Of a stretch of 64,000 bases of DNA, positions 1 to 64,000 are shown in pieces. The DNA lies in the NCBI GenBank assembly GCA_024280155.1, contig JAJRQQ010000061.1:1-64000 (forward strand), read 5' to 3'. How positions within the stretch are numbered: the first letter of the stretch is position 1; each line of letters starts with the position of its first letter. Below the pieces are notes generated by a model. It worked only from the letters and a program-made list of their open reading frames with translations, was not told the DNA's origin and did not search any database. This DNA comes from Bacteroidota bacterium (GTDB taxonomy: Bacteria; Bacteroidota; Bacteroidia; Flavobacteriales_D; Crocinitomicaceae). The position numbers were made by a program, and so were the translations under genes.

Positions 1-124
1 AAGTTGTCGCTAAAATTGCATACCCTTGAGGGATTAAAAAGTTACGACCATAACCAGGTTTTACTGTAACTATTTCGTTCACGTATCCTAAGTTGTCTAC
101 GTTCTTCTTTAAAATTACTTCCAT
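1..124 (-). CDS. rplI: 50S ribosomal protein L9 (N-terminal part, runs off the window)
   Basis: Structural protein of the large ribosomal subunit. Only the first 41 codons lie in the window. Reading left from the ATG at 124-122 gives [19 protein letters not shown] followed by a [14 protein letters not shown] stretch, which is the conserved 23S-rRNA-binding N-terminal domain of L9. It follows rpsR by 29 nt, in the usual rpsF-rpsR-rplI order, so the three are probably one operon. The C-terminal half is outside the window. Confidence 0.93.
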
Positions 125-153
125 TTTGAAAGATTTTTCCTGTTATTAATCGA

Positions 154-417
154 TTATTTCAACATATCCGCAACGTAAGGAAGTAAAGCAATGTGACGAG
201 CACGTTTGATTGCTTTATTCACTCTTCTTTGGTACTTCGCAGAAGTTCCAGTAATACGTCTTGGTAATATTTTACCTTGTTCGTTAACTAATTTTAATAA
301 AAAATCAGCGTCTTTGTAATCAATAAATTTGATTTTACTTTTCTTAAAACGACAGTATTTGTCTTTTTTGATTTCGATGTTAATCGGAGTCAAATAGCGT
401 ATATCATTTTGAGCCAT
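154..417 (-). CDS. rpsR: 30S ribosomal protein S18
   Basis: Small-subunit protein that binds 16S rRNA next to S6. The 87-residue length is normal for the family. The core reads [25 protein letters not shown], then a basic helix ([20 protein letters not shown]), which is diagnostic of S18. It lies 27 nt downstream of rpsF and just upstream of rplI on the same strand, so it should be read from the promoter ahead of rpsF. Confidence 0.97.
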
Positions 418-444
418 CTTTTCTCTTTTTTTAAGTTTAATAAA

Positions 445-798
445 TTAAGCTTCAGTTTTAACTGATTTTGCTCCTAGTCTTTTTCTGCGTGATTCAGCAT
501 ATTTAATGTGATCAGCATCCATTCTAACAGTTAGAAAACGCATAACACGTTCATCTCTTTTAAATGCAACCTCTAATTCAGCAATAGCTTCACCTGGAGA
601 TTGAAATTGTGTTAGAAAGTAAAATCCTGTAGATTTTTTTTGAATAGGGTAAGCTAATTTTTTTAGACCCCAACTTTCAGAGTGTTGTACTTTTCCACCC
701 AACGAACCGATTTGTTCTTCGAATTTCTGTACTGCTTCCTTTGCCTGCTCTTCAGACAAAACGGGAGTTAGAATGAAAACAGTTTCATAAGAATTCAT
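445..798 (-). CDS. rpsF: 30S ribosomal protein S6
   Basis: Small-subunit protein that pairs with S18 in the central domain of 16S rRNA. It starts [18 protein letters not shown] and contains the [21 protein letters not shown] segment and the [14 protein letters not shown] strand typical of S6. It is 117 residues long, with a short basic tail of the kind common in Bacteroidetes. It is the first gene of the rpsF-rpsR-rplI operon, and a good Bacteroidetes-type promoter lies about 57 nt upstream. Confidence 0.97.
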
Positions 799-854
799 AA
801 AATTGAATTTTTGTAAGTTAATAATTTGTTATCTTGTTACTATAAACAAGAGCG

Positions 855-883
855 CAAAGATAGAAAAGTTATTTGTAAATCAA
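855..883 (-). promoter_or_regulatory. promoter for rpsF-rpsR-rplI
   Basis: On the minus strand a TTG (complement of 881-883) is followed after 18 nt by TATCTTTG (complement of 855-862). This fits the Bacteroidetes -33/-7 consensus TTG...TAnnTTTG. The predicted start near 848 leaves a leader of about 50 nt before rpsF. Confidence 0.65.
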
Positions 884-960
884 GCGTTTTATTGAAGAAA
901 AATTACTTCACAGGAAAGAAATGAAAAGAATTAAGTTAAGGTTTTAGAAATCATTCAATC

Positions 961-1124
961 CTCTAACAATCTAAAACTCTATAACTCTATAGCTCTATAG
1001 CTCTATAGCTCTAATACTCTAACAATCTAAAGCTCTAGCACTCTAGCTACTCTAAAGCTCTAGCACTCTAGCACTCTAAAGCTCTAGCCCTCTAACACTC
1101 TAAAGTTCTAGCCCCGCCCCTCTA
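961..1124 (-). repeat. 8-nt-period NNNTAGAG repeat array at the 3' end of the MltF-like gene
   Basis: Read on the minus strand from 1124, about 20 imperfect 8-nt units of the form NNNTAGAG follow one another (TTTAGAG, GCTAGAG, CTATAGAG and so on). The first TAGAG is the TAG stop codon of the upstream gene (1124-1122). The array fills most of the 323-nt gap to rpsF. Related arrays begin at the stop codons at 50921 and 60103. There is no coding potential and no spacer/repeat alternation of the CRISPR kind. Confidence 0.8.
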
Positions 1125-2582
1125 CTCAAAAAAATCACTATAATGCTCATGTCTTTCAAAAATTTGTCGAACATAATGATAGGGTTCAATTCCTCTAACA
1201 TGACCATAACGAACAACTTTATTGTTGAAATAACGACTGTAAGTCAGTGAAAGAATCATTTTTTCAACATTATCATCCCAAACGTCTTTGTCTAAGTTGA
1301 GTACTTCTGCTAATCTTCTTGCATCGGCGACATGACCAGGACCACAGTTATAGGAAGCAATTGTAAACTTAATTCGTTGAATAGAATCGGGAACGTCATC
1401 GTATTGTTTCCAGATATTATGTAGATACTTCGTTCCAGCATGGAGACTTTGCGCTGGGTCGTGCGGGTTTTTTAAACCTAATTCACGACATGTTGCTGGC
1501 ATAATCTGCATCAATCCACCTGCGCCAACCCAAGATTTTGCATTAGGGTCGAAACGTGACTCTTGATAAACCAATGATGCCACTAGACGCCAATCCCAAT
1601 GAATTCTCTTCGCATTTTTCTTAATGAGGTCATCGTATGGGCTTAATTTGTTGGATTCTAAACTATAGAAGTCACTTTTTACACGTTTTTTATAGTTACG
1701 TGGGCTTTTGAAATATTTATTGTAAATCACGAAATAATCAACTTCTTTCTTGAACTTTTTTAGCCATTGATTTAATCTTTTATTCAGCTTTGGAGACGAA
1801 AAACGCGTTGCCCAAGCATTTCGAATTGAAAAACTTATCGGTACAGATATATCGATGTCTGGATTGTAGTTGGCAGCTACTTTTGCAATCTCATCATCAG
1901 CAACAGTGTATTTTACTTTTCCGTCAATCACCATTTGAATGATTTCATCGGTACTGTATTCTCCACTTATTGTATCAATTAATACATCTCCGCCAACTTC
2001 TTCAGAAAGGTTGTTTATTCTTGTCATGTACGCAGTATTTGCACGGATACTAACTTTTTTGCCAATCAACTCAATTGGGTCATTGATTAAATGACGTTCT
2101 ACGTTATGACGACTTATTTTTCGCCAGTTTTCTGGTTTTTTCTGTACAAGCACCTGGTGTGTTAATGAAACGTATTCTGAAAAATTAACGTAATTCTCTC
2201 GTTCTTTTGTTATCGTTAACGCAAAAGCCATTAAATCAACAGTGCCATCATTGAGCTGAGTGATGATACTATCGATGTTCTTTTCCACAACGATTTCTAG
2301 TTCAACACCTAAGTCTTTTGCAAAACGTTCCAGCAACTCATACTCAAATCCCATTTCTTGTCCTTTGTATAAGAAATAAGATGTACTACTATAGACCATT
2401 GATGCTCGAAGTTTACCTTCTTTTAAAATGTCATCTAAATCATGGTTAACATCAGGTAGATGGATGTTTTCTTTTTTTGTATGGTTTGGCTCTTCGATGG
2501 TTAAATCATTTTCTCCTACATTCTCACTAGAACATGAAAAAAGAAAAGAAATTAGAATAAGAAGTATATAAAATTTTGACAT
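1122..2582 (-). CDS. MltF-like membrane-bound lytic murein transglycosylase (SBP_bac_3 + SLT)
   Basis: Periplasmic lipoprotein predicted to cleave peptidoglycan between MurNAc and GlcNAc. The N-terminus (MSKFYILLILISFLFSC) is a lipoprotein signal with the lipobox Cys at residue 17. Residues about 50-280 are an amino-acid-binding-protein-like domain (FEYELLERFAKDLGVELEIV, then DLMAFALTITKERENYVNFS). Residues about 315-480 are an SLT goose-lysozyme-like domain with the catalytic glutamate in LVYQESRFDPNAKS, followed by GAGGLMQIMPAT and the ASYNCGPGHV motif. The order and the 486-residue length match MltF. The stop codon TAG is the first unit of the NNNTAGAG repeat array. Confidence 0.9.
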   Translation of the reverse strand: MSKFYILLILISFLFSCSSENVGENDLTIEEPNHTKKENIHLPDVNHDLDDILKEGKLRASMVYSSTSYFLYKGQEMGFEYELLERFAKDLGVELEIVVEKNIDSIITQLNDGTVDLMAFALTITKERENYVNFSEYVSLTHQVLVQKKPENWRKISRHNVERHLINDPIELIGKKVSIRANTAYMTRINNLSEEVGGDVLIDTISGEYSTDEIIQMVIDGKVKYTVADDEIAKVAANYNPDIDISVPISFSIRNAWATRFSSPKLNKRLNQWLKKFKKEVDYFVIYNKYFKSPRNYKKRVKSDFYSLESNKLSPYDDLIKKNAKRIHWDWRLVASLVYQESRFDPNAKSWVGAGGLMQIMPATCRELGLKNPHDPAQSLHAGTKYLHNIWKQYDDVPDSIQRIKFTIASYNCGPGHVADARRLAEVLNLDKDVWDDNVEKMILSLTYSRYFNNKVVRYGHVRGIEPYHYVRQIFERHEHYSDFFE

Positions 2583-2695
2583 AGAATTAATGTTTTAATA
2601 GATGCTAAAAATACAAAATTCTTATTTCTTTATATGAATTGTTGAAAAGTTTAAAGTTCTGTGACTATTGTAACATTCTGAGGATTACTTTATCT

Positions 2696-2703
2696 TAATT
2701 TTG
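2696..2703 (+). promoter_or_regulatory. -7 element TAATTTTG ahead of the cytochrome gene
   Basis: An exact TAnnTTTG match lies 16 nt before the ATG at 2719. The nearest TTG (2668-2670) is 25 nt upstream, a little farther than the usual spacing, so the -33 part is uncertain. Confidence 0.45.
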
Positions 2704-2718
2704 TAAAAAAAAATAACC

Positions 2719-3687
2719 ATGAAAAAAATAATCATTCCTTCAATATTGATTTTAACCACTTTATTAACTTCGTGCAAAGAGTCTGCAGAAGTTTCAGAAG
2801 TTAATGACAATACACAAGAATTAAATCAAACGCTTTCAGACCAAGGTTTTGCTGTTCTAGAGAAAAATTGTTTCTCTTGTCATTCTCCGAATGTAAATTC
2901 TACCGAGAATATTGCGTCAACTATGGCTGAGATAAAAATGGCTTTTATCACAAAATTTGAGAATGAAGTTGATTTTTCAAAAGCCATTTCGGATTATGTT
3001 CAACATCCTTCAGATGAAAATGCTGTAGTAAAAGGTGCTTTTAAAAAATATGGAACAATGCCTCAAATGGAATTTTCAGAGGATGAACTGAAAGCAGTAG
3101 GTTATTTTGTTTTCCATTCGAATATTGAAAAAGAAAATTGGATTACTGATGTTTACCCAAAATTGAAAGCGAATTACATGGCAAATGCTTCGACAGAAAA
3201 TAAATCTTATGTCGAAAAAGGGAGAGAATATGCAATGGCAACGAAATCTGTCTTGGGTAAAAACTTAATGGGTAAAATTAAAACTGTCGGAACGGATGAA
3301 GCTTTATCTTTTTGTAATGTCAGAGCTATTTCATTGGTGGATAGTATGTCTAATGTTCAAAATGTACAGATAAAACGTGTTTCGGATAAAAATAGAAATC
3401 CAAATAATGCTGCAAATGAAATGGAATTAGCATACATTGAAGGTGCAAAAGCATTACTTTCGAGAGGTTATGAACTTAAACCTCAAACGCAAGAAATTGA
3501 TGGGAAGGTTGTTGGTTACTATCCAATTCTAACAAACAATATGTGTATGCAATGTCACGGTGAACCCGAAAAGCAAATTCTTCCTTCTACAATGGAACTT
3601 TTGAAGAAATTTTATCCAAATGATAAAGCAGCTGGGTATGGTGAGGGAGAACTCCGTGGTATTTGGGTTGTGGAAATGGAAAAGTAA
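2719..3687 (+). CDS. periplasmic c-type cytochrome lipoprotein with DUF3365 (Tll0287-like) domain
   Basis: Probable periplasmic haem-binding sensor or electron-transfer lipoprotein. The signal MKKIIIPSILILTTLLTSC has its lipobox Cys at residue 19. Residues about 45-135 form a cytochrome-c-like domain with the haem site CFSCH and a likely Met ligand near TMPQMEFSEDEL. The C-terminal half is a DUF3365 domain (SFCNVRAISLVDS, KRVSDKNRNPNNAAN) with a second CxxCH site, CMQCHGE, near residue 278. The Tll0287 family binds haem c at this position. It stands alone between a divergent gene and a bidirectional terminator. The electron partner is unknown. Confidence 0.8.
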   Translation: MKKIIIPSILILTTLLTSCKESAEVSEVNDNTQELNQTLSDQGFAVLEKNCFSCHSPNVNSTENIASTMAEIKMAFITKFENEVDFSKAISDYVQHPSDENAVVKGAFKKYGTMPQMEFSEDELKAVGYFVFHSNIEKENWITDVYPKLKANYMANASTENKSYVEKGREYAMATKSVLGKNLMGKIKTVGTDEALSFCNVRAISLVDSMSNVQNVQIKRVSDKNRNPNNAANEMELAYIEGAKALLSRGYELKPQTQEIDGKVVGYYPILTNNMCMQCHGEPEKQILPSTMELLKKFYPNDKAAGYGEGELRGIWVVEMEK

Positions 3688-3706
3688 ATTCTATAATAAA
3701 TTAAAA

Positions 3707-3737
3707 AAGAAGTCGGATAAATCTTATCTGACTTCTT
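3707..3737. terminator. bidirectional Rho-independent terminator
   Basis: A 14-bp stem (AAGAAGTCGGATAA with TTATCTGACTTCTT, one G-T wobble) and a 3-nt loop, with T-rich sequence after it on the plus strand and A-rich sequence before it. It sits between two convergent genes and can serve both. Confidence 0.8.
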
Positions 3738-3748
3738 TAGTTTTCTTT

Positions 3749-5275
3749 TTATTGTTTCAATCGAAGTAATTCTTGTTGCGTTTTATTACCAGTATTAAGT
3801 GATTTGAACATTGCTTTATCTTTAGATAAATTGTATAATTGAGGCATAAAATAATACCCTTTTTGTCCTTCTCTTTTTTCAATGACAGCTTCTCTTTTTT
3901 CAGGATATTGTTGTAAGTACAAATCATTTCTCTCAGCATAAACAGTCCAAGAAGCTTTCAATCCTTGAGAACCACCGCCAATGATAAAATAACCATCTCC
4001 AATTTCTTGCAAAATAAATAATTGAGCATAACCTCCAATTGGAGTTAAATGATAACTAGGGTTTTTGTTGATTGAATCATAATATTCAGGCAAATATACC
4101 GTAGCAGTCCCTGTTGTATCAAAAGTTACATTCCCTCGGTAAATGTTAAGGACTTCATTAGATTCTGTAGAAAAATGACGCAAAATCTTATTTTCAGGAT
4201 CCATTGGATGATCAATCATAAATGTTTTTACACCTGTTGCTCCCATATCGCCATTAGCAACAACACCGTAAGCTCCAACAACTCCTCCTAAATATCTGTC
4301 CTCCCCAATTACACCATAATAACCTTTCCCGGCAACACCAGCACCGTTTCCAATAGGAGCTATTTGGTCAAAATTTTCTCCCCAAACTGCATTTCCTTGA
4401 CTATAATTGGTTTCTCCAACAAGTCCATTGACACCGATTCCGTAAACACCATGACCACCTGTAGTTCTCAGGTTAGAACCATAAACACCTGCTGTTGCTG
4501 TCCCAGTTGATTCTACTTGTCCAGATACACCAAATGCAGCACCACTAGAGTTTCCAACAATTGCAGATGCAAGATTGGAATTAGCATTAGTAGAAGCTTG
4601 TATAGTTGAGAATGTATTGCTTGCATTTGTTGAATTTGCAATTATTGCTACTCCAGTATTTGTATTGGTTGTTCGCAAAGCAATTCCGTTAGCTGTTGGA
4701 GTTGTAATCTCAACTTCTCCAGAATTCGCAGTGATTAGTCTCCCTAATCCTGCGCCACCTTGATTATATGCGCCATTTAATGTATTTAAATTCGAAGATG
4801 TTAAATATCCAGCATCATTTGTGAATGAACTGACATTTGTTGGGGTGTTGGTTAAGTCATTGTAATCCCCACTAAAGGAATTTCCTGCGTACAAAGCATA
4901 AGGCACACTCAATAGTTCTGATGTGCCAGAAATCGTGTAACTTGTACCACCATTCAAATCCGTTTCAGATTTAATAAAATATGGTCCTTGTGACCAGTCA
5001 ATTGTAGCAAAGTTTCCTGAGACAACAGTTCCAGTACCTATTTCAAGGGTTACTAATCCATTCGTATTTGAAGTTGGAGTATGTCTCTCTATATAAACAG
5101 CTATCCCAGTTGATGAGGATTGTAGAATGCTAATTTGAATTCCAACAGGTGTATTGCTTACTAAAGCATCACTGGAATTGCGAATAACTGCTTGGTAAGT
5201 CATTTTTTGAGGTGCTTGAGCATAAAGAAAAATAATGTTCAGAGTAATCAGTAGAGTAAGTAGAGTATTTTTCAT
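3749..5275 (-). CDS. secreted phage-tail-fibre-like repeat protein
   Basis: 508 residues with a Sec signal peptide (MKNTLLTLLITLNIIFLYAQ). Residues 21-135 carry the pattern PQKMTYQAVIRNSSDALV...GIQISIL...LSVPYALYAG, seen at the N-terminus of many Bacteroidetes surface proteins. The middle (about 140-340) is rich in Gly, Ser, Thr and Asn with repeats such as NGVGVY/GVNGLVGE, resembling beta-helical tail-fibre shafts. The C-terminal part (350-490) is a more ordered domain ending in a coiled, Gln/Lys-rich tail. No T9SS sorting domain is visible. The 152-aa gene just upstream has one, and the two are 4 nt apart, so they are probably co-expressed. The exact function is not known. Confidence 0.65.
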   Translation of the reverse strand: MKNTLLTLLITLNIIFLYAQAPQKMTYQAVIRNSSDALVSNTPVGIQISILQSSSTGIAVYIERHTPTSNTNGLVTLEIGTGTVVSGNFATIDWSQGPYFIKSETDLNGGTSYTISGTSELLSVPYALYAGNSFSGDYNDLTNTPTNVSSFTNDAGYLTSSNLNTLNGAYNQGGAGLGRLITANSGEVEITTPTANGIALRTTNTNTGVAIIANSTNASNTFSTIQASTNANSNLASAIVGNSSGAAFGVSGQVESTGTATAGVYGSNLRTTGGHGVYGIGVNGLVGETNYSQGNAVWGENFDQIAPIGNGAGVAGKGYYGVIGEDRYLGGVVGAYGVVANGDMGATGVKTFMIDHPMDPENKILRHFSTESNEVLNIYRGNVTFDTTGTATVYLPEYYDSINKNPSYHLTPIGGYAQLFILQEIGDGYFIIGGGSQGLKASWTVYAERNDLYLQQYPEKREAVIEKREGQKGYYFMPQLYNLSKDKAMFKSLNTGNKTQQELLRLKQ

Positions 5276-5279
5276 GTTT

Positions 5280-5738
5280 TTAGTTTTTAATAATGATCAT
5301 GTTTTCTAGTATTTCTTCGTCCTTTTTTATTTGTAAAAAATATTTTGCCGCAGCTAATTCAGACATATTTACTATAGATGTTTCACTCGATAATTTATCT
5401 TGAAAAATTAACTTCCCATTTTCATCAACTAACTGATATTCTAAACCTGAAAAATTAGAAATTTGAATTTGAATGTCATTTGTTGTTGGGTTTGGGTATA
5501 TGGAGACCATTAGGTTGTCTTCATTGAGACCAATTGTGTTGTAAAATTCATAGGGTTGTTGATTGCCTTGGTAAATTGAACCGTTAGCATTAATTGTAGA
5601 AATATAATCAATTTGACCAATGGTATAACTAACCGAGCCATTGCTGCCATTGATATCTCCTCCAGAAGAAGTTGTGTTATTTTGAGAAAATAGGTTACTT
5701 CCCCAAAAAAGAAGAATAAAAAGAGTTATTTGTTTCAT
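5280..5738 (-). CDS. small secreted protein with type A T9SS C-terminal sorting domain
   Basis: I start this at the ATG at 5738, which gives the signal peptide MKQITLFILLFWGSNLFSQ and 152 residues. A longer reading adds 22 residues without signal character. The mature protein begins with an SGGDINGSNGSVSYTIGQI motif shared by many small Bacteroidetes exported proteins. It ends in a type A sorting domain: VSIYPNPTTNDIQIQISN, YQLVDENGKLIF, and a final MIIIKN. It is predicted to cross the outer membrane through the T9SS and be anchored or released. It is the first gene of a pair with the tail-fibre-like protein. Confidence 0.75.
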   Translation of the reverse strand: MKQITLFILLFWGSNLFSQNNTTSSGGDINGSNGSVSYTIGQIDYISTINANGSIYQGNQQPYEFYNTIGLNEDNLMVSIYPNPTTNDIQIQISNFSGLEYQLVDENGKLIFQDKLSSETSIVNMSELAAAKYFLQIKKDEEILENMIIIKN

Positions 5739-5790
5739 TGTAGTAAGTTTTGATGTGTAAATATAAATAATTTTAACGTACTTTCGTTCA

Positions 5791-6693
5791 ATGATTACCC
5801 TCAATGAACATATTGTCTCACAGCTTGAAGATAGAATACGATTCGTTGATTATTGCATCGGTGTGTTTCCTCAATTGATGACAAAAAATGCAGTAAAAAA
5901 AGCCATCAAGAGAAAAGAGTTGTTGATTAATGGGGTAGAGGCAACTACTGGCTATTGGATGAATAATGGGGATGTTGTAAAGTTGATTGATCTTGAAACT
6001 CGATTGCCAAAACCTTTTCAGTTGGCTGTTCCAATTGTGTATGAAGATGATTTTTTGGTCATTGTAAATAAACCATCTGGAATTTCAGTCAGTGGGAATT
6101 TACACAAGACTCTAGAAAATGCACTCGTTGGAAAAGTGAAGCTTTCCACAGAACTGGATGCGTTTAAATGGGCAAAACCTGTTCATCGGTTAGATTTAGC
6201 AACAAGTGGTTTGGTACTTTTTTCTAAAACTGCCACTACGCATCGAAGAATGGCAAAACAATTTGAAAACCGTGAAGTAGAAAAAGAATATCACGCAATT
6301 TTAATGGGGGCTTTGCCAAATGAAAAAGGTGTTATTCAGCAAGTAATTAATGAACAGGATGCAATGACCTTTTATGAACAGTTAAAAACAATTCCTTCTT
6401 TGCGTAGCAAACAACTTTCTTTGGTTTGCCTATCTCCTAAAACGGGAAGAACTCATCAGTTACGAATTCATTCTGCCCAGAATAGTTGCCCAATTGTTGG
6501 AGATAAAATGTATGGAGATGATAAAAATACGCTGTTACATAAAGGGTTATTCTTAGTTTCTACACGTATAAAATTTTCTCACCCGATGACCAATGAGAAA
6601 ATAGATGTTTCGATACCTATTCCGCATAAATTTATGGCATTGTTAGAACGGGAAGAAAGAAGATGGAAAAAATTTAATTCTTCGGAAACTTGA
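5791..6693 (+). CDS. RluA-family pseudouridine synthase
   Basis: Isomerises specific uridines to pseudouridine in rRNA or tRNA. An S4-like RNA-binding region occupies residues 30-75 (KKAIKRKELLINGVEAT...DVVKLID). The catalytic domain follows, with YEDDFLVIVNKPSGISVSG and the signature HRLDLATSGLVLFSKT, in which the Asp is the catalytic residue, then the GRTHQLRIHSAQ motif. At 300 residues it is full length for the RluA/RluC/RluD group, but the target base cannot be told from sequence. Its 3' end overlaps the convergent sensor kinase gene by 20 nt. Confidence 0.88.
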   Translation: MITLNEHIVSQLEDRIRFVDYCIGVFPQLMTKNAVKKAIKRKELLINGVEATTGYWMNNGDVVKLIDLETRLPKPFQLAVPIVYEDDFLVIVNKPSGISVSGNLHKTLENALVGKVKLSTELDAFKWAKPVHRLDLATSGLVLFSKTATTHRRMAKQFENREVEKEYHAILMGALPNEKGVIQQVINEQDAMTFYEQLKTIPSLRSKQLSLVCLSPKTGRTHQLRIHSAQNSCPIVGDKMYGDDKNTLLHKGLFLVSTRIKFSHPMTNEKIDVSIPIPHKFMALLEREERRWKKFNSSET

Positions 6694-7888
6694 AATGATA
6701 GCAGACACCGTTTGTTGTATCTAACTGTTTTTCACCATCCAATTGTTCAGTGAGAATGTCAATTAATTCTAGACCAAAACTAGAATGCTCTTTCGTTGGT
6801 TCTTTCCATGTACCGTTGTCGCAATAATTCAAAACAATGGAATCTTCCGAGTCAATGATTTTTATATTGATTTTGATATTCCCTTCTAATGGTTTTGCAT
6901 GTTTTAAAGTGTTGGATACAACTTCGTTAAGAAGCAATCCAACGGGTACAAGTGTTGTAAGGTCAATATCGATAATACTTGTGTCAATTATTTTTTCAAC
7001 TTCATTTTCATGCAGAGAACTCGCAAGTAAAATATCTTCAATTAATTCTTCGATGTAAGATTTTAAATCAATTCGAGTAACATCTTTGGTAGAATAAAGT
7101 TTTTGATGAATCAATGACATTGCCATTACTCGATTGATTGCTTCTTGAAAATGTTGTTTTGCTTCTTTGTTTTTCATCTCTCCACTTTGCATTCTAAGTA
7201 AAGAAATGATAATTTGAAGATTGTTTTTAACTCGGTGATGTATTTCTTTTAAAAGGTTCTCGTTCTCTCTATTTTTTGCCGAAATGATTGCATTTTGTTC
7301 TTTTAATTCATTATTTTTTTCTTTGATATTTTTTTCTGCATATTTCTGGAATTTAACAAATTGAGTTAAAAATGAAACCATAATAATGATTGCAAAAACA
7401 ATTTCTGCATAGTCTGCTGCAAGTTCTAATGGTGTTCTTTTTGTAATGGTTTCTAGATGGTTATTCAATGAGAAAGCATAGAAAATTCCGATACCGATAA
7501 TGTCTATGAAAACAAAAAACAATCCTTCTTTATTTCCTAAACCAACATACGCAACAAGAATACATGTGGGTAACCATAAAAAATCAACAAAATGTGTGTA
7601 GGATGGAAGAAGATTCAACGCTAAAAGAGGTGTAATTGTACCACCGACAGCAAAAATCCAGAATACAACTCTTATCTTCTTGGTCTTTTTTATAAAATAA
7701 AGTCCACTGATTGCTGTAAGTAAAACAAGAATTATTGTAAAAGCACCAATTGGATTTGTAATTAAATTAATGACAAGAATAATACTAAAGAAAAAGGTAA
7801 AAATAACTGCAATTCTCCATGCAAGAATGTATTTTCCTTTTTCATAGAAATCAGTAATGTCCTCGGTGTTCGGTGTAAAGATTCTCAA
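6674..7888 (-). CDS. membrane sensor histidine kinase (HisKA_2 family)
   Basis: Predicted inner-membrane signal-transducing kinase of 404 residues. The N-terminal half has five or six hydrophobic segments (about 25-175). A coiled coil leads to the HisKA_2 phosphoacceptor block EIHHRVKNNLQIIISLLRMQ near residue 213. A HATPase domain with PVGLLLNEVVSNTLKHA (N box) and a weak G box (FGLELIDILTEQLDG) ends the protein. No in-frame ATG is available, so the start is a TTG (7888-7886). No response regulator is adjacent, so this looks like an orphan. The ligand is unknown. Confidence 0.82.
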   Translation of the reverse strand: MRIFTPNTEDITDFYEKGKYILAWRIAVIFTFFFSIILVINLITNPIGAFTIILVLLTAISGLYFIKKTKKIRVVFWIFAVGGTITPLLALNLLPSYTHFVDFLWLPTCILVAYVGLGNKEGLFFVFIDIIGIGIFYAFSLNNHLETITKRTPLELAADYAEIVFAIIIMVSFLTQFVKFQKYAEKNIKEKNNELKEQNAIISAKNRENENLLKEIHHRVKNNLQIIISLLRMQSGEMKNKEAKQHFQEAINRVMAMSLIHQKLYSTKDVTRIDLKSYIEELIEDILLASSLHENEVEKIIDTSIIDIDLTTLVPVGLLLNEVVSNTLKHAKPLEGNIKINIKIIDSEDSIVLNYCDNGTWKEPTKEHSSFGLELIDILTEQLDGEKQLDTTNGVCYHFKFPKN

Positions 7889-7926
7889 TGTTAATAGTTT
7901 AGCTGCTATAAAGTTAACAAAAAATA

Positions 7927-8610
7927 CTAAATAGGTGTACCATTAATATCTGTTGTTAAAACATCACTAAAATAATCAAAGAAAGGGCGCATCACTTGAA
8001 AAGTTTTATTGGCCTCTTCCGAGAAATTCTTGTTCACAACTTCTTCGTCACTAAAATTCTTCCAAAAGATAAATTGTTTGTAACGCAATAAATCAATTTC
8101 TGGATGGTCTTTTGGGAAACCTTTTGGTGCCGTTTTTAATTTTTCACCACGAAGTTCTCCAAAAGTTGAGATAAATTCTGGAGCATTGATGATTTCTCTT
8201 AATTCTTCTGCATCAACAGCAATTTCTTGTCGAATTCTCAATAAATCTTCTTTGTTGGGCGACCAAAAACCACCTGCAATAAATGATTTGTTTCCCGGTT
8301 CAATGTGGTAATAATAACCGCCTCTTTTTTGAGAGGTTGCTCGTTTAAAACTTCCTGCCCAATGTTTTTTATAAGGAGATTTATCCTTCGAAAAACGCAC
8401 GTCTCGATAGATTCGATATAAACTTTTTTTCCCGCTGGTAGTTTCAATTTCGTCGTGAAGATTCATTTGAATGAGCAAATCATCGGCAAATTGAATCATT
8501 TTTTCAAGTTCTTCAGAATATCGTTCTTTGTTTTTTGCAAACCAATCACGATTGTTATTCTTGTTCAAATCTTTTAAAAAAGAAAGAGTCGTCTTTGAAA
8601 TTGAACCCAT
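7927..8610 (-). CDS. DUF2461 (TIGR02453) family protein
   Basis: 227-residue soluble protein of a widespread family without established function. The conserved start SKTTLSFLKDLNKNNNRDWFAKNKERY and the later motifs YRIYRDVRFSKDKSPYKKHWAG and GGYYYHIEPGNKSFIAGG are diagnostic of the family. It begins 6 nt after the end of the CLF-like gene upstream (8617) on the same strand. It may therefore be read through from the pigment operon, although the family is not restricted to such clusters. Confidence 0.82.
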   Translation of the reverse strand: MGSISKTTLSFLKDLNKNNNRDWFAKNKERYSEELEKMIQFADDLLIQMNLHDEIETTSGKKSLYRIYRDVRFSKDKSPYKKHWAGSFKRATSQKRGGYYYHIEPGNKSFIAGGFWSPNKEDLLRIRQEIAVDAEELREIINAPEFISTFGELRGEKLKTAPKGFPKDHPEIDLLRYKQFIFWKNFSDEEVVNKNFSEEANKTFQVMRPFFDYFSDVLTTDINGTPI

Positions 8611-8616
8611 GGTTAT

Positions 8617-9672
8617 TTAGTTTGAAAGAAGAATAAACCCATGTCGAACACCATCAAAGTGATTGTAAATTAAGTGATATTTTTTTTCAGAAGTGCTTGA
8701 GTTATTTTTCTCTCTAATAATGAAATGATGCTTTGTTGAAATGCTTTCGTTTAGAATGTGAGCAGATAGCCAAACGGCAAAAGAAGAAACAGTTCTATAA
8801 TCGCCAACAAATTGCTTGAAAGTATAAAGGGTTGTGTTGGGTAAAAGTTCATTCCCGACAAAGTCATACCAAGATTTATGATTTTCATCGCCATTATATC
8901 CTAACATAACAGATGAGATATCCTCTAATTTCAATCCTTGTCGTTCTAATAATTGTGTTAGAATAACTTTCAAGTCTTCTTGCGTCGGATAAGTAATTTG
9001 TTCAACATCTAAAACCTGTGCGTAATAATTAACCGCTTCTTTCTCTAAAATAAACATGTTTGAACCTTCTCCACAAATTGTCCCTTTGGAGGTTGACTGT
9101 AGTAAATCTGTTGTTGAAATGAGTTCTATTTTATATTTATTGGCAAGAAAGTCAATGTTGTAATTGTAATCGGAAATTTCTTCTAATCCTCCTACAAGTA
9201 ACTTCTGTGCATTATTTTCTTCAAAAAGAAGAAGTGCGTCGAGAAGGGTGTTCTCAAAAGAGGTACCACCATTCGTATAGGTGATATTGTAAGAATGATT
9301 TCCTCCCATCAAAGCTAGTTGACCAGCAATTGCGTTGGGTGTACTTTGGACAAAATTGGTGGGTGTTAAAGTTCCTTCATCGTATTCTACAATTTGATTT
9401 AAAAACTTGATGCAATCTTCCAAACCACCATTCGCTGTTCCGATTATAATACCATCGATATTGTTGTGAGCTTTAACTAAAGGTAAGCCTGTTCCAATCC
9501 CCATTCTTACCGCTTTCCCCATTCTTCGCAAGAGTCCTTTGGGAATAAACTCTAAATAATTCGGTTCAAGAGCTAAATAGGTGACTTCTTTTATCTCATT
9601 CAATTCTCCCTTGATGAATTTATCTGAATAAGTTTCTTGAGCAGAAATGCATTTTAAATCTGTGATGTACAT
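8617..9672 (-). CDS. ketosynthase-like chain-length-factor protein, cassette A
   Basis: 351-residue protein with the thiolase/ketosynthase fold pattern (FIPKGLLRRMGKAVRMGIG, IDGIIIGTANGGLEDCIKFL, FVQSTPNAIAGQLALM) but no nucleophilic Cys. The equivalent position reads TYTNGGTSFE, so it should be a non-condensing partner, as chain-length factors are in type II polyketide and aryl-polyene systems. It lies 3 nt after the active ketosynthase, which itself follows an ACP, giving an ACP-KS-CLF set. It is a clear paralogue of the 300-aa protein at 20696-21598. The role is inferred from these features. Confidence 0.75.
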   Translation of the reverse strand: MYITDLKCISAQETYSDKFIKGELNEIKEVTYLALEPNYLEFIPKGLLRRMGKAVRMGIGTGLPLVKAHNNIDGIIIGTANGGLEDCIKFLNQIVEYDEGTLTPTNFVQSTPNAIAGQLALMGGNHSYNITYTNGGTSFENTLLDALLLFEENNAQKLLVGGLEEISDYNYNIDFLANKYKIELISTTDLLQSTSKGTICGEGSNMFILEKEAVNYYAQVLDVEQITYPTQEDLKVILTQLLERQGLKLEDISSVMLGYNGDENHKSWYDFVGNELLPNTTLYTFKQFVGDYRTVSSFAVWLSAHILNESISTKHHFIIREKNNSSTSEKKYHLIYNHFDGVRHGFILLSN

Positions 9673-9675
9673 CTC

Positions 9676-10869
9676 TTAAGTTGTTTTTTTGAAAATGACA
9701 GAAGAACAATTTCCTCCAAAACCAAATGAGTTAGACATGACGATATTTAATTCTTTCTCGGAAACTACTTTAATTGGACTATTTTCTTCTTCTCCAATTG
9801 GTTTCTCACAATTTAAGCTCGGAAATAGTTTGTTTTCGTTCAGCGAAATGATGCTAAAAATAGATTCTATTACTCCCGAAGCAGCAAGTGTGTGACCTGT
9901 GTATGATTTAGTTGAGTTGAAAGGTGGTATTGTTGAGAATGTTTCTTTGAATGCAAACAACTCCGTTTCATCATTATTTACCGTTCCTGTACCATGTGCA
10001 TTGATGTAATCAATCTTTTTTTCTGATATTTCAGCATTTTCCAATGCTTTTTTCATTGCTAATCGAGGTCCATTTGCTTCTGGAGAAGTGGCGGATGGGT
10101 GGTAGGCATCGTTTGCATTGCCATAACCTAATACTTCAGCAATTTTGTGTTTGTCTTTAGCGATTCTTTCGGATTCTAATACAAGGTAACCAGCTCCTTC
10201 ACCTAAATTTAATCCTTTTCCTTCTTCATCAAATGGTTGACAAAAAGTATCTGAAAGTATCATTAAAGAATTGAATCCGTTGACGGTATATTTTGCCAAA
10301 GAATCTGTTCCTCCAACAATCACTCTATCCAATCGACCTGATTTTATCAACCGTGCACCGAGAATAATTGCATTTACCGAGGAAGAACAGGCTGTGTTAA
10401 TGGTAGAAGTAAATCCTTTGATATTGTATTTTTTAACCATACGGAGAACGTGTTCACCGCCTCCATAAGAGAGCACAAATTCTGAAGGTTCTCCTTTAAG
10501 ATTTGCATCGGCGTATAATTCATCCGTATTGCTCATTCCTCCAACTGTACTCGAAGATATAAATCCTGTTTTAAAGGATGAAATGTCATTCTCCGATAAC
10601 TTCGCATCTTTTATAGCATCCTGAAATGCTTTATACGCAAGTAAAGTTGTTCGAGTAAGTCCCGTTTCATATGATGAATCTGTCAAAGAAATCAACTGAT
10701 GATTTTCTAACTGAACTTCTCCAAATAATAAACTTTTGGTATATTTTGATTGAAAAAAGTTCGCTTTACCAATACCTGTTTGAGCAGAATTGAGGGCGTT
10801 ATAACAAGAAAGAACGTCATTTCCGATTGCAGAAATAACCCCCATTCCAGTTATGTAAACTTTTTCCAT
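9676..10869 (-). CDS. beta-ketoacyl-ACP synthase (KAS II type), cassette A
   Basis: Condensing enzyme that extends an ACP-bound chain by two carbons from malonyl-ACP. At 397 residues it is normal length for KAS I/II. The catalytic Cys is C161 in NTACSSSVNA, the first His is in YINAHGTGTVNND and the second in SYTGHTLAASG, with the C-terminal SNSFGFGGNCS loop. It sits between an ACP (8 nt upstream) and a CLF-like partner (3 nt downstream), so it probably works as a KS-CLF heterodimer in aryl-polyene or alkyl-chain elongation. It is an intact paralogue of the frameshifted ketosynthase at 21601-22775. Confidence 0.9.
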   Translation of the reverse strand: MEKVYITGMGVISAIGNDVLSCYNALNSAQTGIGKANFFQSKYTKSLLFGEVQLENHQLISLTDSSYETGLTRTTLLAYKAFQDAIKDAKLSENDISSFKTGFISSSTVGGMSNTDELYADANLKGEPSEFVLSYGGGEHVLRMVKKYNIKGFTSTINTACSSSVNAIILGARLIKSGRLDRVIVGGTDSLAKYTVNGFNSLMILSDTFCQPFDEEGKGLNLGEGAGYLVLESERIAKDKHKIAEVLGYGNANDAYHPSATSPEANGPRLAMKKALENAEISEKKIDYINAHGTGTVNNDETELFAFKETFSTIPPFNSTKSYTGHTLAASGVIESIFSIISLNENKLFPSLNCEKPIGEEENSPIKVVSEKELNIVMSNSFGFGGNCSSVIFKKTT

Positions 10870-10877
10870 CGGAAAAA

Positions 10878-11144
10878 TTATTTTTTATTCGCTAGGATAT
10901 AATCAACGATCGTATTTACATCAATTAAAATTTTACGTCCTTCTGTAGGGTTATTGATTTTAATCCCATATTCTCTATCCAAAAGAACAATTAATTCTAC
11001 TGAATCAATTGAATCTAGACCTAAATCCGGTCCAAACAACTCTTCATCATTTTTGATGTCTTCTGGAGTCATGTCCAATAAGTTCAAATATTCGATGATA
11101 TGATTCTTTAATTCTAGTGCTAGTTCGTCTCTGGTTTGGCTCAT
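10878..11144 (-). CDS. acyl carrier protein, cassette A
   Basis: 88-residue acidic carrier protein. The phosphopantetheine Ser lies in GLDSIDSVELIVLLD, followed by a second-helix segment YGIKINNPTEGRKIL that also occurs in the second ACP (22779-23030), which suggests duplication. It needs a 4'-phosphopantetheinyl transferase; a candidate is encoded at 49827-50414. It directly precedes the KS-CLF pair and should carry the growing chain for that pair. Confidence 0.92.
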   Translation of the reverse strand: MSQTRDELALELKNHIIEYLNLLDMTPEDIKNDEELFGPDLGLDSIDSVELIVLLDREYGIKINNPTEGRKILIDVNTIVDYILANKK

Positions 11145-11145
11145 T

Positions 11146-12426
11146 TTAAATGTAATTTTGAATTTTTAATTTCAGATAAATGAATATCTGACATACGAAG
11201 ATAAATATAATTAGGAATAAAATGGTAGGTAAAAGTAAATTCCATTCACCTCCTTTTAAAAATAATGTATAATATCCGTCTAAACACCAATGTAGAGGTG
11301 ATATTTTTCCAATATTTTGTAAATATTCTGGCATAACGAAAGATGGAACCCAAATCCCACCAATTGCAGCAAATATAAGTACTGTAATTGCCCCGAATCC
11401 ACTTGCTTGTTCTTGTGTTTTAGCGTATGTTCCGACAAGCATTGCAAAACTAATGGCCGAAAAAGCAGATAGAAAAGAAATGACAAAAAGTCCTAATAAA
11501 TTTGAGGGCAAAGTTAATGAAGGTAATCCCAAAAGTGGAAAAAAGAATTTACCCAGTAAGAAAATAACCGCTAATTGACTTATGGCAACAATAAGGTAAA
11601 TGAAAATCTTACTCATCAAAACCAAAGAAAAACTCGCTGGAATTGTTTGTAATCTTACAAAAGAACCGCTTAATCTTTCTTTTACAATGTTGCTTCCTAA
11701 AGAAATGACCATAAAAAACATGGCAAAAATAGACCATGCTGGAACGTTATGTTGGGTAGAATTCGGAATAATTTGATTGGAAGAAGTATTTGCAGAGATT
11801 TGTTGAATTTCCATTCTGTTTTCGGTAAATTGACTCTCCATTTGTTGTGGAGCATCTTCAATTCCCATCTGAGCATATAAATCTTCGACCATTAATTTAC
11901 TTTCGAGTGCACCGAGAAAAGAGTAGATGGAATTAACGATAGATGATCTAAAATTTTCCTGCAACACAGGGTCATAATACATTTTTAATGGTGAAATGGA
12001 TAGTGGAGTGCTGGCTGAACTATCTTCTTCGAATAGACCAAATTCAGTTAGCATACTTGTGCTCAATATGCGCGCTTTTTCTTTCAAATTTTCGGAAAAT
12101 TTTGTCGGAATCTCAAAGGCGAGCATCTGATTGTCATTCAATAATTGCTTTTGTATTTCTTTTGAGGTGAATCCATCTTTTTCTTCAATCTTAAAGGTGC
12201 CGGATTGCTCAAGAATAGAAATTAATGTGTCTCCTAAATTTCCTTCGTCATTGTTGACAATTAAAAGTTCAATGTTGTTTTCATTGACTAATTTAAACGT
12301 ACTATCTTGAACAATAGTAATGATAATAACTAAAATAATAGGCATCAAATACATCAAAAGCAATCCAACCTTATCGTAGATAAGAAGGAGGAATTCTTTT
12401 TTTATGCTGGCGATTAATTTTTGCAT
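11146..12426 (-). CDS. ABC-2 type exporter permease
   Basis: 426-residue membrane subunit. One transmembrane segment near residue 20 (IYDKVGLLLMYLMPIILVIIITIV) is followed by a large non-membrane domain (about 45-225, with TSMLTEFGLFEED). At least five more segments follow from about 230, including the AMFFMVISLGSNIVKERLSGSF region typical of ABC2_membrane_3 permeases. It abuts the ACP gene (1 nt) and shares one base with the ATPase gene, so the three are translationally linked. I infer that it moves pigment, or a lipid needed to place it, out of the inner membrane. Confidence 0.85.
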   Translation of the reverse strand: MQKLIASIKKEFLLLIYDKVGLLLMYLMPIILVIIITIVQDSTFKLVNENNIELLIVNNDEGNLGDTLISILEQSGTFKIEEKDGFTSKEIQKQLLNDNQMLAFEIPTKFSENLKEKARILSTSMLTEFGLFEEDSSASTPLSISPLKMYYDPVLQENFRSSIVNSIYSFLGALESKLMVEDLYAQMGIEDAPQQMESQFTENRMEIQQISANTSSNQIIPNSTQHNVPAWSIFAMFFMVISLGSNIVKERLSGSFVRLQTIPASFSLVLMSKIFIYLIVAISQLAVIFLLGKFFFPLLGLPSLTLPSNLLGLFVISFLSAFSAISFAMLVGTYAKTQEQASGFGAITVLIFAAIGGIWVPSFVMPEYLQNIGKISPLHWCLDGYYTLFLKGGEWNLLLPTILFLIIFIFVCQIFIYLKLKIQNYI

Positions 12427-13169
12427 CAGTCTCTGTATTCAATACCGGTTAAACGTAGAAATAAATGCTCTAAATTCTGCTCATCGTATTTCTTGAAAAG
12501 GTTGTCTAAAGAATCGGACTCAATTAACGTTCCTTTATCAATCAAGACTATTTGGTTGCAAAATTCTTGAGCCTCATTCATGTGATGCGAAGTGTACACG
12601 ATGGTTGTACCATTCTTGTTCAATTCTTCTAAATAGGCAATTATTGCATTTTTACTCTGCACATCTACACCTACAGTGGGTTCGTCTAGAAATAAAATAT
12701 CTGGATTATTGATGATTCCAATGGCTAAATTCACCCTTCGTTTCATTCCTCCAGAGAATTTCACAACTTTTTTATGTTTCACCTTAGATAATCCTAAGAC
12801 ATTGAGTAGATGGTCTATTTTTTCTTCTAATTTTTTTTGAGGAATATCGTAAAGCGCTCCGAAGTATTTTAAATTTTGGTAAGGACTTAATTCTTCATAG
12901 AATGAAAAATCTTGAGGTACATAACCTAATTTAGGCAACATATCTCTAAGAAGAATAGGGGAGTCATCTTGATAGAATTGAACTTCTCCATCTGACTTCG
13001 GGATAATTCCACAAATAATTGAGATTAAGGTTGTTTTCCCTGCCCCATTTGGACCGAAAATACCGATTTTTTCTCCTTTTGTTACAGAAAATGAAACATC
13101 GTCTAAACTTTTTTCTAAAGAACCTTTGTAAGTTTTAGAAACAGAAGATATTTCAATAATTGGATTCAT
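12426..13169 (-). CDS. ABC transporter ATP-binding protein
   Basis: 247-residue ATPase subunit for the adjacent ABC-2 permease. The Walker A is GPNGAGKTT, the Q-loop region is GYVPQDFSFY, the signature FSGGMKRRVNLAIG, the Walker B ILFLDEPTVGVD and the switch His is in YTSHHMNEA. The sequence resembles the drug/lipid exporter class (CcmA/DrrA-like). It overlaps both neighbours by one base, so permease, ATPase and the BtrH-like enzyme are one translational unit inside the pigment operon. Confidence 0.92.
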   Translation of the reverse strand: MNPIIEISSVSKTYKGSLEKSLDDVSFSVTKGEKIGIFGPNGAGKTTLISIICGIIPKSDGEVQFYQDDSPILLRDMLPKLGYVPQDFSFYEELSPYQNLKYFGALYDIPQKKLEEKIDHLLNVLGLSKVKHKKVVKFSGGMKRRVNLAIGIINNPDILFLDEPTVGVDVQSKNAIIAYLEELNKNGTTIVYTSHHMNEAQEFCNQIVLIDKGTLIESDSLDNLFKKYDEQNLEHLFLRLTGIEYRD

Positions 13170-14182
13170 TATGGGCGAAGTTTTAACTTTTCGAGTGCTA
13201 CAAAAGCTTGTTTTTCAACAGCCGAAATTTCGTTCATAATGTCGGCAGAATGATCAAAATCTTTCTGACTTGTAATTCTCCCTTTATAAATGCCTGCCAT
13301 TTGCACAGCGCTATCTCTCCACATGTCACCCGCTTTCGTGAATTGTTCTGAGATTCCAATTAGTCGGTCATCTTGCAAAATTTCGGATGCTTGCTCAAGA
13401 AAAGCTGCGTACAAAAAGCGAAATCCACCGCCACCAGTTCCAATTTCTTCTTGCATTCGAACGATTTGACCTAGAAATAATCCAGCTTGTCGTTCTCCAT
13501 GTTTGGATCGCCATTTTCTAATTTGACTTGCCGTATAATTAATCCCTTTACCTCCTAATCGACGAGAAGGAATGTGCATCATATCTCGTGTATTGTGTTT
13601 AATTCCTTTTATGATGGCTTTTCGAAGAATTTCATCGCTAATTTCACCGGCTTCATTTGGATAATAAAGATGTCCTTTTGGTGCGAGTGGACCTTTAGCA
13701 AAACGAACTTTATCCAATTCTGCTGTTGTCAACGTTGTTGTTTCTTCCATTATTGGATCAGAGATGAGGTAATTGTCACCTTCTTTTCCATAAACGATTA
13801 AATTATGTGCATTAAAATGAAAACGATATGCCTTAGGAAAGTACATCAAATGAAAAACCCCAACTTGACATCCCACAGGATGACCTTTTTGAATTTCTGC
13901 GTCTAAAAATTTTTGAGCTTCTTCATGTGATGAGAATTTCTTCTTCGTCACATCAATTTCCAACATTTTACATGTTCTTTTGAAGATTGCTCCTGGCATA
14001 GAACGAAAAGAAATCGCAGGACCTTTATTTACTTTTAAAAAAGGAATGTGTATGTAAAACAATCCTGAACCAATCCCAAAAGCCAAAGGTTCGGTCATGA
14101 AATCAAGACCTTGTCTTTGCAATAAATTTACCGTCACACCATTTTCACAATGTGCGGTTTGAATGTGTTTGAAATCTTTCAC
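13169..14182 (-). CDS. BtrH-like (BtrH_N) acyltransferase
   Basis: 337-residue protein with an N-terminal BtrH_N domain, a papain-like fold. In butirosin biosynthesis BtrH moves an acyl group from an ACP to the product. Candidate catalytic residues are C12 (TAHCENGVTV), H126 (FHFNAHNLIVYG) and D142 (LISDP). The C-terminal half (about 200-335) is helical, with GGKGINYTASQIRKWRS and a GTGGGGFR loop. It lies between an unknown small gene and the ABC transporter, close to darA and darB. My inference is that it joins the aryl-polyene acyl chain to the dialkylresorcinol. The family call is firm and the substrate call is not. Confidence 0.78.
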   Translation of the reverse strand: MKDFKHIQTAHCENGVTVNLLQRQGLDFMTEPLAFGIGSGLFYIHIPFLKVNKGPAISFRSMPGAIFKRTCKMLEIDVTKKKFSSHEEAQKFLDAEIQKGHPVGCQVGVFHLMYFPKAYRFHFNAHNLIVYGKEGDNYLISDPIMEETTTLTTAELDKVRFAKGPLAPKGHLYYPNEAGEISDEILRKAIIKGIKHNTRDMMHIPSRRLGGKGINYTASQIRKWRSKHGERQAGLFLGQIVRMQEEIGTGGGGFRFLYAAFLEQASEILQDDRLIGISEQFTKAGDMWRDSAVQMAGIYKGRITSQKDFDHSADIMNEISAVEKQAFVALEKLKLRP

Positions 14183-14580
14183 TATCCTTTAAAGTTCGTT
14201 AAATCATCTATCGAAACTTCAAAAGCATCGGCATAGATTTGTAATTTTTTATCACTCAGTTTTTTAAAAACCTTTGGTTTCATGTGACGTTTGATTTGCC
14301 ATGACCAAAAGCCAGTGTATCCTGCTAGAACAGGTAAATCCATTATTCTCAATTCCATAAAGTACTTCACAGGACTTACTTTCCCTTCGAGAACTTCTTT
14401 TTTAACTTCTTCGACAGTACGTTCAATTTCTTCCCAAGCATTATCGAGTGCGATTTGTTTGGTTTCCCAACCTTCGCTAAGACCTTTAACAAACTTTCCA
14501 TTCTCATCTTTGACATAACACACTTCACGCGTGAAATTACTCAAAGAACCTTTGTCTTGAGGAAGGTCTTTTTTCTTAAT
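14182..14580 (-). CDS. unknown conserved protein between darB and the BtrH-like gene
   Basis: I do not recognise a named domain. The protein is small, charged and helical, with WETKQIALDNAWEEIERTVEEV, a YFMELRIMDLPVLAGYTGFW stretch and a basic IKRHMKPKVFKKLSDKK segment. No ATG is present. A TTG at 14544 would give 120 residues. An ATT at 14580, one base after the stop of darB, would add IKKKDLPQDKGS in the same frame, which reads like real coding sequence, so I extend to it. It overlaps the BtrH-like gene by one base. The position suggests an accessory role in resorcinol or ester formation. Confidence 0.6.
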   Translation of the reverse strand: MKKKDLPQDKGSLSNFTREVCYVKDENGKFVKGLSEGWETKQIALDNAWEEIERTVEEVKKEVLEGKVSPVKYFMELRIMDLPVLAGYTGFWSWQIKRHMKPKVFKKLSDKKLQIYADAFEVSIDDLTNFKG

Positions 14581-14581
14581 T

Positions 14582-15721
14582 TTAACAAACAGTTAAAAGA
14601 GCGAAAACATAAGAAAAACGTGCACTTTCTGGTACAGCCAAAAGAATGGTATCTCCTTTTTTCAATTTCCCACTGTTGAATAATTCATCTACCATTAAGT
14701 AGATAGAACCTGCCCCAACATTTCCTTTCGATTTAAGGTTGGTAAACCATTTCTCTTTTGGAATTGGGAATCCGTATTCGGTTAATGCCTCGTCGATTTT
14801 ACTTTCAAAGAAGTAACTTGACATGTGTGGCAAGAAATAAGATAAATCTTCTGGTTTTATTCCTTTCTCATTCAATGTTTTTATCATTTTCTTGAATCCA
14901 AGAGAAACGATGTTAGGACCAAGAATTTTAACATCTTGTTTGATGCTGTACACAGATTTGTCGATTATTTCTTGCTGAGTGAAATCCATGAAACTTTTAA
15001 CGGTTCCATCCTCCTCTTTTTCACAAGCCATGTACATACACGTTTCAGCTTCATTGGCAAAAGAAAATGCTTCTACCCAGTCAACGCGGAGTGAAATTCC
15101 GGTTTCGTTTTTATTTGGTTGCAACATAAATGCCGCAGCACCATCAGAAAGCATCCAACGTAGAAAATCTTTATCGAAAGAAAGACTGGCATTTTTTTCC
15201 AATTCTCTCATTTTAGAAACCTCTAATTCGAAATTGTCAGCGTGTAAAACACGAGAAAGTCTTTCCGATCCTGTTGTAACTGCTTTTTTTGCCATTCCCA
15301 TTTTTACGGACATATAAGCATATTTTAATGCGTGCATACCCGAGCAACAGTTTCCTGCTGGAGTGATTACTTCAATATTGTTTGTTTCTGGTAACCATCC
15401 ATGTACCATTACACCGTGAGAAGGCATCATTTGGTCTGGAACAGAAGTACCACAAGAAAGTAAATCAATATCTTTCAATTCTTCATCAGAATTCACTATG
15501 TTTCGAATAGCTAAAGAAGTTATTTCAGCATTGGTGTGCGTTGGATTTCCTTGTTTATCAAGTGCATAATGTCTGTTCTCAATTCCATTGTTACGAAGAA
15601 CAATCCGGCGAGACTTAGATGCTTGCTCACCTATTTTACCCAAAAATGATTCCATTTCATCGTTAGAAATAGGTTCGTTAGGCATATAGCTTGATGTTCT
15701 TGTTATGTATACTTCTGACAT
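14582..15721 (-). CDS. darB: DarB-like ketosynthase III for dialkylresorcinol formation
   Basis: 379-residue KAS III-type enzyme. In dialkylresorcinol systems DarB condenses two acyl units to a cyclohexanedione. The active site reads PAGNCCSGMHAL (Cys125/126), with the His in YFLPHMSSYFF and the Asn in SKGNVGAGSIY, completing the Cys-His-Asn triad of KAS III. The DarA-like gene lies just upstream (15822-16730), the usual pairing in flexirubin clusters. A -7 element (TAATTTTG) lies 23 nt before the ATG, so this gene may also have its own promoter. Confidence 0.82.
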   Translation of the reverse strand: MSEVYITRTSSYMPNEPISNDEMESFLGKIGEQASKSRRIVLRNNGIENRHYALDKQGNPTHTNAEITSLAIRNIVNSDEELKDIDLLSCGTSVPDQMMPSHGVMVHGWLPETNNIEVITPAGNCCSGMHALKYAYMSVKMGMAKKAVTTGSERLSRVLHADNFELEVSKMRELEKNASLSFDKDFLRWMLSDGAAAFMLQPNKNETGISLRVDWVEAFSFANEAETCMYMACEKEEDGTVKSFMDFTQQEIIDKSVYSIKQDVKILGPNIVSLGFKKMIKTLNEKGIKPEDLSYFLPHMSSYFFESKIDEALTEYGFPIPKEKWFTNLKSKGNVGAGSIYLMVDELFNSGKLKKGDTILLAVPESARFSYVFALLTVC

Positions 15722-15743
15722 TATTTCATGTAATATTAGTGTG

Positions 15744-15751
15744 CAAAATTA
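15744..15751 (-). promoter_or_regulatory. -7 element TAATTTTG ahead of darB
   Basis: Exact TAnnTTTG match on the minus strand in the 100-nt gap between the darA-like and darB-like genes. No clear TTG at the expected distance, so only half of the promoter pattern is supported. Confidence 0.45.
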
Positions 15752-15821
15752 CTTTATTTTGTGTTTTTATACTAAAATAATGAAGACTATTTTTTATAAC
15801 ACGTACTTATTTATGCGAAAA

Positions 15822-16730
15822 TCATCTACTCATCCCCAAATACAAAAAATATTCTTTTTTGCGTTTTATTTTTCCAAGTGTAAAAGGTCGGATGAGTATA
15901 ATGTCAATGAGCAATAAGATAGGAGCAACGACAAAAAGTGCAAAATTCAAATAGTAACGGAAGAAAGAAATCCAGAATGAACGTTTGCCACCAGATTTTT
16001 CTTTCTTTTTAATAATTCCTGCCCAAATATTGAAAATCTTTTTCGCTTTTCCTTCAATGAATAGAATGTTGGTATTAATACGTGTTACTTTATTTTCTAC
16101 GATTGTTTTTTGGAAAGTAGAAAAATCATTGGCAGCAACACAACGATTTAAAAAGATGCTCAGGTCTTTCATGTTTTCAATATCATTGTCAGCAATTCCA
16201 GGGAGAGGAAAGATGCCCCATTTTCTTGTTTTTTTACCTGTCATCATCCAGTGTGCAATACTGATGGCACTCAAATGATTTGGAGCTCGGTCAACTAAAG
16301 CTACATTTCCAACCATGTCTCCACCTGAAGCAACAATCTGTTCAACAACACTCGTTTGCGCGTTCAACCACATGTTTCTAGCTCCAATCACTGTAATGAT
16401 TTTTGCTCCGTTAATTCTCTGCTTAAATTCTTTATTTTGCAATAATGCTGCGGTAGGCATAGAAGGCGAGAGGAACCAAGGTTGATAACCTAAGATGATT
16501 AAATCGTATTTTTCTTCTTTAAATGTGATTGGTTTGAGAGGAATTGCTTCTTCTAGAACCGTTTCTGGCATAATGTCGTAGAAGTTATCTGTTGGCCAAG
16601 GAAAAGCGAAACTTTTTTCAGGTGCAATGTTGATTCTATCAATTTCACATCCTTCTATTTTGGAAATGAAATTGTTAACGATGTCGTTGAGTTGACCTGA
16701 TTGCGAATAATTAATGGCTAGGATTTTCAT
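15822..16730 (-). CDS. darA: DarA-like dialkylresorcinol enzyme (flavodoxin-like, membrane-anchored)
   Basis: 302 residues. The N-terminus (MKILAINYSQSGQLNDIV) is a flavodoxin-type phosphate-binding loop, followed by KYDLIILGYQPWFLSPSMP and ITVIGARNMWLNAQ, which line the flavin site in this fold. The C-terminal third is basic with a hydrophobic segment (NFALFVVAPILLLIDIILI), consistent with membrane attachment. DarA-type proteins are thought to aromatise the cyclohexanedione made by DarB to the resorcinol. Adjacency to darB supports the call. The catalytic step is taken from the family, not seen directly. Confidence 0.78.
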   Translation of the reverse strand: MKILAINYSQSGQLNDIVNNFISKIEGCEIDRINIAPEKSFAFPWPTDNFYDIMPETVLEEAIPLKPITFKEEKYDLIILGYQPWFLSPSMPTAALLQNKEFKQRINGAKIITVIGARNMWLNAQTSVVEQIVASGGDMVGNVALVDRAPNHLSAISIAHWMMTGKKTRKWGIFPLPGIADNDIENMKDLSIFLNRCVAANDFSTFQKTIVENKVTRINTNILFIEGKAKKIFNIWAGIIKKKEKSGGKRSFWISFFRYYLNFALFVVAPILLLIDIILIRPFTLGKIKRKKEYFLYLGMSR

Positions 16731-16745
16731 AAAATTCTGTGCAAA

Positions 16746-17204
16746 TTATAAATTCAATTTTTGTGAATGTTGCGCATATTTTTTGATGTGCTTTCTTGTA
16801 ATCGAATGAAGCGTAGTAAATTGTTTTGTTATTACCTCACTATCTTCATTTAGGTTGGTGTTGTATTTCAAAAGTTTTGGACAGTTCTCTTGTATTGCAA
16901 GTCGAAGAAAACGAAATTCAGCATTCTTGGGGTGTTTTTTTATCGCAGATTCAAGTAATTCTTTTCCCTTCTTAAAAACGTTGACTTTTTCCTTGGGTGT
17001 TTTTAGAAATTGTGCTCTTTTCATAAGCATTGCTCCTAAAAATGCATCCTTGAGGACAGATGATTTATGTTGTTGGAGCAATTTGATTTCTTTGTTTATT
17101 TTTTCCAATGATTTTGACTCAAAGGCAGAATAATAACGCTCTCGATTAATAGCTCCAACAGATTGGAAACTGATAAATAGAAAAAGCAAGATGAAAATTC
17201 GCAT
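16746..17204 (-). CDS. exported small protein, unknown function
   Basis: I start it at the ATG at 17204, which opens a signal peptide (MRIFILLFLFISFQSVGA). A longer frame adds 14 residues without signal features. The mature part (about 130 residues) is helical and lysine-rich (KSLEKINKEIKLLQQHKSS, KTPKEKVNVFKKGKELLESA) with a TPR-like pattern (KKHPKNAEFRFLRLAIQE). It ends 16 nt before darA begins and is probably the first gene of the darA-darB segment. A periplasmic scaffold role is possible but unproven. Confidence 0.6.
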   Translation of the reverse strand: MRIFILLFLFISFQSVGAINRERYYSAFESKSLEKINKEIKLLQQHKSSVLKDAFLGAMLMKRAQFLKTPKEKVNVFKKGKELLESAIKKHPKNAEFRFLRLAIQENCPKLLKYNTNLNEDSEVITKQFTTLHSITRKHIKKYAQHSQKLNL

Positions 17205-17223
17205 AAATTTTAATTTTTCGGAA

Positions 17224-17282
17224 CAAACATACAATGATTTTGCCAAGAATGATAAACTTCTTGTTTAATTCTTCTAATTTTG
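17224..17282. promoter_or_regulatory. divergent -7 elements between the darA-side operon and the GT2 gene
   Basis: Minus strand: TATGTTTG (complement of 17224-17231), 19 nt before the ATG at 17204. Plus strand: TAATTTTG (17275-17282), which would start a transcript near 17290, 12 nt before the ATG at 17302. Both match TAnnTTTG exactly. No convincing -33 TTG at the ideal distance for either. Confidence 0.5.
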
Positions 17283-17313
17283 CACAACTAACAAATAAAA
17301 AATGCTTTAAGCA

Positions 17314-18468
17314 ATAAACGGTTGTGTAATTGTACCAACGTACAACAATGAAAAAACGATAAGAGATGTTCTTCATCGTGTCATTGCTGTTGTGGGAAAT
17401 ACGACAATTATTGTTGTGAATGATGGTTGCACTGATTCTACACCAGAGATTCTAAAAGAATTTAGCAATGAAATTATTCTCGTTGAAAACGAAGTGAACA
17501 TTGGAAAAGGAATGGCGTTGCGAAAAGGTTTCCGAAAAGCCATTGAACTAGGATTTGAGAATGCGTTAACCATTGATTCTGATGGACAGCATTTTCCTGA
17601 GGACATTCCATTGTTAGTTGATAAAGCCAAAGAGAATCCGGGTGCGTTAATTATGGGGTCTCGAAATATGGAGCAAGATGGAGTGCCAGGAAAGAGCTCT
17701 TTCGGAAATAAATTCTCGAACTTTTGGTTCAAATTAGAAACTTGGATTACTTTGCCCGATACGCAAACAGGTTATCGTTTGTATCCATTGCATCCGATGA
17801 AGAAAATGAAATTCTTTACCAAGAAATTTGAATTTGAAATTGAAGTTATTGTCCGTTTAGCTTGGAAGAATGTAAAATTTATTCCCGTTTCTATTCGTGT
17901 GAAATATGATATGGATGAACGTGTGTCTCATTTCCGACCGGCGCGCGATTTCTTCCGAATTTCGGTGTTGAATTCAGTCTTGGTGCTCGGAGCGCTACTT
18001 TATTATTATCCGAAGAAATTCTTTTCAATCGATACGCTTAAAGCAATCAAACATGAAGCAATCAAACCTGAAGAATCGAATCTTCGTAAAGCCACTTCAC
18101 TCGGTTTTGGAGTTTTTATGGGGATTGTTCCACTGTGGGGTTTTCAATTGTTGATTGGGATTCCATTAGCCGTTTTATTCCGTTTAAATAAAGTTTTATT
18201 TATCACCGCTGCAAATATTTCTTTGCCTCCAATGATTCCTTTTATTGTATATGCAAGTTTATTGGTTGGACAGTTGTTTTTTCTCGGAGAAATCAATCAT
18301 GAAAAGATATTCTCGGTTTCTTTGGAGAATGTAATGGAAAATGCACCACATTATTTTGTAGGGGCAACACTATTGGCTGTGATTTCTTTTGTAATTGTGT
18401 TTGCTGTCAGTATTGTTCTACTGAAAATATTCAGAAAAGAACCAGAAGAAATCTTAAATAAGAAATAA
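17314..18468 (+). CDS. GT2 family glycosyltransferase fused to DUF2062, start disturbed
   Basis: Transfers a sugar from an activated donor to an unknown acceptor, probably at the membrane. The GT-A fold begins INGCVIVPTYNNEKTIRDVL, then VVNDGCTDSTPEIL, the DSDGQH (DXD-like) metal site and GSRNM. The C-terminal 120 residues are a DUF2062 domain with two membrane segments (GFGVFMGIVPLWGFQLLIG). The in-frame ATG at 17302 is followed after one codon by TAA (17308-17310). I therefore show the gene from the ATA at 17314, because starting at the GTG at 17392 would delete the essential VIVPTYNN strand. It is the only plus-strand gene inside the minus-strand pigment operon. Confidence 0.7.
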   Translation: MNGCVIVPTYNNEKTIRDVLHRVIAVVGNTTIIVVNDGCTDSTPEILKEFSNEIILVENEVNIGKGMALRKGFRKAIELGFENALTIDSDGQHFPEDIPLLVDKAKENPGALIMGSRNMEQDGVPGKSSFGNKFSNFWFKLETWITLPDTQTGYRLYPLHPMKKMKFFTKKFEFEIEVIVRLAWKNVKFIPVSIRVKYDMDERVSHFRPARDFFRISVLNSVLVLGALLYYYPKKFFSIDTLKAIKHEAIKPEESNLRKATSLGFGVFMGIVPLWGFQLLIGIPLAVLFRLNKVLFITAANISLPPMIPFIVYASLLVGQLFFLGEINHEKIFSVSLENVMENAPHYFVGATLLAVISFVIVFAVSIVLLKIFRKEPEEILNKK

Positions 18469-18485
18469 AGAATAGTTTACTTTTT

Positions 18486-18515
18486 CATTCTTCATCTTTC
18501 ATCTTTCATCTTTCA
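18486..18515. repeat. short tandem CATCTTT repeat
   Basis: About four 7-nt units (CATTCTT, CATCTTT, CATCTTT, CATCTTT, CATTTTT) between convergent genes. The T-rich plus-strand reading could help termination of the GT2 transcript, but no stem is visible. Confidence 0.55.
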
Positions 18516-18526
18516 TTTTTTGAACA

Positions 18527-18964
18527 TCACTGCTCACTCTCAAAAAGAGCTTTCAAATTATCCATGATAAATTTCACATCAGATGCAGGAGCTTCTTTGC
18601 TGATCGCTAATGAAATGTATTTGTCATCCACTTTGATGGACTTAAAATAGTAGGTTGCATAACTTCTGTCTTGCAACTTCCCCACAACTACATAAAATTC
18701 GTAAGATGGATTTTTTGTAACACCATAAACAATAATATTTCTATACATGGGTTTGTACTCTCGATTGAGTTTTTTGTACTCATGTTTACTTGATGCAAAT
18801 TCAAAATCGCCAAAAGTGAGTAATTCAAAGGTAATCACATCATTTGTTACGGCAATGTAACCGTCTTTTGTTGGAGTGATAGAATTGTTTGCAGCTACTT
18901 TACTAAAAGTTTTACATGAACTCAGTAAAAGCACTAAAAATGAAAAGTATAAAACATTACGCAT
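18527..18964 (-). CDS. lipoprotein of unknown function
   Basis: 145 residues with a lipoprotein signal (MRNVLYFSFLVLLLSSCKT, lipobox Cys at residue 17). The mature part is beta-rich (DGYIAVTNDVITFELLTFGDFEFAS, YRNIIVYGVTKNPSYEFYVVVG). I do not recognise a family. Its start overlaps the stop of the hotdog dehydratase gene by 8 nt, so it is translated with the pigment operon and may be an envelope component for delivering or holding the pigment. Confidence 0.65.
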   Translation of the reverse strand: MRNVLYFSFLVLLLSSCKTFSKVAANNSITPTKDGYIAVTNDVITFELLTFGDFEFASSKHEYKKLNREYKPMYRNIIVYGVTKNPSYEFYVVVGKLQDRSYATYYFKSIKVDDKYISLAISKEAPASDVKFIMDNLKALFESEQ

Positions 18965-19322
18965 AGCTTCCAGACATTTTTAAATATGAAGTTTCAGTAT
19001 CTTTAATGATCGCATTTATTTTAATAGTATCATCTTCTGTTTCAGAGAATTTTAACACAACGTTTACTTTTGCATTCTTTTCAGGATTGAGAATTGCTAA
19101 AAACTTGCAATTTGCCATTGATTTTAATCGAATAGTTTTATTTTTTGCTGTTTGCACCAATTCTTTGATGATTTCCATTTGAGCAACGCCAGGGGTGACA
19201 GGGTTACCAGGGAAGTGCCCTTTGAAAATAGGGTGTTCCTTGTTCAATTCAATTAGAAAATCAATGGTTTGCTCTTCTTCTGTCGTCGAAATAATGGTGT
19301 AAAAATCGTCTTTAAATAGCAT
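18957..19322 (-). CDS. FabZ/FabA-like hotdog 3-hydroxyacyl-ACP dehydratase
   Basis: 121-residue single hotdog domain. The stretch HPIFKGHFPGNPVTPGVAQMEII carries the catalytic-His motif (GHFPxxPxxPGV) of FabZ-type dehydratases, and the spacing of later strands fits. It would dehydrate 3-hydroxyacyl-ACP to the trans-2-enoyl form, the step that leaves a double bond in polyene assembly. It overlaps the LolA-like gene by one base and the lipoprotein gene by eight. It differs from the second dehydratase-like gene at 25129-25548, so the cluster has two. Confidence 0.8.
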   Translation of the reverse strand: MLFKDDFYTIISTTEEEQTIDFLIELNKEHPIFKGHFPGNPVTPGVAQMEIIKELVQTAKNKTIRLKSMANCKFLAILNPEKNAKVNVVLKFSETEDDTIKINAIIKDTETSYLKMSGSYA

Positions 19323-19945
19323 CAGAATTGTGTAAAAGTTGTGTTTTTTATTTCTTTATTGAAAACAATATTTGTAAATGTATAAACAATTTTGTCTTCC
19401 TCAGATTCTTTGAGTGTCAATTTTTTCATTGCCAATGTGTTCTTATCGAAAATTAATTCAATACTGGTAATGTAATTACTCATTCGTGAACTTTTTGGTA
19501 CAAGCACTAACTTATAATTTAAGGTGTTCTCGTAGTAATAAATGGTAAACTCTTTCTCGTCGAGGAAATCACCGTTGAACATTTGCATCATTAAACCTTG
19601 TACTTTTTTTACGACACGATTTGTACCTGCATTTTTTATTTCTTTCCCATTTTCACTGTATTTCATTGTTTTTCCATCAATGAGAATGATTTGTTTTTTC
19701 GGAGAAAGGTGTTCCCAACGAATTTTATTCTCTTTTTTATAGCGAAGAATTCCTTTTGCTTTTTGAGAATTTTTCAGCATGCTTGAGAAAATTTCTTCTG
19801 AAAAATCAGCTTTTATTGAAGATGTATTATTTGCTTTTTCATTGATTCTCTGTTTGCATCGAGAAACGTCTTTTAGTTTGACATAATTTTGCGCTCTTCC
19901 ATTGAAGGAAAGGAACAATATTGTAATGAATAAATATTTAATCAT
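19322..19945 (-). CDS. LolA-like outer-membrane lipoprotein carrier protein
   Basis: 207 residues with a signal peptide (MIKYLFITILFLSFNGRAQ) and the LolA fold pattern: SIKADFSEEIFSSMLKNSQKAKGILRYKKENKIRWEH, then IILIDGKTMKYSENGKEI. LolA chaperones lipidated or hydrophobic molecules across the periplasm. LolA homologues recur in aryl-polyene and flexirubin clusters, where they are thought to move the hydrophobic product or its carrier to the outer membrane. It overlaps the deacetylase gene by 8 nt. Confidence 0.85.
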   Translation of the reverse strand: MIKYLFITILFLSFNGRAQNYVKLKDVSRCKQRINEKANNTSSIKADFSEEIFSSMLKNSQKAKGILRYKKENKIRWEHLSPKKQIILIDGKTMKYSENGKEIKNAGTNRVVKKVQGLMMQMFNGDFLDEKEFTIYYYENTLNYKLVLVPKSSRMSNYITSIELIFDKNTLAMKKLTLKESEEDKIVYTFTNIVFNKEIKNTTFTQF

Positions 19946-20699
19946 ATTTTAATTTATTTTTGAGTTCGCCTGAAGCAAATAATATACCATTCCCCTTCGA
20001 TTTTTCGATATATTCATTTAACATAGAAACTGTCTGGGGTAAATTGTCATGTAAAAGAACAATGTCGCTTGGTTTCGTTTTTGAAACAAGTCGATTAAGT
20101 AATTCTTTTTTATCTTTTTTTAATGTATCATAACTGCGTAAACTCCATCCGATAGAATGAAGTTTCAATACTTTGATTGCTCGTGCAAAATTAGGATTTG
20201 TATAACCGATTGGTGCACGAAATAATTTATTTTCTTCGCCTGTGATCTTCTTTAAAACAACTTGGCATTTTTCTAAATCTTCAATCAAGGTAGTTGTTGG
20301 AAACATTGCCAAGAATTTGTTGTGCGAAAAACTGTGATTTCCAACCAAATGACCTTCGTTAATAATACGTTTTATAATTTCAGGATGTTTTTCTGCCTTT
20401 TCGCCCACAACAAAAAATATTGCTCTGATATTATGTTCTTTGAGAATATCTAAAACTTGTGGAGTAAAATCAGGGTGTGGACCATCATCGAAAGTGAGTA
20501 AACATTCTTCGGTAGAAAAACGAGTGATAGAAGGGAGGAAGTAATTGAATTTTAGAAATAACACCCCCATTGTCAGAATGGCAACGAATAAAATTGTCCA
20601 AAGAATAATTAATGGGATAAAATATTCCGAATCACTAAGAAAAAATGAAGTTAAACCAATTAACAACACATAAATAAAGATATTTATGCGATGTTTCAT
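19938..20699 (-). CDS. NodB-like polysaccharide deacetylase, membrane-anchored
   Basis: 253 residues with two N-terminal membrane segments (INIFIYVLLIGLTSFFL and IPLIILWTILFVAILTMGVLFL) and an external NodB homology domain. The metal and catalytic motifs are visible: LTFDDGPHPDFTP (catalytic base and metal Asp), GNHSFSHNKF (metal His pair), RAPIGYTNP and IVLLHDN. It would remove an N- or O-acetyl group from a glycan. Its place between CLF-like and LolA genes implies a role tied to pigment assembly or envelope remodelling. It overlaps the CLF-like gene by 4 nt. Confidence 0.85.
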   Translation of the reverse strand: MKHRINIFIYVLLIGLTSFFLSDSEYFIPLIILWTILFVAILTMGVLFLKFNYFLPSITRFSTEECLLTFDDGPHPDFTPQVLDILKEHNIRAIFFVVGEKAEKHPEIIKRIINEGHLVGNHSFSHNKFLAMFPTTTLIEDLEKCQVVLKKITGEENKLFRAPIGYTNPNFARAIKVLKLHSIGWSLRSYDTLKKDKKELLNRLVSKTKPSDIVLLHDNLPQTVSMLNEYIEKSKGNGILFASGELKNKLKYD

Positions 20700-21598
20700 C
20701 CTTTTTGGAGTAGAATTAGTCCGAGTTTGTCATTGCAGAGGTGATTCACAACTAAAACATTATTTGCAGGATTTGACTTCAGAAAATCATGTCCAACGTG
20801 TGTCGCAAATGCCGAAGCAGAATAATGTAATCCTGTATGTTGTAAATAATGAATTGTTTTTTCAAAACTTAATTCAATGTTATTTGAGGTCAATACCAAA
20901 TCAATATCATTCACCGTTAGATTTTCTGTTGCGAGAAAACGCTTAATTTCATTCTCAACTGATTGAATATTGAAAAGAGCATCTACTTTCTTTATACCAA
21001 TCGATTTCTTTTCATCTGTTAAAACGAAGAATGACGCACCAGATGCTAACGGATGTGTGTCTGCAACGATATTGGGTTGAAGATTTTCTAAAAAAGGAAT
21101 CTTTTCTTCCGCTGCTCCAACTAAAACATTTTTTTTGCCATCATTGATACAAAGCATTGCGTCAATCAGAGAAACTTCAAAAGAGAGGTTGTTTTGCGTA
21201 TGCGTCATATTGTAAGAATGGTTGCTCAAACCTAAAGAAATCTGTCCACCGATGGTATTGTGCGTTGATTGTATAAATGCAGTAGGCGAGAGGAAGTCGC
21301 TCGTTGATGTGATGAAGTTCGTTAAAAACTTCTCTGTATCTTTCAAACAACCTAAAGCTGTTCCAACGACAATAGAATCAAATTCTGCGTTGGTGTTTTT
21401 CTGACATTCCATTGCACAAGTGAGTCCCATTCTTAAAATCGGACTTAATCTTCTCAATGCGTTTCGAGGAATAAATTCTTTGTAATCAGGAGCTACGACA
21501 TCATTTTCAGCATCAAATTTTCTCAAACTTGAATAAACATCATTATTTCTAAATGAATCTTGATTTGAGATGGATGATATGGTATGGATGTAATACAT
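20696..21598 (-). CDS. ketosynthase-like chain-length-factor protein, cassette B
   Basis: 300-residue paralogue of the protein at 8617-9672: the same order of IPRNALRRLSPILRMGL, DSIVVGTALGCLKDTEKFL, FIQSTHNTIGGQISLGLSNHSYNMT. The position of the nucleophilic Cys reads MTHTQNNLSFE, so it is not expected to condense. It follows the frameshifted ketosynthase by 2 nt. In an intact system it would pair with that ketosynthase as the chain-length factor. It is about 50 residues shorter than its cassette A paralogue. Confidence 0.72.
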   Translation of the reverse strand: MYYIHTISSISNQDSFRNNDVYSSLRKFDAENDVVAPDYKEFIPRNALRRLSPILRMGLTCAMECQKNTNAEFDSIVVGTALGCLKDTEKFLTNFITSTSDFLSPTAFIQSTHNTIGGQISLGLSNHSYNMTHTQNNLSFEVSLIDAMLCINDGKKNVLVGAAEEKIPFLENLQPNIVADTHPLASGASFFVLTDEKKSIGIKKVDALFNIQSVENEIKRFLATENLTVNDIDLVLTSNNIELSFEKTIHYLQHTGLHYSASAFATHVGHDFLKSNPANNVLVVNHLCNDKLGLILLQKG

Positions 21599-21600
21599 AA

Positions 21601-22775
21601 TTATACTGCGCTAAAAATTACGGTTGAATTATTTCCGCCGAACCCAAAAGAATTGGATAAAACATGTTTTATTTTATTTCCTTCGGAGAATTTCAATTGG
21701 GGCGTTAATTTTGTTTCTTCAATGACTTCTGAGAAATTCAAATTCGGATACAAATATCCATTGTTAATTGCAAGAATCGAAAAAACAGCTTCAATTCCAC
21801 CCGATGCAGCCAAAGTATGACCTGTAAAGCTTTCGTTGAACTAAAAGGAGGAATGTTTTCTTTGAAAATCGATTTTATGGCTTGTGATTCAGATAAATCA
21901 TTGTTTGGAGTTGCCGTTCCGTGTGCATTGATGTAATCAATATCATCAGGGGTTAGTCCAGCAACTTTTAACGCTTCTGTCATAGATAACTGTGCACCTT
22001 GTCCGTCTGGAGAGGAAGCTGTTTGGTGAAAAGCATCTGAAGCATTGCTCCAACCGGATAGGTTTGCAACAGCTTTTTGTTTTGACAGTTGCATGGATTT
22101 TTCCGATTCTAAAACAACAAATCCAGCCCCTTCGCCAAGGTTTAGCCCTTTTCTTGAATTATCAAAAGGTTTACACCAATCTTCATCAAAAATCATCAAA
22201 GATTTGAATCCATTAATAGTAAAAGATGTTAACGCGTCTGTACCGCCCACAACAACTCTATCGAGCATACCGGATTGGATCATTCTTGCACCCATCATCA
22301 AAGCATTTGCAGCAGAAGAGCAAGCGGTTGAAATGGTATTGACAAATCCTTTTATTCCTAATTCTTTTGCAATTTGTTCACTACTTACGCCACTCGAATG
22401 ATGTTTGTATTGCGATAAATCTTGCTTACCATCTTGCAAATATTTTCTAAATTCTTTCTCACTGACGTCCATTCCACCAACAGATGTTGACGAAATAAGT
22501 CCTGTTTTAATTTCTTCGGAAATTGAATGACCTTCAAATGCTTGTTTTGCTGCAATCATTCCAAGAAGAGCTGTACGAGAACAATTTTGCATTATTCCAA
22601 AACGTTCTTTCAATTCATTGTCAGAGAATTTTATTTCACCGACCAAATATTTGGAAGAAAAATCATTGCTACCTTTTGTAATTCCTGATTTTTCATTGCG
22701 TAAAGAAAGAATTGTTTCATCTGCTCCAATACCAATTGAAGAAATTAAACCGTAACCAGTGATGAAAATCTCCAT
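21601..22775 (-). pseudogene. KAS II-type ketosynthase, cassette B, with a single-base frameshift
   Basis: Both halves of a complete ketosynthase are present in two frames. The first half (22775 to about 21826) has the active-site Cys152 in STACSSAANAL and the YINAHGTATPNND His. At SSTKA the frame shifts. Adding one A to the AAA run at 21825-21827 restores SSTKA(F)TGHTLAASGGIEAVFSIL and the C-terminal SNSFGFGGNNSTVIF. Without that base the second catalytic His and the GFGG loop are lost. The reconstructed length (391) fits the family and the paralogue in cassette A. It is either a recent inactivation or a homopolymer error in the assembly. Confidence 0.85.
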
Positions 22776-22778
22776 GAA

Positions 22779-23030
22779 TTATTTATTCTTTTCAATGTAT
22801 GCAGCCAAAGAATTAACCGATTGAAAAATTTCACGTCCTTCACTTGGATCAGCAATCTTAATTCCATAATTCTGCTCCAACAAAACGATGAATTCTAATG
22901 CATCGATAGAATCTAACCCAAGAGCTTCACCGAATAAAGGTGTATCATCTTGAATATCTGCGGGTGTTATATCTTCAAGGTTCAGTTGCTCGATGATTTG
23001 TTCTTTTAATGTTTGTTTTAAATCGCTCAT
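22779..23030 (-). CDS. acyl carrier protein, cassette B
   Basis: 83-residue acidic carrier with the phosphopantetheine Ser in GLDSIDALEFIVLLE, followed by YGIKIADPSEGREIF, close to the first ACP of the window (10878-11144). It starts 2 nt after the 196-aa gene upstream and precedes the frameshifted ketosynthase, completing the second ACP-KS-CLF set. Confidence 0.92.
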   Translation of the reverse strand: MSDLKQTLKEQIIEQLNLEDITPADIQDDTPLFGEALGLDSIDALEFIVLLEQNYGIKIADPSEGREIFQSVNSLAAYIEKNK

Positions 23031-23032
23031 AA

Positions 23033-23623
23033 TTATTGTTTGTATAATGTTGTTAATTGTTCTTTTATATTTTCTTTACCATTTTTCTCTATGAGAAAAA
23101 GGAAACATTCTTCATTTTTTTTGTTCGATTCTACCCATCCACAAAGGCAAGCATTAGAACCTTTGCTAAAATAGAAGTTAATTTGTTCTAAAAAGAATTC
23201 TACATCAAATTTTTCTTCAATGAAGAAGCAATTTTCTCCGTACCATTTGTTGCGAATGGCTAATTCTCCGGTTAAAATATTGGGTAATGTATAGACGAAT
23301 AGGGAAGGGCTCGGACTTCCTTTTACTTCGTAACTGTTGATGAATTTTAAGTCGGTTGTCAAACTAGAACTATTGTTTGCAAATAAAAGAGTCAATTCGT
23401 TTTCGTCATATTTACTTAAATCAACTTCTTTTTTGATTATTTCTGTCGAAAGAAACGCCATTTTAGCCAATGAGTCCATTTTATGGAACTTAGAATAATC
23501 AAGATTCAAATTCGTGTAGCATTCTTTCTTCCAATTCTCTGTATCAGATGAAAATAATTCAACTTCTTTACCATTGAGAAAAGCACCATTCTTCGATATT
23601 TTACACGTTCCAATTAGTTTCAT
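23033..23623 (-). CDS. short ketosynthase-like protein (possible CLF partner)
   Basis: 196 residues, too short for a ketosynthase. The middle (SPSLFVYTLPNILTGELAIRNKWYGENCFF) resembles the dimer-interface and pocket region of ketosynthase N-terminal domains, and the earlier segment (KMDSLAKMAFLSTEI) fits the same fold. No catalytic triad is present. It overlaps the ketosynthase gene upstream by 4 nt, in the same relative position as the CLF-like genes in the other two cassettes. I therefore read it as a reduced CLF, at moderate confidence. Confidence 0.6.
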   Translation of the reverse strand: MKLIGTCKISKNGAFLNGKEVELFSSDTENWKKECYTNLNLDYSKFHKMDSLAKMAFLSTEIIKKEVDLSKYDENELTLLFANNSSSLTTDLKFINSYEVKGSPSPSLFVYTLPNILTGELAIRNKWYGENCFFIEEKFDVEFFLEQINFYFSKGSNACLCGWVESNKKNEECFLFLIEKNGKENIKEQLTTLYKQ

Positions 23624-24708
23624 TGTACTTTTTTTAGAATAAGTGATGCATTTCCTCCACCAAAACCAGATGCTGTTTTTAAGACCGTTGTTATCTCTTT
23701 ATTAAGGTTGTTTTTTAAAACGTTAATCGGACGACTTGTTCCTGTTTCTTCAAAACCAACTGATTTGAGGAGTGTATTGTTTTCCATCATTTTCATAGTA
23801 GAAATAACTTCAATAAGTCCTGCGGCTCCCAATGTGTGACCGAAATAACCTTTCAAACTGTTGAGTGGAGTAGCAATTAATCCTAATCGGTCAAAAGCGA
23901 TGCTTTCCATTTCGTCGTTATAATTGGTTCCTGTACCGTGAGCAGATATGAAATCGATATCATTACTTTTTACAGAAGCTCGTTCTAAGCTTTTATTTAC
24001 AGAACGAAAAAGCCCTTCACCTGTTCTCGAAGGACCAGAAATATGGTTGGCATCATTGCTCGAAGAACCACCCAGATATTCTACATGAAAGTCGTCATTG
24101 ATTTTTTCTTTGGTTAGAATCACAGCCCCCAATGCTTCGCCAATACAAATTCCTTTTCTGTTTTTATCAAAAGGTTTGCTTGGTTCGTTACTCAATGCGA
24201 AAAGTGATTGAAAACCATAAACGACAAAATCTGATAAAACATCAATTCCAATGACAACGGCTGTTTTGTATCGATTGCTCTGTAAATAATCTGCGGCTGT
24301 ATTTATTGCAATCACACCTGAAATACATGCGTTTGAAATGATGACGATTTTATTTTTTAGCCCTAATTCATCAGTTAAAATATTTCGTGTTGATGAAAAA
24401 GTATCGTTGGGTAAGTCTTCTAAATTTGCCTTTGTAGAGCTGACAATTACAATGGTTTCATCAGAATCGAAGATTTCTTTACCGTGTTTAGATGTCAATT
24501 GTTTGCATCCTTCTGTCAATAATGTATTGTATCTGTTTTTATTTGGAAGTGATTTAATTTTACCCAAAGGCCAGTTTTCATTGTTAAAACCAGAATTTTC
24601 AACAAAGTCAACGCCAGATTCTTCTCGAAGCATGGCGGAGAAATTCTCAACAGAATTAGAACCAATTGGTGTGATCATACTACCGTATGTCATTAGAATT
24701 TTACTCAT
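23620..24708 (-). CDS. beta-ketoacyl-ACP synthase, third copy
   Basis: 362-residue ketosynthase, somewhat shorter than KAS II. The nucleophile is C128 in ISNACISGVIA, with FISAHGTGTNYND for the first His and YFGHTLGAAGLIEV for the second, and ASGFGGGNASL near the end, so the triad is complete. It starts inside the last codons of the thioesterase gene (8-nt overlap) and is followed by the short KS-like protein. Its divergence from the other ketosynthases suggests a different chain-length range or a priming role. Confidence 0.87.
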   Translation of the reverse strand: MSKILMTYGSMITPIGSNSVENFSAMLREESGVDFVENSGFNNENWPLGKIKSLPNKNRYNTLLTEGCKQLTSKHGKEIFDSDETIVIVSSTKANLEDLPNDTFSSTRNILTDELGLKNKIVIISNACISGVIAINTAADYLQSNRYKTAVVIGIDVLSDFVVYGFQSLFALSNEPSKPFDKNRKGICIGEALGAVILTKEKINDDFHVEYLGGSSSNDANHISGPSRTGEGLFRSVNKSLERASVKSNDIDFISAHGTGTNYNDEMESIAFDRLGLIATPLNSLKGYFGHTLGAAGLIEVISTMKMMENNTLLKSVGFEETGTSRPINVLKNNLNKEITTVLKTASGFGGGNASLILKKVQ

Positions 24709-25132
24709 TCTCTATCCAGTTTTGTTTTTCTTCCCATTCTGCATAGAAAGAAGGTTTCATTAATTCGAGTAAGTTCTCTTTAACGGATAAAAATACCTGA
24801 GTCGTTGAGCCAGTTGCAGCGATTTGACCAGTAGCAAGGTTTGTTACAATGTATTTGAAAACAATTTTAGATGCAGGATGATATTCTAGAATTGCTTTTA
24901 CACTTACTTTTTGTCCATAATAAACGGAAGCTTTATGGTTGATATCAGATTTAACAATTGGCGTATAAAAACCTTGACCGTAAACATCCAAATATTCCAT
25001 ACCATGTTCTGCTCCGAAATATTCACGAGCATCTTCGAAGAATTTCAGATAATTCCCATGCCAAACGACGCCCATTGCATCTGTTTCGCTAAATCGAACC
25101 GCTATTTCTATCGTAGATTCTAAAGTTTTCAT
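24701..25132 (-). CDS. acyl-CoA/ACP thioesterase (4HBT hotdog, YbgC-like)
   Basis: I choose the ATG at 25132, which overlaps the TGA of the previous gene as ATGA. An in-frame ATG 24 nt upstream also exists. The 143-residue protein has the 4HBT signature IAVRFSETDAMGVVWHGNYLKFFEDARE, with the catalytic Asp in ETDAMG. It would hydrolyse an acyl thioester, or transfer an acyl chain, to release a finished chain from ACP. Homologues occur at this place in aryl-polyene clusters. Confidence 0.85.
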   Translation of the reverse strand: MKTLESTIEIAVRFSETDAMGVVWHGNYLKFFEDAREYFGAEHGMEYLDVYGQGFYTPIVKSDINHKASVYYGQKVSVKAILEYHPASKIVFKYIVTNLATGQIAATGSTTQVFLSVKENLLELMKPSFYAEWEEKQNWIENE

Positions 25133-25548
25133 GCCAATACAATTTTCATCTGACATTCGAGTAATTGTTTATCATTCTCGTACACAACTCCTTTAACGAG
25201 ATGGATTGCATCGAAGGTAGTTAGAATTTCTACTTTAGTGGTCAATTGAGCATTCGATTTTGGTAAATCAGTTACTTTTAAACGTGTGATAGCACCAATG
25301 AAGCCAACTTTAGGTTCTGCATCACTTTCAAGACTTGCTAAGTATCCAAATCCACTTGCACAAGTTTGAGCAATATTTTCAGTCAATGCAGATTCTGATA
25401 GAAGATTATCTTCTATGAAGATATTGTTATTCTCTACTTTGAATTGTGTCGTAAAACCATTTTCATCGGCATGCGCCAATTCGTCGACCATAATAAACGG
25501 TGCACGTTGAGGGATAAATTGAGTAATATTTTCTTTATTAACCAGCAT
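25129..25548 (-). CDS. ApeP-type hotdog dehydratase-like protein
   Basis: 139 residues. The start ITQFIPQRAPFIMVDELAHAD matches the FabZ/ApeP-type N-terminus (IPHRxPFxxVD). The later part (SESALTENIAQTCASGFGYLAS) places a Glu and the central helix as in hotdog dehydratases. Aryl-polyene clusters use such a protein to dehydrate each extension product. It overlaps the acyltransferase gene by 11 nt and the thioesterase by 4, so all are co-translated. Confidence 0.75.
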   Translation of the reverse strand: MLVNKENITQFIPQRAPFIMVDELAHADENGFTTQFKVENNNIFIEDNLLSESALTENIAQTCASGFGYLASLESDAEPKVGFIGAITRLKVTDLPKSNAQLTTKVEILTTFDAIHLVKGVVYENDKQLLECQMKIVLA

Positions 25549-26410
25549 AGTAATTGTAAAAATTAAACCATTGGGTAGGATATTTCAGCACCATTGATTC
25601 TAAGTTTTTAACGTATTTTTGAGCAACTTCTTCAGGCGAATTAGTGTCCGTTAAAGGGTCTGTTGCGTATAGTTCGTATTTGAATTTGTTGGCTTTAGCT
25701 GCATAGACAAAAGTAATTGGTGCTTTGAATTTATGCGCTAGAATAAAAGGACCAAGTGGGAACTCAGCTTTTCCGTTCAAAAAATCCAATTGAATATTCT
25801 TTCCTGTGTCACTCACTCTGTCAGCGTGAATGGCAATAAATTCATTTCTTTTCAATGCTCTGTGCATCAGAATTAGATGCGACATATCGTCTTTAATTGG
25901 GATGAGATTATATTTCGGTCCACCCGTTTGTTGTGCTAAAAAGTCTTTGATTTTTTCGACTTCAGCGTCCATCATCACTATGTTTATGGTACTGGTGATT
26001 CTTTCTCGAATGAGGTTTCCAGCATTTTCCCAATTTCCCACATGACCAGAGATTAGAATTCCACCTTTGTTGTCATCGTTCATTTTCCGGAGGACAACTT
26101 CATTGTTAAAGGTGTGGTCAAAAGAATTTCGTTTATCGGTTTGCATAGCAATTCGGTCAATCAATGTTTGTCCGAAGTTATAGAAATTTTTAAAAGCTGC
26201 TTTTTTGGCTTGTTTCTTTGAATACCCCAATCCAACGGTATAAAACTGTAATAAGCCATCGCGTTGTTTTTTAGCGAAGAGAATAAAATAGAACGAAACA
26301 AAATAGCAGAAAAAATAAGAAACATTTAAACCAAAAAATCGGATACAAAATACGAAGAATTTATATCCGAGCAATGAGCCTTTGGTTTTTCCATCCCATT
26401 TTTTTTCCAT
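25538..26410 (-). CDS. LpxL/HtrB-like acyltransferase
   Basis: 290-residue membrane-associated acyltransferase. An N-terminal hydrophobic segment (YKFFVFCIRFFGLNVSYFFCYFV) is followed by the catalytic HX4E motif GHVGNWENAGN and the acceptor-side AIHADRVSD and FPLGPFILAHKF blocks of the lipid A acyltransferase family. In a pigment operon the acyl donor is probably the ACP-bound polyene chain and the acceptor a lipid or the resorcinol, but a lipid A substrate cannot be excluded. It starts 7 nt after the ACP gene. Confidence 0.83.
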   Translation of the reverse strand: MEKKWDGKTKGSLLGYKFFVFCIRFFGLNVSYFFCYFVSFYFILFAKKQRDGLLQFYTVGLGYSKKQAKKAAFKNFYNFGQTLIDRIAMQTDKRNSFDHTFNNEVVLRKMNDDNKGGILISGHVGNWENAGNLIRERITSTINIVMMDAEVEKIKDFLAQQTGGPKYNLIPIKDDMSHLILMHRALKRNEFIAIHADRVSDTGKNIQLDFLNGKAEFPLGPFILAHKFKAPITFVYAAKANKFKYELYATDPLTDTNSPEEVAQKYVKNLESMVLKYPTQWFNFYNYYAG

Positions 26411-26417
26411 GAGAGAA

Positions 26418-26675
26418 TTAGTTGATTTTTTTCTCTACTAAATCATAAAAGTCATTGAAAGTGTCAATTGCTTTAAAATCTTCAGATGTAGGTTTGAATC
26501 CTAAGTTTTCTTCAATTACAACCACTAAATCTACATAATCTAAACTGTCTAGATCCAGTGTTTTTTGCAGGTTGTTTTTCGCTTGAATAGTATCTTTTTC
26601 AACTTCAAATTCTTCTGAAAGAAATCGCTTAGTAGTTTCTATAATTTCGTCTCTTGTCATATTGTTTTGATGCAA
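26418..26675 (-). CDS. acyl carrier protein, third copy
   Basis: 85 residues, with the phosphopantetheine Ser in DLDSLDYVDLVVVIEENLGF. It is less similar to the other two ACPs than they are to each other. It lies directly after the ketosynthase at 26677-27900 and before the acyltransferase, so it probably serves that pair. Confidence 0.92.
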   Translation of the reverse strand: MHQNNMTRDEIIETTKRFLSEEFEVEKDTIQAKNNLQKTLDLDSLDYVDLVVVIEENLGFKPTSEDFKAIDTFNDFYDLVEKKIN

Positions 26676-26676
26676 T

Positions 26677-27900
26677 TTATTTTACAAATTTAGTAATAAT
26701 TAGCGAAGAGTTTGTCCCTCCGAAACCAAAAGAGTTGGATAAGAATGTATCAATTTTCTTCTCTGTATATTCTGGTATAATATTAATTCTTTTTGAATCT
26801 TCGTCTGGGTTTTCAAAATTAATGTTTGGTGCAATAAAATCATTCTCCATCATCAATAGTGAATAAGCAACTTCACTTGCACCTGACATCCAACATTCGT
26901 GACCTGTCATTCCTTTAGTAGAACTCACAGGCACATCACTTCCGAGTACAGTTTCAATAGCTTGTGCTTCTGTCTTATCTCCAACTGGTGTAGATGTTGC
27001 GTGCGCACTGACATAATCAATTTTGTCGGCTTTTATTCCTGCTTGATCCAAAGACATATTCAATGATCTTAACTGTCCGTCAAGGTTAGGGTTAGAAATA
27101 TGATCTCCATTTGAAGAGAAACCATAACCTAATATTTCACCTAAAATCGGTGCACCTCGACGTTCTGCAGACTCTAATGATTCAATAATTAGAGTTGCTG
27201 CACCACCAGAAGGAATTAATCCGTCTCTGTTAGCATCAAAAGGTCTTGAAGCTTTTGTCGGCTCATCGTGACGTATAGAAAAAGCTCCTAATCCGTCAAA
27301 AGAACCCATGGCATATATGTTAATTTCTTGAGCACCACCACAAACAACTCTCTCTTGAAGCCCTTGTTTGATGAGTAAGTATCCCATTCCAATCGAATGC
27401 GAACCGGATGCGCATGCTGCACTCAATGTGATGTTAATTCCTTTCAATTTGTATATCGTAGAAAGACTCATATTCACTGTACAGTTCATGTTTTGAAAAA
27501 TATCACCAGAACCAATGAGTGTAGTGTCTTTTCTTTCTCGCATTTTATCTACAGTTTCGATAACTGCTCCTGCTGTACTGTCATTTCCAAAGATAATTCC
27601 AGTTTCATTTTTCTCAAGAAAATCAATGTCTAATTTTGCTTGTTCCATTGCTTCCATGGTCGACATGTAAGCATACATTGCCGGTTGGTGCATTCCTATT
27701 CGCTGTCTTCTCGATAAGAAGGGTTTTAAATTAGGCGTCTCTACCATTCCTGTCAAGCAAGAACGATAACCAACTTCTTCACGTTCTTTGTCATAGATGA
27801 TTCCACTTTTTCCATTTCTCAAAGAATCCAACACTTCTTCTTTACCGTTTCCAATAGAAGAATAAAGTCCAATACCCGTTATGACAACTCTTTTTTCCAT
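26677..27900 (-). CDS. beta-ketoacyl-ACP synthase (KAS II), fourth copy
   Basis: 407 residues, full length. The nucleophile is C163 in SAACASGSHSIGMG, the His residues lie in YVSAHATSTPVGDK and GMTGHECWMSGASE, and the C-terminal SNSFGFGGTNSSL loop is present. It belongs to the group of ketosynthases next to FabG in aryl-polyene clusters and is the best candidate for the main polyene-extending enzyme. It is translationally adjacent to FabG (0-nt gap) and ends 1 nt before the ACP gene. Confidence 0.9.
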   Translation of the reverse strand: MEKRVVITGIGLYSSIGNGKEEVLDSLRNGKSGIIYDKEREEVGYRSCLTGMVETPNLKPFLSRRQRIGMHQPAMYAYMSTMEAMEQAKLDIDFLEKNETGIIFGNDSTAGAVIETVDKMRERKDTTLIGSGDIFQNMNCTVNMSLSTIYKLKGINITLSAACASGSHSIGMGYLLIKQGLQERVVCGGAQEINIYAMGSFDGLGAFSIRHDEPTKASRPFDANRDGLIPSGGAATLIIESLESAERRGAPILGEILGYGFSSNGDHISNPNLDGQLRSLNMSLDQAGIKADKIDYVSAHATSTPVGDKTEAQAIETVLGSDVPVSSTKGMTGHECWMSGASEVAYSLLMMENDFIAPNINFENPDEDSKRINIIPEYTEKKIDTFLSNSFGFGGTNSSLIITKFVK

Positions 27901-28632
27901 TTAAGCGTAAATTCCTCCATTAATATTAATAACTTCTCCTGTGATGTATGCGGCTTTATCAGAAGCTAAGAATGAAGCTAGATTTGCTACTTCTTCAGGT
28001 AGTCCAAAACGATTTGCGGGGACCATTCTTTTCAATTCTTCTTCGTTTAAATCGCTCGTCATATCAGAAACAATAAATCCAGGAGCAATTGCATTTACTG
28101 TAATTTTTCTTTTTGCAATTTCTTGTGATAATGCTTTTGTCGAAGCTATCATTGCGCCTTTTGCAGCAGAATAATTCGTTTGACCTGGCACACCTTTTAA
28201 TCCTGATAATGAAGCAATGTTAATGATTCTGCCTGAACGATTACGTAACATTTTTTTGATTACTGCTTGTGTGCAATTGTACATTCCTTCCACAGAAACA
28301 TTCATTACTTTATCCCAATCTTCCTCAGTTACCCAAGGAAAAAGGTTGTCTCGAGTAATTCCAGCATTGTTAACCAATACTTCGATGTGTGAATCTTTAT
28401 TTTCTTCTTGCCATTTACCAATAATATCTTGAACTGTTTGATACTCTTCAACATTGAATTGCATCAATTCTCCTGTACCACCATTTTCTTCAATCAATCG
28501 AAGCGTTTCTTTTGCAGCATCAATATTAGATGAGAAGTTGATAAGGATGTGTAGATTCAAATCTTTTGCTAATTGGATGGCAATCGCTCGTCCTAAACCT
28601 CTAGAAGAACCTGTAATTAGTGCACACTTCAT
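27901..28632 (-). CDS. 3-oxoacyl-ACP reductase (FabG-like)
   Basis: 243-residue short-chain dehydrogenase that would reduce 3-oxoacyl-ACP with NADPH. The cofactor motif is TGSSRGLGRAIA, the NNAG motif is VLVNNAGITRDN, and the catalytic Ser-Tyr-Lys set reads NIASLSG and YSAAKGA, followed by the GFIVSDMT loop and a typical C-terminal ITGEVININGG. It overlaps the ammonia-lyase gene by 4 nt. Confidence 0.92.
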   Translation of the reverse strand: MKCALITGSSRGLGRAIAIQLAKDLNLHILINFSSNIDAAKETLRLIEENGGTGELMQFNVEEYQTVQDIIGKWQEENKDSHIEVLVNNAGITRDNLFPWVTEEDWDKVMNVSVEGMYNCTQAVIKKMLRNRSGRIINIASLSGLKGVPGQTNYSAAKGAMIASTKALSQEIAKRKITVNAIAPGFIVSDMTSDLNEEELKRMVPANRFGLPEEVANLASFLASDKAAYITGEVININGGIYA

Positions 28633-30158
28633 AATTCGATTGTATTTGAACGTAAAACTTCAATTACTTTCTTTATATTTTCAGATTGCGGCACATCATC
28701 TGTAACAGCAGGCATTACATTTCTAATTTTAGAATATGTGTTTTTTGCTTTTGGTGAAAGTGCTTCTTTTTCAATTGCAGGAAGTAAATCAATTGCTTGA
28801 CAAACCGCAATCATGTGAATTGCCATTACTTGGAAGCCATTGTCAATGACATTCTTCGTAATCACCGCACTGTTTGTTCCCATACTAACAATGTCTTGAT
28901 TGTCGTTGTTGTTTGGAATACTGTGAACGTACATCGAATTTGAAAGCATTTGACTTTCAGCTGTTGTAGATGTCGCAGTGAATTGCATTCCTTGAATACC
29001 AAAGTTAAACCCGAGTTTTTTCAAGTTAAGAAAAGCGGGGAATTTATCATTGATTTTTGCATTCAACAAGAAATTTAATTGACGTTCTGCTAACATAGTC
29101 ATTCTCGTAACAACTAATTTTACTTTGTCCATTTCCAATGAAATGTAATCTCCGTGGAAGTTTCCACCATGAAAAACATTTTGTTCTTCTACACTTACAA
29201 TTGGATTGTCATTGGTTGAATTTAATTCATTCTCAATAATTTCTTGTGCACTGTTTAAAGTCTCTAAAACGGGACCTAAAATTTGAGGTACACATCGGAT
29301 AGAATAATATTCTTGTATTTTCTTTTTAAATTCTGTTTGACTTAACGACTCATTGTCTTTAAAAAGTTCTTCACGTTTACGAATCAACTCACTACCATTG
29401 ATGAAACTACGCATATTGCTTGCGATTTCTTGCTGACCTTTGTGACGTTTTACTTTATTCAAGCCGACAGAGAATGAATCATCATATGATTCCATAATCT
29501 CATTAATCATAGAAGAAGAAGCAATGGACCAATTTAATAAACGTTTTGCGTAGATTAGATTCACTGCACCAATTCCTGTCATACAAGAAGTTCCATTCAT
29601 CAATCCTAATCCATCTCTTAATTTAACATCAAGAGGAGTAATGTTTAATTCTGCTAAAACATCTTTCGTTTCTCGTCTTTCGCCGTTATAGAAAACGAAA
29701 CCTTCACCGATTAAATTCAAAGCTAGGTGTGCCAATTGAACTAAATCTCCACTAGCTCCAACACCACCGTGCATGAAAATTTCTGGCGTAATTCTATTGT
29801 TTAGAAATTGAACTAATTTTTCAACGACACCTAAACTAATTCCAGAATTGGCTTGAAGAAAGTTATTTGTGCGAGCCAACACAACTGCTCTTGCATATTC
29901 TTCATTCAATACATTTCCCGTTCCAGTAGAGTGACTTCGAATTAAATTATATTGCAATTGATTCAAGTGTTCTTCATCAATTTTGAATTGAGCCATCGGA
30001 CCAAATCCAGTATTGATTCCGTATATAATTTTATCGCTTGAGAAAGATTTAAGAAAATCAAAAGAAGCGTTAATGTCAGACGTTAATTTATTATTGACTT
30101 GATATTCTTTTTTATCAAGTGCAATTCTTTCAATTTCTGATAAGTTAATCTGATTCAT
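28629..30158 (-). CDS. aromatic amino acid ammonia-lyase (HAL/TAL/PAL family), probable tyrosine ammonia-lyase
   Basis: 509 residues, the usual size for bacterial HAL/TAL. The MIO cofactor triad ASG is at residues 135-137 (GGVGASGDLVQLAHLAL), the catalytic Tyr lies in YGINTGFGP (Y46), and the later TGIGAVNLIYAKRLL and ENDNPI-like (LNSTNDNPIV) motifs are present. The selectivity position is H76 (RSHSTGTG), which fits HAL or TAL rather than PAL. Because it sits at the head of a flexirubin-type operon I favour tyrosine as substrate, giving 4-coumarate as polyene starter. Histidine ammonia-lyase remains possible, though no other hut genes are nearby. Confidence 0.85.
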   Translation of the reverse strand: MNQINLSEIERIALDKKEYQVNNKLTSDINASFDFLKSFSSDKIIYGINTGFGPMAQFKIDEEHLNQLQYNLIRSHSTGTGNVLNEEYARAVVLARTNNFLQANSGISLGVVEKLVQFLNNRITPEIFMHGGVGASGDLVQLAHLALNLIGEGFVFYNGERRETKDVLAELNITPLDVKLRDGLGLMNGTSCMTGIGAVNLIYAKRLLNWSIASSSMINEIMESYDDSFSVGLNKVKRHKGQQEIASNMRSFINGSELIRKREELFKDNESLSQTEFKKKIQEYYSIRCVPQILGPVLETLNSAQEIIENELNSTNDNPIVSVEEQNVFHGGNFHGDYISLEMDKVKLVVTRMTMLAERQLNFLLNAKINDKFPAFLNLKKLGFNFGIQGMQFTATSTTAESQMLSNSMYVHSIPNNNDNQDIVSMGTNSAVITKNVIDNGFQVMAIHMIAVCQAIDLLPAIEKEALSPKAKNTYSKIRNVMPAVTDDVPQSENIKKVIEVLRSNTIEL

Positions 30159-30265
30159 GTTTTAGGTCTTGACGCTGAGTTAAGCTAAGAATATAAAAGT
30201 AAGAAAATAAATTTAATGAAGTAATTTATCTTGTTTTCAATAGCCTAACCGTTACAATTTATGTT

Positions 30266-31315
30266 TTACTTTAGTTTTATTTCTAGAATTGTATGGAAAC
30301 TATCTCCATGAAGGTGATGTTCATCAATTGTGTCAAATCCTGCTTTTTCTACAATGTATTTCATTGCTGTAGAGGTGTACATTTTACTGTTTCCATTTGC
30401 TAAAGCTGTGAAATACAATGATGTTGCAACTAAACTGTGTGTCGCAGCAGGGAATCGTTGATTGTCAATAAAAGTCTCCATGATAAAGATACGTGCATCT
30501 TTTTTCATGTTTTTTTTAATTTGTAAAAGAATTTGCTCTATTTCGGCTTCACTGAAACAATCCAAAAATTGGCTCATCCAATATACATCTGCTCCAGCTG
30601 GAATTTCTGATGTTTTGTCGAGTAAGTCAATTTCTTGAAATTCGATACGATCTTTAATATCGTCCATCTTTCCAATGTTTTCTTTCGCTGCTTTAATTTG
30701 AACAGGTAAATCGAACATTTTCATTTTGATGTTTGGGTCATGTTCCGTTGAAGCAATGCACCACTTTCCAGTATTCCCTCCGATGTCGAAAAGTTGTTTT
30801 GGATTGTGACTGAAAATAACTTTTAATGCATCGTCGAATGAGTTGTCAGAATAGAAATGATCGAAATCGAACCAAGAAGTTTTAATCGGTTCGGGTAAAA
30901 TAGATAAGCCTTGGTAAATTGTTTCCCAATCACCTAAAGTTTTCAATCCTTCTGCTTTTCCGTTAACAATTGATTCTTTCAAATGGAATAAACCTCTGTA
31001 GCAAACGTCGTGTGTGAAATATAAATTAACTCTTGTCATTTCATCACGAAGAATAAAATAGCCAATTTTAGTTGCTTTATAAACATCTTCTTCTGTTTTT
31101 TTAACGATGTCTGCAGATTCTGCCATTTCTAAAAGGACACGAACACCATATTCGGAAACGTTACTTTTTTTAGCAATGTCTTTGATAGACATTGGGCCTC
31201 TATTTTCATGCATTACTTCAAGAATATTTAATTCTAAAAGACAGTATGCTGTTTCGAATACAAAGGGGCTAAAGGCTAGTTTGTGAGCTTCGTGTAACGC
31301 GTCTATTGCTTTCAT
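30266..31315 (-). CDS. SAM-dependent methyltransferase (class I, winged-helix N-terminal domain)
   Basis: 349 residues and first gene of the minus-strand pigment operon. Residues 10-90 form a winged-helix dimerisation domain (SIKDIAKKSNVSEYGVRVLLEM), as in O-methyltransferases of the methyltransf_2 type. The SAM site begins LFDIGGNTGKWCIAS near residue 176, with the acidic FDLP loop and the later DVYWMSQFLDCFSE block. It would methylate a ring hydroxyl or ring carbon of the pigment. The gene is 107 nt upstream of the ammonia-lyase and has the best promoter in the window. Confidence 0.85.
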   Translation of the reverse strand: MKAIDALHEAHKLAFSPFVFETAYCLLELNILEVMHENRGPMSIKDIAKKSNVSEYGVRVLLEMAESADIVKKTEEDVYKATKIGYFILRDEMTRVNLYFTHDVCYRGLFHLKESIVNGKAEGLKTLGDWETIYQGLSILPEPIKTSWFDFDHFYSDNSFDDALKVIFSHNPKQLFDIGGNTGKWCIASTEHDPNIKMKMFDLPVQIKAAKENIGKMDDIKDRIEFQEIDLLDKTSEIPAGADVYWMSQFLDCFSEAEIEQILLQIKKNMKKDARIFIMETFIDNQRFPAATHSLVATSLYFTALANGNSKMYTSTAMKYIVEKAGFDTIDEHHLHGDSFHTILEIKLK

Positions 31316-31387
31316 TGTTAATGTGTTAAGGTTTTTAAATGCCCTCTTTTATCTAGAAGTAGATAGTTGATAGAAAAACATTGTCTG

Positions 31388-31417
31388 CAAAACTAATAAA
31401 AAACTCATTCTACACAA
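31388..31417 (-). promoter_or_regulatory. main promoter of the pigment operon
   Basis: On the minus strand TTG (complement of 31415-31417), a 19-nt spacer and TAGTTTTG (complement of 31388-31395) fit the Bacteroidetes consensus fully. The transcript would start near 31382, about 65 nt ahead of the methyltransferase gene. Confidence 0.7.
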
Positions 31418-31471
31418 GAGTTATATTCTGTAAAATTAGAAGAATTGTGTTTTAATCTCGTGTGTTTTTCC

Positions 31472-31479
31472 TATTTTTG
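31472..31479 (+). promoter_or_regulatory. -7 element for the plus-strand pigment genes
   Basis: TATTTTTG matches TAnnTTTG and lies 36 nt before the ATG at 31516. The nearest TTG (31445-31447) is 24 nt upstream, slightly too far, so this promoter may be weaker or need an activator. Confidence 0.5.
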
Positions 31480-31515
31480 ATTTTTTAAAAATAACTCAAT
31501 CTATAGTCTTCGTTC

Positions 31516-34500
31516 ATGGGGAAACTTGTTTCTAAAATTGTGCAATTCTTTAACAAGAATCTTTTAGCATATTTGTCTGTTCTTATTGCTTTACTTTTAT
31601 TTATTTCATACGGAGTAAGTCGATTGAAATTGGATGAGAATATCTATTCAATTTTCCCGAAAGGGGAGGAGTTTTCCGATTTTAATCGTGTTATACAAGA
31701 TAATAACCTCAATAAGCAAATTGTTTTTTCTATAGATTCAGAAAATGAGTTTTTGCACGAAACATTGGACTCAATTTCAAAGAAACTGATTCTATCTTCA
31801 GATGGATTAATGACTGGTTTTGTTGTTTTTAGAGAGGATGACCAACAAAAAGTACTGGATTATTTCTATCAATCTTTACCTGCATTATTGACAGATAAAG
31901 ATTATGTTTCCATTAATGGGAAATTGGATGAGGATTCTATAAAACATTCTCTAAAGCTTGTTTATGAGAAAATGACTTCTCCGAATGCACTTTTTCTCCG
32001 TAAGATATTTGCAAAAGATCCTTTGGGATTAGCTTGGGGGAAGTTGCAAGAAATTAAGCCTCAATCAGATTCTTTGGCTTTTTCAGTAGAAGATGGGATA
32101 TTACATTCTGTCGATAATAAAAGAGCTTTGTTTACTGCTGTATTGAATTTTGATGTTTCTGATAATGCAAAGAATGAAGAACTGAATTTAAAATTAGAAG
32201 CATTTAAAAAAGTTCTTAATGCAGAAAACCCAGCGTTAAATTTCGATTATTTTGGAACTTTCCAAATTGCGTATGAGAATTCTAGGCAAGTGAAAGAGGA
32301 TACATCTTTGACGTTGATAATAAGCCTTGGATTAATTTTATTGCTACTCATTTTCTATTACCGAAGTTTCATTACCCCTTTGTTTTTTATTCTCCCAGCA
32401 CTCTTTTCTGGATTGTTGGGTTTAGCAATGGTTGGTTTTATTCAACCAGAGATATCTGCAATTTCAATTGCAACATCTGCTGTTCTAATGGGGATAGTAC
32501 TCGATTATTCTTTCCATTGCTTTACGCACTATAACCATTCAAAAGATGTTGTTCAGACGATAAAAGAGTTGTCTGTACCCATGTTGATTGGGTCATTTAC
32601 AACTGTTGCAGCATTTGCAGCATTGATTTTTACCGATTCTGTTGTGTTGCAAAATTTTGGATTAATAGCATTGTGTACACTTTCTGCTGCTGCTTTTTTT
32701 ACCCTGTTATTGTTGCCTACTTTTTTGACAGTTGTAGGTTATAAACCAAAAGGAGAACGAGTCAAAAAAGGGAAGTTTAATATGCCGAAGTGGGTGTTAA
32801 GGGTTTCTATTTATTTGATTTTAGCGTTGACAATCTTCTTCGCTTGGAATTCAAATTCATTTCGTTTTGATTCTGATTTGAATAACTTAAGTTATCATCC
32901 CAAGTCTTTGAAGGAGAAGGAGGAGGTTTTTACGGGGATAAATCCTGAGTTTGAAAAGAAATTACATTTATTCGTTACTGGTGAAACAAGGCAAGACGCA
33001 GAAGCAAAGAATTATAAATTATTCAATCAACTTCTAGCATACAAAGCTGAGAACGGTTTGGAAGAACTTTTATCTATAGCACCATACTCTATACCGAAAG
33101 AAATTAAAATAGAGAAGAATAAGCAATGGCTTTCGTTCTGGTCTGGTAGAATGGACAATGTTAAGTCTATGATAGATAAAGAATCGAATGAACTGGGTTT
33201 AACATCGACTGCTTTTCAACCGTTTTACCAATGGATAACTATTGGTGATGAAATCTATCCAAGAAATGAAGAATTGAAACTTCAATCGAGTATTGGCTTA
33301 AATAAATTAGTTTATTCTTCTTCGGATGGATGGAGTATTGTGACGAGTGTTGTGCTTCGAAAAGAAGACATAACCAAATTTAAAACGATAATTGGAGAGA
33401 ATGAAGATGTGTTTATTCTTGACATTGCAGAAATGGCGAATACATTAATGGTTTCTGTTCAGAATGATTTTAATTATTTGTTAATTTTCTCATCACTCCT
33501 TGTTTTTCTTTCACTGCTGTTGATATACGGTAGAATAGAATTGGCTCTTTTTGCATTCTTACCAATGGTAATCAGTTGGGTGTGGATTTTAGGAATTTGC
33601 TCCTTGTTTGATATTGAATTTAACTTTGTCAATATCATTGTAGCTACTTTCATTTTTGGATTAGGCGATGACTTTAGTATTTTCGTAACAGATGGTTTAT
33701 TACAAAAATATAAGACCAATTCAAACGTATTGAAATCGTTTAAATCTGCGATAATTCTTTCTGGAATAACAACCATTATTGGTACTGGAGTTCTTTATTT
33801 TTCACAACATCCCGCCATTCATTCGATAGCGGTTATTAGTGTGGTTGGAATTGGTTGCATTATGTTAGTGACATTGATTGTTCAGCCTTTTGTGTTCAAA
33901 TTATTTATTACCAAGAGAACAGATAAGAAAAGGACACCAGCAACTTTCTTTGGACTTATCTACAGTTTTATATTGTTTTCGTATTTCTTCTTCGGGAGTA
34001 TCTTGTTGACTCTTTTCTTGCCTCTTTTGATTATTTTGCCGATAAAAAAAGAAGCGAAGCGAAGCTTTTTAAACTACACCCTCTCTAAATTAGCAAAATC
34101 AACCATTTATTTGGGTGTTCATATCAAGAAGGAGTTTATCAATGCAGAACGATTAGATTTCTCAAAACCTTCGATTATTGTTGCGAATCATTCTTCGTTT
34201 TTAGACATTCTTTTGATGATAATGCTGAATCCAAAGGTGATTATAATGGTAAAGAAATGGGTGTATAATTCACCTGTTTTTGGTCTCTTCGTACGTTACG
34301 CAGGATATCCTTTTATTGAAGAAGGAACAGAATATCATTTGGATTTTTTAAAGGATAGAATTGATAATGGATACTCTATCATGATTTTCCCAGAAGGGAC
34401 TCGAAGTGAAGATGGTGAGATAAAACGATTTCACAAGGGGAGCTTTTTTCTTGCACAAGAATTGGGAATTGATATTCAACCAATATTAATTGTCGGAGCA

Positions 34501-35325
34501 TCTTATGTTAATCCAAAAAATGATTTTATTATAAAAAGTGGAACACTTTCGCTTTGTGTTTTAGAAAGAATTAAGGTGGGAGATGAGATGTTTCAGCAAA
34601 GATTTGGTTTATTGACGAAATCGGTTCAATCTATCATGCGTTCAGAAATGATTGCCATGAAATCTAAAATAGAAGATGCTCGTTATTTAAAAAATCGTGT
34701 GCAATACAATTATTTGTATAAAGGACCTACTTTAGAATGGTATGTTAGAATTAAATGGAGGTTCGAAGAAAAGAATTATGACTTTTATAATTCTTTAATC
34801 GAGGATCGAATTAATATTTATGACATCGGTTGTGGTTTGGGCTATTTGAGTTATTTCTTGCATTATAAAAATCCAAATCGAAATATTCTAGGAATTGATT
34901 ATGATGAAGACAAAATAGATATTGCTCAAAATGGGTATGACAAAACGGATCAACTCAAATTTGAAGTGAATGATGTTAAAAATATTGAATTTAAAGATGC
35001 AGATGTAGTTTTCTATAATGATGTTTTACATTATTTATCCTTTGAAAATCAACGTATGGTTCTTAAAAAAACGGTAGATTCTTTAAATGAAAATGGTTTG
35101 ATAATTATTCGAGATGGAATCTCTGATTTGAAAGACCGTCATGAGATGACTCAAAAGACAGAAAAGTATTCTACTAAAATATTTGGATTTAATAAGGTAA
35201 CAGAACAATTGTCATTTTTTTCTTCTAAAGATATTTATAATTTCGCAGAGGAACATAACCCTAGTTGTGAAATGATTGAACAAACAAAAAAGACTTCTAA
35301 CGTATTATTCATTCTTCGAAAATGA
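31516..35325 (+). CDS. MMPL/RND exporter fused to PlsC acyltransferase and methyltransferase
   Basis: 1269-residue three-part protein. Residues 1 to about 815 are an MMPL-type exporter with two six-helix sets (MGIVLDYSFHCFTHYNH and FGLGDDFSIFVTDGL carry the charged residues of helix 4) and two periplasmic loops. Residues about 860-1050 are a PlsC acyltransferase with NHSSFLDI (HX4D) and FPEGTRSEDGEIKRFHKGSF. Residues about 1090-1269 are a class I SAM methyltransferase (IYDIGCGLGYLSYFLHY, GIDYDEDKI). I infer export coupled to acylation and methylation of the pigment. The next gene starts 4 nt later. Confidence 0.85.
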   Translation: MGKLVSKIVQFFNKNLLAYLSVLIALLLFISYGVSRLKLDENIYSIFPKGEEFSDFNRVIQDNNLNKQIVFSIDSENEFLHETLDSISKKLILSSDGLMTGFVVFREDDQQKVLDYFYQSLPALLTDKDYVSINGKLDEDSIKHSLKLVYEKMTSPNALFLRKIFAKDPLGLAWGKLQEIKPQSDSLAFSVEDGILHSVDNKRALFTAVLNFDVSDNAKNEELNLKLEAFKKVLNAENPALNFDYFGTFQIAYENSRQVKEDTSLTLIISLGLILLLLIFYYRSFITPLFFILPALFSGLLGLAMVGFIQPEISAISIATSAVLMGIVLDYSFHCFTHYNHSKDVVQTIKELSVPMLIGSFTTVAAFAALIFTDSVVLQNFGLIALCTLSAAAFFTLLLLPTFLTVVGYKPKGERVKKGKFNMPKWVLRVSIYLILALTIFFAWNSNSFRFDSDLNNLSYHPKSLKEKEEVFTGINPEFEKKLHLFVTGETRQDAEAKNYKLFNQLLAYKAENGLEELLSIAPYSIPKEIKIEKNKQWLSFWSGRMDNVKSMIDKESNELGLTSTAFQPFYQWITIGDEIYPRNEELKLQSSIGLNKLVYSSSDGWSIVTSVVLRKEDITKFKTIIGENEDVFILDIAEMANTLMVSVQNDFNYLLIFSSLLVFLSLLLIYGRIELALFAFLPMVISWVWILGICSLFDIEFNFVNIIVATFIFGLGDDFSIFVTDGLLQKYKTNSNVLKSFKSAIILSGITTIIGTGVLYFSQHPAIHSIAVISVVGIGCIMLVTLIVQPFVFKLFITKRTDKKRTPATFFGLIYSFILFSYFFFGSILLTLFLPLLIILPIKKEAKRSFLNYTLSKLAKSTIYLGVHIKKEFINAERLDFSKPSIIVANHSSFLDILLMIMLNPKVIIMVKKWVYNSPVFGLFVRYAGYPFIEEGTEYHLDFLKDRIDNGYSIMIFPEGTRSEDGEIKRFHKGSFFLAQELGIDIQPILIVGASYVNPKNDFIIKSGTLSLCVLERIKVGDEMFQQRFGLLTKSVQSIMRSEMIAMKSKIEDARYLKNRVQYNYLYKGPTLEWYVRIKWRFEEKNYDFYNSLIEDRINIYDIGCGLGYLSYFLHYKNPNRNILGIDYDEDKIDIAQNGYDKTDQLKFEVNDVKNIEFKDADVVFYNDVLHYLSFENQRMVLKKTVDSLNENGLIIIRDGISDLKDRHEMTQKTEKYSTKIFGFNKVTEQLSFFSSKDIYNFAEEHNPSCEMIEQTKKTSNVLFILRK

Positions 35326-35329
35326 CTAG

Positions 35330-36865
35330 ATGAAACAGGAAAGTAAAGAATATGATTTTATCATTGTAGGTAGTGGGATAGGTGGATTGATGTCAGCTGT
35401 TCTTCTTGCGATGGCGGATTATTCTGTGCTTGTTTTAGAAAAAAATCATCAAATTGGAGGTTCACTTCAAGTATTCAGTCGAGATAAAGTTATTTTTGAT
35501 ACAGGAGTTCATTACATTGGATCACTTGATAAAGGAGAGACTTTGAATAAATTATTCAAGTACGTAGGAATTTTAGATGATTTAAAAATGAAACGATTGG
35601 ATAACGATTGTTTTGACGCTATTCGACTTTCAGATGGAACGATCTTTAAACATGCTCAGAGTTATGAGGGATTCCGTTCTGGATTAAAAGAACACTTTCC
35701 TCAGGAAGAAAAAGCCATTGATTTATTTTTGTCTAAAGTGGAGTGGATCTGCAAAGAATTTCCTTTGTACAATCTTGAGGTAGAACGTGGTTTTTCTTAT
35801 ATTGATAAGCCTGAAGTTCTTTCGCAAAGTGCTTATGAATTTGTTACTTCGTTAACAGAAAATAAGCAACTGCAAGCTGTTTTGCTAGGGAATGGTTTGT
35901 TATATGCTGGAGAAGTTAAAACATCTCCAATGTATGTTGTTGCATTAATTCTTAATAGCTACTTGAAAGGAAGTTATCGTATGGAGAATGGAGGTTCTCA
36001 AATTGCTAAATTATTAACAAAAAGACTTCGTTTACTAGGAGGGAAAGTGCTGAAGCACAAAGAAGTGGTTGATGCTGTATATAAGAATGGAGAAATTGAA
36101 TCTGTAGTCACTTGCGATGGTTTTTTATTTAGAGCAAAGAATTTTATTTCAAACATGCATCCGCTTAAAACAGTGGAGGTTTTTGGAGAAGAAAATTTTA
36201 GACCAGCTTACCGAAATAGATTGAAGAAATTGGAAAATACAGTTTCTTCATTCATGGTGTACTTTTCTTTAAAAAAAGAATCGTTTCCATATATTAATCA
36301 TAATATTTATGCTTATTCGAAAGATGAGGTATGGGAAACAGTTAATTACAGTGATACAGAATGGCCCGAAGCTCTTTTTATTTGTACTTCTGCAACAGTC
36401 AATCAAGGTGAATTTGCAGATTCTTTATCTGTAATGGCTTACATGGATTATGAAGAGGTAAAAGAATGGGAGCATACATTTAGTACCGTAAAAGACCCAT
36501 CTGAACGTGGCGAATCGTATCTTGAGTTTAAAAAAAGGAAAGAGGAATTGGTGATTAAACGCTTAGAAGAAATGTTCCCTGGTTTTCGATCGTCGATTAA
36601 AAATGTATACAGTTCAACTCCTTTAACCTACAAAGATTATATAGGTACAAAAGATGGCTCATTATACGGGATAAAAAAAGATTACAATCAGATTATGCAA
36701 TCTAAAATTAATACTCGAACTCGGGTTCCAAATTTATTTCTTACTGGGCAGAATTTGGTTTTTCACGGGATATTGGGTGCTTCAATAGGCGCAATGGTAA
36801 ATGTGTTCTGTTTTATAGATGACAATGAATTAATAAATAAAATAAAAACGGTTTATGAAAAATAA
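35330..36865 (+). CDS. CrtI/retinol-saturase-like FAD-dependent oxidoreductase
   Basis: 511 residues. The dinucleotide-binding motif is IIVGSGIGGLMSAVLLAMAD, followed by EKNHQIGGSLQVFSRDKVIFDTGVHYIG, as in phytoene desaturases and retinol saturases. The C-terminal FAD contact LFLTGQNLVFHGILGASIGAM is also present. Such enzymes add or remove hydrogen across conjugated chains, so the likely target is the polyene or the alkyl-resorcinol part. It is translated just after the MMPL fusion and overlaps the halogenase by 11 nt. Confidence 0.82.
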   Translation: MKQESKEYDFIIVGSGIGGLMSAVLLAMADYSVLVLEKNHQIGGSLQVFSRDKVIFDTGVHYIGSLDKGETLNKLFKYVGILDDLKMKRLDNDCFDAIRLSDGTIFKHAQSYEGFRSGLKEHFPQEEKAIDLFLSKVEWICKEFPLYNLEVERGFSYIDKPEVLSQSAYEFVTSLTENKQLQAVLLGNGLLYAGEVKTSPMYVVALILNSYLKGSYRMENGGSQIAKLLTKRLRLLGGKVLKHKEVVDAVYKNGEIESVVTCDGFLFRAKNFISNMHPLKTVEVFGEENFRPAYRNRLKKLENTVSSFMVYFSLKKESFPYINHNIYAYSKDEVWETVNYSDTEWPEALFICTSATVNQGEFADSLSVMAYMDYEEVKEWEHTFSTVKDPSERGESYLEFKKRKEELVIKRLEEMFPGFRSSIKNVYSSTPLTYKDYIGTKDGSLYGIKKDYNQIMQSKINTRTRVPNLFLTGQNLVFHGILGASIGAMVNVFCFIDDNELINKIKTVYEK

Positions 36866-38078
36866 TTATGATGTAGTTGTAATCGGTGCAGGTCCAGCAG
36901 GGGCAATTGCATCTTCTAGATTATTACAAGCTGGACTTTCTGTTCTCGTTATTGAAAAAATGGAATTCCCTCGTTTTGTTATTGGAGAAAGTCTTTTGCC
37001 TCAATGTATGAATTACTTGGAAAAAGCTGATTTATTGGATTGTGTGAAAGATTTGAAATCTCAAGTGAAATCGGGAGTTGTTTTTTATCATGAGAATGAA
37101 AGATGTGATTTTTTATTTAAAGATAAATACACAGAAGGCTGGGATTATACTTACCAAGTAAAAAGAGCAGAATTTGATCATGCATTAATTAAAGAAGTCG
37201 AAAAGAAAGGGGCAAATGTGACTTTTAAATCGGAAGTAACGGATGTAAAAACCTCGAAAGAATCTCAATTTGTTTATTATACGGATGGAGAAGGTGTGAA
37301 ACATGAAATAAATTGTCGTTTTGTTATAGACGCGAGTGGTTATGGTCGTGTTTTGCCTCGATTGTTCGATTTGGAAATTCCCTCAGATTTAACTTCAAGA
37401 GGTGCTATTTTTACGCATTTAGTCGATGATAAACGTACCGATCAAGCAGCAGAAAATATCTTTGTAAATGCTTTTAATAATAATAGCGCTTGGGTTTGGT
37501 CAATTCCATTCTCAGATGGAACATCTTCTGTAGGTGTTGTGGGGAATGATGAGTTTATCAAAGAAATTAGTGAGGATAGTGGAGATAAATTTCAAGAAAT
37601 CGTTCGAACATTCCCAGGGTTAGATGGGAGATATGCTGAATCAAAATTTTTATTTGAACCGAAAACAATTTTAGGTTATTCGATTGGAATTAAGCAATTA
37701 CACGGTGAAGGTTTTGTTCTTTGTGGGAATAGTACAGAGTTTTTAGATCCAATTTTTAGTTCTGGAGTGATGTTCGCCCTAGCTTCTGGGTCTGAAGCCG
37801 CAGATTTAGTCGTGAAAGAATTATCAGGCGAAAAAGTAGATTGGGATAAAGAGTATGATGAATTTTTATTGCATGGAGTAAGTGTTTTTCGTTCTTATGT
37901 GGATGCTTGGTACAATGGAAACCTCCATACAATTATCTTTGAAGAAGATGGACAAGAGGACTTTAAACGACAAATATGTTCGGTACTTGCAGGGTATGTT
38001 TGGGATATGAGCAATCCGTTTGTAAAAAAACACAAGAATTTATTAAAAACTCTTGCTAAGGTAATTGAGATCCGTTAA
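36855..38078 (+). CDS. flavin-dependent halogenase (tryptophan-halogenase-like family)
   Basis: 407 residues. The N-terminal GAGPAGAIASSRLL binds FAD, followed by FPRFVIGESLLP, typical of the family. The halogenase motif WxWxIP is present as AWVWSIPF. A lysine in the K-x-G-x-x-F context (K72 in QVKSGVVF) corresponds to the catalytic Lys that forms the haloamine or positions HOCl. Known flexirubins are often chlorinated, so ring chlorination is the likely reaction. A non-halogenating monooxygenase of the same family cannot be ruled out. Confidence 0.78.
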   Translation: MKNNYDVVVIGAGPAGAIASSRLLQAGLSVLVIEKMEFPRFVIGESLLPQCMNYLEKADLLDCVKDLKSQVKSGVVFYHENERCDFLFKDKYTEGWDYTYQVKRAEFDHALIKEVEKKGANVTFKSEVTDVKTSKESQFVYYTDGEGVKHEINCRFVIDASGYGRVLPRLFDLEIPSDLTSRGAIFTHLVDDKRTDQAAENIFVNAFNNNSAWVWSIPFSDGTSSVGVVGNDEFIKEISEDSGDKFQEIVRTFPGLDGRYAESKFLFEPKTILGYSIGIKQLHGEGFVLCGNSTEFLDPIFSSGVMFALASGSEAADLVVKELSGEKVDWDKEYDEFLLHGVSVFRSYVDAWYNGNLHTIIFEEDGQEDFKRQICSVLAGYVWDMSNPFVKKHKNLLKTLAKVIEIR

Positions 38079-38100
38079 AAATAAAGGAGGGGGATTTAAC

Positions 38101-38928
38101 TTATTCCTTTTTTAGGTGTAAATCCATTTGTGGGAATGGGATAGAAATGTCATTTTCTCTAAATTCTTTATCAATCATTCTACGAATATCACTGGTTGTT
38201 CTACCGTTGGTTAGAATGTTATTACTAAAGAAAAGAAGTTCAAAATTAAGTGAAGAATCACCAAAATCAACAAACCTAGCCTCAACATCTTTTTTTTCGA
38301 TGACGTCTTTATGAGCTTTTCCACATTTTTCTAGAATAGTAATAACTTTCTCAACGTCACTACCGTAGGCTACACCAATTTTAACTTTAAATCGGTTTCT
38401 TTTCCCTTTATAGTGCGTCAAGTTAATTACCTTATCTGTAACGATCATAGAGTTGGGGATAATAATCGAAACATCATCTTTATCATATCCTTCTGTTGTA
38501 CGAAGTCCAATGTTTGTAAGTTTTAATAATCTTCCTTCCACTTCAAGAATATCTCCAATCTTCGTTTTTCCTTCAAACAAAAGAATAACTCCGGAAATAA
38601 AATCATTGAATGTTTGTTGAAGTCCCAAGCCTACACCAACGAGCAATGCAGCGGAACCTGCTAAAATTGTGGAAATTTTAAACCCAAAAGAACGAATGAT
38701 ATAAGTGATGGCGATTACCCAAACAATGTAATTGATAATTTTAATTACGGTTAAGAGGTTGTCATTTTTTTTATTTCGACCATTGTCTATTCTTAAAAGT
38801 CCCCTTTTTATAATGAACAATAACAGTTTTGTCGCAAGTAGAATGAATGCAATGTGAATGACTTGCTGTACAGAGAAAGTGTAACTCCCAACGTCAACTA
38901 ATTGGTAACCTAAAAATTCTTCTATCAT
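38101..38928 (-). CDS. MscS-type mechanosensitive channel
   Basis: 275 residues. Three membrane segments lead to the pore helix (STILAGSAALLVGVGLGLQQTFNDFISGVILLFEGK), the hallmark of MscS, followed by the beta domain (KIGDILEVEGRLLKLTNIGLRTT). It releases solutes when membrane tension rises. It is convergent with the halogenase gene, and its start meets the end of the ferredoxin gene (1-nt overlap). There is no evident functional link to either neighbour group. Confidence 0.92.
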   Translation of the reverse strand: MIEEFLGYQLVDVGSYTFSVQQVIHIAFILLATKLLLFIIKRGLLRIDNGRNKKNDNLLTVIKIINYIVWVIAITYIIRSFGFKISTILAGSAALLVGVGLGLQQTFNDFISGVILLFEGKTKIGDILEVEGRLLKLTNIGLRTTEGYDKDDVSIIIPNSMIVTDKVINLTHYKGKRNRFKVKIGVAYGSDVEKVITILEKCGKAHKDVIEKKDVEARFVDFGDSSLNFELLFFSNNILTNGRTTSDIRRMIDKEFRENDISIPFPQMDLHLKKE

Positions 38929-39158
38929 TATTTTAATTTTACTTTAATTATATTTACTGGACAGGCATCTGCCGCTCGAACATTGTCGTCAAAACATTCG
39001 TCATCATACGTTCGAAGTGTGTGGAAGCCTTTTTTATTTTCAGCACCAATTAGCGTTGCTTTACCGTCTTTTTTAGACATTCTCCAATGGGAAAATGCTA
39101 GCTCAACACAATAATTGCACCCGATACATTTTTCTCGTTGATGTGTGATGATAACCAT
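38928..39158 (-). CDS. 4Fe-4S ferredoxin
   Basis: 76-residue single-cluster ferredoxin. Ligands are the cysteines of CIGCNYC near residues 11-17 and the C-terminal ACPVNIIKV, with an extra Cys in DDECFDD. The insert between the halves (about 45 residues, SHWRMSKKDGKATLIGAENKKG) replaces the second cluster of 2[4Fe-4S] ferredoxins. It shares one base with the TrhP gene, so it may donate electrons to, or help assemble the cluster of, that protein. Confidence 0.85.
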   Translation of the reverse strand: MVIITHQREKCIGCNYCVELAFSHWRMSKKDGKATLIGAENKKGFHTLRTYDDECFDDNVRAADACPVNIIKVKLK

Positions 39159-40408
39159 TAGTCCTTAACTTCTTCTGCCGGAACAACTTTGTATAATTTG
39201 TCTGATGCTCTTATTTTTTCTTCAACGTAGAAGGTTACTTCGTCGCCACGTTTTGCTACATCAACATCTTTCTCCTCCACACGCATTGATGTTATTTCAG
39301 ACTCAATTACTCCTGTAGTTGGACCAGTGATTAGTATTTTATCCCCAACTTCTAATTGCTGCGCTTCGATTTTAAATTGACCGATTTTCGCATTGGTATA
39401 GTAGTGCATTCCTTTCCCTAAAAACACTTTTTTTACGGTTGCTTTCGAACCAGAAGCATCTGTCCATTCGCCTAATTCTTGCCCAAGAAAATACCCCCCC
39501 CAGAAGCCTCGATTGTAAACCGTTTCTAAACGAGACATCCAATCTTTTACTTTCTCTTTGGTGTAAGTCCCTTCGTTGTAAGCATCAATTGCTTCTCGGT
39601 AACATTTGATAGTTGTAGCAACGTATTCTGGAGCGCGACCACGACCTTCAATTTTTAGAACAGAAATACCAGTATCAATTAGTTGATCGAGGAAATCTAT
39701 TGTACATAAATCTTTTGGTGACATGATGTATTCATTGTCAATTTCTAATTCATGCCCATCTTCTAAATCAATGACTTTGTATTTTCTTCGGCAATTTTGT
39801 ACACATGCACCTCTGTTTGCTGAAGAATTACTTGTATGTAAACTTAAATAACATTTTCCTGAAACAGCCATACACAGAGCACCGTGTCCAAAGACTTCAA
39901 TTTTAATCAATTCTCCGTTTGGTCCACGAACATCTTCCTCAATTACACCGTCACAAATTTCTTTTACTTGTCGCAAGCTCAATTCTCTGGAAAGTACCAT
40001 CACATTCGCGAAAAGGGAATAGAATTTCACCGTTTCAATATTAGTAACATTGAGTTGTGTCGAAATATGTATATCAACTCCTTGAGATTTTGCATAACCA
40101 ATTACAGCTTGGTCAGAGGCAATTATTGCTGTGATTCCAGCCTCTTTGACACGATTAACAACTGTTTTTATCAATGATAAATCGTGATTGTAAATAATTG
40201 CATTCAATGTTAAATAAGATTTCACTCCTTTATCGCTACATTTTTGAGCAATTTCTTCTAAATCCCCTAAAGTGAAATTCATTGTTGCTCTTGCGCGCAT
40301 ATTTAATTGGTCGACTCCAAAATAAATAGAGTCTGCTCCATTGTCAAAAGCGGCTTGCATAGCATCAAACCCACCTGCTGGAGCCATTAATTCTAATTGA
40401 TTAATCAT
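39158..40408 (-). CDS. trhP: U32 peptidase-like tRNA hydroxylation protein (TrhP type)
   Basis: 416 residues. The start MAPAGGFDAMQAAFDNGADSIYFG and the conserved Cys set (HGALCMAVSGKCYLSLHTSNSSANRGACVQNCRR) define the U32 family, in which four cysteines bind an Fe-S cluster. The TrhP branch acts, with prephenate, in hydroxylating uridine 34 of certain tRNAs. TrhO, which does the same chemistry with oxygen, is encoded 13 nt upstream. A run of eight C (39494-39501) encodes a WGG stretch. Confidence 0.8.
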   Translation of the reverse strand: MINQLELMAPAGGFDAMQAAFDNGADSIYFGVDQLNMRARATMNFTLGDLEEIAQKCSDKGVKSYLTLNAIIYNHDLSLIKTVVNRVKEAGITAIIASDQAVIGYAKSQGVDIHISTQLNVTNIETVKFYSLFANVMVLSRELSLRQVKEICDGVIEEDVRGPNGELIKIEVFGHGALCMAVSGKCYLSLHTSNSSANRGACVQNCRRKYKVIDLEDGHELEIDNEYIMSPKDLCTIDFLDQLIDTGISVLKIEGRGRAPEYVATTIKCYREAIDAYNEGTYTKEKVKDWMSRLETVYNRGFWGGYFLGQELGEWTDASGSKATVKKVFLGKGMHYYTNAKIGQFKIEAQQLEVGDKILITGPTTGVIESEITSMRVEEKDVDVAKRGDEVTFYVEEKIRASDKLYKVVPAEEVKD

Positions 40409-40421
40409 ATCAATGTTTTTT

Positions 40422-41453
40422 CTACAATTTAAATTTCAATACTTCAGATCTGCCTTTTCTAAAGATTTTATTACTGGCATTCTTGCCTTGTCTTAATTCT
40501 TTTTGTTCTTTGAAAGGAAGTGCATTGATTTCTCTGTAATCATCCGAGCAACAAGTGTCCATTTTTTCTTGACAAGTTGGGCATTGAATAAATAAAAGAT
40601 GACAAGCTTGATTGGCACAATTAACGTGGTCGTCATTTGCTTCACCACATTGGTGACAAACAGCAATTACATCATCTGAAACTCGTTCACTTCTTCGGTG
40701 ATCAAATACAAAGTTTTTTCCTTTGAATTTATTCTCTAACTTTTCTTCTTTTACTTGTCGAACATATTCGATTATTCCACCTTCCAACTGAAAGACATTT
40801 TTAAAACCTTTGTGTTTATAATATGCACTTGCTTTTTCACAACGAATTCCTCCGGTACAATACATCACTAAGTTTTTATCTTCTTTATGTTCCTTTAAAT
40901 CATTTTCAATGATATCCAAAGAATCCCTAAAAGTATCAACATCAGGTGTGATTGCACCATCAAAATGACCAATTTCACTTTCATAATGATTTCTCATATC
41001 AACAAGAATGGTATCTTCTCTCGAAATTATTTCATTGAAATCCTTTGCTTTTAAATGAGTGCCAATACTTGTTACATCAAATGTATCATCATTCAGACCA
41101 TCGGCAACAATTTTGTTTCTCACTTTTACCTTTAACTTCAAGAATGATTTATTGTTCTGTTCAATGGCAATATTTAAACGAACATCTTTCAAAAAGTCAA
41201 TAGAATCGAGATGGTCTTTGAATGGTTTAAATTTGTTTGCGGAAACAGATATTTGTGCATTTATTCCTTCAAGAGATACATACGTTCTTCCGAGTACATC
41301 TAATTCATTCCAATCAATAAATAGGTTGTTTCGAAAAACAGTAGGGTCTTCGATTTTGTGGTATTGGTAGAAAGAAATTGTCAAACGCTTGTCTCCAGCA
41401 TCATCAATCATTTTTGCTCTTTCCGCCGCACTTAATTTATTATACAGTTGCAT
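40422..41453 (-). CDS. trhO: tRNA uridine(34) hydroxylase, rhodanese type
   Basis: 343 residues. It has an N-terminal acylphosphatase-like part (KRLTISFYQYHKIEDP...RTYVSLEGINAQISVS). The rhodanese domain carries the active-site loop MYCTGGIRCEKASAYYK, where the Cys is essential. A Cys-rich tail (CHQCGEANDDHVNCANQACHLLFIQCP) is typical of TrhO. It adds the hydroxyl of 5-hydroxyuridine at the tRNA wobble base using oxygen. First gene of a trhO-trhP-ferredoxin operon. A TACTTTTG -7 element lies 31 nt upstream. Confidence 0.88.
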   Translation of the reverse strand: MQLYNKLSAAERAKMIDDAGDKRLTISFYQYHKIEDPTVFRNNLFIDWNELDVLGRTYVSLEGINAQISVSANKFKPFKDHLDSIDFLKDVRLNIAIEQNNKSFLKLKVKVRNKIVADGLNDDTFDVTSIGTHLKAKDFNEIISREDTILVDMRNHYESEIGHFDGAITPDVDTFRDSLDIIENDLKEHKEDKNLVMYCTGGIRCEKASAYYKHKGFKNVFQLEGGIIEYVRQVKEEKLENKFKGKNFVFDHRRSERVSDDVIAVCHQCGEANDDHVNCANQACHLLFIQCPTCQEKMDTCCSDDYREINALPFKEQKELRQGKNASNKIFRKGRSEVLKFKL

Positions 41454-41483
41454 ACTATATCAATAGTTTAGTTACGAAAGGAG

Positions 41484-41585
41484 CAAAAGTATGAAATAAA
41501 ATGACGCAGATTAAGTTTAAAAAATAATTTTTCATAAAATATGGAAATAACTATTTTATATTTTAGTTTTTACGAGATAGTTTTG
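41484..41585. promoter_or_regulatory. divergent -7 elements between trhO and the 139-aa gene
   Basis: TACTTTTG on the minus strand (complement of 41484-41491) and TAGTTTTG on the plus strand (41578-41585) both fit TAnnTTTG. No matching -33 TTG at the ideal distance, so only the -7 parts are supported. Confidence 0.45.
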
Positions 41586-41635
41586 TAATTTTATAACGTA
41601 CAACAGTAATACGAACAATAAAAACAAAAATAAAA

Positions 41636-42055
41636 ATGGGACAATTAATTGAAGTAAATCAAGGAGAAGTTGTTGTAAAATTTACATCACCAACTCCTGG
41701 TAAGATTTCTTTTGCAGATTTAGGTATTAAAGATGAAGATTTAGTATTGGATGGAGGTTTTCTTCGTTTGAAATTTGATATGGAAGGAATTGGAGAGCAT
41801 GACTATTATGCTGTACCAACAATTGAAGTTGCTTATAAAGAAAATTGTGCAGAAACTCACTGGCAATGTGATTTTAATGGTGAAACTATCGTTGATAAAA
41901 AAGATCACCATGGTAACTCTACTATCATGTTAATGAATAGAAAAAAACTAAGTGAATTAGAGCATCATCATGAAAATAAATTGGTTGTACATGCTGAATT
42001 TCCTGAAAAAGTTCATATTGATACAGCTAAGTCTTCAATCAACTTATTTAAGTGA
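41636..42055 (+). CDS. unknown acidic, His-rich protein
   Basis: 139 residues without a signal peptide; I do not recognise the family. The sequence looks like an all-beta fold (GEVVVKFTSPTPGKISFADLGI, GFLRLKFDMEGIGEHDYYAVPTIEVAYKENC). It has clustered histidines (KKDHHGNST, SELEHHHENKLVVH) that could bind metal, and two cysteines. It is monocistronic, with its own -7 element upstream and a strong terminator downstream, which suggests an independently controlled and well-expressed gene. Confidence 0.6.
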   Translation: MGQLIEVNQGEVVVKFTSPTPGKISFADLGIKDEDLVLDGGFLRLKFDMEGIGEHDYYAVPTIEVAYKENCAETHWQCDFNGETIVDKKDHHGNSTIMLMNRKKLSELEHHHENKLVVHAEFPEKVHIDTAKSSINLFK

Positions 42056-42075
42056 TTGAGAACTAATCCAATTAA

Positions 42076-42110
42076 AAAAAGCTCCTTGAAATCATTTCAA
42101 GGAGCTTTTT
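42076..42110 (+). terminator. strong Rho-independent terminator
   Basis: A long perfect stem (AAAAAGCTCCTTGAAA with TTTCAAGGAGCTTTTT) and a 3-nt loop (TCA), with the T-run forming the 3' arm. It ends the 139-aa gene transcript and, read on the other strand, can also end the rho-DUF4199 transcript. Confidence 0.88.
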
Positions 42111-42124
42111 TAATGCTTAATTTT

Positions 42125-42676
42125 TTATTTAAAGACGATTTTTCGATAAATAATCGTAACAAAAATACTGTTCAATGTTGCTAACATTAATAACGCTAAC
42201 ATAGATACAATTGCTGTAGATTTTGGATTGTAAAAATTCTGTGGACCTTGAATCATGCTATTATAGATTTCATCTTTGGTCATAACTTCAAAATCACCAT
42301 TTTCAGCACGAAGCGTTTTTAGTTCATTGGGATCGTCCAACATTTTTTGAATTCCCATTTCTGCTTCAGCAATCTGATGTCTATTAAAATCAGGGTCAAT
42401 GGTGTCATAATAAAAGAAGATGAATATGCTGACGATTATTGCATAAGGAACACCTGCGGTTAATCCATTCTTTATGTCACTGAGCATAGTTGATTCTTCA
42501 GTGTTCTTCATTTTTTGATAATACAAACCAAAAGAAATGGCAAGAAGCATAAAAAGAATATTCAATAAAACAGAAGGAACAATTTCTTTTTCAGTGACGC
42601 CAGTGATAAAGAAAATCATTTTACTGGCAATCCAAATTGCAGCAAAAAGTAATCCCATTTTTATAGTTACTTTCAT
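42125..42676 (-). CDS. DUF4199 family membrane protein
   Basis: 183 residues with four membrane segments (MGLLFAAIWIASKMIFFITG, VPSVLLNILFMLLAISFGLYY, AGVPYAIIVSIFIFFYY, AIVSMLALLMLATLNSIFVTII) and the hydrophilic part between the third and fourth (about 100-150), the normal DUF4199 pattern. The function of this Bacteroidetes family is unknown. It begins 9 nt after rho and is probably read with it. Confidence 0.82.
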   Translation of the reverse strand: MKVTIKMGLLFAAIWIASKMIFFITGVTEKEIVPSVLLNILFMLLAISFGLYYQKMKNTEESTMLSDIKNGLTAGVPYAIIVSIFIFFYYDTIDPDFNRHQIAEAEMGIQKMLDDPNELKTLRAENGDFEVMTKDEIYNSMIQGPQNFYNPKSTAIVSMLALLMLATLNSIFVTIIYRKIVFK

Positions 42677-42685
42677 GATTATTGA

Positions 42686-44491
<1,806 letters not shown>

Positions 44492-44767
44492 AGAATAATA
44501 ATAAATGGATGTCTATATTTTTAGAAAATAATATTCAATATCTTTAGGGGAAATGTTGCGAAATGCAATCGAAAACGAAAATCCGATAGCACAATATTAT
44601 GTAAATAAAATAGATTAAACAAGTAGATAAAACATTTTTTTTTGATTAGTGTCCGATAAAATATTGCATTCATTAGGGTTGAATCTTTCTTTACTTTTTA
44701 TTCAGAGATTTTTTTATTTATTACAATGATTTATAATTCGAAGCGAAATCTAGAAGTGCGTTGGCCT

Positions 44768-44908
44768 GTCGAAACAGCGGGCTGGTGGGGGAGTGAATGA
44801 TGAAAATCACAATAATTGCACAAAAGTGCTCCGTCATTGTGTTTGCAAAACACTTCTTTTGTAGGAATTATTGATTTTCAGCAGAGCGGGAGGAAGCATT
44901 GTTTCGAC
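44768..44908. repeat. 141-nt imperfect palindrome
   Basis: The ends GTCGAAACA (44768-44776) and TGTTTCGAC (44900-44908) are perfect complements. Inside, TGAAAATCACAATAATT pairs with AATTATTGATTTTCA, and further in ACAAAAGTG with CACTTCTTTTGT apart from small bulges. The whole could fold into one long hairpin with GC-rich bulges (AGCGGGCTGGTGGGGG). Confidence 0.75.
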
Positions 44909-44966
44909 TTGATTTTTCCTTTCTTTTTCATCAAGGAAAAAGGAAATAACAAATTTAAGTCATAAT

Positions 44967-44995
44967 TTACTTTTTTTCATCGCCAAAAAAAGTAA
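44967..44995. terminator. hairpin with T-run and A-run arms
   Basis: TTACTTTTTTT (44967-44977) and AAAAAAAGTAA (44985-44995) are perfect complements around a 7-nt loop. It could act as a terminator in either direction, but no gene ends directly before it. Confidence 0.5.
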
Positions 44996-45008
44996 CAAAA
45001 AAGTCTAG

Positions 45009-45139
45009 TGCTGTCATAAATTTAACGACCAAAGTCATCCTCAATTCTAATTTAAACAAAACTCGTCGTACCTCCTCAAACAGTTGTTTAAATTTACGAA
45101 TTTTGCGGTGTTTTGGTACCCGCTAAATTTATGAATGCA
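45009..45139. repeat. second nested palindrome
   Basis: Outer arms TGCTGTCATAAATTTAACG (45009-45027) and CGCTAAATTTATGAATGCA (45121-45139) are nearly complementary. Inner arms AATTTAAACAA (45049-45059) and TTGTTTAAATT (45084-45094) are perfect complements. The two levels suggest a branched or extended stem. Confidence 0.72.
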
Positions 45140-45416
45140 CTTTTTAGTTCTTCGTAAACATTTTTATTTATTATAAGGATATTTACGTCGACTACCTTTA
45201 GATTCGCAAAGTATAAATTTCTTTCTTTTTCATCCCCTCATAAATAATTCACGAATATAAATAGACACCATGATTTTCATTTAAAAGAAAATTTTAAAAC
45301 TTTTATTGACTTAGAGGTATGATTTAGATAAATCTGTATTTTTATTGGACACTAATGATAATAAACATATTATTCATTCTCTATTTCAAACTTAAACTTT
45401 TTATTATCTTCACTGC

Positions 45417-46826
45417 ATGAAAAAATTAGCTTTACATTGGAAGATTTTAATTGCGATGTTGCTCGGAATTATTTGGGCAATTATTTCTGGAGCAATGGGG
45501 TGGAATGGTTTTACAAGTGATTGGATCGACCCATTTGGAACAATTTTTATCAATATTCTAAAATTCATTGCTGTTCCTTTGGTGTTGTTTTCAATTATTA
45601 CGGGTGTAGCTGGTCTTGGAGATCCTGCTCAACTAGGAAGAATGGGAGCAAAAACACTTGGGATGTACTTAATTACCACCGTATTTTCTGTTTCTATCGG
45701 TTTACTACTGGTGAATATTTTTCAACCTGGTGTTCAAACAAACCAAGAAACGAAAATAGATAATCGTTTAGAATATGAAATTTGGGCAAATGATAATAAT
45801 ATTGATGTAAAAGATGGTCGTGACGTTATAGCAACTGTTTCTCAAGAGAGAATTGATAAGATTAGGACGAAAATCAATGCAGATATGGAGTCCAAAGATT
45901 ATAAAAAAGCTGCTGAGAAAAATAAGATTAAAAATGAAAGGAAGAAAACAACTCCTCTACAACCATTGGTAGATATGGTGCCTAGCAACTTAATTCAAGC
46001 GTTAGGAAATGGGAAGTTGATGCTGCAAGTGATTTTCTTTGCTCTTTTTTTCGGAATAGCAATGATTCTTATGCCGCGAGAGAAAACTGAAACAGTACGG
46101 TCATTCTTTGACAATATGAATGAAATTTTCATCAAAATGGTTCATCTCGTAATGGATTTTGCTCCATTCTTTGTATTCTGTTTAATGGCGGGAGTTCTGG
46201 CTAAATCGGCTGATACGCTTGATGAATTGTTAGATATCTTTATTTTATTGAGTTACTACACTTTACTGGTTTTTGGAGGATTGATGCTGATGCTTTTTGG
46301 GTTTTATCCTCTCTTACTGCGTGTGTTTGGTGTGAAGATTGGCTATGCAAAATTCTTTAAAGGACTTTCTCCAGCCCAGTTCTTGGCTTTTTCAACAAGT
46401 TCTAGTGCTGCAACTTTACCGATTACGATTGAATGTGTGAATAATAATCTCAAAGTACCTGAAAAAATATCTGATTTCGTTTTACCTATTGGTGCAACTG
46501 TCAATATGGATGGAACTTCACTTTATCAAGCAATCGCTGTGATATTTCTCGCACAATACCATGATGTTGATCTAACACTTATTCAACAATTGGGAATTGT
46601 AGCAACTGCAACATTGGCTTCTATAGGTGCTGCGGCAGTTCCAAGTGCAGGATTGATTATGCTGATGATAGTGCTTGACTCTATTGGCTTAAATCCCTTG
46701 TGGATTGCAATCGTATTTCCTGTAGATCGTATTTTAGATATGTGCAGAACAGTCGTGAATGTAACAAGTGATGCTACTGTGAGTGCCATTATTGCAAAAA
46801 GCGAAGGCGAATATAAAGGTGTTTAG
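45417..46826 (+). CDS. dicarboxylate/amino acid:cation symporter (SDF family)
   Basis: 469-residue secondary transporter for dicarboxylates or acidic amino acids. Diagnostic motifs are the Ser-rich hairpin FSTSSSAATLPITIE, the NMDGTSLYQ substrate and sodium site in helix 7, and the final DRILDMCRTVVNVTSDA block. A soluble, Lys-rich insert of about 90 residues (QTNQETKIDNRLEYEIWAND to KKTTPLQPL) separates the early helices and is larger than in GltP or DctA. The stop lies 2 nt from the convergent ligase gene. Confidence 0.9.
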   Translation: MKKLALHWKILIAMLLGIIWAIISGAMGWNGFTSDWIDPFGTIFINILKFIAVPLVLFSIITGVAGLGDPAQLGRMGAKTLGMYLITTVFSVSIGLLLVNIFQPGVQTNQETKIDNRLEYEIWANDNNIDVKDGRDVIATVSQERIDKIRTKINADMESKDYKKAAEKNKIKNERKKTTPLQPLVDMVPSNLIQALGNGKLMLQVIFFALFFGIAMILMPREKTETVRSFFDNMNEIFIKMVHLVMDFAPFFVFCLMAGVLAKSADTLDELLDIFILLSYYTLLVFGGLMLMLFGFYPLLLRVFGVKIGYAKFFKGLSPAQFLAFSTSSSAATLPITIECVNNNLKVPEKISDFVLPIGATVNMDGTSLYQAIAVIFLAQYHDVDLTLIQQLGIVATATLASIGAAAVPSAGLIMLMIVLDSIGLNPLWIAIVFPVDRILDMCRTVVNVTSDATVSAIIAKSEGEYKGV

Positions 46827-46828
46827 CT

Positions 46829-48100
46829 TTACTTAAAAATGATTTTTTCAGGTTTACGCATGTGTTTTTTATACACCATCGCACGTAATTTATCAGCATC
46901 TACAAAATGGAAAGTGGGTAAAACACGTAGTTTCTCACGACAGCGTTCTTTTATTTGGTGCAATACGGGTAAATCAATGAGTTTTTCTTCCAATAAAATG
47001 AATAAGTCATCATTCCCTAATTCATTTTTCTCAATCAACACTTTATAACAAGAAATATCATTAAATTCTTCCAAAGTATCAAAAATGGCTTTTGGATAAA
47101 TTGTCGTTCCCTTGAACTTAATCATCTGGTTTTTTCGTCCGATGATTGGTCCTAAACGTGGAGTCGTACTACCACAAGAACATTTATCATAATAAACGGT
47201 AGCAATGTCGCCAGTTTTGTATCGAATCAATGGTGTACCTTCAACTTGTAATGTTGTAACAACAATTTCACCAGCATCTCCATGCTTAACATCATTTCCA
47301 TGCTCATCCAATACTTCTAAGAAGATTAAATCATCGTTCAAATGACATCCTTTGTGCGCCGAACATTCTGAGAATGCAGCTCCCATTTCTGTACTTGCGT
47401 AGGTAGAAAAAAGTTGGACATCCCAATTGTCAGTGATTCGTTTGCCAAGCGTATTCAATGTTAAATCATTGTTTCGTAACGGTTCACCAATACAAACGAT
47501 TGACTTTACAGAACTATTCTTAAAATCAATGCCATTTTCTTTTGCAAATTCAATGAGTGTTACAATAAATGAAGGTACTGCAATTAAAACCGTTGGTTCG
47601 TAATTGAAAATTGAATCCCATTGTAATTTTGGAACACCAGGACCTATACGAATCATTCCTGCTCCTAATTCTTGAACACCGAGAGAATAGGCAAGTCCTG
47701 CCATAAATTGCTTGTCAATGGTTGTCAATAATTGAAAAACATCTTCATTGGCAAACCCCATTAACTCAAAAGAGTCTTTTTCATTCTTCGCTAACCGTTT
47801 TAAATCATTCTTAGTGAGAAAAAGTGAAATAGGATCTCCAGTTGTTCCCGAAGTTGTTACATATTCAGCAATGTCTTTTCGTTCTACGCAACAAAAAGAT
47901 TTATGATCTTTGGCTAACTCATCCTTTGTTGTGAAAGGCAGCTTTTTATAATCCTCCAATGAGAGTTGATACGAAAAATCATGAAGAGCCAATGTTTTTT
48001 TGTAATGTGGAGAATGAGTAGAGCAGTATTCAATTGTCTTTTTTAATTCGTTCAATTGTTTTTCGGTAGAATAGGTGTTATTCGTTTTCATTCTGAACAT
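46829..48100 (-). CDS. PaaK-like adenylate-forming acyl ligase
   Basis: 423 residues of the phenylacetate-CoA ligase family, which activates a carboxylic acid with ATP and passes it to CoA or an ACP. The AMP-binding P-loop is TTSGTTGDPISLF. The motif YASTEMGAAFSEC follows. A Cys set (HKGCHL and CSCGSTTPRLG) may bind zinc. The motif IGRKNQMIKFKGTTIYPKAI precedes the C-terminal domain. Next to a C45 acyltransferase and a PPTase, I infer that it loads 4-coumarate or a relative onto an ACP as the polyene starter. It overlaps the C45 gene by 13 nt. Confidence 0.82.
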   Translation of the reverse strand: MFRMKTNNTYSTEKQLNELKKTIEYCSTHSPHYKKTLALHDFSYQLSLEDYKKLPFTTKDELAKDHKSFCCVERKDIAEYVTTSGTTGDPISLFLTKNDLKRLAKNEKDSFELMGFANEDVFQLLTTIDKQFMAGLAYSLGVQELGAGMIRIGPGVPKLQWDSIFNYEPTVLIAVPSFIVTLIEFAKENGIDFKNSSVKSIVCIGEPLRNNDLTLNTLGKRITDNWDVQLFSTYASTEMGAAFSECSAHKGCHLNDDLIFLEVLDEHGNDVKHGDAGEIVVTTLQVEGTPLIRYKTGDIATVYYDKCSCGSTTPRLGPIIGRKNQMIKFKGTTIYPKAIFDTLEEFNDISCYKVLIEKNELGNDDLFILLEEKLIDLPVLHQIKERCREKLRVLPTFHFVDADKLRAMVYKKHMRKPEKIIFK

Positions 48101-49767
48101 TCTTTTATTAATTCTCTCAACTCTTGTTCTATTGCCAATGACGCAACTTTTTTAGTCAATGCAGTTTCAAAATAGTGTTTCGCTTTCTTTAAATTCCCTT
48201 TTTTCATAAAATATTTGCCCAACATTTCGTAGGTTACATATGATTCTCCATTCGTCGCTATGAAGTTGTTCACCTCATCTTCTGTTAAGTTCAATTTATC
48301 ACTGAAAATTAGAAAGGCAGATATTTTATTCTTCGTGATTTTATATTGTTGGAATAATTTATAGTTCTCTGAATATAAAAAGGGATCTTCAGGGATTTTA
48401 GCAGAAACCTCAACTTTTTTGTCTTTAAAAACTTGTTTTAAATCGTAAGCGATATAACTTCCTAACTGATAATCGTTCGTAGAAGCATAGAATAATAATT
48501 GTTCAGGTTGAATGACAACACTATGATGTGCGATTAGTTGATTTACAGATCTTGGATTACCCATGCCGAGTGTGTCTCCATTGATGTCATGCTGTTCACG
48601 GAGAATAAAGGCTGCTTTGTTTACATCGATTATTCTATAATTTGAGAGCATTGATTTTACTTTTGCATAGCGCAAATGAGAATCACTTTCAATAATGTTT
48701 TCGATGTTCTCTTTGTCTTTCAGAAATGTTCTCGATTGAAAATGGTTGGCACAAACTAGTTCACTTTGTTTATTGTCGAAAACCCCCATTTTGGTAGGAG
48801 ATTTCTCAATGAGAATTGCTTTTCCATCTTTTTTGGAACCAATGAGCAATGTTTCAGACACAAAAACATCTCTTTTACGAGCAATTGCAATCGCTTCTTC
48901 GATAGTTGAAGCGTATTGTAGAATTTCTCGTGCAAGTAAAGAAATGGGCGTTTTTGATGAAGTAGGTAAATCCGATTTTGAAGCATTTATCGTTACACTT
49001 AAACCTTCTTCATTTAATCCAGAAGCAACACCTGTGAATCCCGCCCAAGCATAAGAAACAAATCCGTAACCTTTGGTTGGTTTGAGAAAAAGAATGAGTT
49101 TCTCTTCTGCAAATTCATCACCGACGTAGAAATCAAAATTTCGCCCTATCAGTAATTTCCCATCCTTTGTTCTTTCATTTCTCAAAGCAAAAGAAGTACA
49201 GCCAACCATACTGTAATCGTTGAGGGCATGACCGATATCGTGGGCGGCATGGTAGTTTAAAATCCGACCGTATTTTGTAGAAATATAGTTGTATTTATCA
49301 GAGAATGCATGAGAAATACCATAAATTTCTTGTTGATTTTCCAATTGAATATTGTCGGGTAAATCTTTATTAAAAAAACCGATGAAGAGTTGCAAAAAGC
49401 GTTGCCATGTTTTACTCGGAACGAATTGGTCAATCTGTCCAACGAAGATATCTTCTTGTTTTTGTATGAGTTCTTTAGCGAGTTCACCATAAATCAACCC
49501 GCGTTCATAAGGTTCCCCCTCGATGTACATCTCCCAAATTCCTTGTTCATTCTTTTTTAGCCAATTATTGCCTAAAACGTAATGGTTCTTTGCTATTTTT
49601 TCACGTTGACCAACAGAAAAATCATCAACTTCAGGAGGAGATATTTTAGAAGTCACCAGAATAAAAAGGACCAACAAGAAAACCATTGCAAGAATTAATT
49701 CTGCGATAATAGCGACACTTCTGAGAAGAAATCGAAAGAGTTTAGAAATGAATTTTTGTATTTTCAT
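48088..49767 (-). CDS. C45-type autoproteolytic acyltransferase, membrane-anchored
   Basis: 559 residues. A membrane segment (about 17-39) leads to an Ntn-hydrolase domain of the C45 family, whose best-known member is the penicillin acyltransferase. The probable nucleophile after self-cleavage is C190 in MVGCTSFALRNE, followed by GKLLIGRNFDFYVGD. The C-terminal 70 residues resemble a TPR (EMLGKYFMKKGNLKKAKHYFETAL). It could form or break the amide or ester linking an acyl chain to the pigment. It is first in its operon, with TAACTTTG 11 nt upstream of the ATG. Confidence 0.8.
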   Translation of the reverse strand: MKIQKFISKLFRFLLRSVAIIAELILAMVFLLVLFILVTSKISPPEVDDFSVGQREKIAKNHYVLGNNWLKKNEQGIWEMYIEGEPYERGLIYGELAKELIQKQEDIFVGQIDQFVPSKTWQRFLQLFIGFFNKDLPDNIQLENQQEIYGISHAFSDKYNYISTKYGRILNYHAAHDIGHALNDYSMVGCTSFALRNERTKDGKLLIGRNFDFYVGDEFAEEKLILFLKPTKGYGFVSYAWAGFTGVASGLNEEGLSVTINASKSDLPTSSKTPISLLAREILQYASTIEEAIAIARKRDVFVSETLLIGSKKDGKAILIEKSPTKMGVFDNKQSELVCANHFQSRTFLKDKENIENIIESDSHLRYAKVKSMLSNYRIIDVNKAAFILREQHDINGDTLGMGNPRSVNQLIAHHSVVIQPEQLLFYASTNDYQLGSYIAYDLKQVFKDKKVEVSAKIPEDPFLYSENYKLFQQYKITKNKISAFLIFSDKLNLTEDEVNNFIATNGESYVTYEMLGKYFMKKGNLKKAKHYFETALTKKVASLAIEQELRELIKECSE

Positions 49768-49777
49768 ATTAAGCAGA

Positions 49778-49824
49778 CAAAGTTAAGAAAGAATTATTAG
49801 AAGCCACAGAAATTCATACCTTTG
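49778..49824. promoter_or_regulatory. divergent -7 elements between C45 and PPTase genes
   Basis: TAACTTTG on the minus strand (complement of 49778-49785) and TACCTTTG on the plus strand (49817-49824). Both fit TAnnTTTG. The plus element is only 2 nt from the GTG at 49827, so the PPTase may be translated from the ATG at 49833 on a very short leader. Confidence 0.5.
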
Positions 49825-49826
49825 AT

Positions 49827-50414
49827 GTGAGTATGGGGGGGAAGAAGAATAAATATAGAATTAAACATCATATTTCTTTAAAAGAGAATGGGGGGGAGGT
49901 GTTCGTTTTTGAATGGTTGGAAAAAGAAGATGTATGCAAAAAGAATAAGACACAATTTCAAAGAAATACCTTGCAATATTTTCTAAAAAATGAAGTAGGG
50001 ATTGACAGTCAAATCGCGCATTATGATTCTGGAGCACCATACTTAGTTCATTCAAAAAAACACATTTCTATTTCTCATTCGGGAAATTTATTTGCATTGC
50101 AAATCTCAAGTAAAGATGCAGTTGGTGTTGATGTTCAGCTTTTTAAGACTGGTTTATCGAGAGGTTATTCGTATTTTGTGAATGAGCAAGAAGAAAAACT
50201 GCATGAATTATCAAACCTAAATTTACATTTAATTTGGTGTGCGAAAGAAAGTATTTACAAATTCAAGAAAGGTGAAGTTAAACTTTATCGAGAAGATATT
50301 TCTGTAGTAGAAATAAAGGATGACTTTTTAAGAGTAGTTCTCAAAACCGGGAAAAAAATAAAATGTCAGTTCATTGTTCAAAATAATTATCTTATGGTTT
50401 ATGTTTCTGAATAA
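49827..50414 (+). CDS. 4'-phosphopantetheinyl transferase (Sfp-like)
   Basis: 195 residues (193 if the ATG at 49833 is used). It attaches the phosphopantetheine arm of CoA to the Ser of carrier proteins. The key motifs are HISISHSGNLFAL, GVDVQLF (metal Asp D102) and WCAKESIYKFKKG (W137, K140, E141, K145), as in the Sfp/AcpT superfamily. It probably activates the three ACPs of the pigment cluster. Two runs of seven G occur within the first 70 nt (49835-49841 and 49890-49896), unusual in this AT-rich genome. Confidence 0.85.
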   Translation: MSMGGKKNKYRIKHHISLKENGGEVFVFEWLEKEDVCKKNKTQFQRNTLQYFLKNEVGIDSQIAHYDSGAPYLVHSKKHISISHSGNLFALQISSKDAVGVDVQLFKTGLSRGYSYFVNEQEEKLHELSNLNLHLIWCAKESIYKFKKGEVKLYREDISVVEIKDDFLRVVLKTGKKIKCQFIVQNNYLMVYVSE

Positions 50415-50800
50415 TGGTTGTTCTTAGAGATCCATTTTTCTGCTTCTTCTGTGTTATTAAATTCTTTAAATGGCTTTTCTAATATTTGATTTTTGTAATA
50501 GTAGTTCACTAATATTTTTTGTGCAAGATTTTTTGTGATTACGATTCGAGAGCTAATGTTTGCTTTGCTCTCAAATTCTTTTGCAAATCTTTTAGCATTC
50601 TGACCGATGGTTATAAATTCACCACCTTCTACGATTAGAGGAACATTGTTTTTTTTAAGTTGTTTTAATTGTACAATGAGATTTTCTAACATTTCACGCG
50701 TTATATGAGTATGATCTTTTATATATAAATGAACAATCCCATCTTCCCTTAAATGGGCAGATATTCCTGAAGTTTCGACTGTTTCAATGATTGATTCCAT
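50399..50800 (-). CDS. small STAS-like cytosolic protein, unknown role
   Basis: I start it at the ATG at 50800, giving 133 residues (MESIIETVETSGISAHLRED). A longer frame adds 15 unlikely residues. The alternating strands and helices (GIVHLYIKDHTHITREMLENLIVQL, NNVPLIVEGGEFITIGQNAKRFA, RIVITKNLAQKILVNYYYK) resemble the SpoIIAA/STAS-like fold of Bacteroidetes DUF7793-type proteins. The 3' end overlaps the PPTase gene by 16 nt on the opposite strand. No known target. Confidence 0.6.
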   Translation of the reverse strand: MESIIETVETSGISAHLREDGIVHLYIKDHTHITREMLENLIVQLKQLKKNNVPLIVEGGEFITIGQNAKRFAKEFESKANISSRIVITKNLAQKILVNYYYKNQILEKPFKEFNNTEEAEKWISKNNHYSET

Positions 50801-50898
50801 AGTGGTAATTTTTTGTAAGATATAAAAAATCAATGTATTACACAATTTTTCACACTAAAACTTGCATTAGCATTTTAATCTAGGATGAAATGATTAAT

Positions 50899-50921
50899 AC
50901 CTCTAAAGTTCTACCCCTCTA
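50899..50921 (-). repeat. short NNNTAGAG array at the stop codon of the OmpA-family gene
   Basis: From the TAG stop (50921-50919) the minus strand reads TAGAGGGG, TAGAACTT, TAGAGG. The TAGAACTTTAGAG segment also occurs at the same place in the array at 961-1124. Only about three units are present. Confidence 0.65.
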
Positions 50922-51341
50922 CCGCCTAATTATAAAATCAACTCTTCTATTCTTGGCAGTATCTTCATCTGTTTTTTCAGGGAATGCTAAAGGAAATTGA
51001 TCATCTTCCCCCACATAACACATCCTCTCTTTTGGTACTCCCATTTTATAGAGCAGCTTGTAGATGTTTTTTGCTCTACGTTTACTTGTTCTGTAACTTG
51101 GACCACAGCAGACGTGCCCTCTTATTTTCACTGTCCACGTTGGGTTTTTTTCTAAAATTCCAACCAAATAATCGATAACATATTGATAGCTAACATCTGG
51201 ATGAACGCTTTTTCCAGTATATTTTATATCGTATTCGTAAATAAATTCATTTGAATCCAATGGAGGGAAACCCTGTTGATTATTTTGAGAAAAGGAGAAA
51301 TGAGATAAAAAGAAAAAAATGAAAATCAAATAGAATTTCAT
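50919..51341 (-). CDS. OmpA-domain periplasmic protein
   Basis: 140 residues with a signal peptide (MKFYLIFIFFFLSHFSFSQ). The body is a single OmpA/MotB-like domain: the first strand IKYTGKSVHPDVSYQYV, then WTVKIRGHVCCGPSYRTSKRRAKNIYKLLYKMGVPKERM, and a final NRRVDFIIRR. It can bind peptidoglycan if the usual Asp and Arg are kept. The CCGP insert replaces the common HTD motif, so binding is not certain. The TAG stop codon is part of a repeat array. Confidence 0.78.
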   Translation of the reverse strand: MKFYLIFIFFFLSHFSFSQNNQQGFPPLDSNEFIYEYDIKYTGKSVHPDVSYQYVIDYLVGILEKNPTWTVKIRGHVCCGPSYRTSKRRAKNIYKLLYKMGVPKERMCYVGEDDQFPLAFPEKTDEDTAKNRRVDFIIRR

Positions 51342-51346
51342 AAGAG

Positions 51347-51604
51347 TTAAATTTTCTTCTTCTTTTTAAAGATTAGACGAACTACAGCGATTAAGATGAT
51401 TGCTCCAACAGTGGCAACAATTATTGAGCCTAACCAATTTGAAGCTGTGTTATATCCGAGAAATTGAAAAAAACTAACCCCAACATAACTTCCTAGAATA
51501 CCTAAAATAGTATTCAGTAACATTCCATTAGAATTCGATTTCATAATTTTACTTGCTAACCATCCAGCAACTGCTCCGAGAAGAATTCCAACTAATAATT
51601 CCAT
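51347..51604 (-). CDS. GlsB/YeaQ/YmgE family membrane protein
   Basis: 85 residues with three membrane segments and the Gly-rich pattern of the transglycosylase-associated/GlsB family: LLVGILLGAVAGWLASKIM, LNTILGILGSYVGVSFF, IIVATVGAIILIAVVRLIF, then a Lys-rich tail. Family members are linked to general stress. It is 5 nt upstream of the OmpA-domain gene in the same direction. Confidence 0.88.
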   Translation of the reverse strand: MELLVGILLGAVAGWLASKIMKSNSNGMLLNTILGILGSYVGVSFFQFLGYNTASNWLGSIIVATVGAIILIAVVRLIFKKKKKI

Positions 51605-51700
51605 ATTTGATTTATTTTGAATAACAATATTACGAAAGATTTATCGCTTAATTGATGAAAATAGATAAAAATGGCTCAAAAATTGTCTATATTTGATTCT

Positions 51701-52780
51701 ATGAAAAAAAGTATCTTATTTCTATTTCTTCTTGTTTCAATCTCAAGTTTTTCACAAACTGTTGTTCCAATTCTTGATTTTAATGGATTCTTTAAAAACT
51801 TTCAAGATGGATATTTTAGGCAAGTTGAATTACAACGAATAAAAGAATTTAAAGCAGGAGATAATATTTGTGCTTACGTTGACTTTCGAGGTAATTTAAT
51901 TGCTTACGATGGAATTTCAAAAAAACAACTTGCCAATCTTTCTGTAGAGTACCGTGTGTCGGATAATCTTTTAACATGGAAAATTGGAGAGACATTAAAT
52001 ATGTGGGATACAGGTCGTATCAAGACACTTTCTTTTAATGTAAGAAATTATTGGGTAAGAGATAATATTATTGTTTTTGAAGATATGCGTTACAATTCTG
52101 TTAATGTATATTATAATGGAAGAATTTACACCCTCTATACTTCAATGGGGGAATTGCAACCACCAAGTTCTGTGGGAGAAAACATCGTTGCCTATCAAGA
52201 CAACGGCGATTTTAACAAAGTATTTTGGAAAGGACAAATTTTCGAATTGGATGTATGGCAAACCCCTTATGATTTCCAAACTGGTACAGATATTCTTGCA
52301 TTCAACGACCCTATCAATGGAACTTTTGCTGTGTTTGAGAATGGAGAATTTTTAGATGTTGAAGAATTTCATGTGAATAAATACAGAGCTGGTCGTGGCT
52401 TCATTGTTTTTGAAAATCGGAACAATGATTTGGTATACTATCAGAATGGAGAAGTTATTCAACTAACAAATTTTGGAGCAAGTCAATGGGAAGTGAAAGA
52501 TGATGTCGTTTTTTGGGAAGAAAATGGTTTTGCTTATGTTTTTTACAATGGAGTTAAGACTGAAATCACACGCTATATCCCGAAAGAATATGAGTTGAAG
52601 AATGGAGTGGTGGTCTTCCGAAACATTATGGGGGGGGTTAGTGCATTTGTAGAAGGGAAACTCTATGAGATTACCAACCAAATGAATTCTGAATTTCAAA
52701 TTTATGGGAATACAGTTTTAGTAGAACTTTTCAATAATTCTTACATCGTTCTTTGGAAAGGAAAGAATTATAGAATATAG
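51701..52780 (+). CDS. secreted beta-propeller-like protein, unknown function
   Basis: I choose the ATG at 51701, which opens a clear signal peptide (MKKSILFLFLLVSISSFSQ). An in-frame ATG at 51671 adds ten residues, and a -7-like TATATTTG (51688-51695) lies between them. The mature 340 residues contain about eight repeats of roughly 40 residues of the type VxDNIxVFED...xxVYYNGxxY (NIIVFEDMRYNSVNVYYNGRIYTL, GFIVFENRNNDLVYYQNGEVIQL), suggesting a beta-propeller. No T9SS domain is visible. A run of eight G is at 52630-52637. Confidence 0.62.
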   Translation: MKKSILFLFLLVSISSFSQTVVPILDFNGFFKNFQDGYFRQVELQRIKEFKAGDNICAYVDFRGNLIAYDGISKKQLANLSVEYRVSDNLLTWKIGETLNMWDTGRIKTLSFNVRNYWVRDNIIVFEDMRYNSVNVYYNGRIYTLYTSMGELQPPSSVGENIVAYQDNGDFNKVFWKGQIFELDVWQTPYDFQTGTDILAFNDPINGTFAVFENGEFLDVEEFHVNKYRAGRGFIVFENRNNDLVYYQNGEVIQLTNFGASQWEVKDDVVFWEENGFAYVFYNGVKTEITRYIPKEYELKNGVVVFRNIMGGVSAFVEGKLYEITNQMNSEFQIYGNTVLVELFNNSYIVLWKGKNYRI

Positions 52781-52862
52781 TACTAAATCGTTTTATAAAG
52801 AGTATTTCTTTTCGTAATAGTTCATAACTATTATGAAATCAATTGTATAGCGGTAAGTAGGA

Positions 52863-52894
52863 TTTGTTTACTGATTTTTTTTGTTGTATTTTCG
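52863..52894 (+). promoter_or_regulatory. promoter for the T9SS module
   Basis: TTTG (52863-52866), a 20-nt spacer and TATTTTCG (52887-52894, one mismatch to TAnnTTTG). The start near 52901 leaves about 25 nt of leader to the ATG at 52927. Confidence 0.6.
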
Positions 52895-52926
52895 CAAAAG
52901 ATTAATCAAACAAACATTACTACCAA

Positions 52927-53247
52927 ATGAAAAATATACTCACCATCCTTTTTCTTTTTTTTATTCAATGTTCTTGGGGACAAAAATATGCTTTCGCTTT
53001 TGAGGGACAGATAGATACAACTAAGATTGTAGCAATGCAACGCGATGTAGAACAGTTTTATGGTGTTGCTAAGGTGCGTATCAATTACAAAACCGAAAAA
53101 CAGAAAGGAGAATTCATTATCCAGTTGAAATCTGAAGAAAAAAACAAACGTGGAGAAGCTGACAATCATTTTTCTGTCGCTGAGGTGAAAGAATACATTC
53201 TATCGAAAAATTTATCTCCTCAATCTTTTATCACATTAGAAAACTAA
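52927..53247 (+). CDS. small secreted protein, unknown
   Basis: 106 residues with a signal peptide (MKNILTILFLFFIQCSWGQ). The mature part (GQIDTTKIVAMQRDVEQFYGVAKVRINYKTEKQKGEFI) looks like a small alpha-beta domain, possibly HMA-like or MetQ-like in length. I do not recognise it. It is the first gene of the T9SS module and is 12 nt ahead of the large adhesin, so it may assist export or folding. Confidence 0.6.
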   Translation: MKNILTILFLFFIQCSWGQKYAFAFEGQIDTTKIVAMQRDVEQFYGVAKVRINYKTEKQKGEFIIQLKSEEKNKRGEADNHFSVAEVKEYILSKNLSPQSFITLEN

Positions 53248-53259
53248 ACTACTATTACG

Positions 53260-56200
53260 ATGTTTAAAATTATCTCACTTATTTTATTGGGAGTATTATG
53301 GAGTGGACTCTCTATTGCTCAATCTGACAATTGCTCTGCTGCAACTGTTTTATCTGTTACAACAGATTGTCTTACTCCAACTGCAGGAACAACGACAGGG
53401 GCAACTCAAACTATTCCTGGGTGTACAGGAAATGCGGATGATGATGTTTGGTATCAATTTGTCGCAACTTCAGGGTCTCATCAAATTGTAGTTGTGCCTT
53501 CTGGAGGAATGGATCCTGTAGTTCAATTATTTTCAGGTGCCTGTGCTGCATTGGTGTCGTTGGTTTGTAAAGATGATGCCCTTACAGGGGTAACCGAAAC
53601 AATAAATTATTCTGGTTTAACAATTGGGGCAACATATAGAATTAGAGTTTTTGATTACTTCATTGGGTCAGGGACAGGTGATTTTACCATTTGTGTAACA
53701 CTACCACCGCCTCCACCAATTAATAACCTGTGCGGCTCACCAACTCTATTGAATGTAAATTCTTCTTGCACATATACAACTGCAACAACAGATGGAGCTA
53801 CACAATCTTATGTCGGTTGCGCTGGAAATGCGGATGACGATGTTTGGTTTAGTTTTACAGCAACCAATTCTTTGCAAAACATCTTGGTTTCTCCAATTGA
53901 TAATCTTGATCTTGTATTTCAAGTGTATTCTGGTTCTTGTGGTTCATTAAGTTCAATTATTTGTGTAGACAACACTTTAACCGGTCATAATGAACAATCG
54001 GATGTGATAGGTTTAATTCCTGGGCAAACTTATTTGGTTCGCGTGTACGATTATTATCAAGGGAATACAGGTGACTTCCAAATATGTATCACAGGAACAC
54101 CATCACCAACACCAACGAATGATGAACCTTGTAATGCGATTCATCTTCCTGCAGTAACTTCAACTTGTCAATTTGGACAATATACTACAGTTGGGGCAAC
54201 GGCGTCTATGGGAGCACCAACTCCTGCAAGTTGTATCGGCGGAAGTGGTGCAGCGATTGGAGGTTTTTCATCTTCATCTCAGGACGTTTGGTTTTCGGTA
54301 ACTGTTCCTGCATCAGGAAATGTGGATGTTACTGTACAACCCAATACCGGAGCAGGTTCTATACCTGATGGTGTTATGGCGCTGTATACAGGAACATGTT
54401 CTTCATTAACACAAGTCGTTTGTTCTGACGATCATTCTGCGTACCCTGGAACTTCCAACGATTTATTACCACTGATTTCTGCCAATGGTTTAACGCCTGG
54501 TGAAACAGTTTATATTCGTTATTGGGGATTTGATTCGAGTTCAGGGACTTTCGGTATATGTGCTTCTACAGCAACGAATGATGATTGTGCAAATGCATTA
54601 TATATATGTGATATTAATGGGTATAGCGCTTCAACGAGTGCTTCTTATACACCGGATAGACCAGATAACATGCATGGAAACAATGAAACGCAAGCTGGTG
54701 TAGACCTTCTTGATGGTACAGATACTGGCGGACCTTTTGGGGTGGGGCAACCATGGGACATGTCATACTCTTTTTATGGGTCACCATTTTTAGATGTAAA
54801 TATTGAAAACAATAGTTGGATAAAATTTACGGCTTCTTCAACAACAGCAACATTGAATGTAGAAATATCTGATTGTTGGATTAATAAAGGAATACAAATG
54901 CAAATTTTTGAAGCAAATGCGTGTGCAAACTTCATTCCTGTATCTAATTTTGAAGAAGATACCATTGGCTTTGTATTAACAGCAAACGGTTTAACGGTTG
55001 GAAATGATTACTATCTAATGGTGGATGGTTATGCCGGAGATATCTGTAATTACACGATAACTGCTGATTCTGGTGTTCAATTTCCTGAAATTGCACCTGT
55101 ATCACCAGTATGTCCTGGAGAATCGATAACATTGACGGCCCCTCCGGGTGCAACGTCTTATTCTTGGGCACATTCTGGCGAAACAACTCAGTCGGTTGTG
55201 GTTACACCTGCCACTTCTCAAACTTATACAGCAGAAGTTACAGGCTTGTGTGATTATAAACAAACATTAACTGTTGATGTAGTTGTTAAACCTAAACCGA
55301 ATGTTGCAATTTCAAATGGAACAAATATCGCTATTTGTAGTGGAGATAATGTAAATTTAACAGCAACCGGTGCCACAACTTATGTTTGGACTACTTCTGA
55401 AACAAGTACAACGATTAATGTGGCTCCAACATCGTTAACATCTTATAATGTGATTGGTGATTTAAGCGGTTGTACAGATACGGCTACGATTTCTGTAGCA
55501 ATCAATGCTTTACCGACATTGAGTACAAATCCAACGGCCGTTGATGCTGGATGTGGATTGTCAGATGGTGCGTTAAATGGAGCGGTTGCTTCGGGAACTC
55601 CAAACTTTTCGTACAGTTGGACAGATGGTAATAACTCAATTGGTTCTTCAGCGAATTTAACGAATATTCCAGTTGGGAATTATTATTTGACTGTAGCAGA
55701 TGGAAATACTTGCTCACAAACTTTTGGTCCGTTTAATGTTTCAAATCCTGGAGCGCCTAATGCACCAACTATAACAGTAGATGATAATTCGCCTTGTTTG
55801 AATGGAAGTGTAAATCTTACCGGAAATGGTGTGGCAGGTGCTAGTTTTTCTTGGTCAGGTCCGAATGGTTTTTCTTCAACAAATGCAAACATTACAATTT
55901 TAAATTTCACTGCGAATGAAGAAGGGGATTACTGCTTGTCACAAATGGTTGCGGGTTGTACTGGACCTTCTACTTGTGAAGAGATAACGATTAGTCCTGC
56001 TCCGTCAATTACAATCTCTGCAGCAAATAACGATTCTACAATTTGTCAGAATGAAGATTTTACTTTGACTGCCAATGGTGGGGTTAGTTATGCTTGGTCA
56101 GGTCCGAATGCATTTTCGGGAACAAATTCTATAGCAATAATCACAAATGCAACCAATTTGAATGATGGTCTTTATAATGTAGTTGGAACGGACGCAAATG

Positions 56201-57027
56201 GCTGTACAAATAACGCTTCGATTCAAATTTCAATTCTCCCTTTACCAAATATTTCAGTTTCTGCAAATAATAGTAACGCAACTTATTGCAACGGTTTTTC
56301 AGCAACTCTGAATGCAACAGGGGCGAATAATTATACATGGACTGGACCAAGTGGTTTTACGGCAACAGGAACGCCAGTTACTTTATTTACACTCGATGAA
56401 ACGGGAGAAGGTTTTTACATTGTAGAAGGAACAGATGCGAATTCTTGTCGAAATACGGACAGTGTGTTTGTCAATGTTATTACTGATTTATCAGCATCAT
56501 CTTCGGCTGATACTTCAGTTTGTCCAGGGATGAAATTGATTTTATACGGAGAAGGCGGGGTATCTTATGTTTGGTCAGGGCCACTTGGGTTTTATTCTGA
56601 AGAACAGAATCCTTTAGTGTCAAATGATATTTCTTTTGCTCACGAAGGCTGGTACACGTTGACAATTGTTGATACAAATGGTTGTTTGGGGTACGATTCA
56701 ACATTTGTAGAAGTTAAAAACAGTTCTTATTGTTTAGATATCCCGAATTTGGTTACCCCAAATGATGATTTATACAACGATGCTTGGGTGGTGAATGGAT
56801 TGGATAAATTTGAAAAAGCAGAGGTTTCTATTTTTAATCGTTGGGGAAGCTTAATATACTATTCTTCACCGTACAATAACGATTGGAGTGGAGAAGTAAA
56901 TCGAGGAGCAAAAATCGATGGAAAAGACGGTAAAGTACCGGCAGGAACTTATTTCTATATCATTAATCTCAATGATAGTGAACTCGAGCAACAGATTTTT
57001 AAAGGTTATATTGAGGTTGAATATTAA
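53260..57027 (+). CDS. large T9SS type B surface protein (PPC-like and Ig-like repeats)
   Basis: 1255 residues. After a signal peptide (MFKIISLILLGVLWSGLSIAQ) come about four PPC-like domains of 120-150 residues. Each opens with (D/N)xCxxAxxL and holds a DDDVWxxFxA core (GNADDDVWYQFVATSG, GNADDDVWFSFTATN, SSQDVWFSVTVP). About six Ig-like or PKD-like repeats follow, of the type CPGESITLTAPPGATSYSW. The last 90 residues are a gliding-motility-type (type B) sorting domain (IPNLVTPNDDLYND to FNRWGSLIYYSSPYNNDWSG). It is predicted to be exported by the T9SS and stay at the surface with a PorP/SprF partner, encoded next. Confidence 0.85.
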   Translation: MFKIISLILLGVLWSGLSIAQSDNCSAATVLSVTTDCLTPTAGTTTGATQTIPGCTGNADDDVWYQFVATSGSHQIVVVPSGGMDPVVQLFSGACAALVSLVCKDDALTGVTETINYSGLTIGATYRIRVFDYFIGSGTGDFTICVTLPPPPPINNLCGSPTLLNVNSSCTYTTATTDGATQSYVGCAGNADDDVWFSFTATNSLQNILVSPIDNLDLVFQVYSGSCGSLSSIICVDNTLTGHNEQSDVIGLIPGQTYLVRVYDYYQGNTGDFQICITGTPSPTPTNDEPCNAIHLPAVTSTCQFGQYTTVGATASMGAPTPASCIGGSGAAIGGFSSSSQDVWFSVTVPASGNVDVTVQPNTGAGSIPDGVMALYTGTCSSLTQVVCSDDHSAYPGTSNDLLPLISANGLTPGETVYIRYWGFDSSSGTFGICASTATNDDCANALYICDINGYSASTSASYTPDRPDNMHGNNETQAGVDLLDGTDTGGPFGVGQPWDMSYSFYGSPFLDVNIENNSWIKFTASSTTATLNVEISDCWINKGIQMQIFEANACANFIPVSNFEEDTIGFVLTANGLTVGNDYYLMVDGYAGDICNYTITADSGVQFPEIAPVSPVCPGESITLTAPPGATSYSWAHSGETTQSVVVTPATSQTYTAEVTGLCDYKQTLTVDVVVKPKPNVAISNGTNIAICSGDNVNLTATGATTYVWTTSETSTTINVAPTSLTSYNVIGDLSGCTDTATISVAINALPTLSTNPTAVDAGCGLSDGALNGAVASGTPNFSYSWTDGNNSIGSSANLTNIPVGNYYLTVADGNTCSQTFGPFNVSNPGAPNAPTITVDDNSPCLNGSVNLTGNGVAGASFSWSGPNGFSSTNANITILNFTANEEGDYCLSQMVAGCTGPSTCEEITISPAPSITISAANNDSTICQNEDFTLTANGGVSYAWSGPNAFSGTNSIAIITNATNLNDGLYNVVGTDANGCTNNASIQISILPLPNISVSANNSNATYCNGFSATLNATGANNYTWTGPSGFTATGTPVTLFTLDETGEGFYIVEGTDANSCRNTDSVFVNVITDLSASSSADTSVCPGMKLILYGEGGVSYVWSGPLGFYSEEQNPLVSNDISFAHEGWYTLTIVDTNGCLGYDSTFVEVKNSSYCLDIPNLVTPNDDLYNDAWVVNGLDKFEKAEVSIFNRWGSLIYYSSPYNNDWSGEVNRGAKIDGKDGKVPAGTYFYIINLNDSELEQQIFKGYIEVEY

Positions 57028-57037
57028 AAACAATACA

Positions 57038-57955
57038 ATGAAAAAAGTTATCTATTTATTCGCATTTTTTGTTTTGTATTCGGCTGAAGTGAATGCACAA
57101 CAAGATGAACAATTGTCTTTGTATATGTACAATAAGTTAGCATTTAATCCTGCTTATGCAGGAAGTAGAAACTCTTTGAGTGCAATTGCAATAACAAGGT
57201 TTCAATGGGTTGATTTTTCTGGCTCACCTAGAACTCAATGGTTCAGTATTCAAGCGCCATTGATGAATAAATCACTTGGTGTAGGTGCACACATGGTAAA
57301 TGATAGAATTGGTGCTCGTTCGAGAACTTCTGTTTTTGCAGATGTTTCGACGAGTATCGCTTTGAATAATAAATCGAGCAGATTATCTGTTGGATTATCT
57401 GGAGGAATTGATATGATTGGATATGATTTTGGGAAAGTAACTGCGCAAAACCCCAATGACCCTTATTACAATCAAATATTTAATGAAACTAAGCCAAATA
57501 TTGGAGCTGGACTGTATTATTATAGTGAAAAACACTTTCTTGGAATTTAAACACCTCGTTTGATTGAATCTTCTTCTAGAATATTAGATTCTACCGATGC
57601 TAAGTTAAATGCGAGACATTTTTTCATCACTGGTGGTTCCGTTTTTAAGTTGAACAGTGTATATAAATTACAACCTTCTGCGTTAATCAAATATACACCT
57701 AATTCTCCAATTACAGTTGATGTAAATGTTTCTCTCATTATGTATGATAAAATTTGGCTTGGAGTTTTGTATCGCTTTAATGAAGCGATGGGGGTGAACA
57801 TTGTATACAATATCAAAGATATGCTCGGAGTTGGTTATGCTTATGATTTTCCAATCAACGGATTAAGAACTTATCAAAATGGTTCGCATGAGATATTTTT
57901 ACGTTTCGATTTTAAAGGTAAAAAGTCGAGTTATCAATCACCAAGATATTTCTAA
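57038..57955 (+). pseudogene. PorP/SprF family T9SS outer-membrane protein, interrupted by an in-frame TAA
   Basis: PorP/SprF proteins hold type B T9SS cargo at the cell surface. From the ATG at 57038 the signal peptide (MKKVIYLFAFFVLYSAEVNAQ) leads to the family start QLSLYMYNKLAFNPAYAGSRNSLS. The frame runs to EKHFLGI, then TAA (57548-57550), and continues in the same frame as TPRLIESSSRILDS to the natural C-terminus at 57955. The family often has a Ser or Val at the interrupted place (LGIS-PRL), so a TCA to TAA change is likely. With the codon restored the protein is 305 residues, normal for the family. Confidence 0.85.
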
Positions 57956-57957
57956 TT

Positions 57958-60105
57958 ATGAAAGATTTTTTACTAATCACTTTGTTTTTTATTTCATTCA
58001 GTTCTGTGGCACAAATGAAACAGCGTGTTGCCGATGATTTTTATGCGAAAGAAGAATATGCTAAATGCGTAGAAATGTATGATGAGTTGGTAGAGAAAGC
58101 CATTTCAGGTCATAAAAAAGGGAAAACAGAGAACATCAGGAAAGCGGCAGAGTCTCATTTTCATTTGTTTCAAATGGAAGAGGCAATTGTACATTATAAG
58201 CAACTTTATACTCGAGGCGAATTAACTGAACACGATAGAATGCATTTTATTGACGCGTTGAGATTCTCTGAAGAATATGACTTTTGTACAAAAATTGCTA
58301 GAGAAAGTGCGCAATCATTTCCAGAGAATACATTCTTTGCTAGATTCGTCGCTAATGAGAATAACTTTTACAAACTTTTTTCGGATTCTTCATTTTATAA
58401 AGTTACTGAGGCTTCAATCAACTCAGGAAAAGGGGATTTTAGTCCAGCTTTTTACGGTCATTCGTTGGTTTTTTCTTCAAAATCAAAAAATGCAGGGTTT
58501 TTAACACAGAAATATGGTTGGGATGATGCTTACTATTTGAACATTATGCAATCAAATTTTGAGGAAGATTCAGTTCTGCAAACTCCTAAGATGTTAAAAA
58601 ATCATTTTGTTTCTAAAGCACACGATGGACCTGTAAGTTTCAATGAGAACAATACAGAAATGATTATTACGCAGAACACATTAGGAAAGAAAAAAGGAAA
58701 AGAAGTGATTGTTCTTTCGTTGTATTTTTCTTATTTCAAAGATGGGGAATGGGGAGAATTGATACCTTTTCCTTACAATAATGAAAAGTATAATGTTGGG
58801 CACGGTGTGTTGTCGCACGATGGAACTAAATTGTATTTCGTTTCGGATATGCCCGGAGGTTATGGTGAAACGGATATTTATGTTTCGCGTAGAATGCATG
58901 GTGCGTGGTCAGAACCTGAGAATTTAGGGACAATGATTAATACCGAGCGCAAAGAAATGTGCCCTTTTGTCGAAGAAGGAAAGTTGTATTTTGCCTCAAA
59001 CGGTCACTTTGGTTTAGGTGGATTGGATATTTTTGAAACAAGTTTGGAAAGTAATTCTACACCGAAAAACATCGGTTACCCTGTGAATACTTCTAAAGAT
59101 GATTTTGGGTTGATTTTCGATCATTCTGGTAGATTAGGGTTTCTTTCGAGCAATCGTGGAGACCATATCGATAGAATTTACCATGTGGTTAAACGCAAAG
59201 CAAATATTCAATTGATTGTCAATGTTTTTGAGAAATACAAAGAATTAGAATTTGTCCCTGAACAACCTGTAACCATTAAAAACATGGTGACAAATGAAGA
59301 ATTGGTACTGTTGACAGATTCTTTGGGCGTTTTGAACACCTCGATTGATGCAAATACAGAATACAGAATTTATACTTCAAAGGAAGAATTTGTTTTGGTA
59401 AAAGAAGCGTCTGTACAAACAGAACAAGTGAGAACGGACACTACTTTTGTGCGAGAATTGATTTTAAAACCAACGACCATTCAGATTCACATTCGTGTAG
59501 TTGAAAAAGGAACTGGTAAAATCATTCCGTTTGCTACAACAACGATTACCGATTATGGCTCACAAACAGATACCACTTTAACAACCGATGAAAATGGAAT
59601 GGTGACGATTGTTGTAGATCGAAATAAAACACTTTGGGCACACGGTTCTAAAAAAGGATTTATTGATGCAGATATTTCTTTCAATACGGCCAATGAAAAT
59701 GACAAGGTTTTTGATGTTGAATTAGCATTATCACCAATCCGAAAAGGGGAGACATTTAAATTGGAGAATATCTTTTACGATTTGAATAAATCAACATTAC
59801 GAGAAGAAAGTAAGGCTTCGTTGGATAAGTTAGCACAATTTTTATTAGACAATGATTTGAAAATAGAATTGAGTGCGCATACCGATTCCCGTGGAAGTAG
59901 TGCGTACAATAAACGTTTGTCTCAAGCAAGAGCTCAAAGTTGTGTTGATTATCTACTTTCCAAAGGTGTAGCCAAGAAAAATATTCGAGCAAAAGGTTAT
60001 GGAGAAACTCGTTTGGTCAACCGATGTCGTAATGGCGTGAAGTGTTCGGAAGAAGAGCATCAGGAGAATCGAAGAACTGAAGTGAAAATTTTGGAAGTGA
60101 ATTAG
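57958..60105 (+). CDS. PorE-like TPR/PD40/OmpA envelope protein
   Basis: 715 residues with a signal peptide (MKDFLLITLFFISFSSVAQ). The order is: TPR-like helices (about 25-150); a PD40 beta-propeller (about 150-400) with repeats such as KLYFVSDMPGGYGETDIYVSRR and KLYFASNGHFGLGGLDIFET; a carboxypeptidase-regulatory-like domain (about 500-585); and a C-terminal OmpA domain (LSAHTDSRGSSAYNKRLSQARAQSCVDYLLSKG) that can bind peptidoglycan. PorE links the T9SS to the cell wall with this architecture. It follows PorP/SprF by 2 nt. The stop TAG starts a repeat array. Confidence 0.85.
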   Translation: MKDFLLITLFFISFSSVAQMKQRVADDFYAKEEYAKCVEMYDELVEKAISGHKKGKTENIRKAAESHFHLFQMEEAIVHYKQLYTRGELTEHDRMHFIDALRFSEEYDFCTKIARESAQSFPENTFFARFVANENNFYKLFSDSSFYKVTEASINSGKGDFSPAFYGHSLVFSSKSKNAGFLTQKYGWDDAYYLNIMQSNFEEDSVLQTPKMLKNHFVSKAHDGPVSFNENNTEMIITQNTLGKKKGKEVIVLSLYFSYFKDGEWGELIPFPYNNEKYNVGHGVLSHDGTKLYFVSDMPGGYGETDIYVSRRMHGAWSEPENLGTMINTERKEMCPFVEEGKLYFASNGHFGLGGLDIFETSLESNSTPKNIGYPVNTSKDDFGLIFDHSGRLGFLSSNRGDHIDRIYHVVKRKANIQLIVNVFEKYKELEFVPEQPVTIKNMVTNEELVLLTDSLGVLNTSIDANTEYRIYTSKEEFVLVKEASVQTEQVRTDTTFVRELILKPTTIQIHIRVVEKGTGKIIPFATTTITDYGSQTDTTLTTDENGMVTIVVDRNKTLWAHGSKKGFIDADISFNTANENDKVFDVELALSPIRKGETFKLENIFYDLNKSTLREESKASLDKLAQFLLDNDLKIELSAHTDSRGSSAYNKRLSQARAQSCVDYLLSKGVAKKNIRAKGYGETRLVNRCRNGVKCSEEEHQENRRTEVKILEVN

Positions 60106-60178
60106 ACTATTAGAGCTTTAGAGGGTTAGAGTGTTAGAGCTATAGAGCATTAGAGTGTTAGATTATTAGAGCTTTAGA
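60103..60178 (+). repeat. NNNTAGAG repeat array at the stop codon of the PorE-like gene
   Basis: From the stop codon TAG (60103-60105) about nine 8-nt units follow (ATTAGAG, CTTTAGAG, GGTTAGAG, TGTTAGAG, CTATAGAG and so on). Unit, phase and orientation relative to the upstream gene match the array at 961-1124. Confidence 0.8.
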
Positions 60179-60203
60179 TTTTTTGTAGGTTATATTTTAT
60201 AAG

Positions 60204-60233
60204 TTGCCTTCTCGACTTCTTTCCTTATATTTG
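60204..60233 (+). promoter_or_regulatory. promoter for the glycosylasparaginase gene
   Basis: TTG (60204-60206), a 19-nt spacer and TATATTTG (60226-60233) fit the Bacteroidetes consensus exactly. The start near 60240 leaves about 17 nt before the ATG at 60257. Confidence 0.7.
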
Positions 60234-60256
60234 TCTGTAAACAAGATAAAACGAAC

Positions 60257-61255
60257 ATGGGGAATTTAAAACGGAGAACATTTTTTAAACTAGGTCTTGC
60301 TAGTGCTGCGCTTGCCGTTTTTAAACCAAGTAGAGCTAGTCAGTTGATAGAAGATTCAACTCGTGTTACCCCACCAAAACCTGTGGTGATTTCAACTTGG
60401 AAACATGGTCTTGCAGCGAATGAAAACGCATGGAAAGTTTTACAAGCTGGTGGGAAAGCCATTGATGCTGTCGAAAAAGGAGTGAGAACTACCGAAGCAG
60501 ATATGAGTAATCGTTCTGTTGGAATTGGAGGACGTCCGGATAGATATGGGCATGTAACTCTAGACGCTTGTATCATGGATGAAAAATCTAAATGTGGAGC
60601 TGTTGCTTATCTCGAAGGTTTTATGCATCCGATTACGATTGCGAGAACTGTGATGGAGAAAACGCCTCACGTTATGCTTGCTGGAGATGGTGCAGCAGAT
60701 TTCGCACTCGATTATGGCTTTAAAAAGGTGAAATCTCCATTGAAAGAAGTTAAAAAAGAATGGAAAGAATGGAAGAAAGCCCATACAGAAAAATTTGACA
60801 AACCTGAAATTAACAGTGAGAATCACGATACCATTGGCATGTTAGCAATTGATGCTGATGGAAATTTAAGTGGTGCATGTACAACGAGTGGTTGGGGGTA
60901 TAAATTACCCGGTAGAATTGGGGATTCTCCGATTATTGGGGCAGGTTTATTTGTGGATAATGAAATAGGGGCAGCTTGTGCAACAGGATTAGGAGAGGCT
61001 GTAATTCGTATTGCAGGTTCGCACACAGTCGTTGAATTGATGAGAAATGGTCATTCTCCAGAAGATGCTTGCAGGTTAGCTGTAGAAAGAATCATTGCAA
61101 AGCATGATGACTTGTCAGGATTGCAAGTCGGCTTTCTTGCTTTGAATAAAAATGGTGAATATGGAGGTTATTCCGTCTATAATGGCTTTAATTTTGCATT
61201 GACCACTCCAAATCAAAACGAACTCATTGATGCAAAGTCGAATCGCAATTGGTAA
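60257..61255 (+). CDS. N4-(beta-N-acetylglucosaminyl)-L-asparaginase (glycosylasparaginase)
   Basis: 332-residue Ntn-hydrolase that splits the GlcNAc-Asn bond of N-linked glycans after self-cleavage. The nucleophile is T192 in NHDTIGMLAIDADG, with GACTTSGWGYKLPGRIGDSPIIGAGLFVDN completing the family pattern. The N-terminus has a twin-arginine-like signal (KRRTFFKLGLASAALAVF), so the enzyme is probably exported folded. The end overlaps the beta-mannosidase gene by 26 nt, so the two are translationally linked. Confidence 0.9.
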   Translation: MGNLKRRTFFKLGLASAALAVFKPSRASQLIEDSTRVTPPKPVVISTWKHGLAANENAWKVLQAGGKAIDAVEKGVRTTEADMSNRSVGIGGRPDRYGHVTLDACIMDEKSKCGAVAYLEGFMHPITIARTVMEKTPHVMLAGDGAADFALDYGFKKVKSPLKEVKKEWKEWKKAHTEKFDKPEINSENHDTIGMLAIDADGNLSGACTTSGWGYKLPGRIGDSPIIGAGLFVDNEIGAACATGLGEAVIRIAGSHTVVELMRNGHSPEDACRLAVERIIAKHDDLSGLQVGFLALNKNGEYGGYSVYNGFNFALTTPNQNELIDAKSNRNW

Positions 61256-63713
61256 AATAATCCCTTTATTGTTTCTATTGATGACCTTTCAATCAACCTC
61301 ACAGGAAATATTGAAATGGAACCTCACATACGAAGACCGTGTTTTAGACGCAGGAAAAAAAGGTTCTGTGCAGGAAGTTTTGTTGCGAAACATGATTTTA
61401 CCTCATCCATTTTATGGTAAGAATGAAGAATTGTACCTGTGGATAGAGCAGCAAGAATGGATTTTTGAATCAAATTTCTTTCTCAAAGAAAAAGATCATT
61501 CTGATTTTGTAGAACTAAATTTTCCATCTATTGATACGTATGCCAAAGTGTATGTGAATGATTCTTTGGTACTCGAGACAGACAATGCTTTTATTCCTCA
61601 TTCTGTGCAGATTAAAGATTTTTTAAATGTTGGAGAGAATGCTATAAAAGTCGTTTTTACGCCTCCGATTTTGTATCATAAAGAACGATATGAGGAGGAG
61701 AAATTTCATTATCCTGCACCCAATGATGTAGGCGAAATAAAAGTAGCACCCTATACAAGAAAACCACAGTATCAATTTGGTTGGGATTGGTCGTTAAGAA
61801 TGAATACGATGGGTTTTAATAAGCCTGTGAGAATTCATCAATACAATGATTTTAGAATAATCAATAAGAGTATTCAGACACTTAAAATTGAAGAAAATCA
61901 AGCTGTTTTAGAGTTGAAAACATTTTTTTCTGGGAAATCAGAAGGAGAAATTGTTTGGGAGAGTAAATTGTTTGGAACGGAGGAAGTAAACGTGAAGAAT
62001 GGGGTAGCATCGCGAATTGTCAAAGTGAAAAACCCAAAATTATGGTGGCCAGCAGGACAAGGAGAAGCTTTTTTATACAATGATTTTTGGAATATTCAAT
62101 CGATTGAAAAAAAGGAAAAGATTTTTACTGAAAATGTAAAATTCGGTATCAAAGAAGTAGAATTAGTTCAGGAGAAAGACCAATGGGGAACAAGTTACTA
62201 TTTTAGAATCAATGGGCGAAGAGTTTTCGGCAAAGGAGCAGATTATATTCCTCAAGATATTTTTCCTGCGCGAGTGACAGATGAATCTGTTGAGCAAATG
62301 GTTGAACAAATGGCGATATCCAATTTCAATATGGTGCGTGTATGGGGAGGTGGTTATTATCCCGATGAGGTGTTTTTTGAGAAATGCGACGAATTGGGCA
62401 TCATGGTTTGGCAAGATTTAATGTTTGCCTGTGCAATGTATCCTGCGGATGCTGTTTTCTTGAAAAATGTAGAACGAGAATTGAATTATCAAATTCCGAG
62501 AATATCATCTCATCCATCGCTTATTCTTTTTAATGGAAACAACGAAGTTGATGTCGCTTGGAAGAATTGGGGATTTCAGAATACTTATCATTTGGATAAA
62601 GCAGCCAACAAAGAAATTGAAGATGCATACAACGCATTGTTTCACAAATTGGCACCAGAAATTATTTACGATTGCACCAATGTTCCATACATTCATACCT
62701 CTCCGTTGAGTAATTGGGGCAAGGATGAATATTACAATCACGGTTCGCAACATTATTGGGGGGTGTGGCACGGGAAAGACCCTATGGAAGATTTCGCCAC
62801 TAAAATCGGTCGATTCAATGCAGAATATGGTTTTCAAAGTTTTCCTGAATTTACGACACTTTCCTCATTCTCCGAAGAAAAAGATTGGGATTTAGACTCA
62901 GAAGTGATGAAATTTCACCAAAAAAGCTATGTAGGAAACGGAATGATTGCAAAGCACTCCAATATACTTTACGGAAAATCGAAGAATTTTAAAGAATTCG
63001 TTTACTTTTCTCAATTAACCCAAGCAAAAGCTGTGAGAATGGCAATTGCAGGACATCGTGTTGATTCTCCAAGATGTGGAGGGACACTTTATTGGCAGTT
63101 GAATGATTGTTGGCCAGCACCAACTTGGTCGAGTATTGATTATTTAGGCAATTGGAAAGCACTGCAATATGCTGTTCGAGATGAATATGAAAGTGTAACC
63201 GTTGTGCAAAGTTTCATAGATGAAAATCATTCTGACTTATATTTGGTTTCTGACCATGAACAGCCGAAGAATGTAAAAGTTAAGATTGAAATATATTCTG
63301 TGCAAGGAGAATTGTTAAAGACAATAGAAGAAGAAAGAACCGTTTCACTTTTACAGAATGCATTTTTATTCTCCCAGGAAGAATTGAAGAGAGAACTCAA
63401 TAATGAACAATTAATTATTGAGGTTGCAACATTTAGTGATAATCACAAGAATTTTAGAGTTTTTGATGTAATCTCAGGGGATTGGAATAAAGTAAGTGCT
63501 GAGAATATTGATTTAAGAATACTTAAAAAAGGCAATCATCAATATTTAGAAATTAAAGTTCTTCAAACCGTAAGGAATTTATGGCTATTTTCGGCGAAAG
63601 AAAATGTACATTTGGAGCGAAATTTTGAAACATTAAGGCCAGGGATTTATTCTGTAAGAATAACAGCACCTTATGAAGTAAAAATAGAAGATCTAAAAAT
63701 GATGTGGAGATAG
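61230..63713 (+). CDS. GH2 family beta-mannosidase
   Basis: 827 residues from the ATG at 61230 (a TTG lies just before it). The signal peptide (QSRIAIGKIIPLLFLLMTFQSTSQ) suggests export. The GH2 sugar-binding domain (DFVELNFPSIDTYAKVYVND) comes first. The TIM barrel has the acid/base Glu in LILFNGNNEVD and the nucleophile Glu in RFNAEYGFQSFPE, and NMVRVWGGGYYPDEVFFEKCDELGIMVWQD is typical of beta-mannosidases. It would release mannose from beta-1,4-mannosides, including the core mannose of N-glycans. Confidence 0.9.
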   Translation: MQSRIAIGKIIPLLFLLMTFQSTSQEILKWNLTYEDRVLDAGKKGSVQEVLLRNMILPHPFYGKNEELYLWIEQQEWIFESNFFLKEKDHSDFVELNFPSIDTYAKVYVNDSLVLETDNAFIPHSVQIKDFLNVGENAIKVVFTPPILYHKERYEEEKFHYPAPNDVGEIKVAPYTRKPQYQFGWDWSLRMNTMGFNKPVRIHQYNDFRIINKSIQTLKIEENQAVLELKTFFSGKSEGEIVWESKLFGTEEVNVKNGVASRIVKVKNPKLWWPAGQGEAFLYNDFWNIQSIEKKEKIFTENVKFGIKEVELVQEKDQWGTSYYFRINGRRVFGKGADYIPQDIFPARVTDESVEQMVEQMAISNFNMVRVWGGGYYPDEVFFEKCDELGIMVWQDLMFACAMYPADAVFLKNVERELNYQIPRISSHPSLILFNGNNEVDVAWKNWGFQNTYHLDKAANKEIEDAYNALFHKLAPEIIYDCTNVPYIHTSPLSNWGKDEYYNHGSQHYWGVWHGKDPMEDFATKIGRFNAEYGFQSFPEFTTLSSFSEEKDWDLDSEVMKFHQKSYVGNGMIAKHSNILYGKSKNFKEFVYFSQLTQAKAVRMAIAGHRVDSPRCGGTLYWQLNDCWPAPTWSSIDYLGNWKALQYAVRDEYESVTVVQSFIDENHSDLYLVSDHEQPKNVKVKIEIYSVQGELLKTIEEERTVSLLQNAFLFSQEELKRELNNEQLIIEVATFSDNHKNFRVFDVISGDWNKVSAENIDLRILKKGNHQYLEIKVLQTVRNLWLFSAKENVHLERNFETLRPGIYSVRITAPYEVKIEDLKMMWR

Positions 63714-63715
63714 CC

Positions 63716-64000
63716 ATGAGAAAAATAAACTTGATTTTAGGATTGTTCTTGATTTTTCTAACGAATTATTCAATCGCTCAAACCATTCAAGGTCAAATAT
63801 TTGACGAAAATAATGTGGTTGTAGAATACGCATCGATACGTTTACTTAAAATTGCTGATTCGACAGTTATCTCAGGCATTTATTCTGATGAGAATGGTCG
63901 TTTTGAAATCGATATTCCAAGAAATTCACCAGCTTCTTTTCTCAAAATTACATTTGCCAATTACCTGCCTTACTACGTAAACATTCCTGAAACAAAAAAG
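63716..64000 (+). CDS. start of a TonB-receptor-like outer-membrane protein (truncated by the window)
   Basis: From the ATG at 63716, 2 nt after the beta-mannosidase stop, the frame stays open to the window end (95 codons). A signal peptide (MRKINLILGLFLIFLTNYSIAQ) is followed by a carboxypeptidase-regulatory-like domain (TIQGQIFDENNVVVEYASIRLL, SGIYSDENGRFEIDIP). This arrangement is typical of TonB-dependent outer-membrane proteins of Bacteroidetes. It is probably the third gene of the glycan operon. Confidence 0.7.
   Translation, partial: MRKINLILGLFLIFLTNYSIAQTIQGQIFDENNVVVEYASIRLLKIADSTVISGIYSDENGRFEIDIPRNSPASFLKITFANYLPYYVNIPETKK

Follow-up and report, generated by a model that had tools for sequence, protein, structure and literature searches.

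In the window, the whole 64,000-nucleotide stretch of DNA analysed here, three genes end in a TAG that is also the first TAG of a short tandem repeat. Why does a repeat begin where a gene stops, and did it supply the stop? An initial annotation of the window had taken these repeats for a family of 3′-end elements with an 8-nt step, starting exactly at the stop codon and perhaps the origin of it.

Arrays in the window and elsewhere in the genome

The word TAGAGNNNTAGAG occurs 17 times in the window, as opposed to a mean of 0.04 and a maximum of 1 in 100 shuffled sequences, which excludes chance. All three arrays of the initial annotation lie at the positions and on the strands it gave, and in each the first TAG is the stop codon of the upstream gene. 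Array 1 (961–1124, minus strand) consists of about 20 units NNNTAGAG and begins at the stop TAG (1122–1124) of a gene for a 486-aa MltF-like lytic transglycosylase with SLT and SBP_bac_3 matches (1122–2582, minus strand); the gene for ribosomal protein S6 lies downstream (445–798, minus strand). Array 2 (50899–50921, minus strand) has three units only (TAGAGGGG TAGAACTT TAGAG) and begins at the stop codon of a gene for a 140-aa OmpA-like protein (50919–51341, minus strand). Array 3 (60103–60178, plus strand), with nine to ten units, begins at the stop codon of a gene for a 715-aa OmpA/PD40 protein (57958–60105, plus strand), and is followed by a T run and by the gene for an asparaginase-2 family protein (60257–61255, plus strand). 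These gene identities agree with those proposed earlier, with the MltF model match and the OmpA-like match (Pfam OmpA, E = 4.9e-5) both below the curated cut-offs. The segment TAGAACTTTAGAG, said to be common to two arrays, is located at 1098–1110 and 50901–50913.

The 8-nt step holds in part. Array 1 has a period of 8 (17.9 copies) and a higher-order period of 24 (6.3 copies), and in having tandem units of one length it resembles an ordinary microsatellite or octamer VNTR, but 14 nt instead of 8 separate its stop TAG from the next one, which puts that stop out of phase, and one unit is 9 nt long. Arrays 2 and 3 have stop TAGs that are in phase with their units. On the sense strand the arrays have a GC skew of 0.58–0.62, with a purine content of just 56–70%. 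Around arrays 1 and 3 (600–1300 and 59900–60400) there is no terminator-like site, that is, no GC-rich hairpin with a T run, and no Rfam model matches within the window at its gathering score. The three window arrays fold hardly better than shuffled sequences (z = −1.4, −0.2 and −0.8), and the array on contig C69 described below has z = −2.4. No inverted arm is seen beside the window arrays, and a palindrome or terminal inverted repeat, absent from them, is found only in some copies of the related genomes G006 and G012.

The window is part of contig C60 of the assembly G000 (2.86 Mb in 114 contigs, 89% complete). Three perfect units occur in this genome only on C60 (two arrays) and on the 3.2-kb contig C69. 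The looser pattern TAGANNNNTAGAG gives 51 matches as opposed to 13 for the reversed control, and eight of the arrays that it finds overlap the stop codon of a sense gene: the three in the window and five others, on C69, C26, C23, C17 and C92, which the whole-genome search proposed by the initial annotation has added. The stop is the first unit in five of the eight, the second in two (C17 and C23) and the third in one (C69), giving offsets of 0, 8 and 16 within the array; an exact start at the stop is thus true of the window and not general. A ninth array (C23:125034) begins 8 nt past the T of a stop TAG, in phase. The remaining matches to the looser pattern, several of them inside genes, we take to be mostly chance. 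Coincidence with stops exceeds what control words give: in a 464-kb sample of G000, which includes contigs with known arrays, 7 of 25 places with TAGA....TAGA are at sense stops, and seven control words of the same form have 0 to 1 each.

The other array genes of G000 presumably encode, judging from their sequences, an MscS-like channel, a DEAD-box helicase, a glycosyltransferase, a desaturase-like oxidoreductase and a peptidase. The envelope theme suggested by the three window genes does not extend to this mixed set, and a regulon of envelope genes is not upheld. G000 also has a profile match to the type IX secretion sorting domain (TIGR04131), which points to the Bacteroidota as the phylum of this uncultured bacterium.

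Unit sequence and the octamer family

Neighbouring units vary in one part only. Across array 3, the C69 array and part of array 1 (its first units and the 9-nt unit being left out), the core TAGA has 0 differences in 148 comparisons and the spacer NNN has 66 in 111, with identical spacers in just 3 of 37 neighbouring pairs. In the octamer arrays of the named genomes, neighbouring spacers are identical in 302 of 330 pairs. The arrays were recognised by their core, which makes some ascertainment unavoidable, yet the runs are continuous and a broken core would appear as a gap. An ordinary microsatellite has near-identical neighbours and variation at all positions; here, ordinary slippage is inadequate because the core never varies while the adjoining spacer nearly always does. 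The invariant core suggests that its sequence matters, either to the process that copies it or to a factor that binds it, and it is the best argument for a bound factor.

Within the genus, three perfect units are found in 2 of 34 genomes, G000 and G006, and the relaxed pattern TNGAGNNTTNGAG in three units has 208 matches in G006 as opposed to 11 reversed. Across the order, three units of TVGAGYDT occur in 4 of 395 genomes, all of the same genus (G006 with 155, G012 with 4, G018 with 4 and G005 with 1), and the reversed control has one match. The units of G006 read T V G A G Y D T: among 97 units from the first 20 stretches sampled, position 2 is A in 43, G in 45, C in 9 and T in 0, and position 7 is G in 28, T in 33, A in 35 and C in 1. 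C is likewise absent from position 7 of the G000 units (0 of 59), where the second base is nearly always A, giving TAGAGNNN against the consensus T-V-G-A-G-Y-D-T of the relatives. G000 itself has no match to the stricter pattern of three TVGAGYDT units, and it is assigned to the family by the core, period and position that it shares. The claim of a 3′-end family with an 8-nt step accordingly gains several loci in G000 and four related genomes (G006, G012, G018 and G005). In G012 and G018, 5 of 7 arrays examined begin between −3 and +12 nt from a gene end, one begins 19 nt away and one has no called gene upstream; arrays of G005 and G019 lie 409 and 84 nt from the upstream gene.

Other repeats share these intergenic regions. 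Several in G006 (L104, L108, L111, L116) also hold arrays of GTGTGGA, TTGAGTG, GTGATGA and TATAATG-like units, mostly of 7 nt. Past the arrays in L111, L447, L414 and L423 the 8-nt period seems, by eye, to continue with GAC in place of GAG (TTCGACT..TTGACT..), so that each of these arrays may form the opening half of some longer periodic element.

Gene ends and the origin of the stops

Position relative to genes was counted in 60 stretches of G006 (1.18 Mb, 1087 genes called by simple ORF callers), some of which, especially among the first 20, were picked for their closeness to array matches. This sample holds 50 arrays of three or more units, as opposed to 2 in the reversed sequence; of the 50, 3 fall within genes and 44 lie between two known neighbouring genes. 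When the upstream gene is on the same strand, the array start falls between −20 and +15 nt relative to the gene end in 23 of 28 cases (convergent regions, 14 of 16; co-directional regions, 9 of 12). The array start is within 15 nt of a gene border in 27 of the 44, compared with a mean of 8.6 and a maximum of 17 in 2000 trials of uniform placement, and the array 3′ end is that close in only 4 of 44. Stops beside sense arrays (n = 25) are TAG in 18 cases, TAA in 6 and TGA in 1, against a background of 237 TAG in 1043 (p = 2e-7). Six of these stops are inside the array and are TAG by construction; 12 of the 19 that come before it are TAG. Because these 19 precede the array, mechanics alone do not explain the link to gene ends. 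Of all 25 stops, only 8 share the phase of the array. In co-directional regions, 12 arrays are sense and 13 antisense. The upstream neighbour has its start, not its stop, on the array side in 16 of the 44 cases, and a start codon lies no more than 15 nt from the beginning of 4 of the 13 antisense arrays. Arrays of G006 are strongly tied to stops, then, but are found in other places too.

The exact coincidence with TAG is partly mechanical since 8 is not a multiple of 3, and a gene that enters an array stops within three units. An all-frame fail-safe stop device was considered as a general function and rejected, many units of G006 (TGGAG, TCGAG) being free of stops.

Did the arrays supply the stops? 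For the 715-aa gene, 12 of 12 listed close orthologues end at the same residue (TAA 6, TAG 4, TGA 2), and none has a TAGAG array in the 100 nt past the stop; those of G012, G018 and G030 have, by eye, a terminator-like hairpin directly behind the stop, and that of G006 has another repeat there. For the transglycosylase gene, 26 complete orthologues stop within about one residue of one another, again with no TAGAG array in the 100 nt past the stop. Since orthologues stop at the same place without an array, the stop position of both genes is, on this comparison, ancestral and the array came second. The initial annotation had looked to sister species for orthologues that stop elsewhere and lack an array; what is found, for two window genes, is orthologues that lack the array and yet stop at the same residue or within about one. 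As a source of the stop, the array is rejected for these two of the three window genes.

The claim that arrays supplied stop codons stands at C69. This contig is collinear with C73 of the same bin, the flanks being 85% and 80% identical, and 19 bp in C73 correspond to 130 bp in C69. The C73 protein ends HIVSDVRK* with TAA and has no array, whereas the C69 protein ends HIIKEGEPIEGRGLER* and its stop is the third unit of the array. Judged from this pair, the array has replaced the end of an MscS-like gene and supplies its stop, a case in which a repeat can rewrite both a protein C-terminus and a stop codon. At C23, the stop matches the position in the G018 orthologue and the last three codons are array sequence. 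The arrays are young: the collinear C73 lacks the C69 array, a recent gain or loss at one site, seen between near copies in this one collinear contig with flanks 80–85% identical. Two collinear copies of one region at about 80–85% identity are thus present in the bin, L066 (G000:C69) and L529 (G000:C73:3500-7634); a second strain or species is probably co-binned, and C69 or C73 may be foreign to the genome of the window.

Proposed growth behind stops, rival explanations and related repeats

The established observations are the core/spacer contrast, the family membership, a start that coincides with the stop or lies some 15 nt from it at most, sense orientation at stops, the TAG excess and the recent gain or loss at one site. 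We tentatively read the arrays, with slightly less than even confidence, as a degenerate intergenic satellite that grows away from the gene, out of the ribosome-free stretch past the stop, and with it as a young, fast-evolving and genus-restricted family of degenerate octamer tandem repeats. In this model, arrays would colonise the first nucleotides past stop codons, GAG being on the coding strand, in a stretch free of both ribosomes and coding constraint. The G-skewed nascent RNA past the stop would re-anneal to the template, and slippage or templated copying from other arrays would extend the repeat away from the gene in steps of 8 nt and sometimes 24 nt. Were growth to run into the coding end, the first in-frame TAG would turn into the stop, always within three units, and stops at offsets 0, 8 and 16 in array–gene overlaps would follow from this survivor effect. 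Growth by R-loop or slippage is the mechanism that we infer, and a host function is not required by the data.

Copying on ribosome-free, G-skewed RNA would account for the stop anchor, the sense orientation at stops and the youth of the arrays; it leaves the antisense arrays and the fixed core unexplained. Antisense arrays equal sense arrays in the co-directional regions of G006, which counts against a stop-anchored, transcription-coupled model, and neither the arrays on the start side nor the antisense arrays near start codons are predicted by it. Also counted against it are the small share of in-phase stops in G006, the purine content of 56–70%, the distant arrays of G005 and G019, and the viral contigs and Bacteroidota sample described below.

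A functional 3′-UTR element is an unlikely reading. A unit with a UAGAG core every 8 nt would bind an RNA-binding protein, for example a small single-RRM protein, or the array would replace a terminator, and copy number would tune 3′-end stability or translation of the upstream gene. The invariant core with its free spacer fits this, as does the mostly sense orientation of stop-touching arrays in G006 (23, as opposed to 4 with the 3′ end within 15 nt of a stop). A small RRM protein scores above the Pfam cut-off in each of G000 (C82:60972-61181), G006, G012 and G018, but also in G030, which has no match to the array patterns, and the Bacteroides RRM protein RbpB is reported to prefer AU-rich RNA (PMC11697453). 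The hairpins behind the G012, G018 and G030 orthologues of the 715-aa gene, where G000 has an array, and the lack of terminator-like sites near arrays 1 and 3 would suit a replaced terminator; across G006, however, exclusion of terminators by arrays is not significant (3 of 18 behind array genes versus 121 of 448 in the background, Fisher p = 0.42), and in Vibrio maerlii terminator-like hairpins sit beyond the array. The weak folding of the window arrays, the seemingly mixed functions of the array genes and the absence of arrays from most relatives likewise argue against a 3′-UTR function.

Rather unlikely is an ordinary neutral microsatellite, an octamer expanded by replication slippage whose coincidence with stops is a survivor effect, since the TAG in each unit closes every frame in 24 nt or less and repeats ahead of the stop are purged. 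The near balance of sense and antisense arrays where G006 genes are co-directional and the presence of all three offsets in G000 agree with this, and so does the spread of the repeat. A scan of a one-genome-per-species collection, which may omit G000, for four units of TAGAGNNN gives at least 118 places in many phyla, a Chryseobacterium being one of the carriers; 65 of the 80 examined are perfect octamers. Sense stops account for 19 of the 80, the ends of antisense genes for 2 and gene interiors for 5, with the other 54 lying elsewhere. In viral contigs (80 of 112 stretches examined), 8 of 82 places are sense and 7 antisense, and among the matches listed there the reversed control equals or outnumbers the array pattern. 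Against the microsatellite, arrays in G006 begin at gene ends even though most of the stops are outside the array and many units (TGGAG, TCGAG) lack a stop. Core and spacer variation are wholly unlike, which slippage with point mutation does not give. Among the 80 arrays, the five with mostly changing spacers are all at sense stops, compared with 14 of the 75 others, at a cut-off of 0.5 chosen after seeing the data; with any spacer change, the figures are 6 of 15 versus 13 of 65 without.

Whether growth behind stops extends beyond the genus is more doubtful still. We regard with some scepticism a general, recurrent process that would build up G-skewed octamers around a fixed UAGAG-like core from the site of ribosome release, the core being read by the copying machinery or by an RNA-binding protein. 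An apparently independent case is the isolate Vibrio maerlii G62, with the perfect octamer (TAGAGAGC)n of 5–17 units in five places (L122, L137, L177, L183, L194). At four of the five, no more than 6 nt separate the end of an open frame from the array start, and at three the array sits, by eye, between the gene end and a terminator-like hairpin. In a Bacteroidota sample, three units of TAGAG occur in 9 of 395 genomes, G000 included, and of 11 places examined outside G000, mostly near-perfect octamers, 2 are at sense stops, so that the stop link in other taxa is weaker than the scan of many phyla suggests. This sample and the viral contigs weaken the general case. A different degenerate octamer family, with the words ACGTAGAG, ATGTAGAA and ACGTAAAA and mostly transitions among its variants, is found in G756, from another family of the phylum (L646, L654, L660, L663); none of the four places seen is at a sense stop.

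Bacterial short intergenic repeats have often been noted and left unexplained. If the general process were real, translation termination, by leaving naked nascent RNA past the stop, would determine where bacterial repeats are born; a dependence of growth on transcription and on the point of ribosome exit would link termination to repeat birth, and a core that is a binding site would define a new class of multivalent 3′-UTR element. The fixed core with its free spacer, the start pinned behind many stops and the TAG excess there make these ideas testable together.

Very improbable is a mobile palindromic (REP- or MITE-like) element that inserts at gene borders with octamer arrays as its arms, antisense arrays being second arms: in some G006 and G012 regions, forward and inverted octamers do pair into hairpins that are nearly perfect (L120, z = −9.3; L419, z = −9.2; L117, z = −6.8), inverted partners of at least 8 nt lie downstream of 13 of 50 arrays and upstream of none, and antisense is as frequent as sense in co-directional regions, but pairing of such arms is no better within a locus (13 of 50) than between unrelated loci (203 of 736), which rejects locus-specific pairing in G006, copy lengths differ unit by unit, and the window arrays have no visible inverted arm. 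Of eight G006 and G012 regions folded, six exceed shuffled sequences in stability (z = −3.2 to −9.3, with an ordinary terminator contributing in one of them), and L110 and L113 do not. A mobile element should leave long words common to its copies; in G006, just two non-overlapping 14-mers are present in at least 8 of 615 intergenic regions. Rho loading is unlikely, the arrays being C-poor.

The initial annotation knew of no described element of this sort. No description of TAGAGNNN or TVGAGYDT arrays was found in the literature searched, and to that extent the remark stands for the sequence; the kind, short intergenic direct repeats, is described. Nearest are the TAACTGA heptamer direct repeats of Beggiatoaceae, Cyanobacteria and some Bacteroidetes (MacGregor 2015, PMC4679880). 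These are 7-nt intergenic direct repeats with many sets per genome, stop codons in the unit, a non-random position and orientation relative to genes and a patchy distribution, and they run mostly forward towards start codons, whereas the arrays here have a fixed core and a free spacer. The arrays are likewise intergenic and non-random in position, mostly behind stop codons rather than before start codons, and have a period of 8 (and 24) with the unit TAGAGNNN in place of a 7-nt TAACTGA.

The STRR heptanucleotides of cyanobacteria are similarly short-unit intergenic tandem repeats of some lineages, with units that, unlike those here, are 7 nt and perfect; they are not known to be anchored at stop codons. 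Archaeal Borg tandem repeats are also young, rapidly changing and of independent origin, and their first unit can sit in a gene end, but the units are perfect, 18–21 nt in the examples, and belong to extrachromosomal elements (PMC9879509). REP elements occur 0–15 nt behind stops, and those within 15 nt are reported to stall ribosomes and lower translation (PMC12306157); they are palindromes, whereas the direct repeats of the window are predicted to fold only weakly. The ribosome termination structure is similarly a feature immediately downstream of the stop, but is defined by a stable structure that the window arrays do not display (PMC7518266).

Elsewhere in the window, the gene for the Rho termination factor (42686–44491, minus strand) encodes 601 aa, compared with 413 positions in the family model, and contains a 107-bp TTG trinucleotide repeat (43839–43945). 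A 1269-aa protein (31516–35325, plus strand) joins matches to an RND/MMPL-type transporter, an acyltransferase and a methyltransferase, all below the curated cut-offs.
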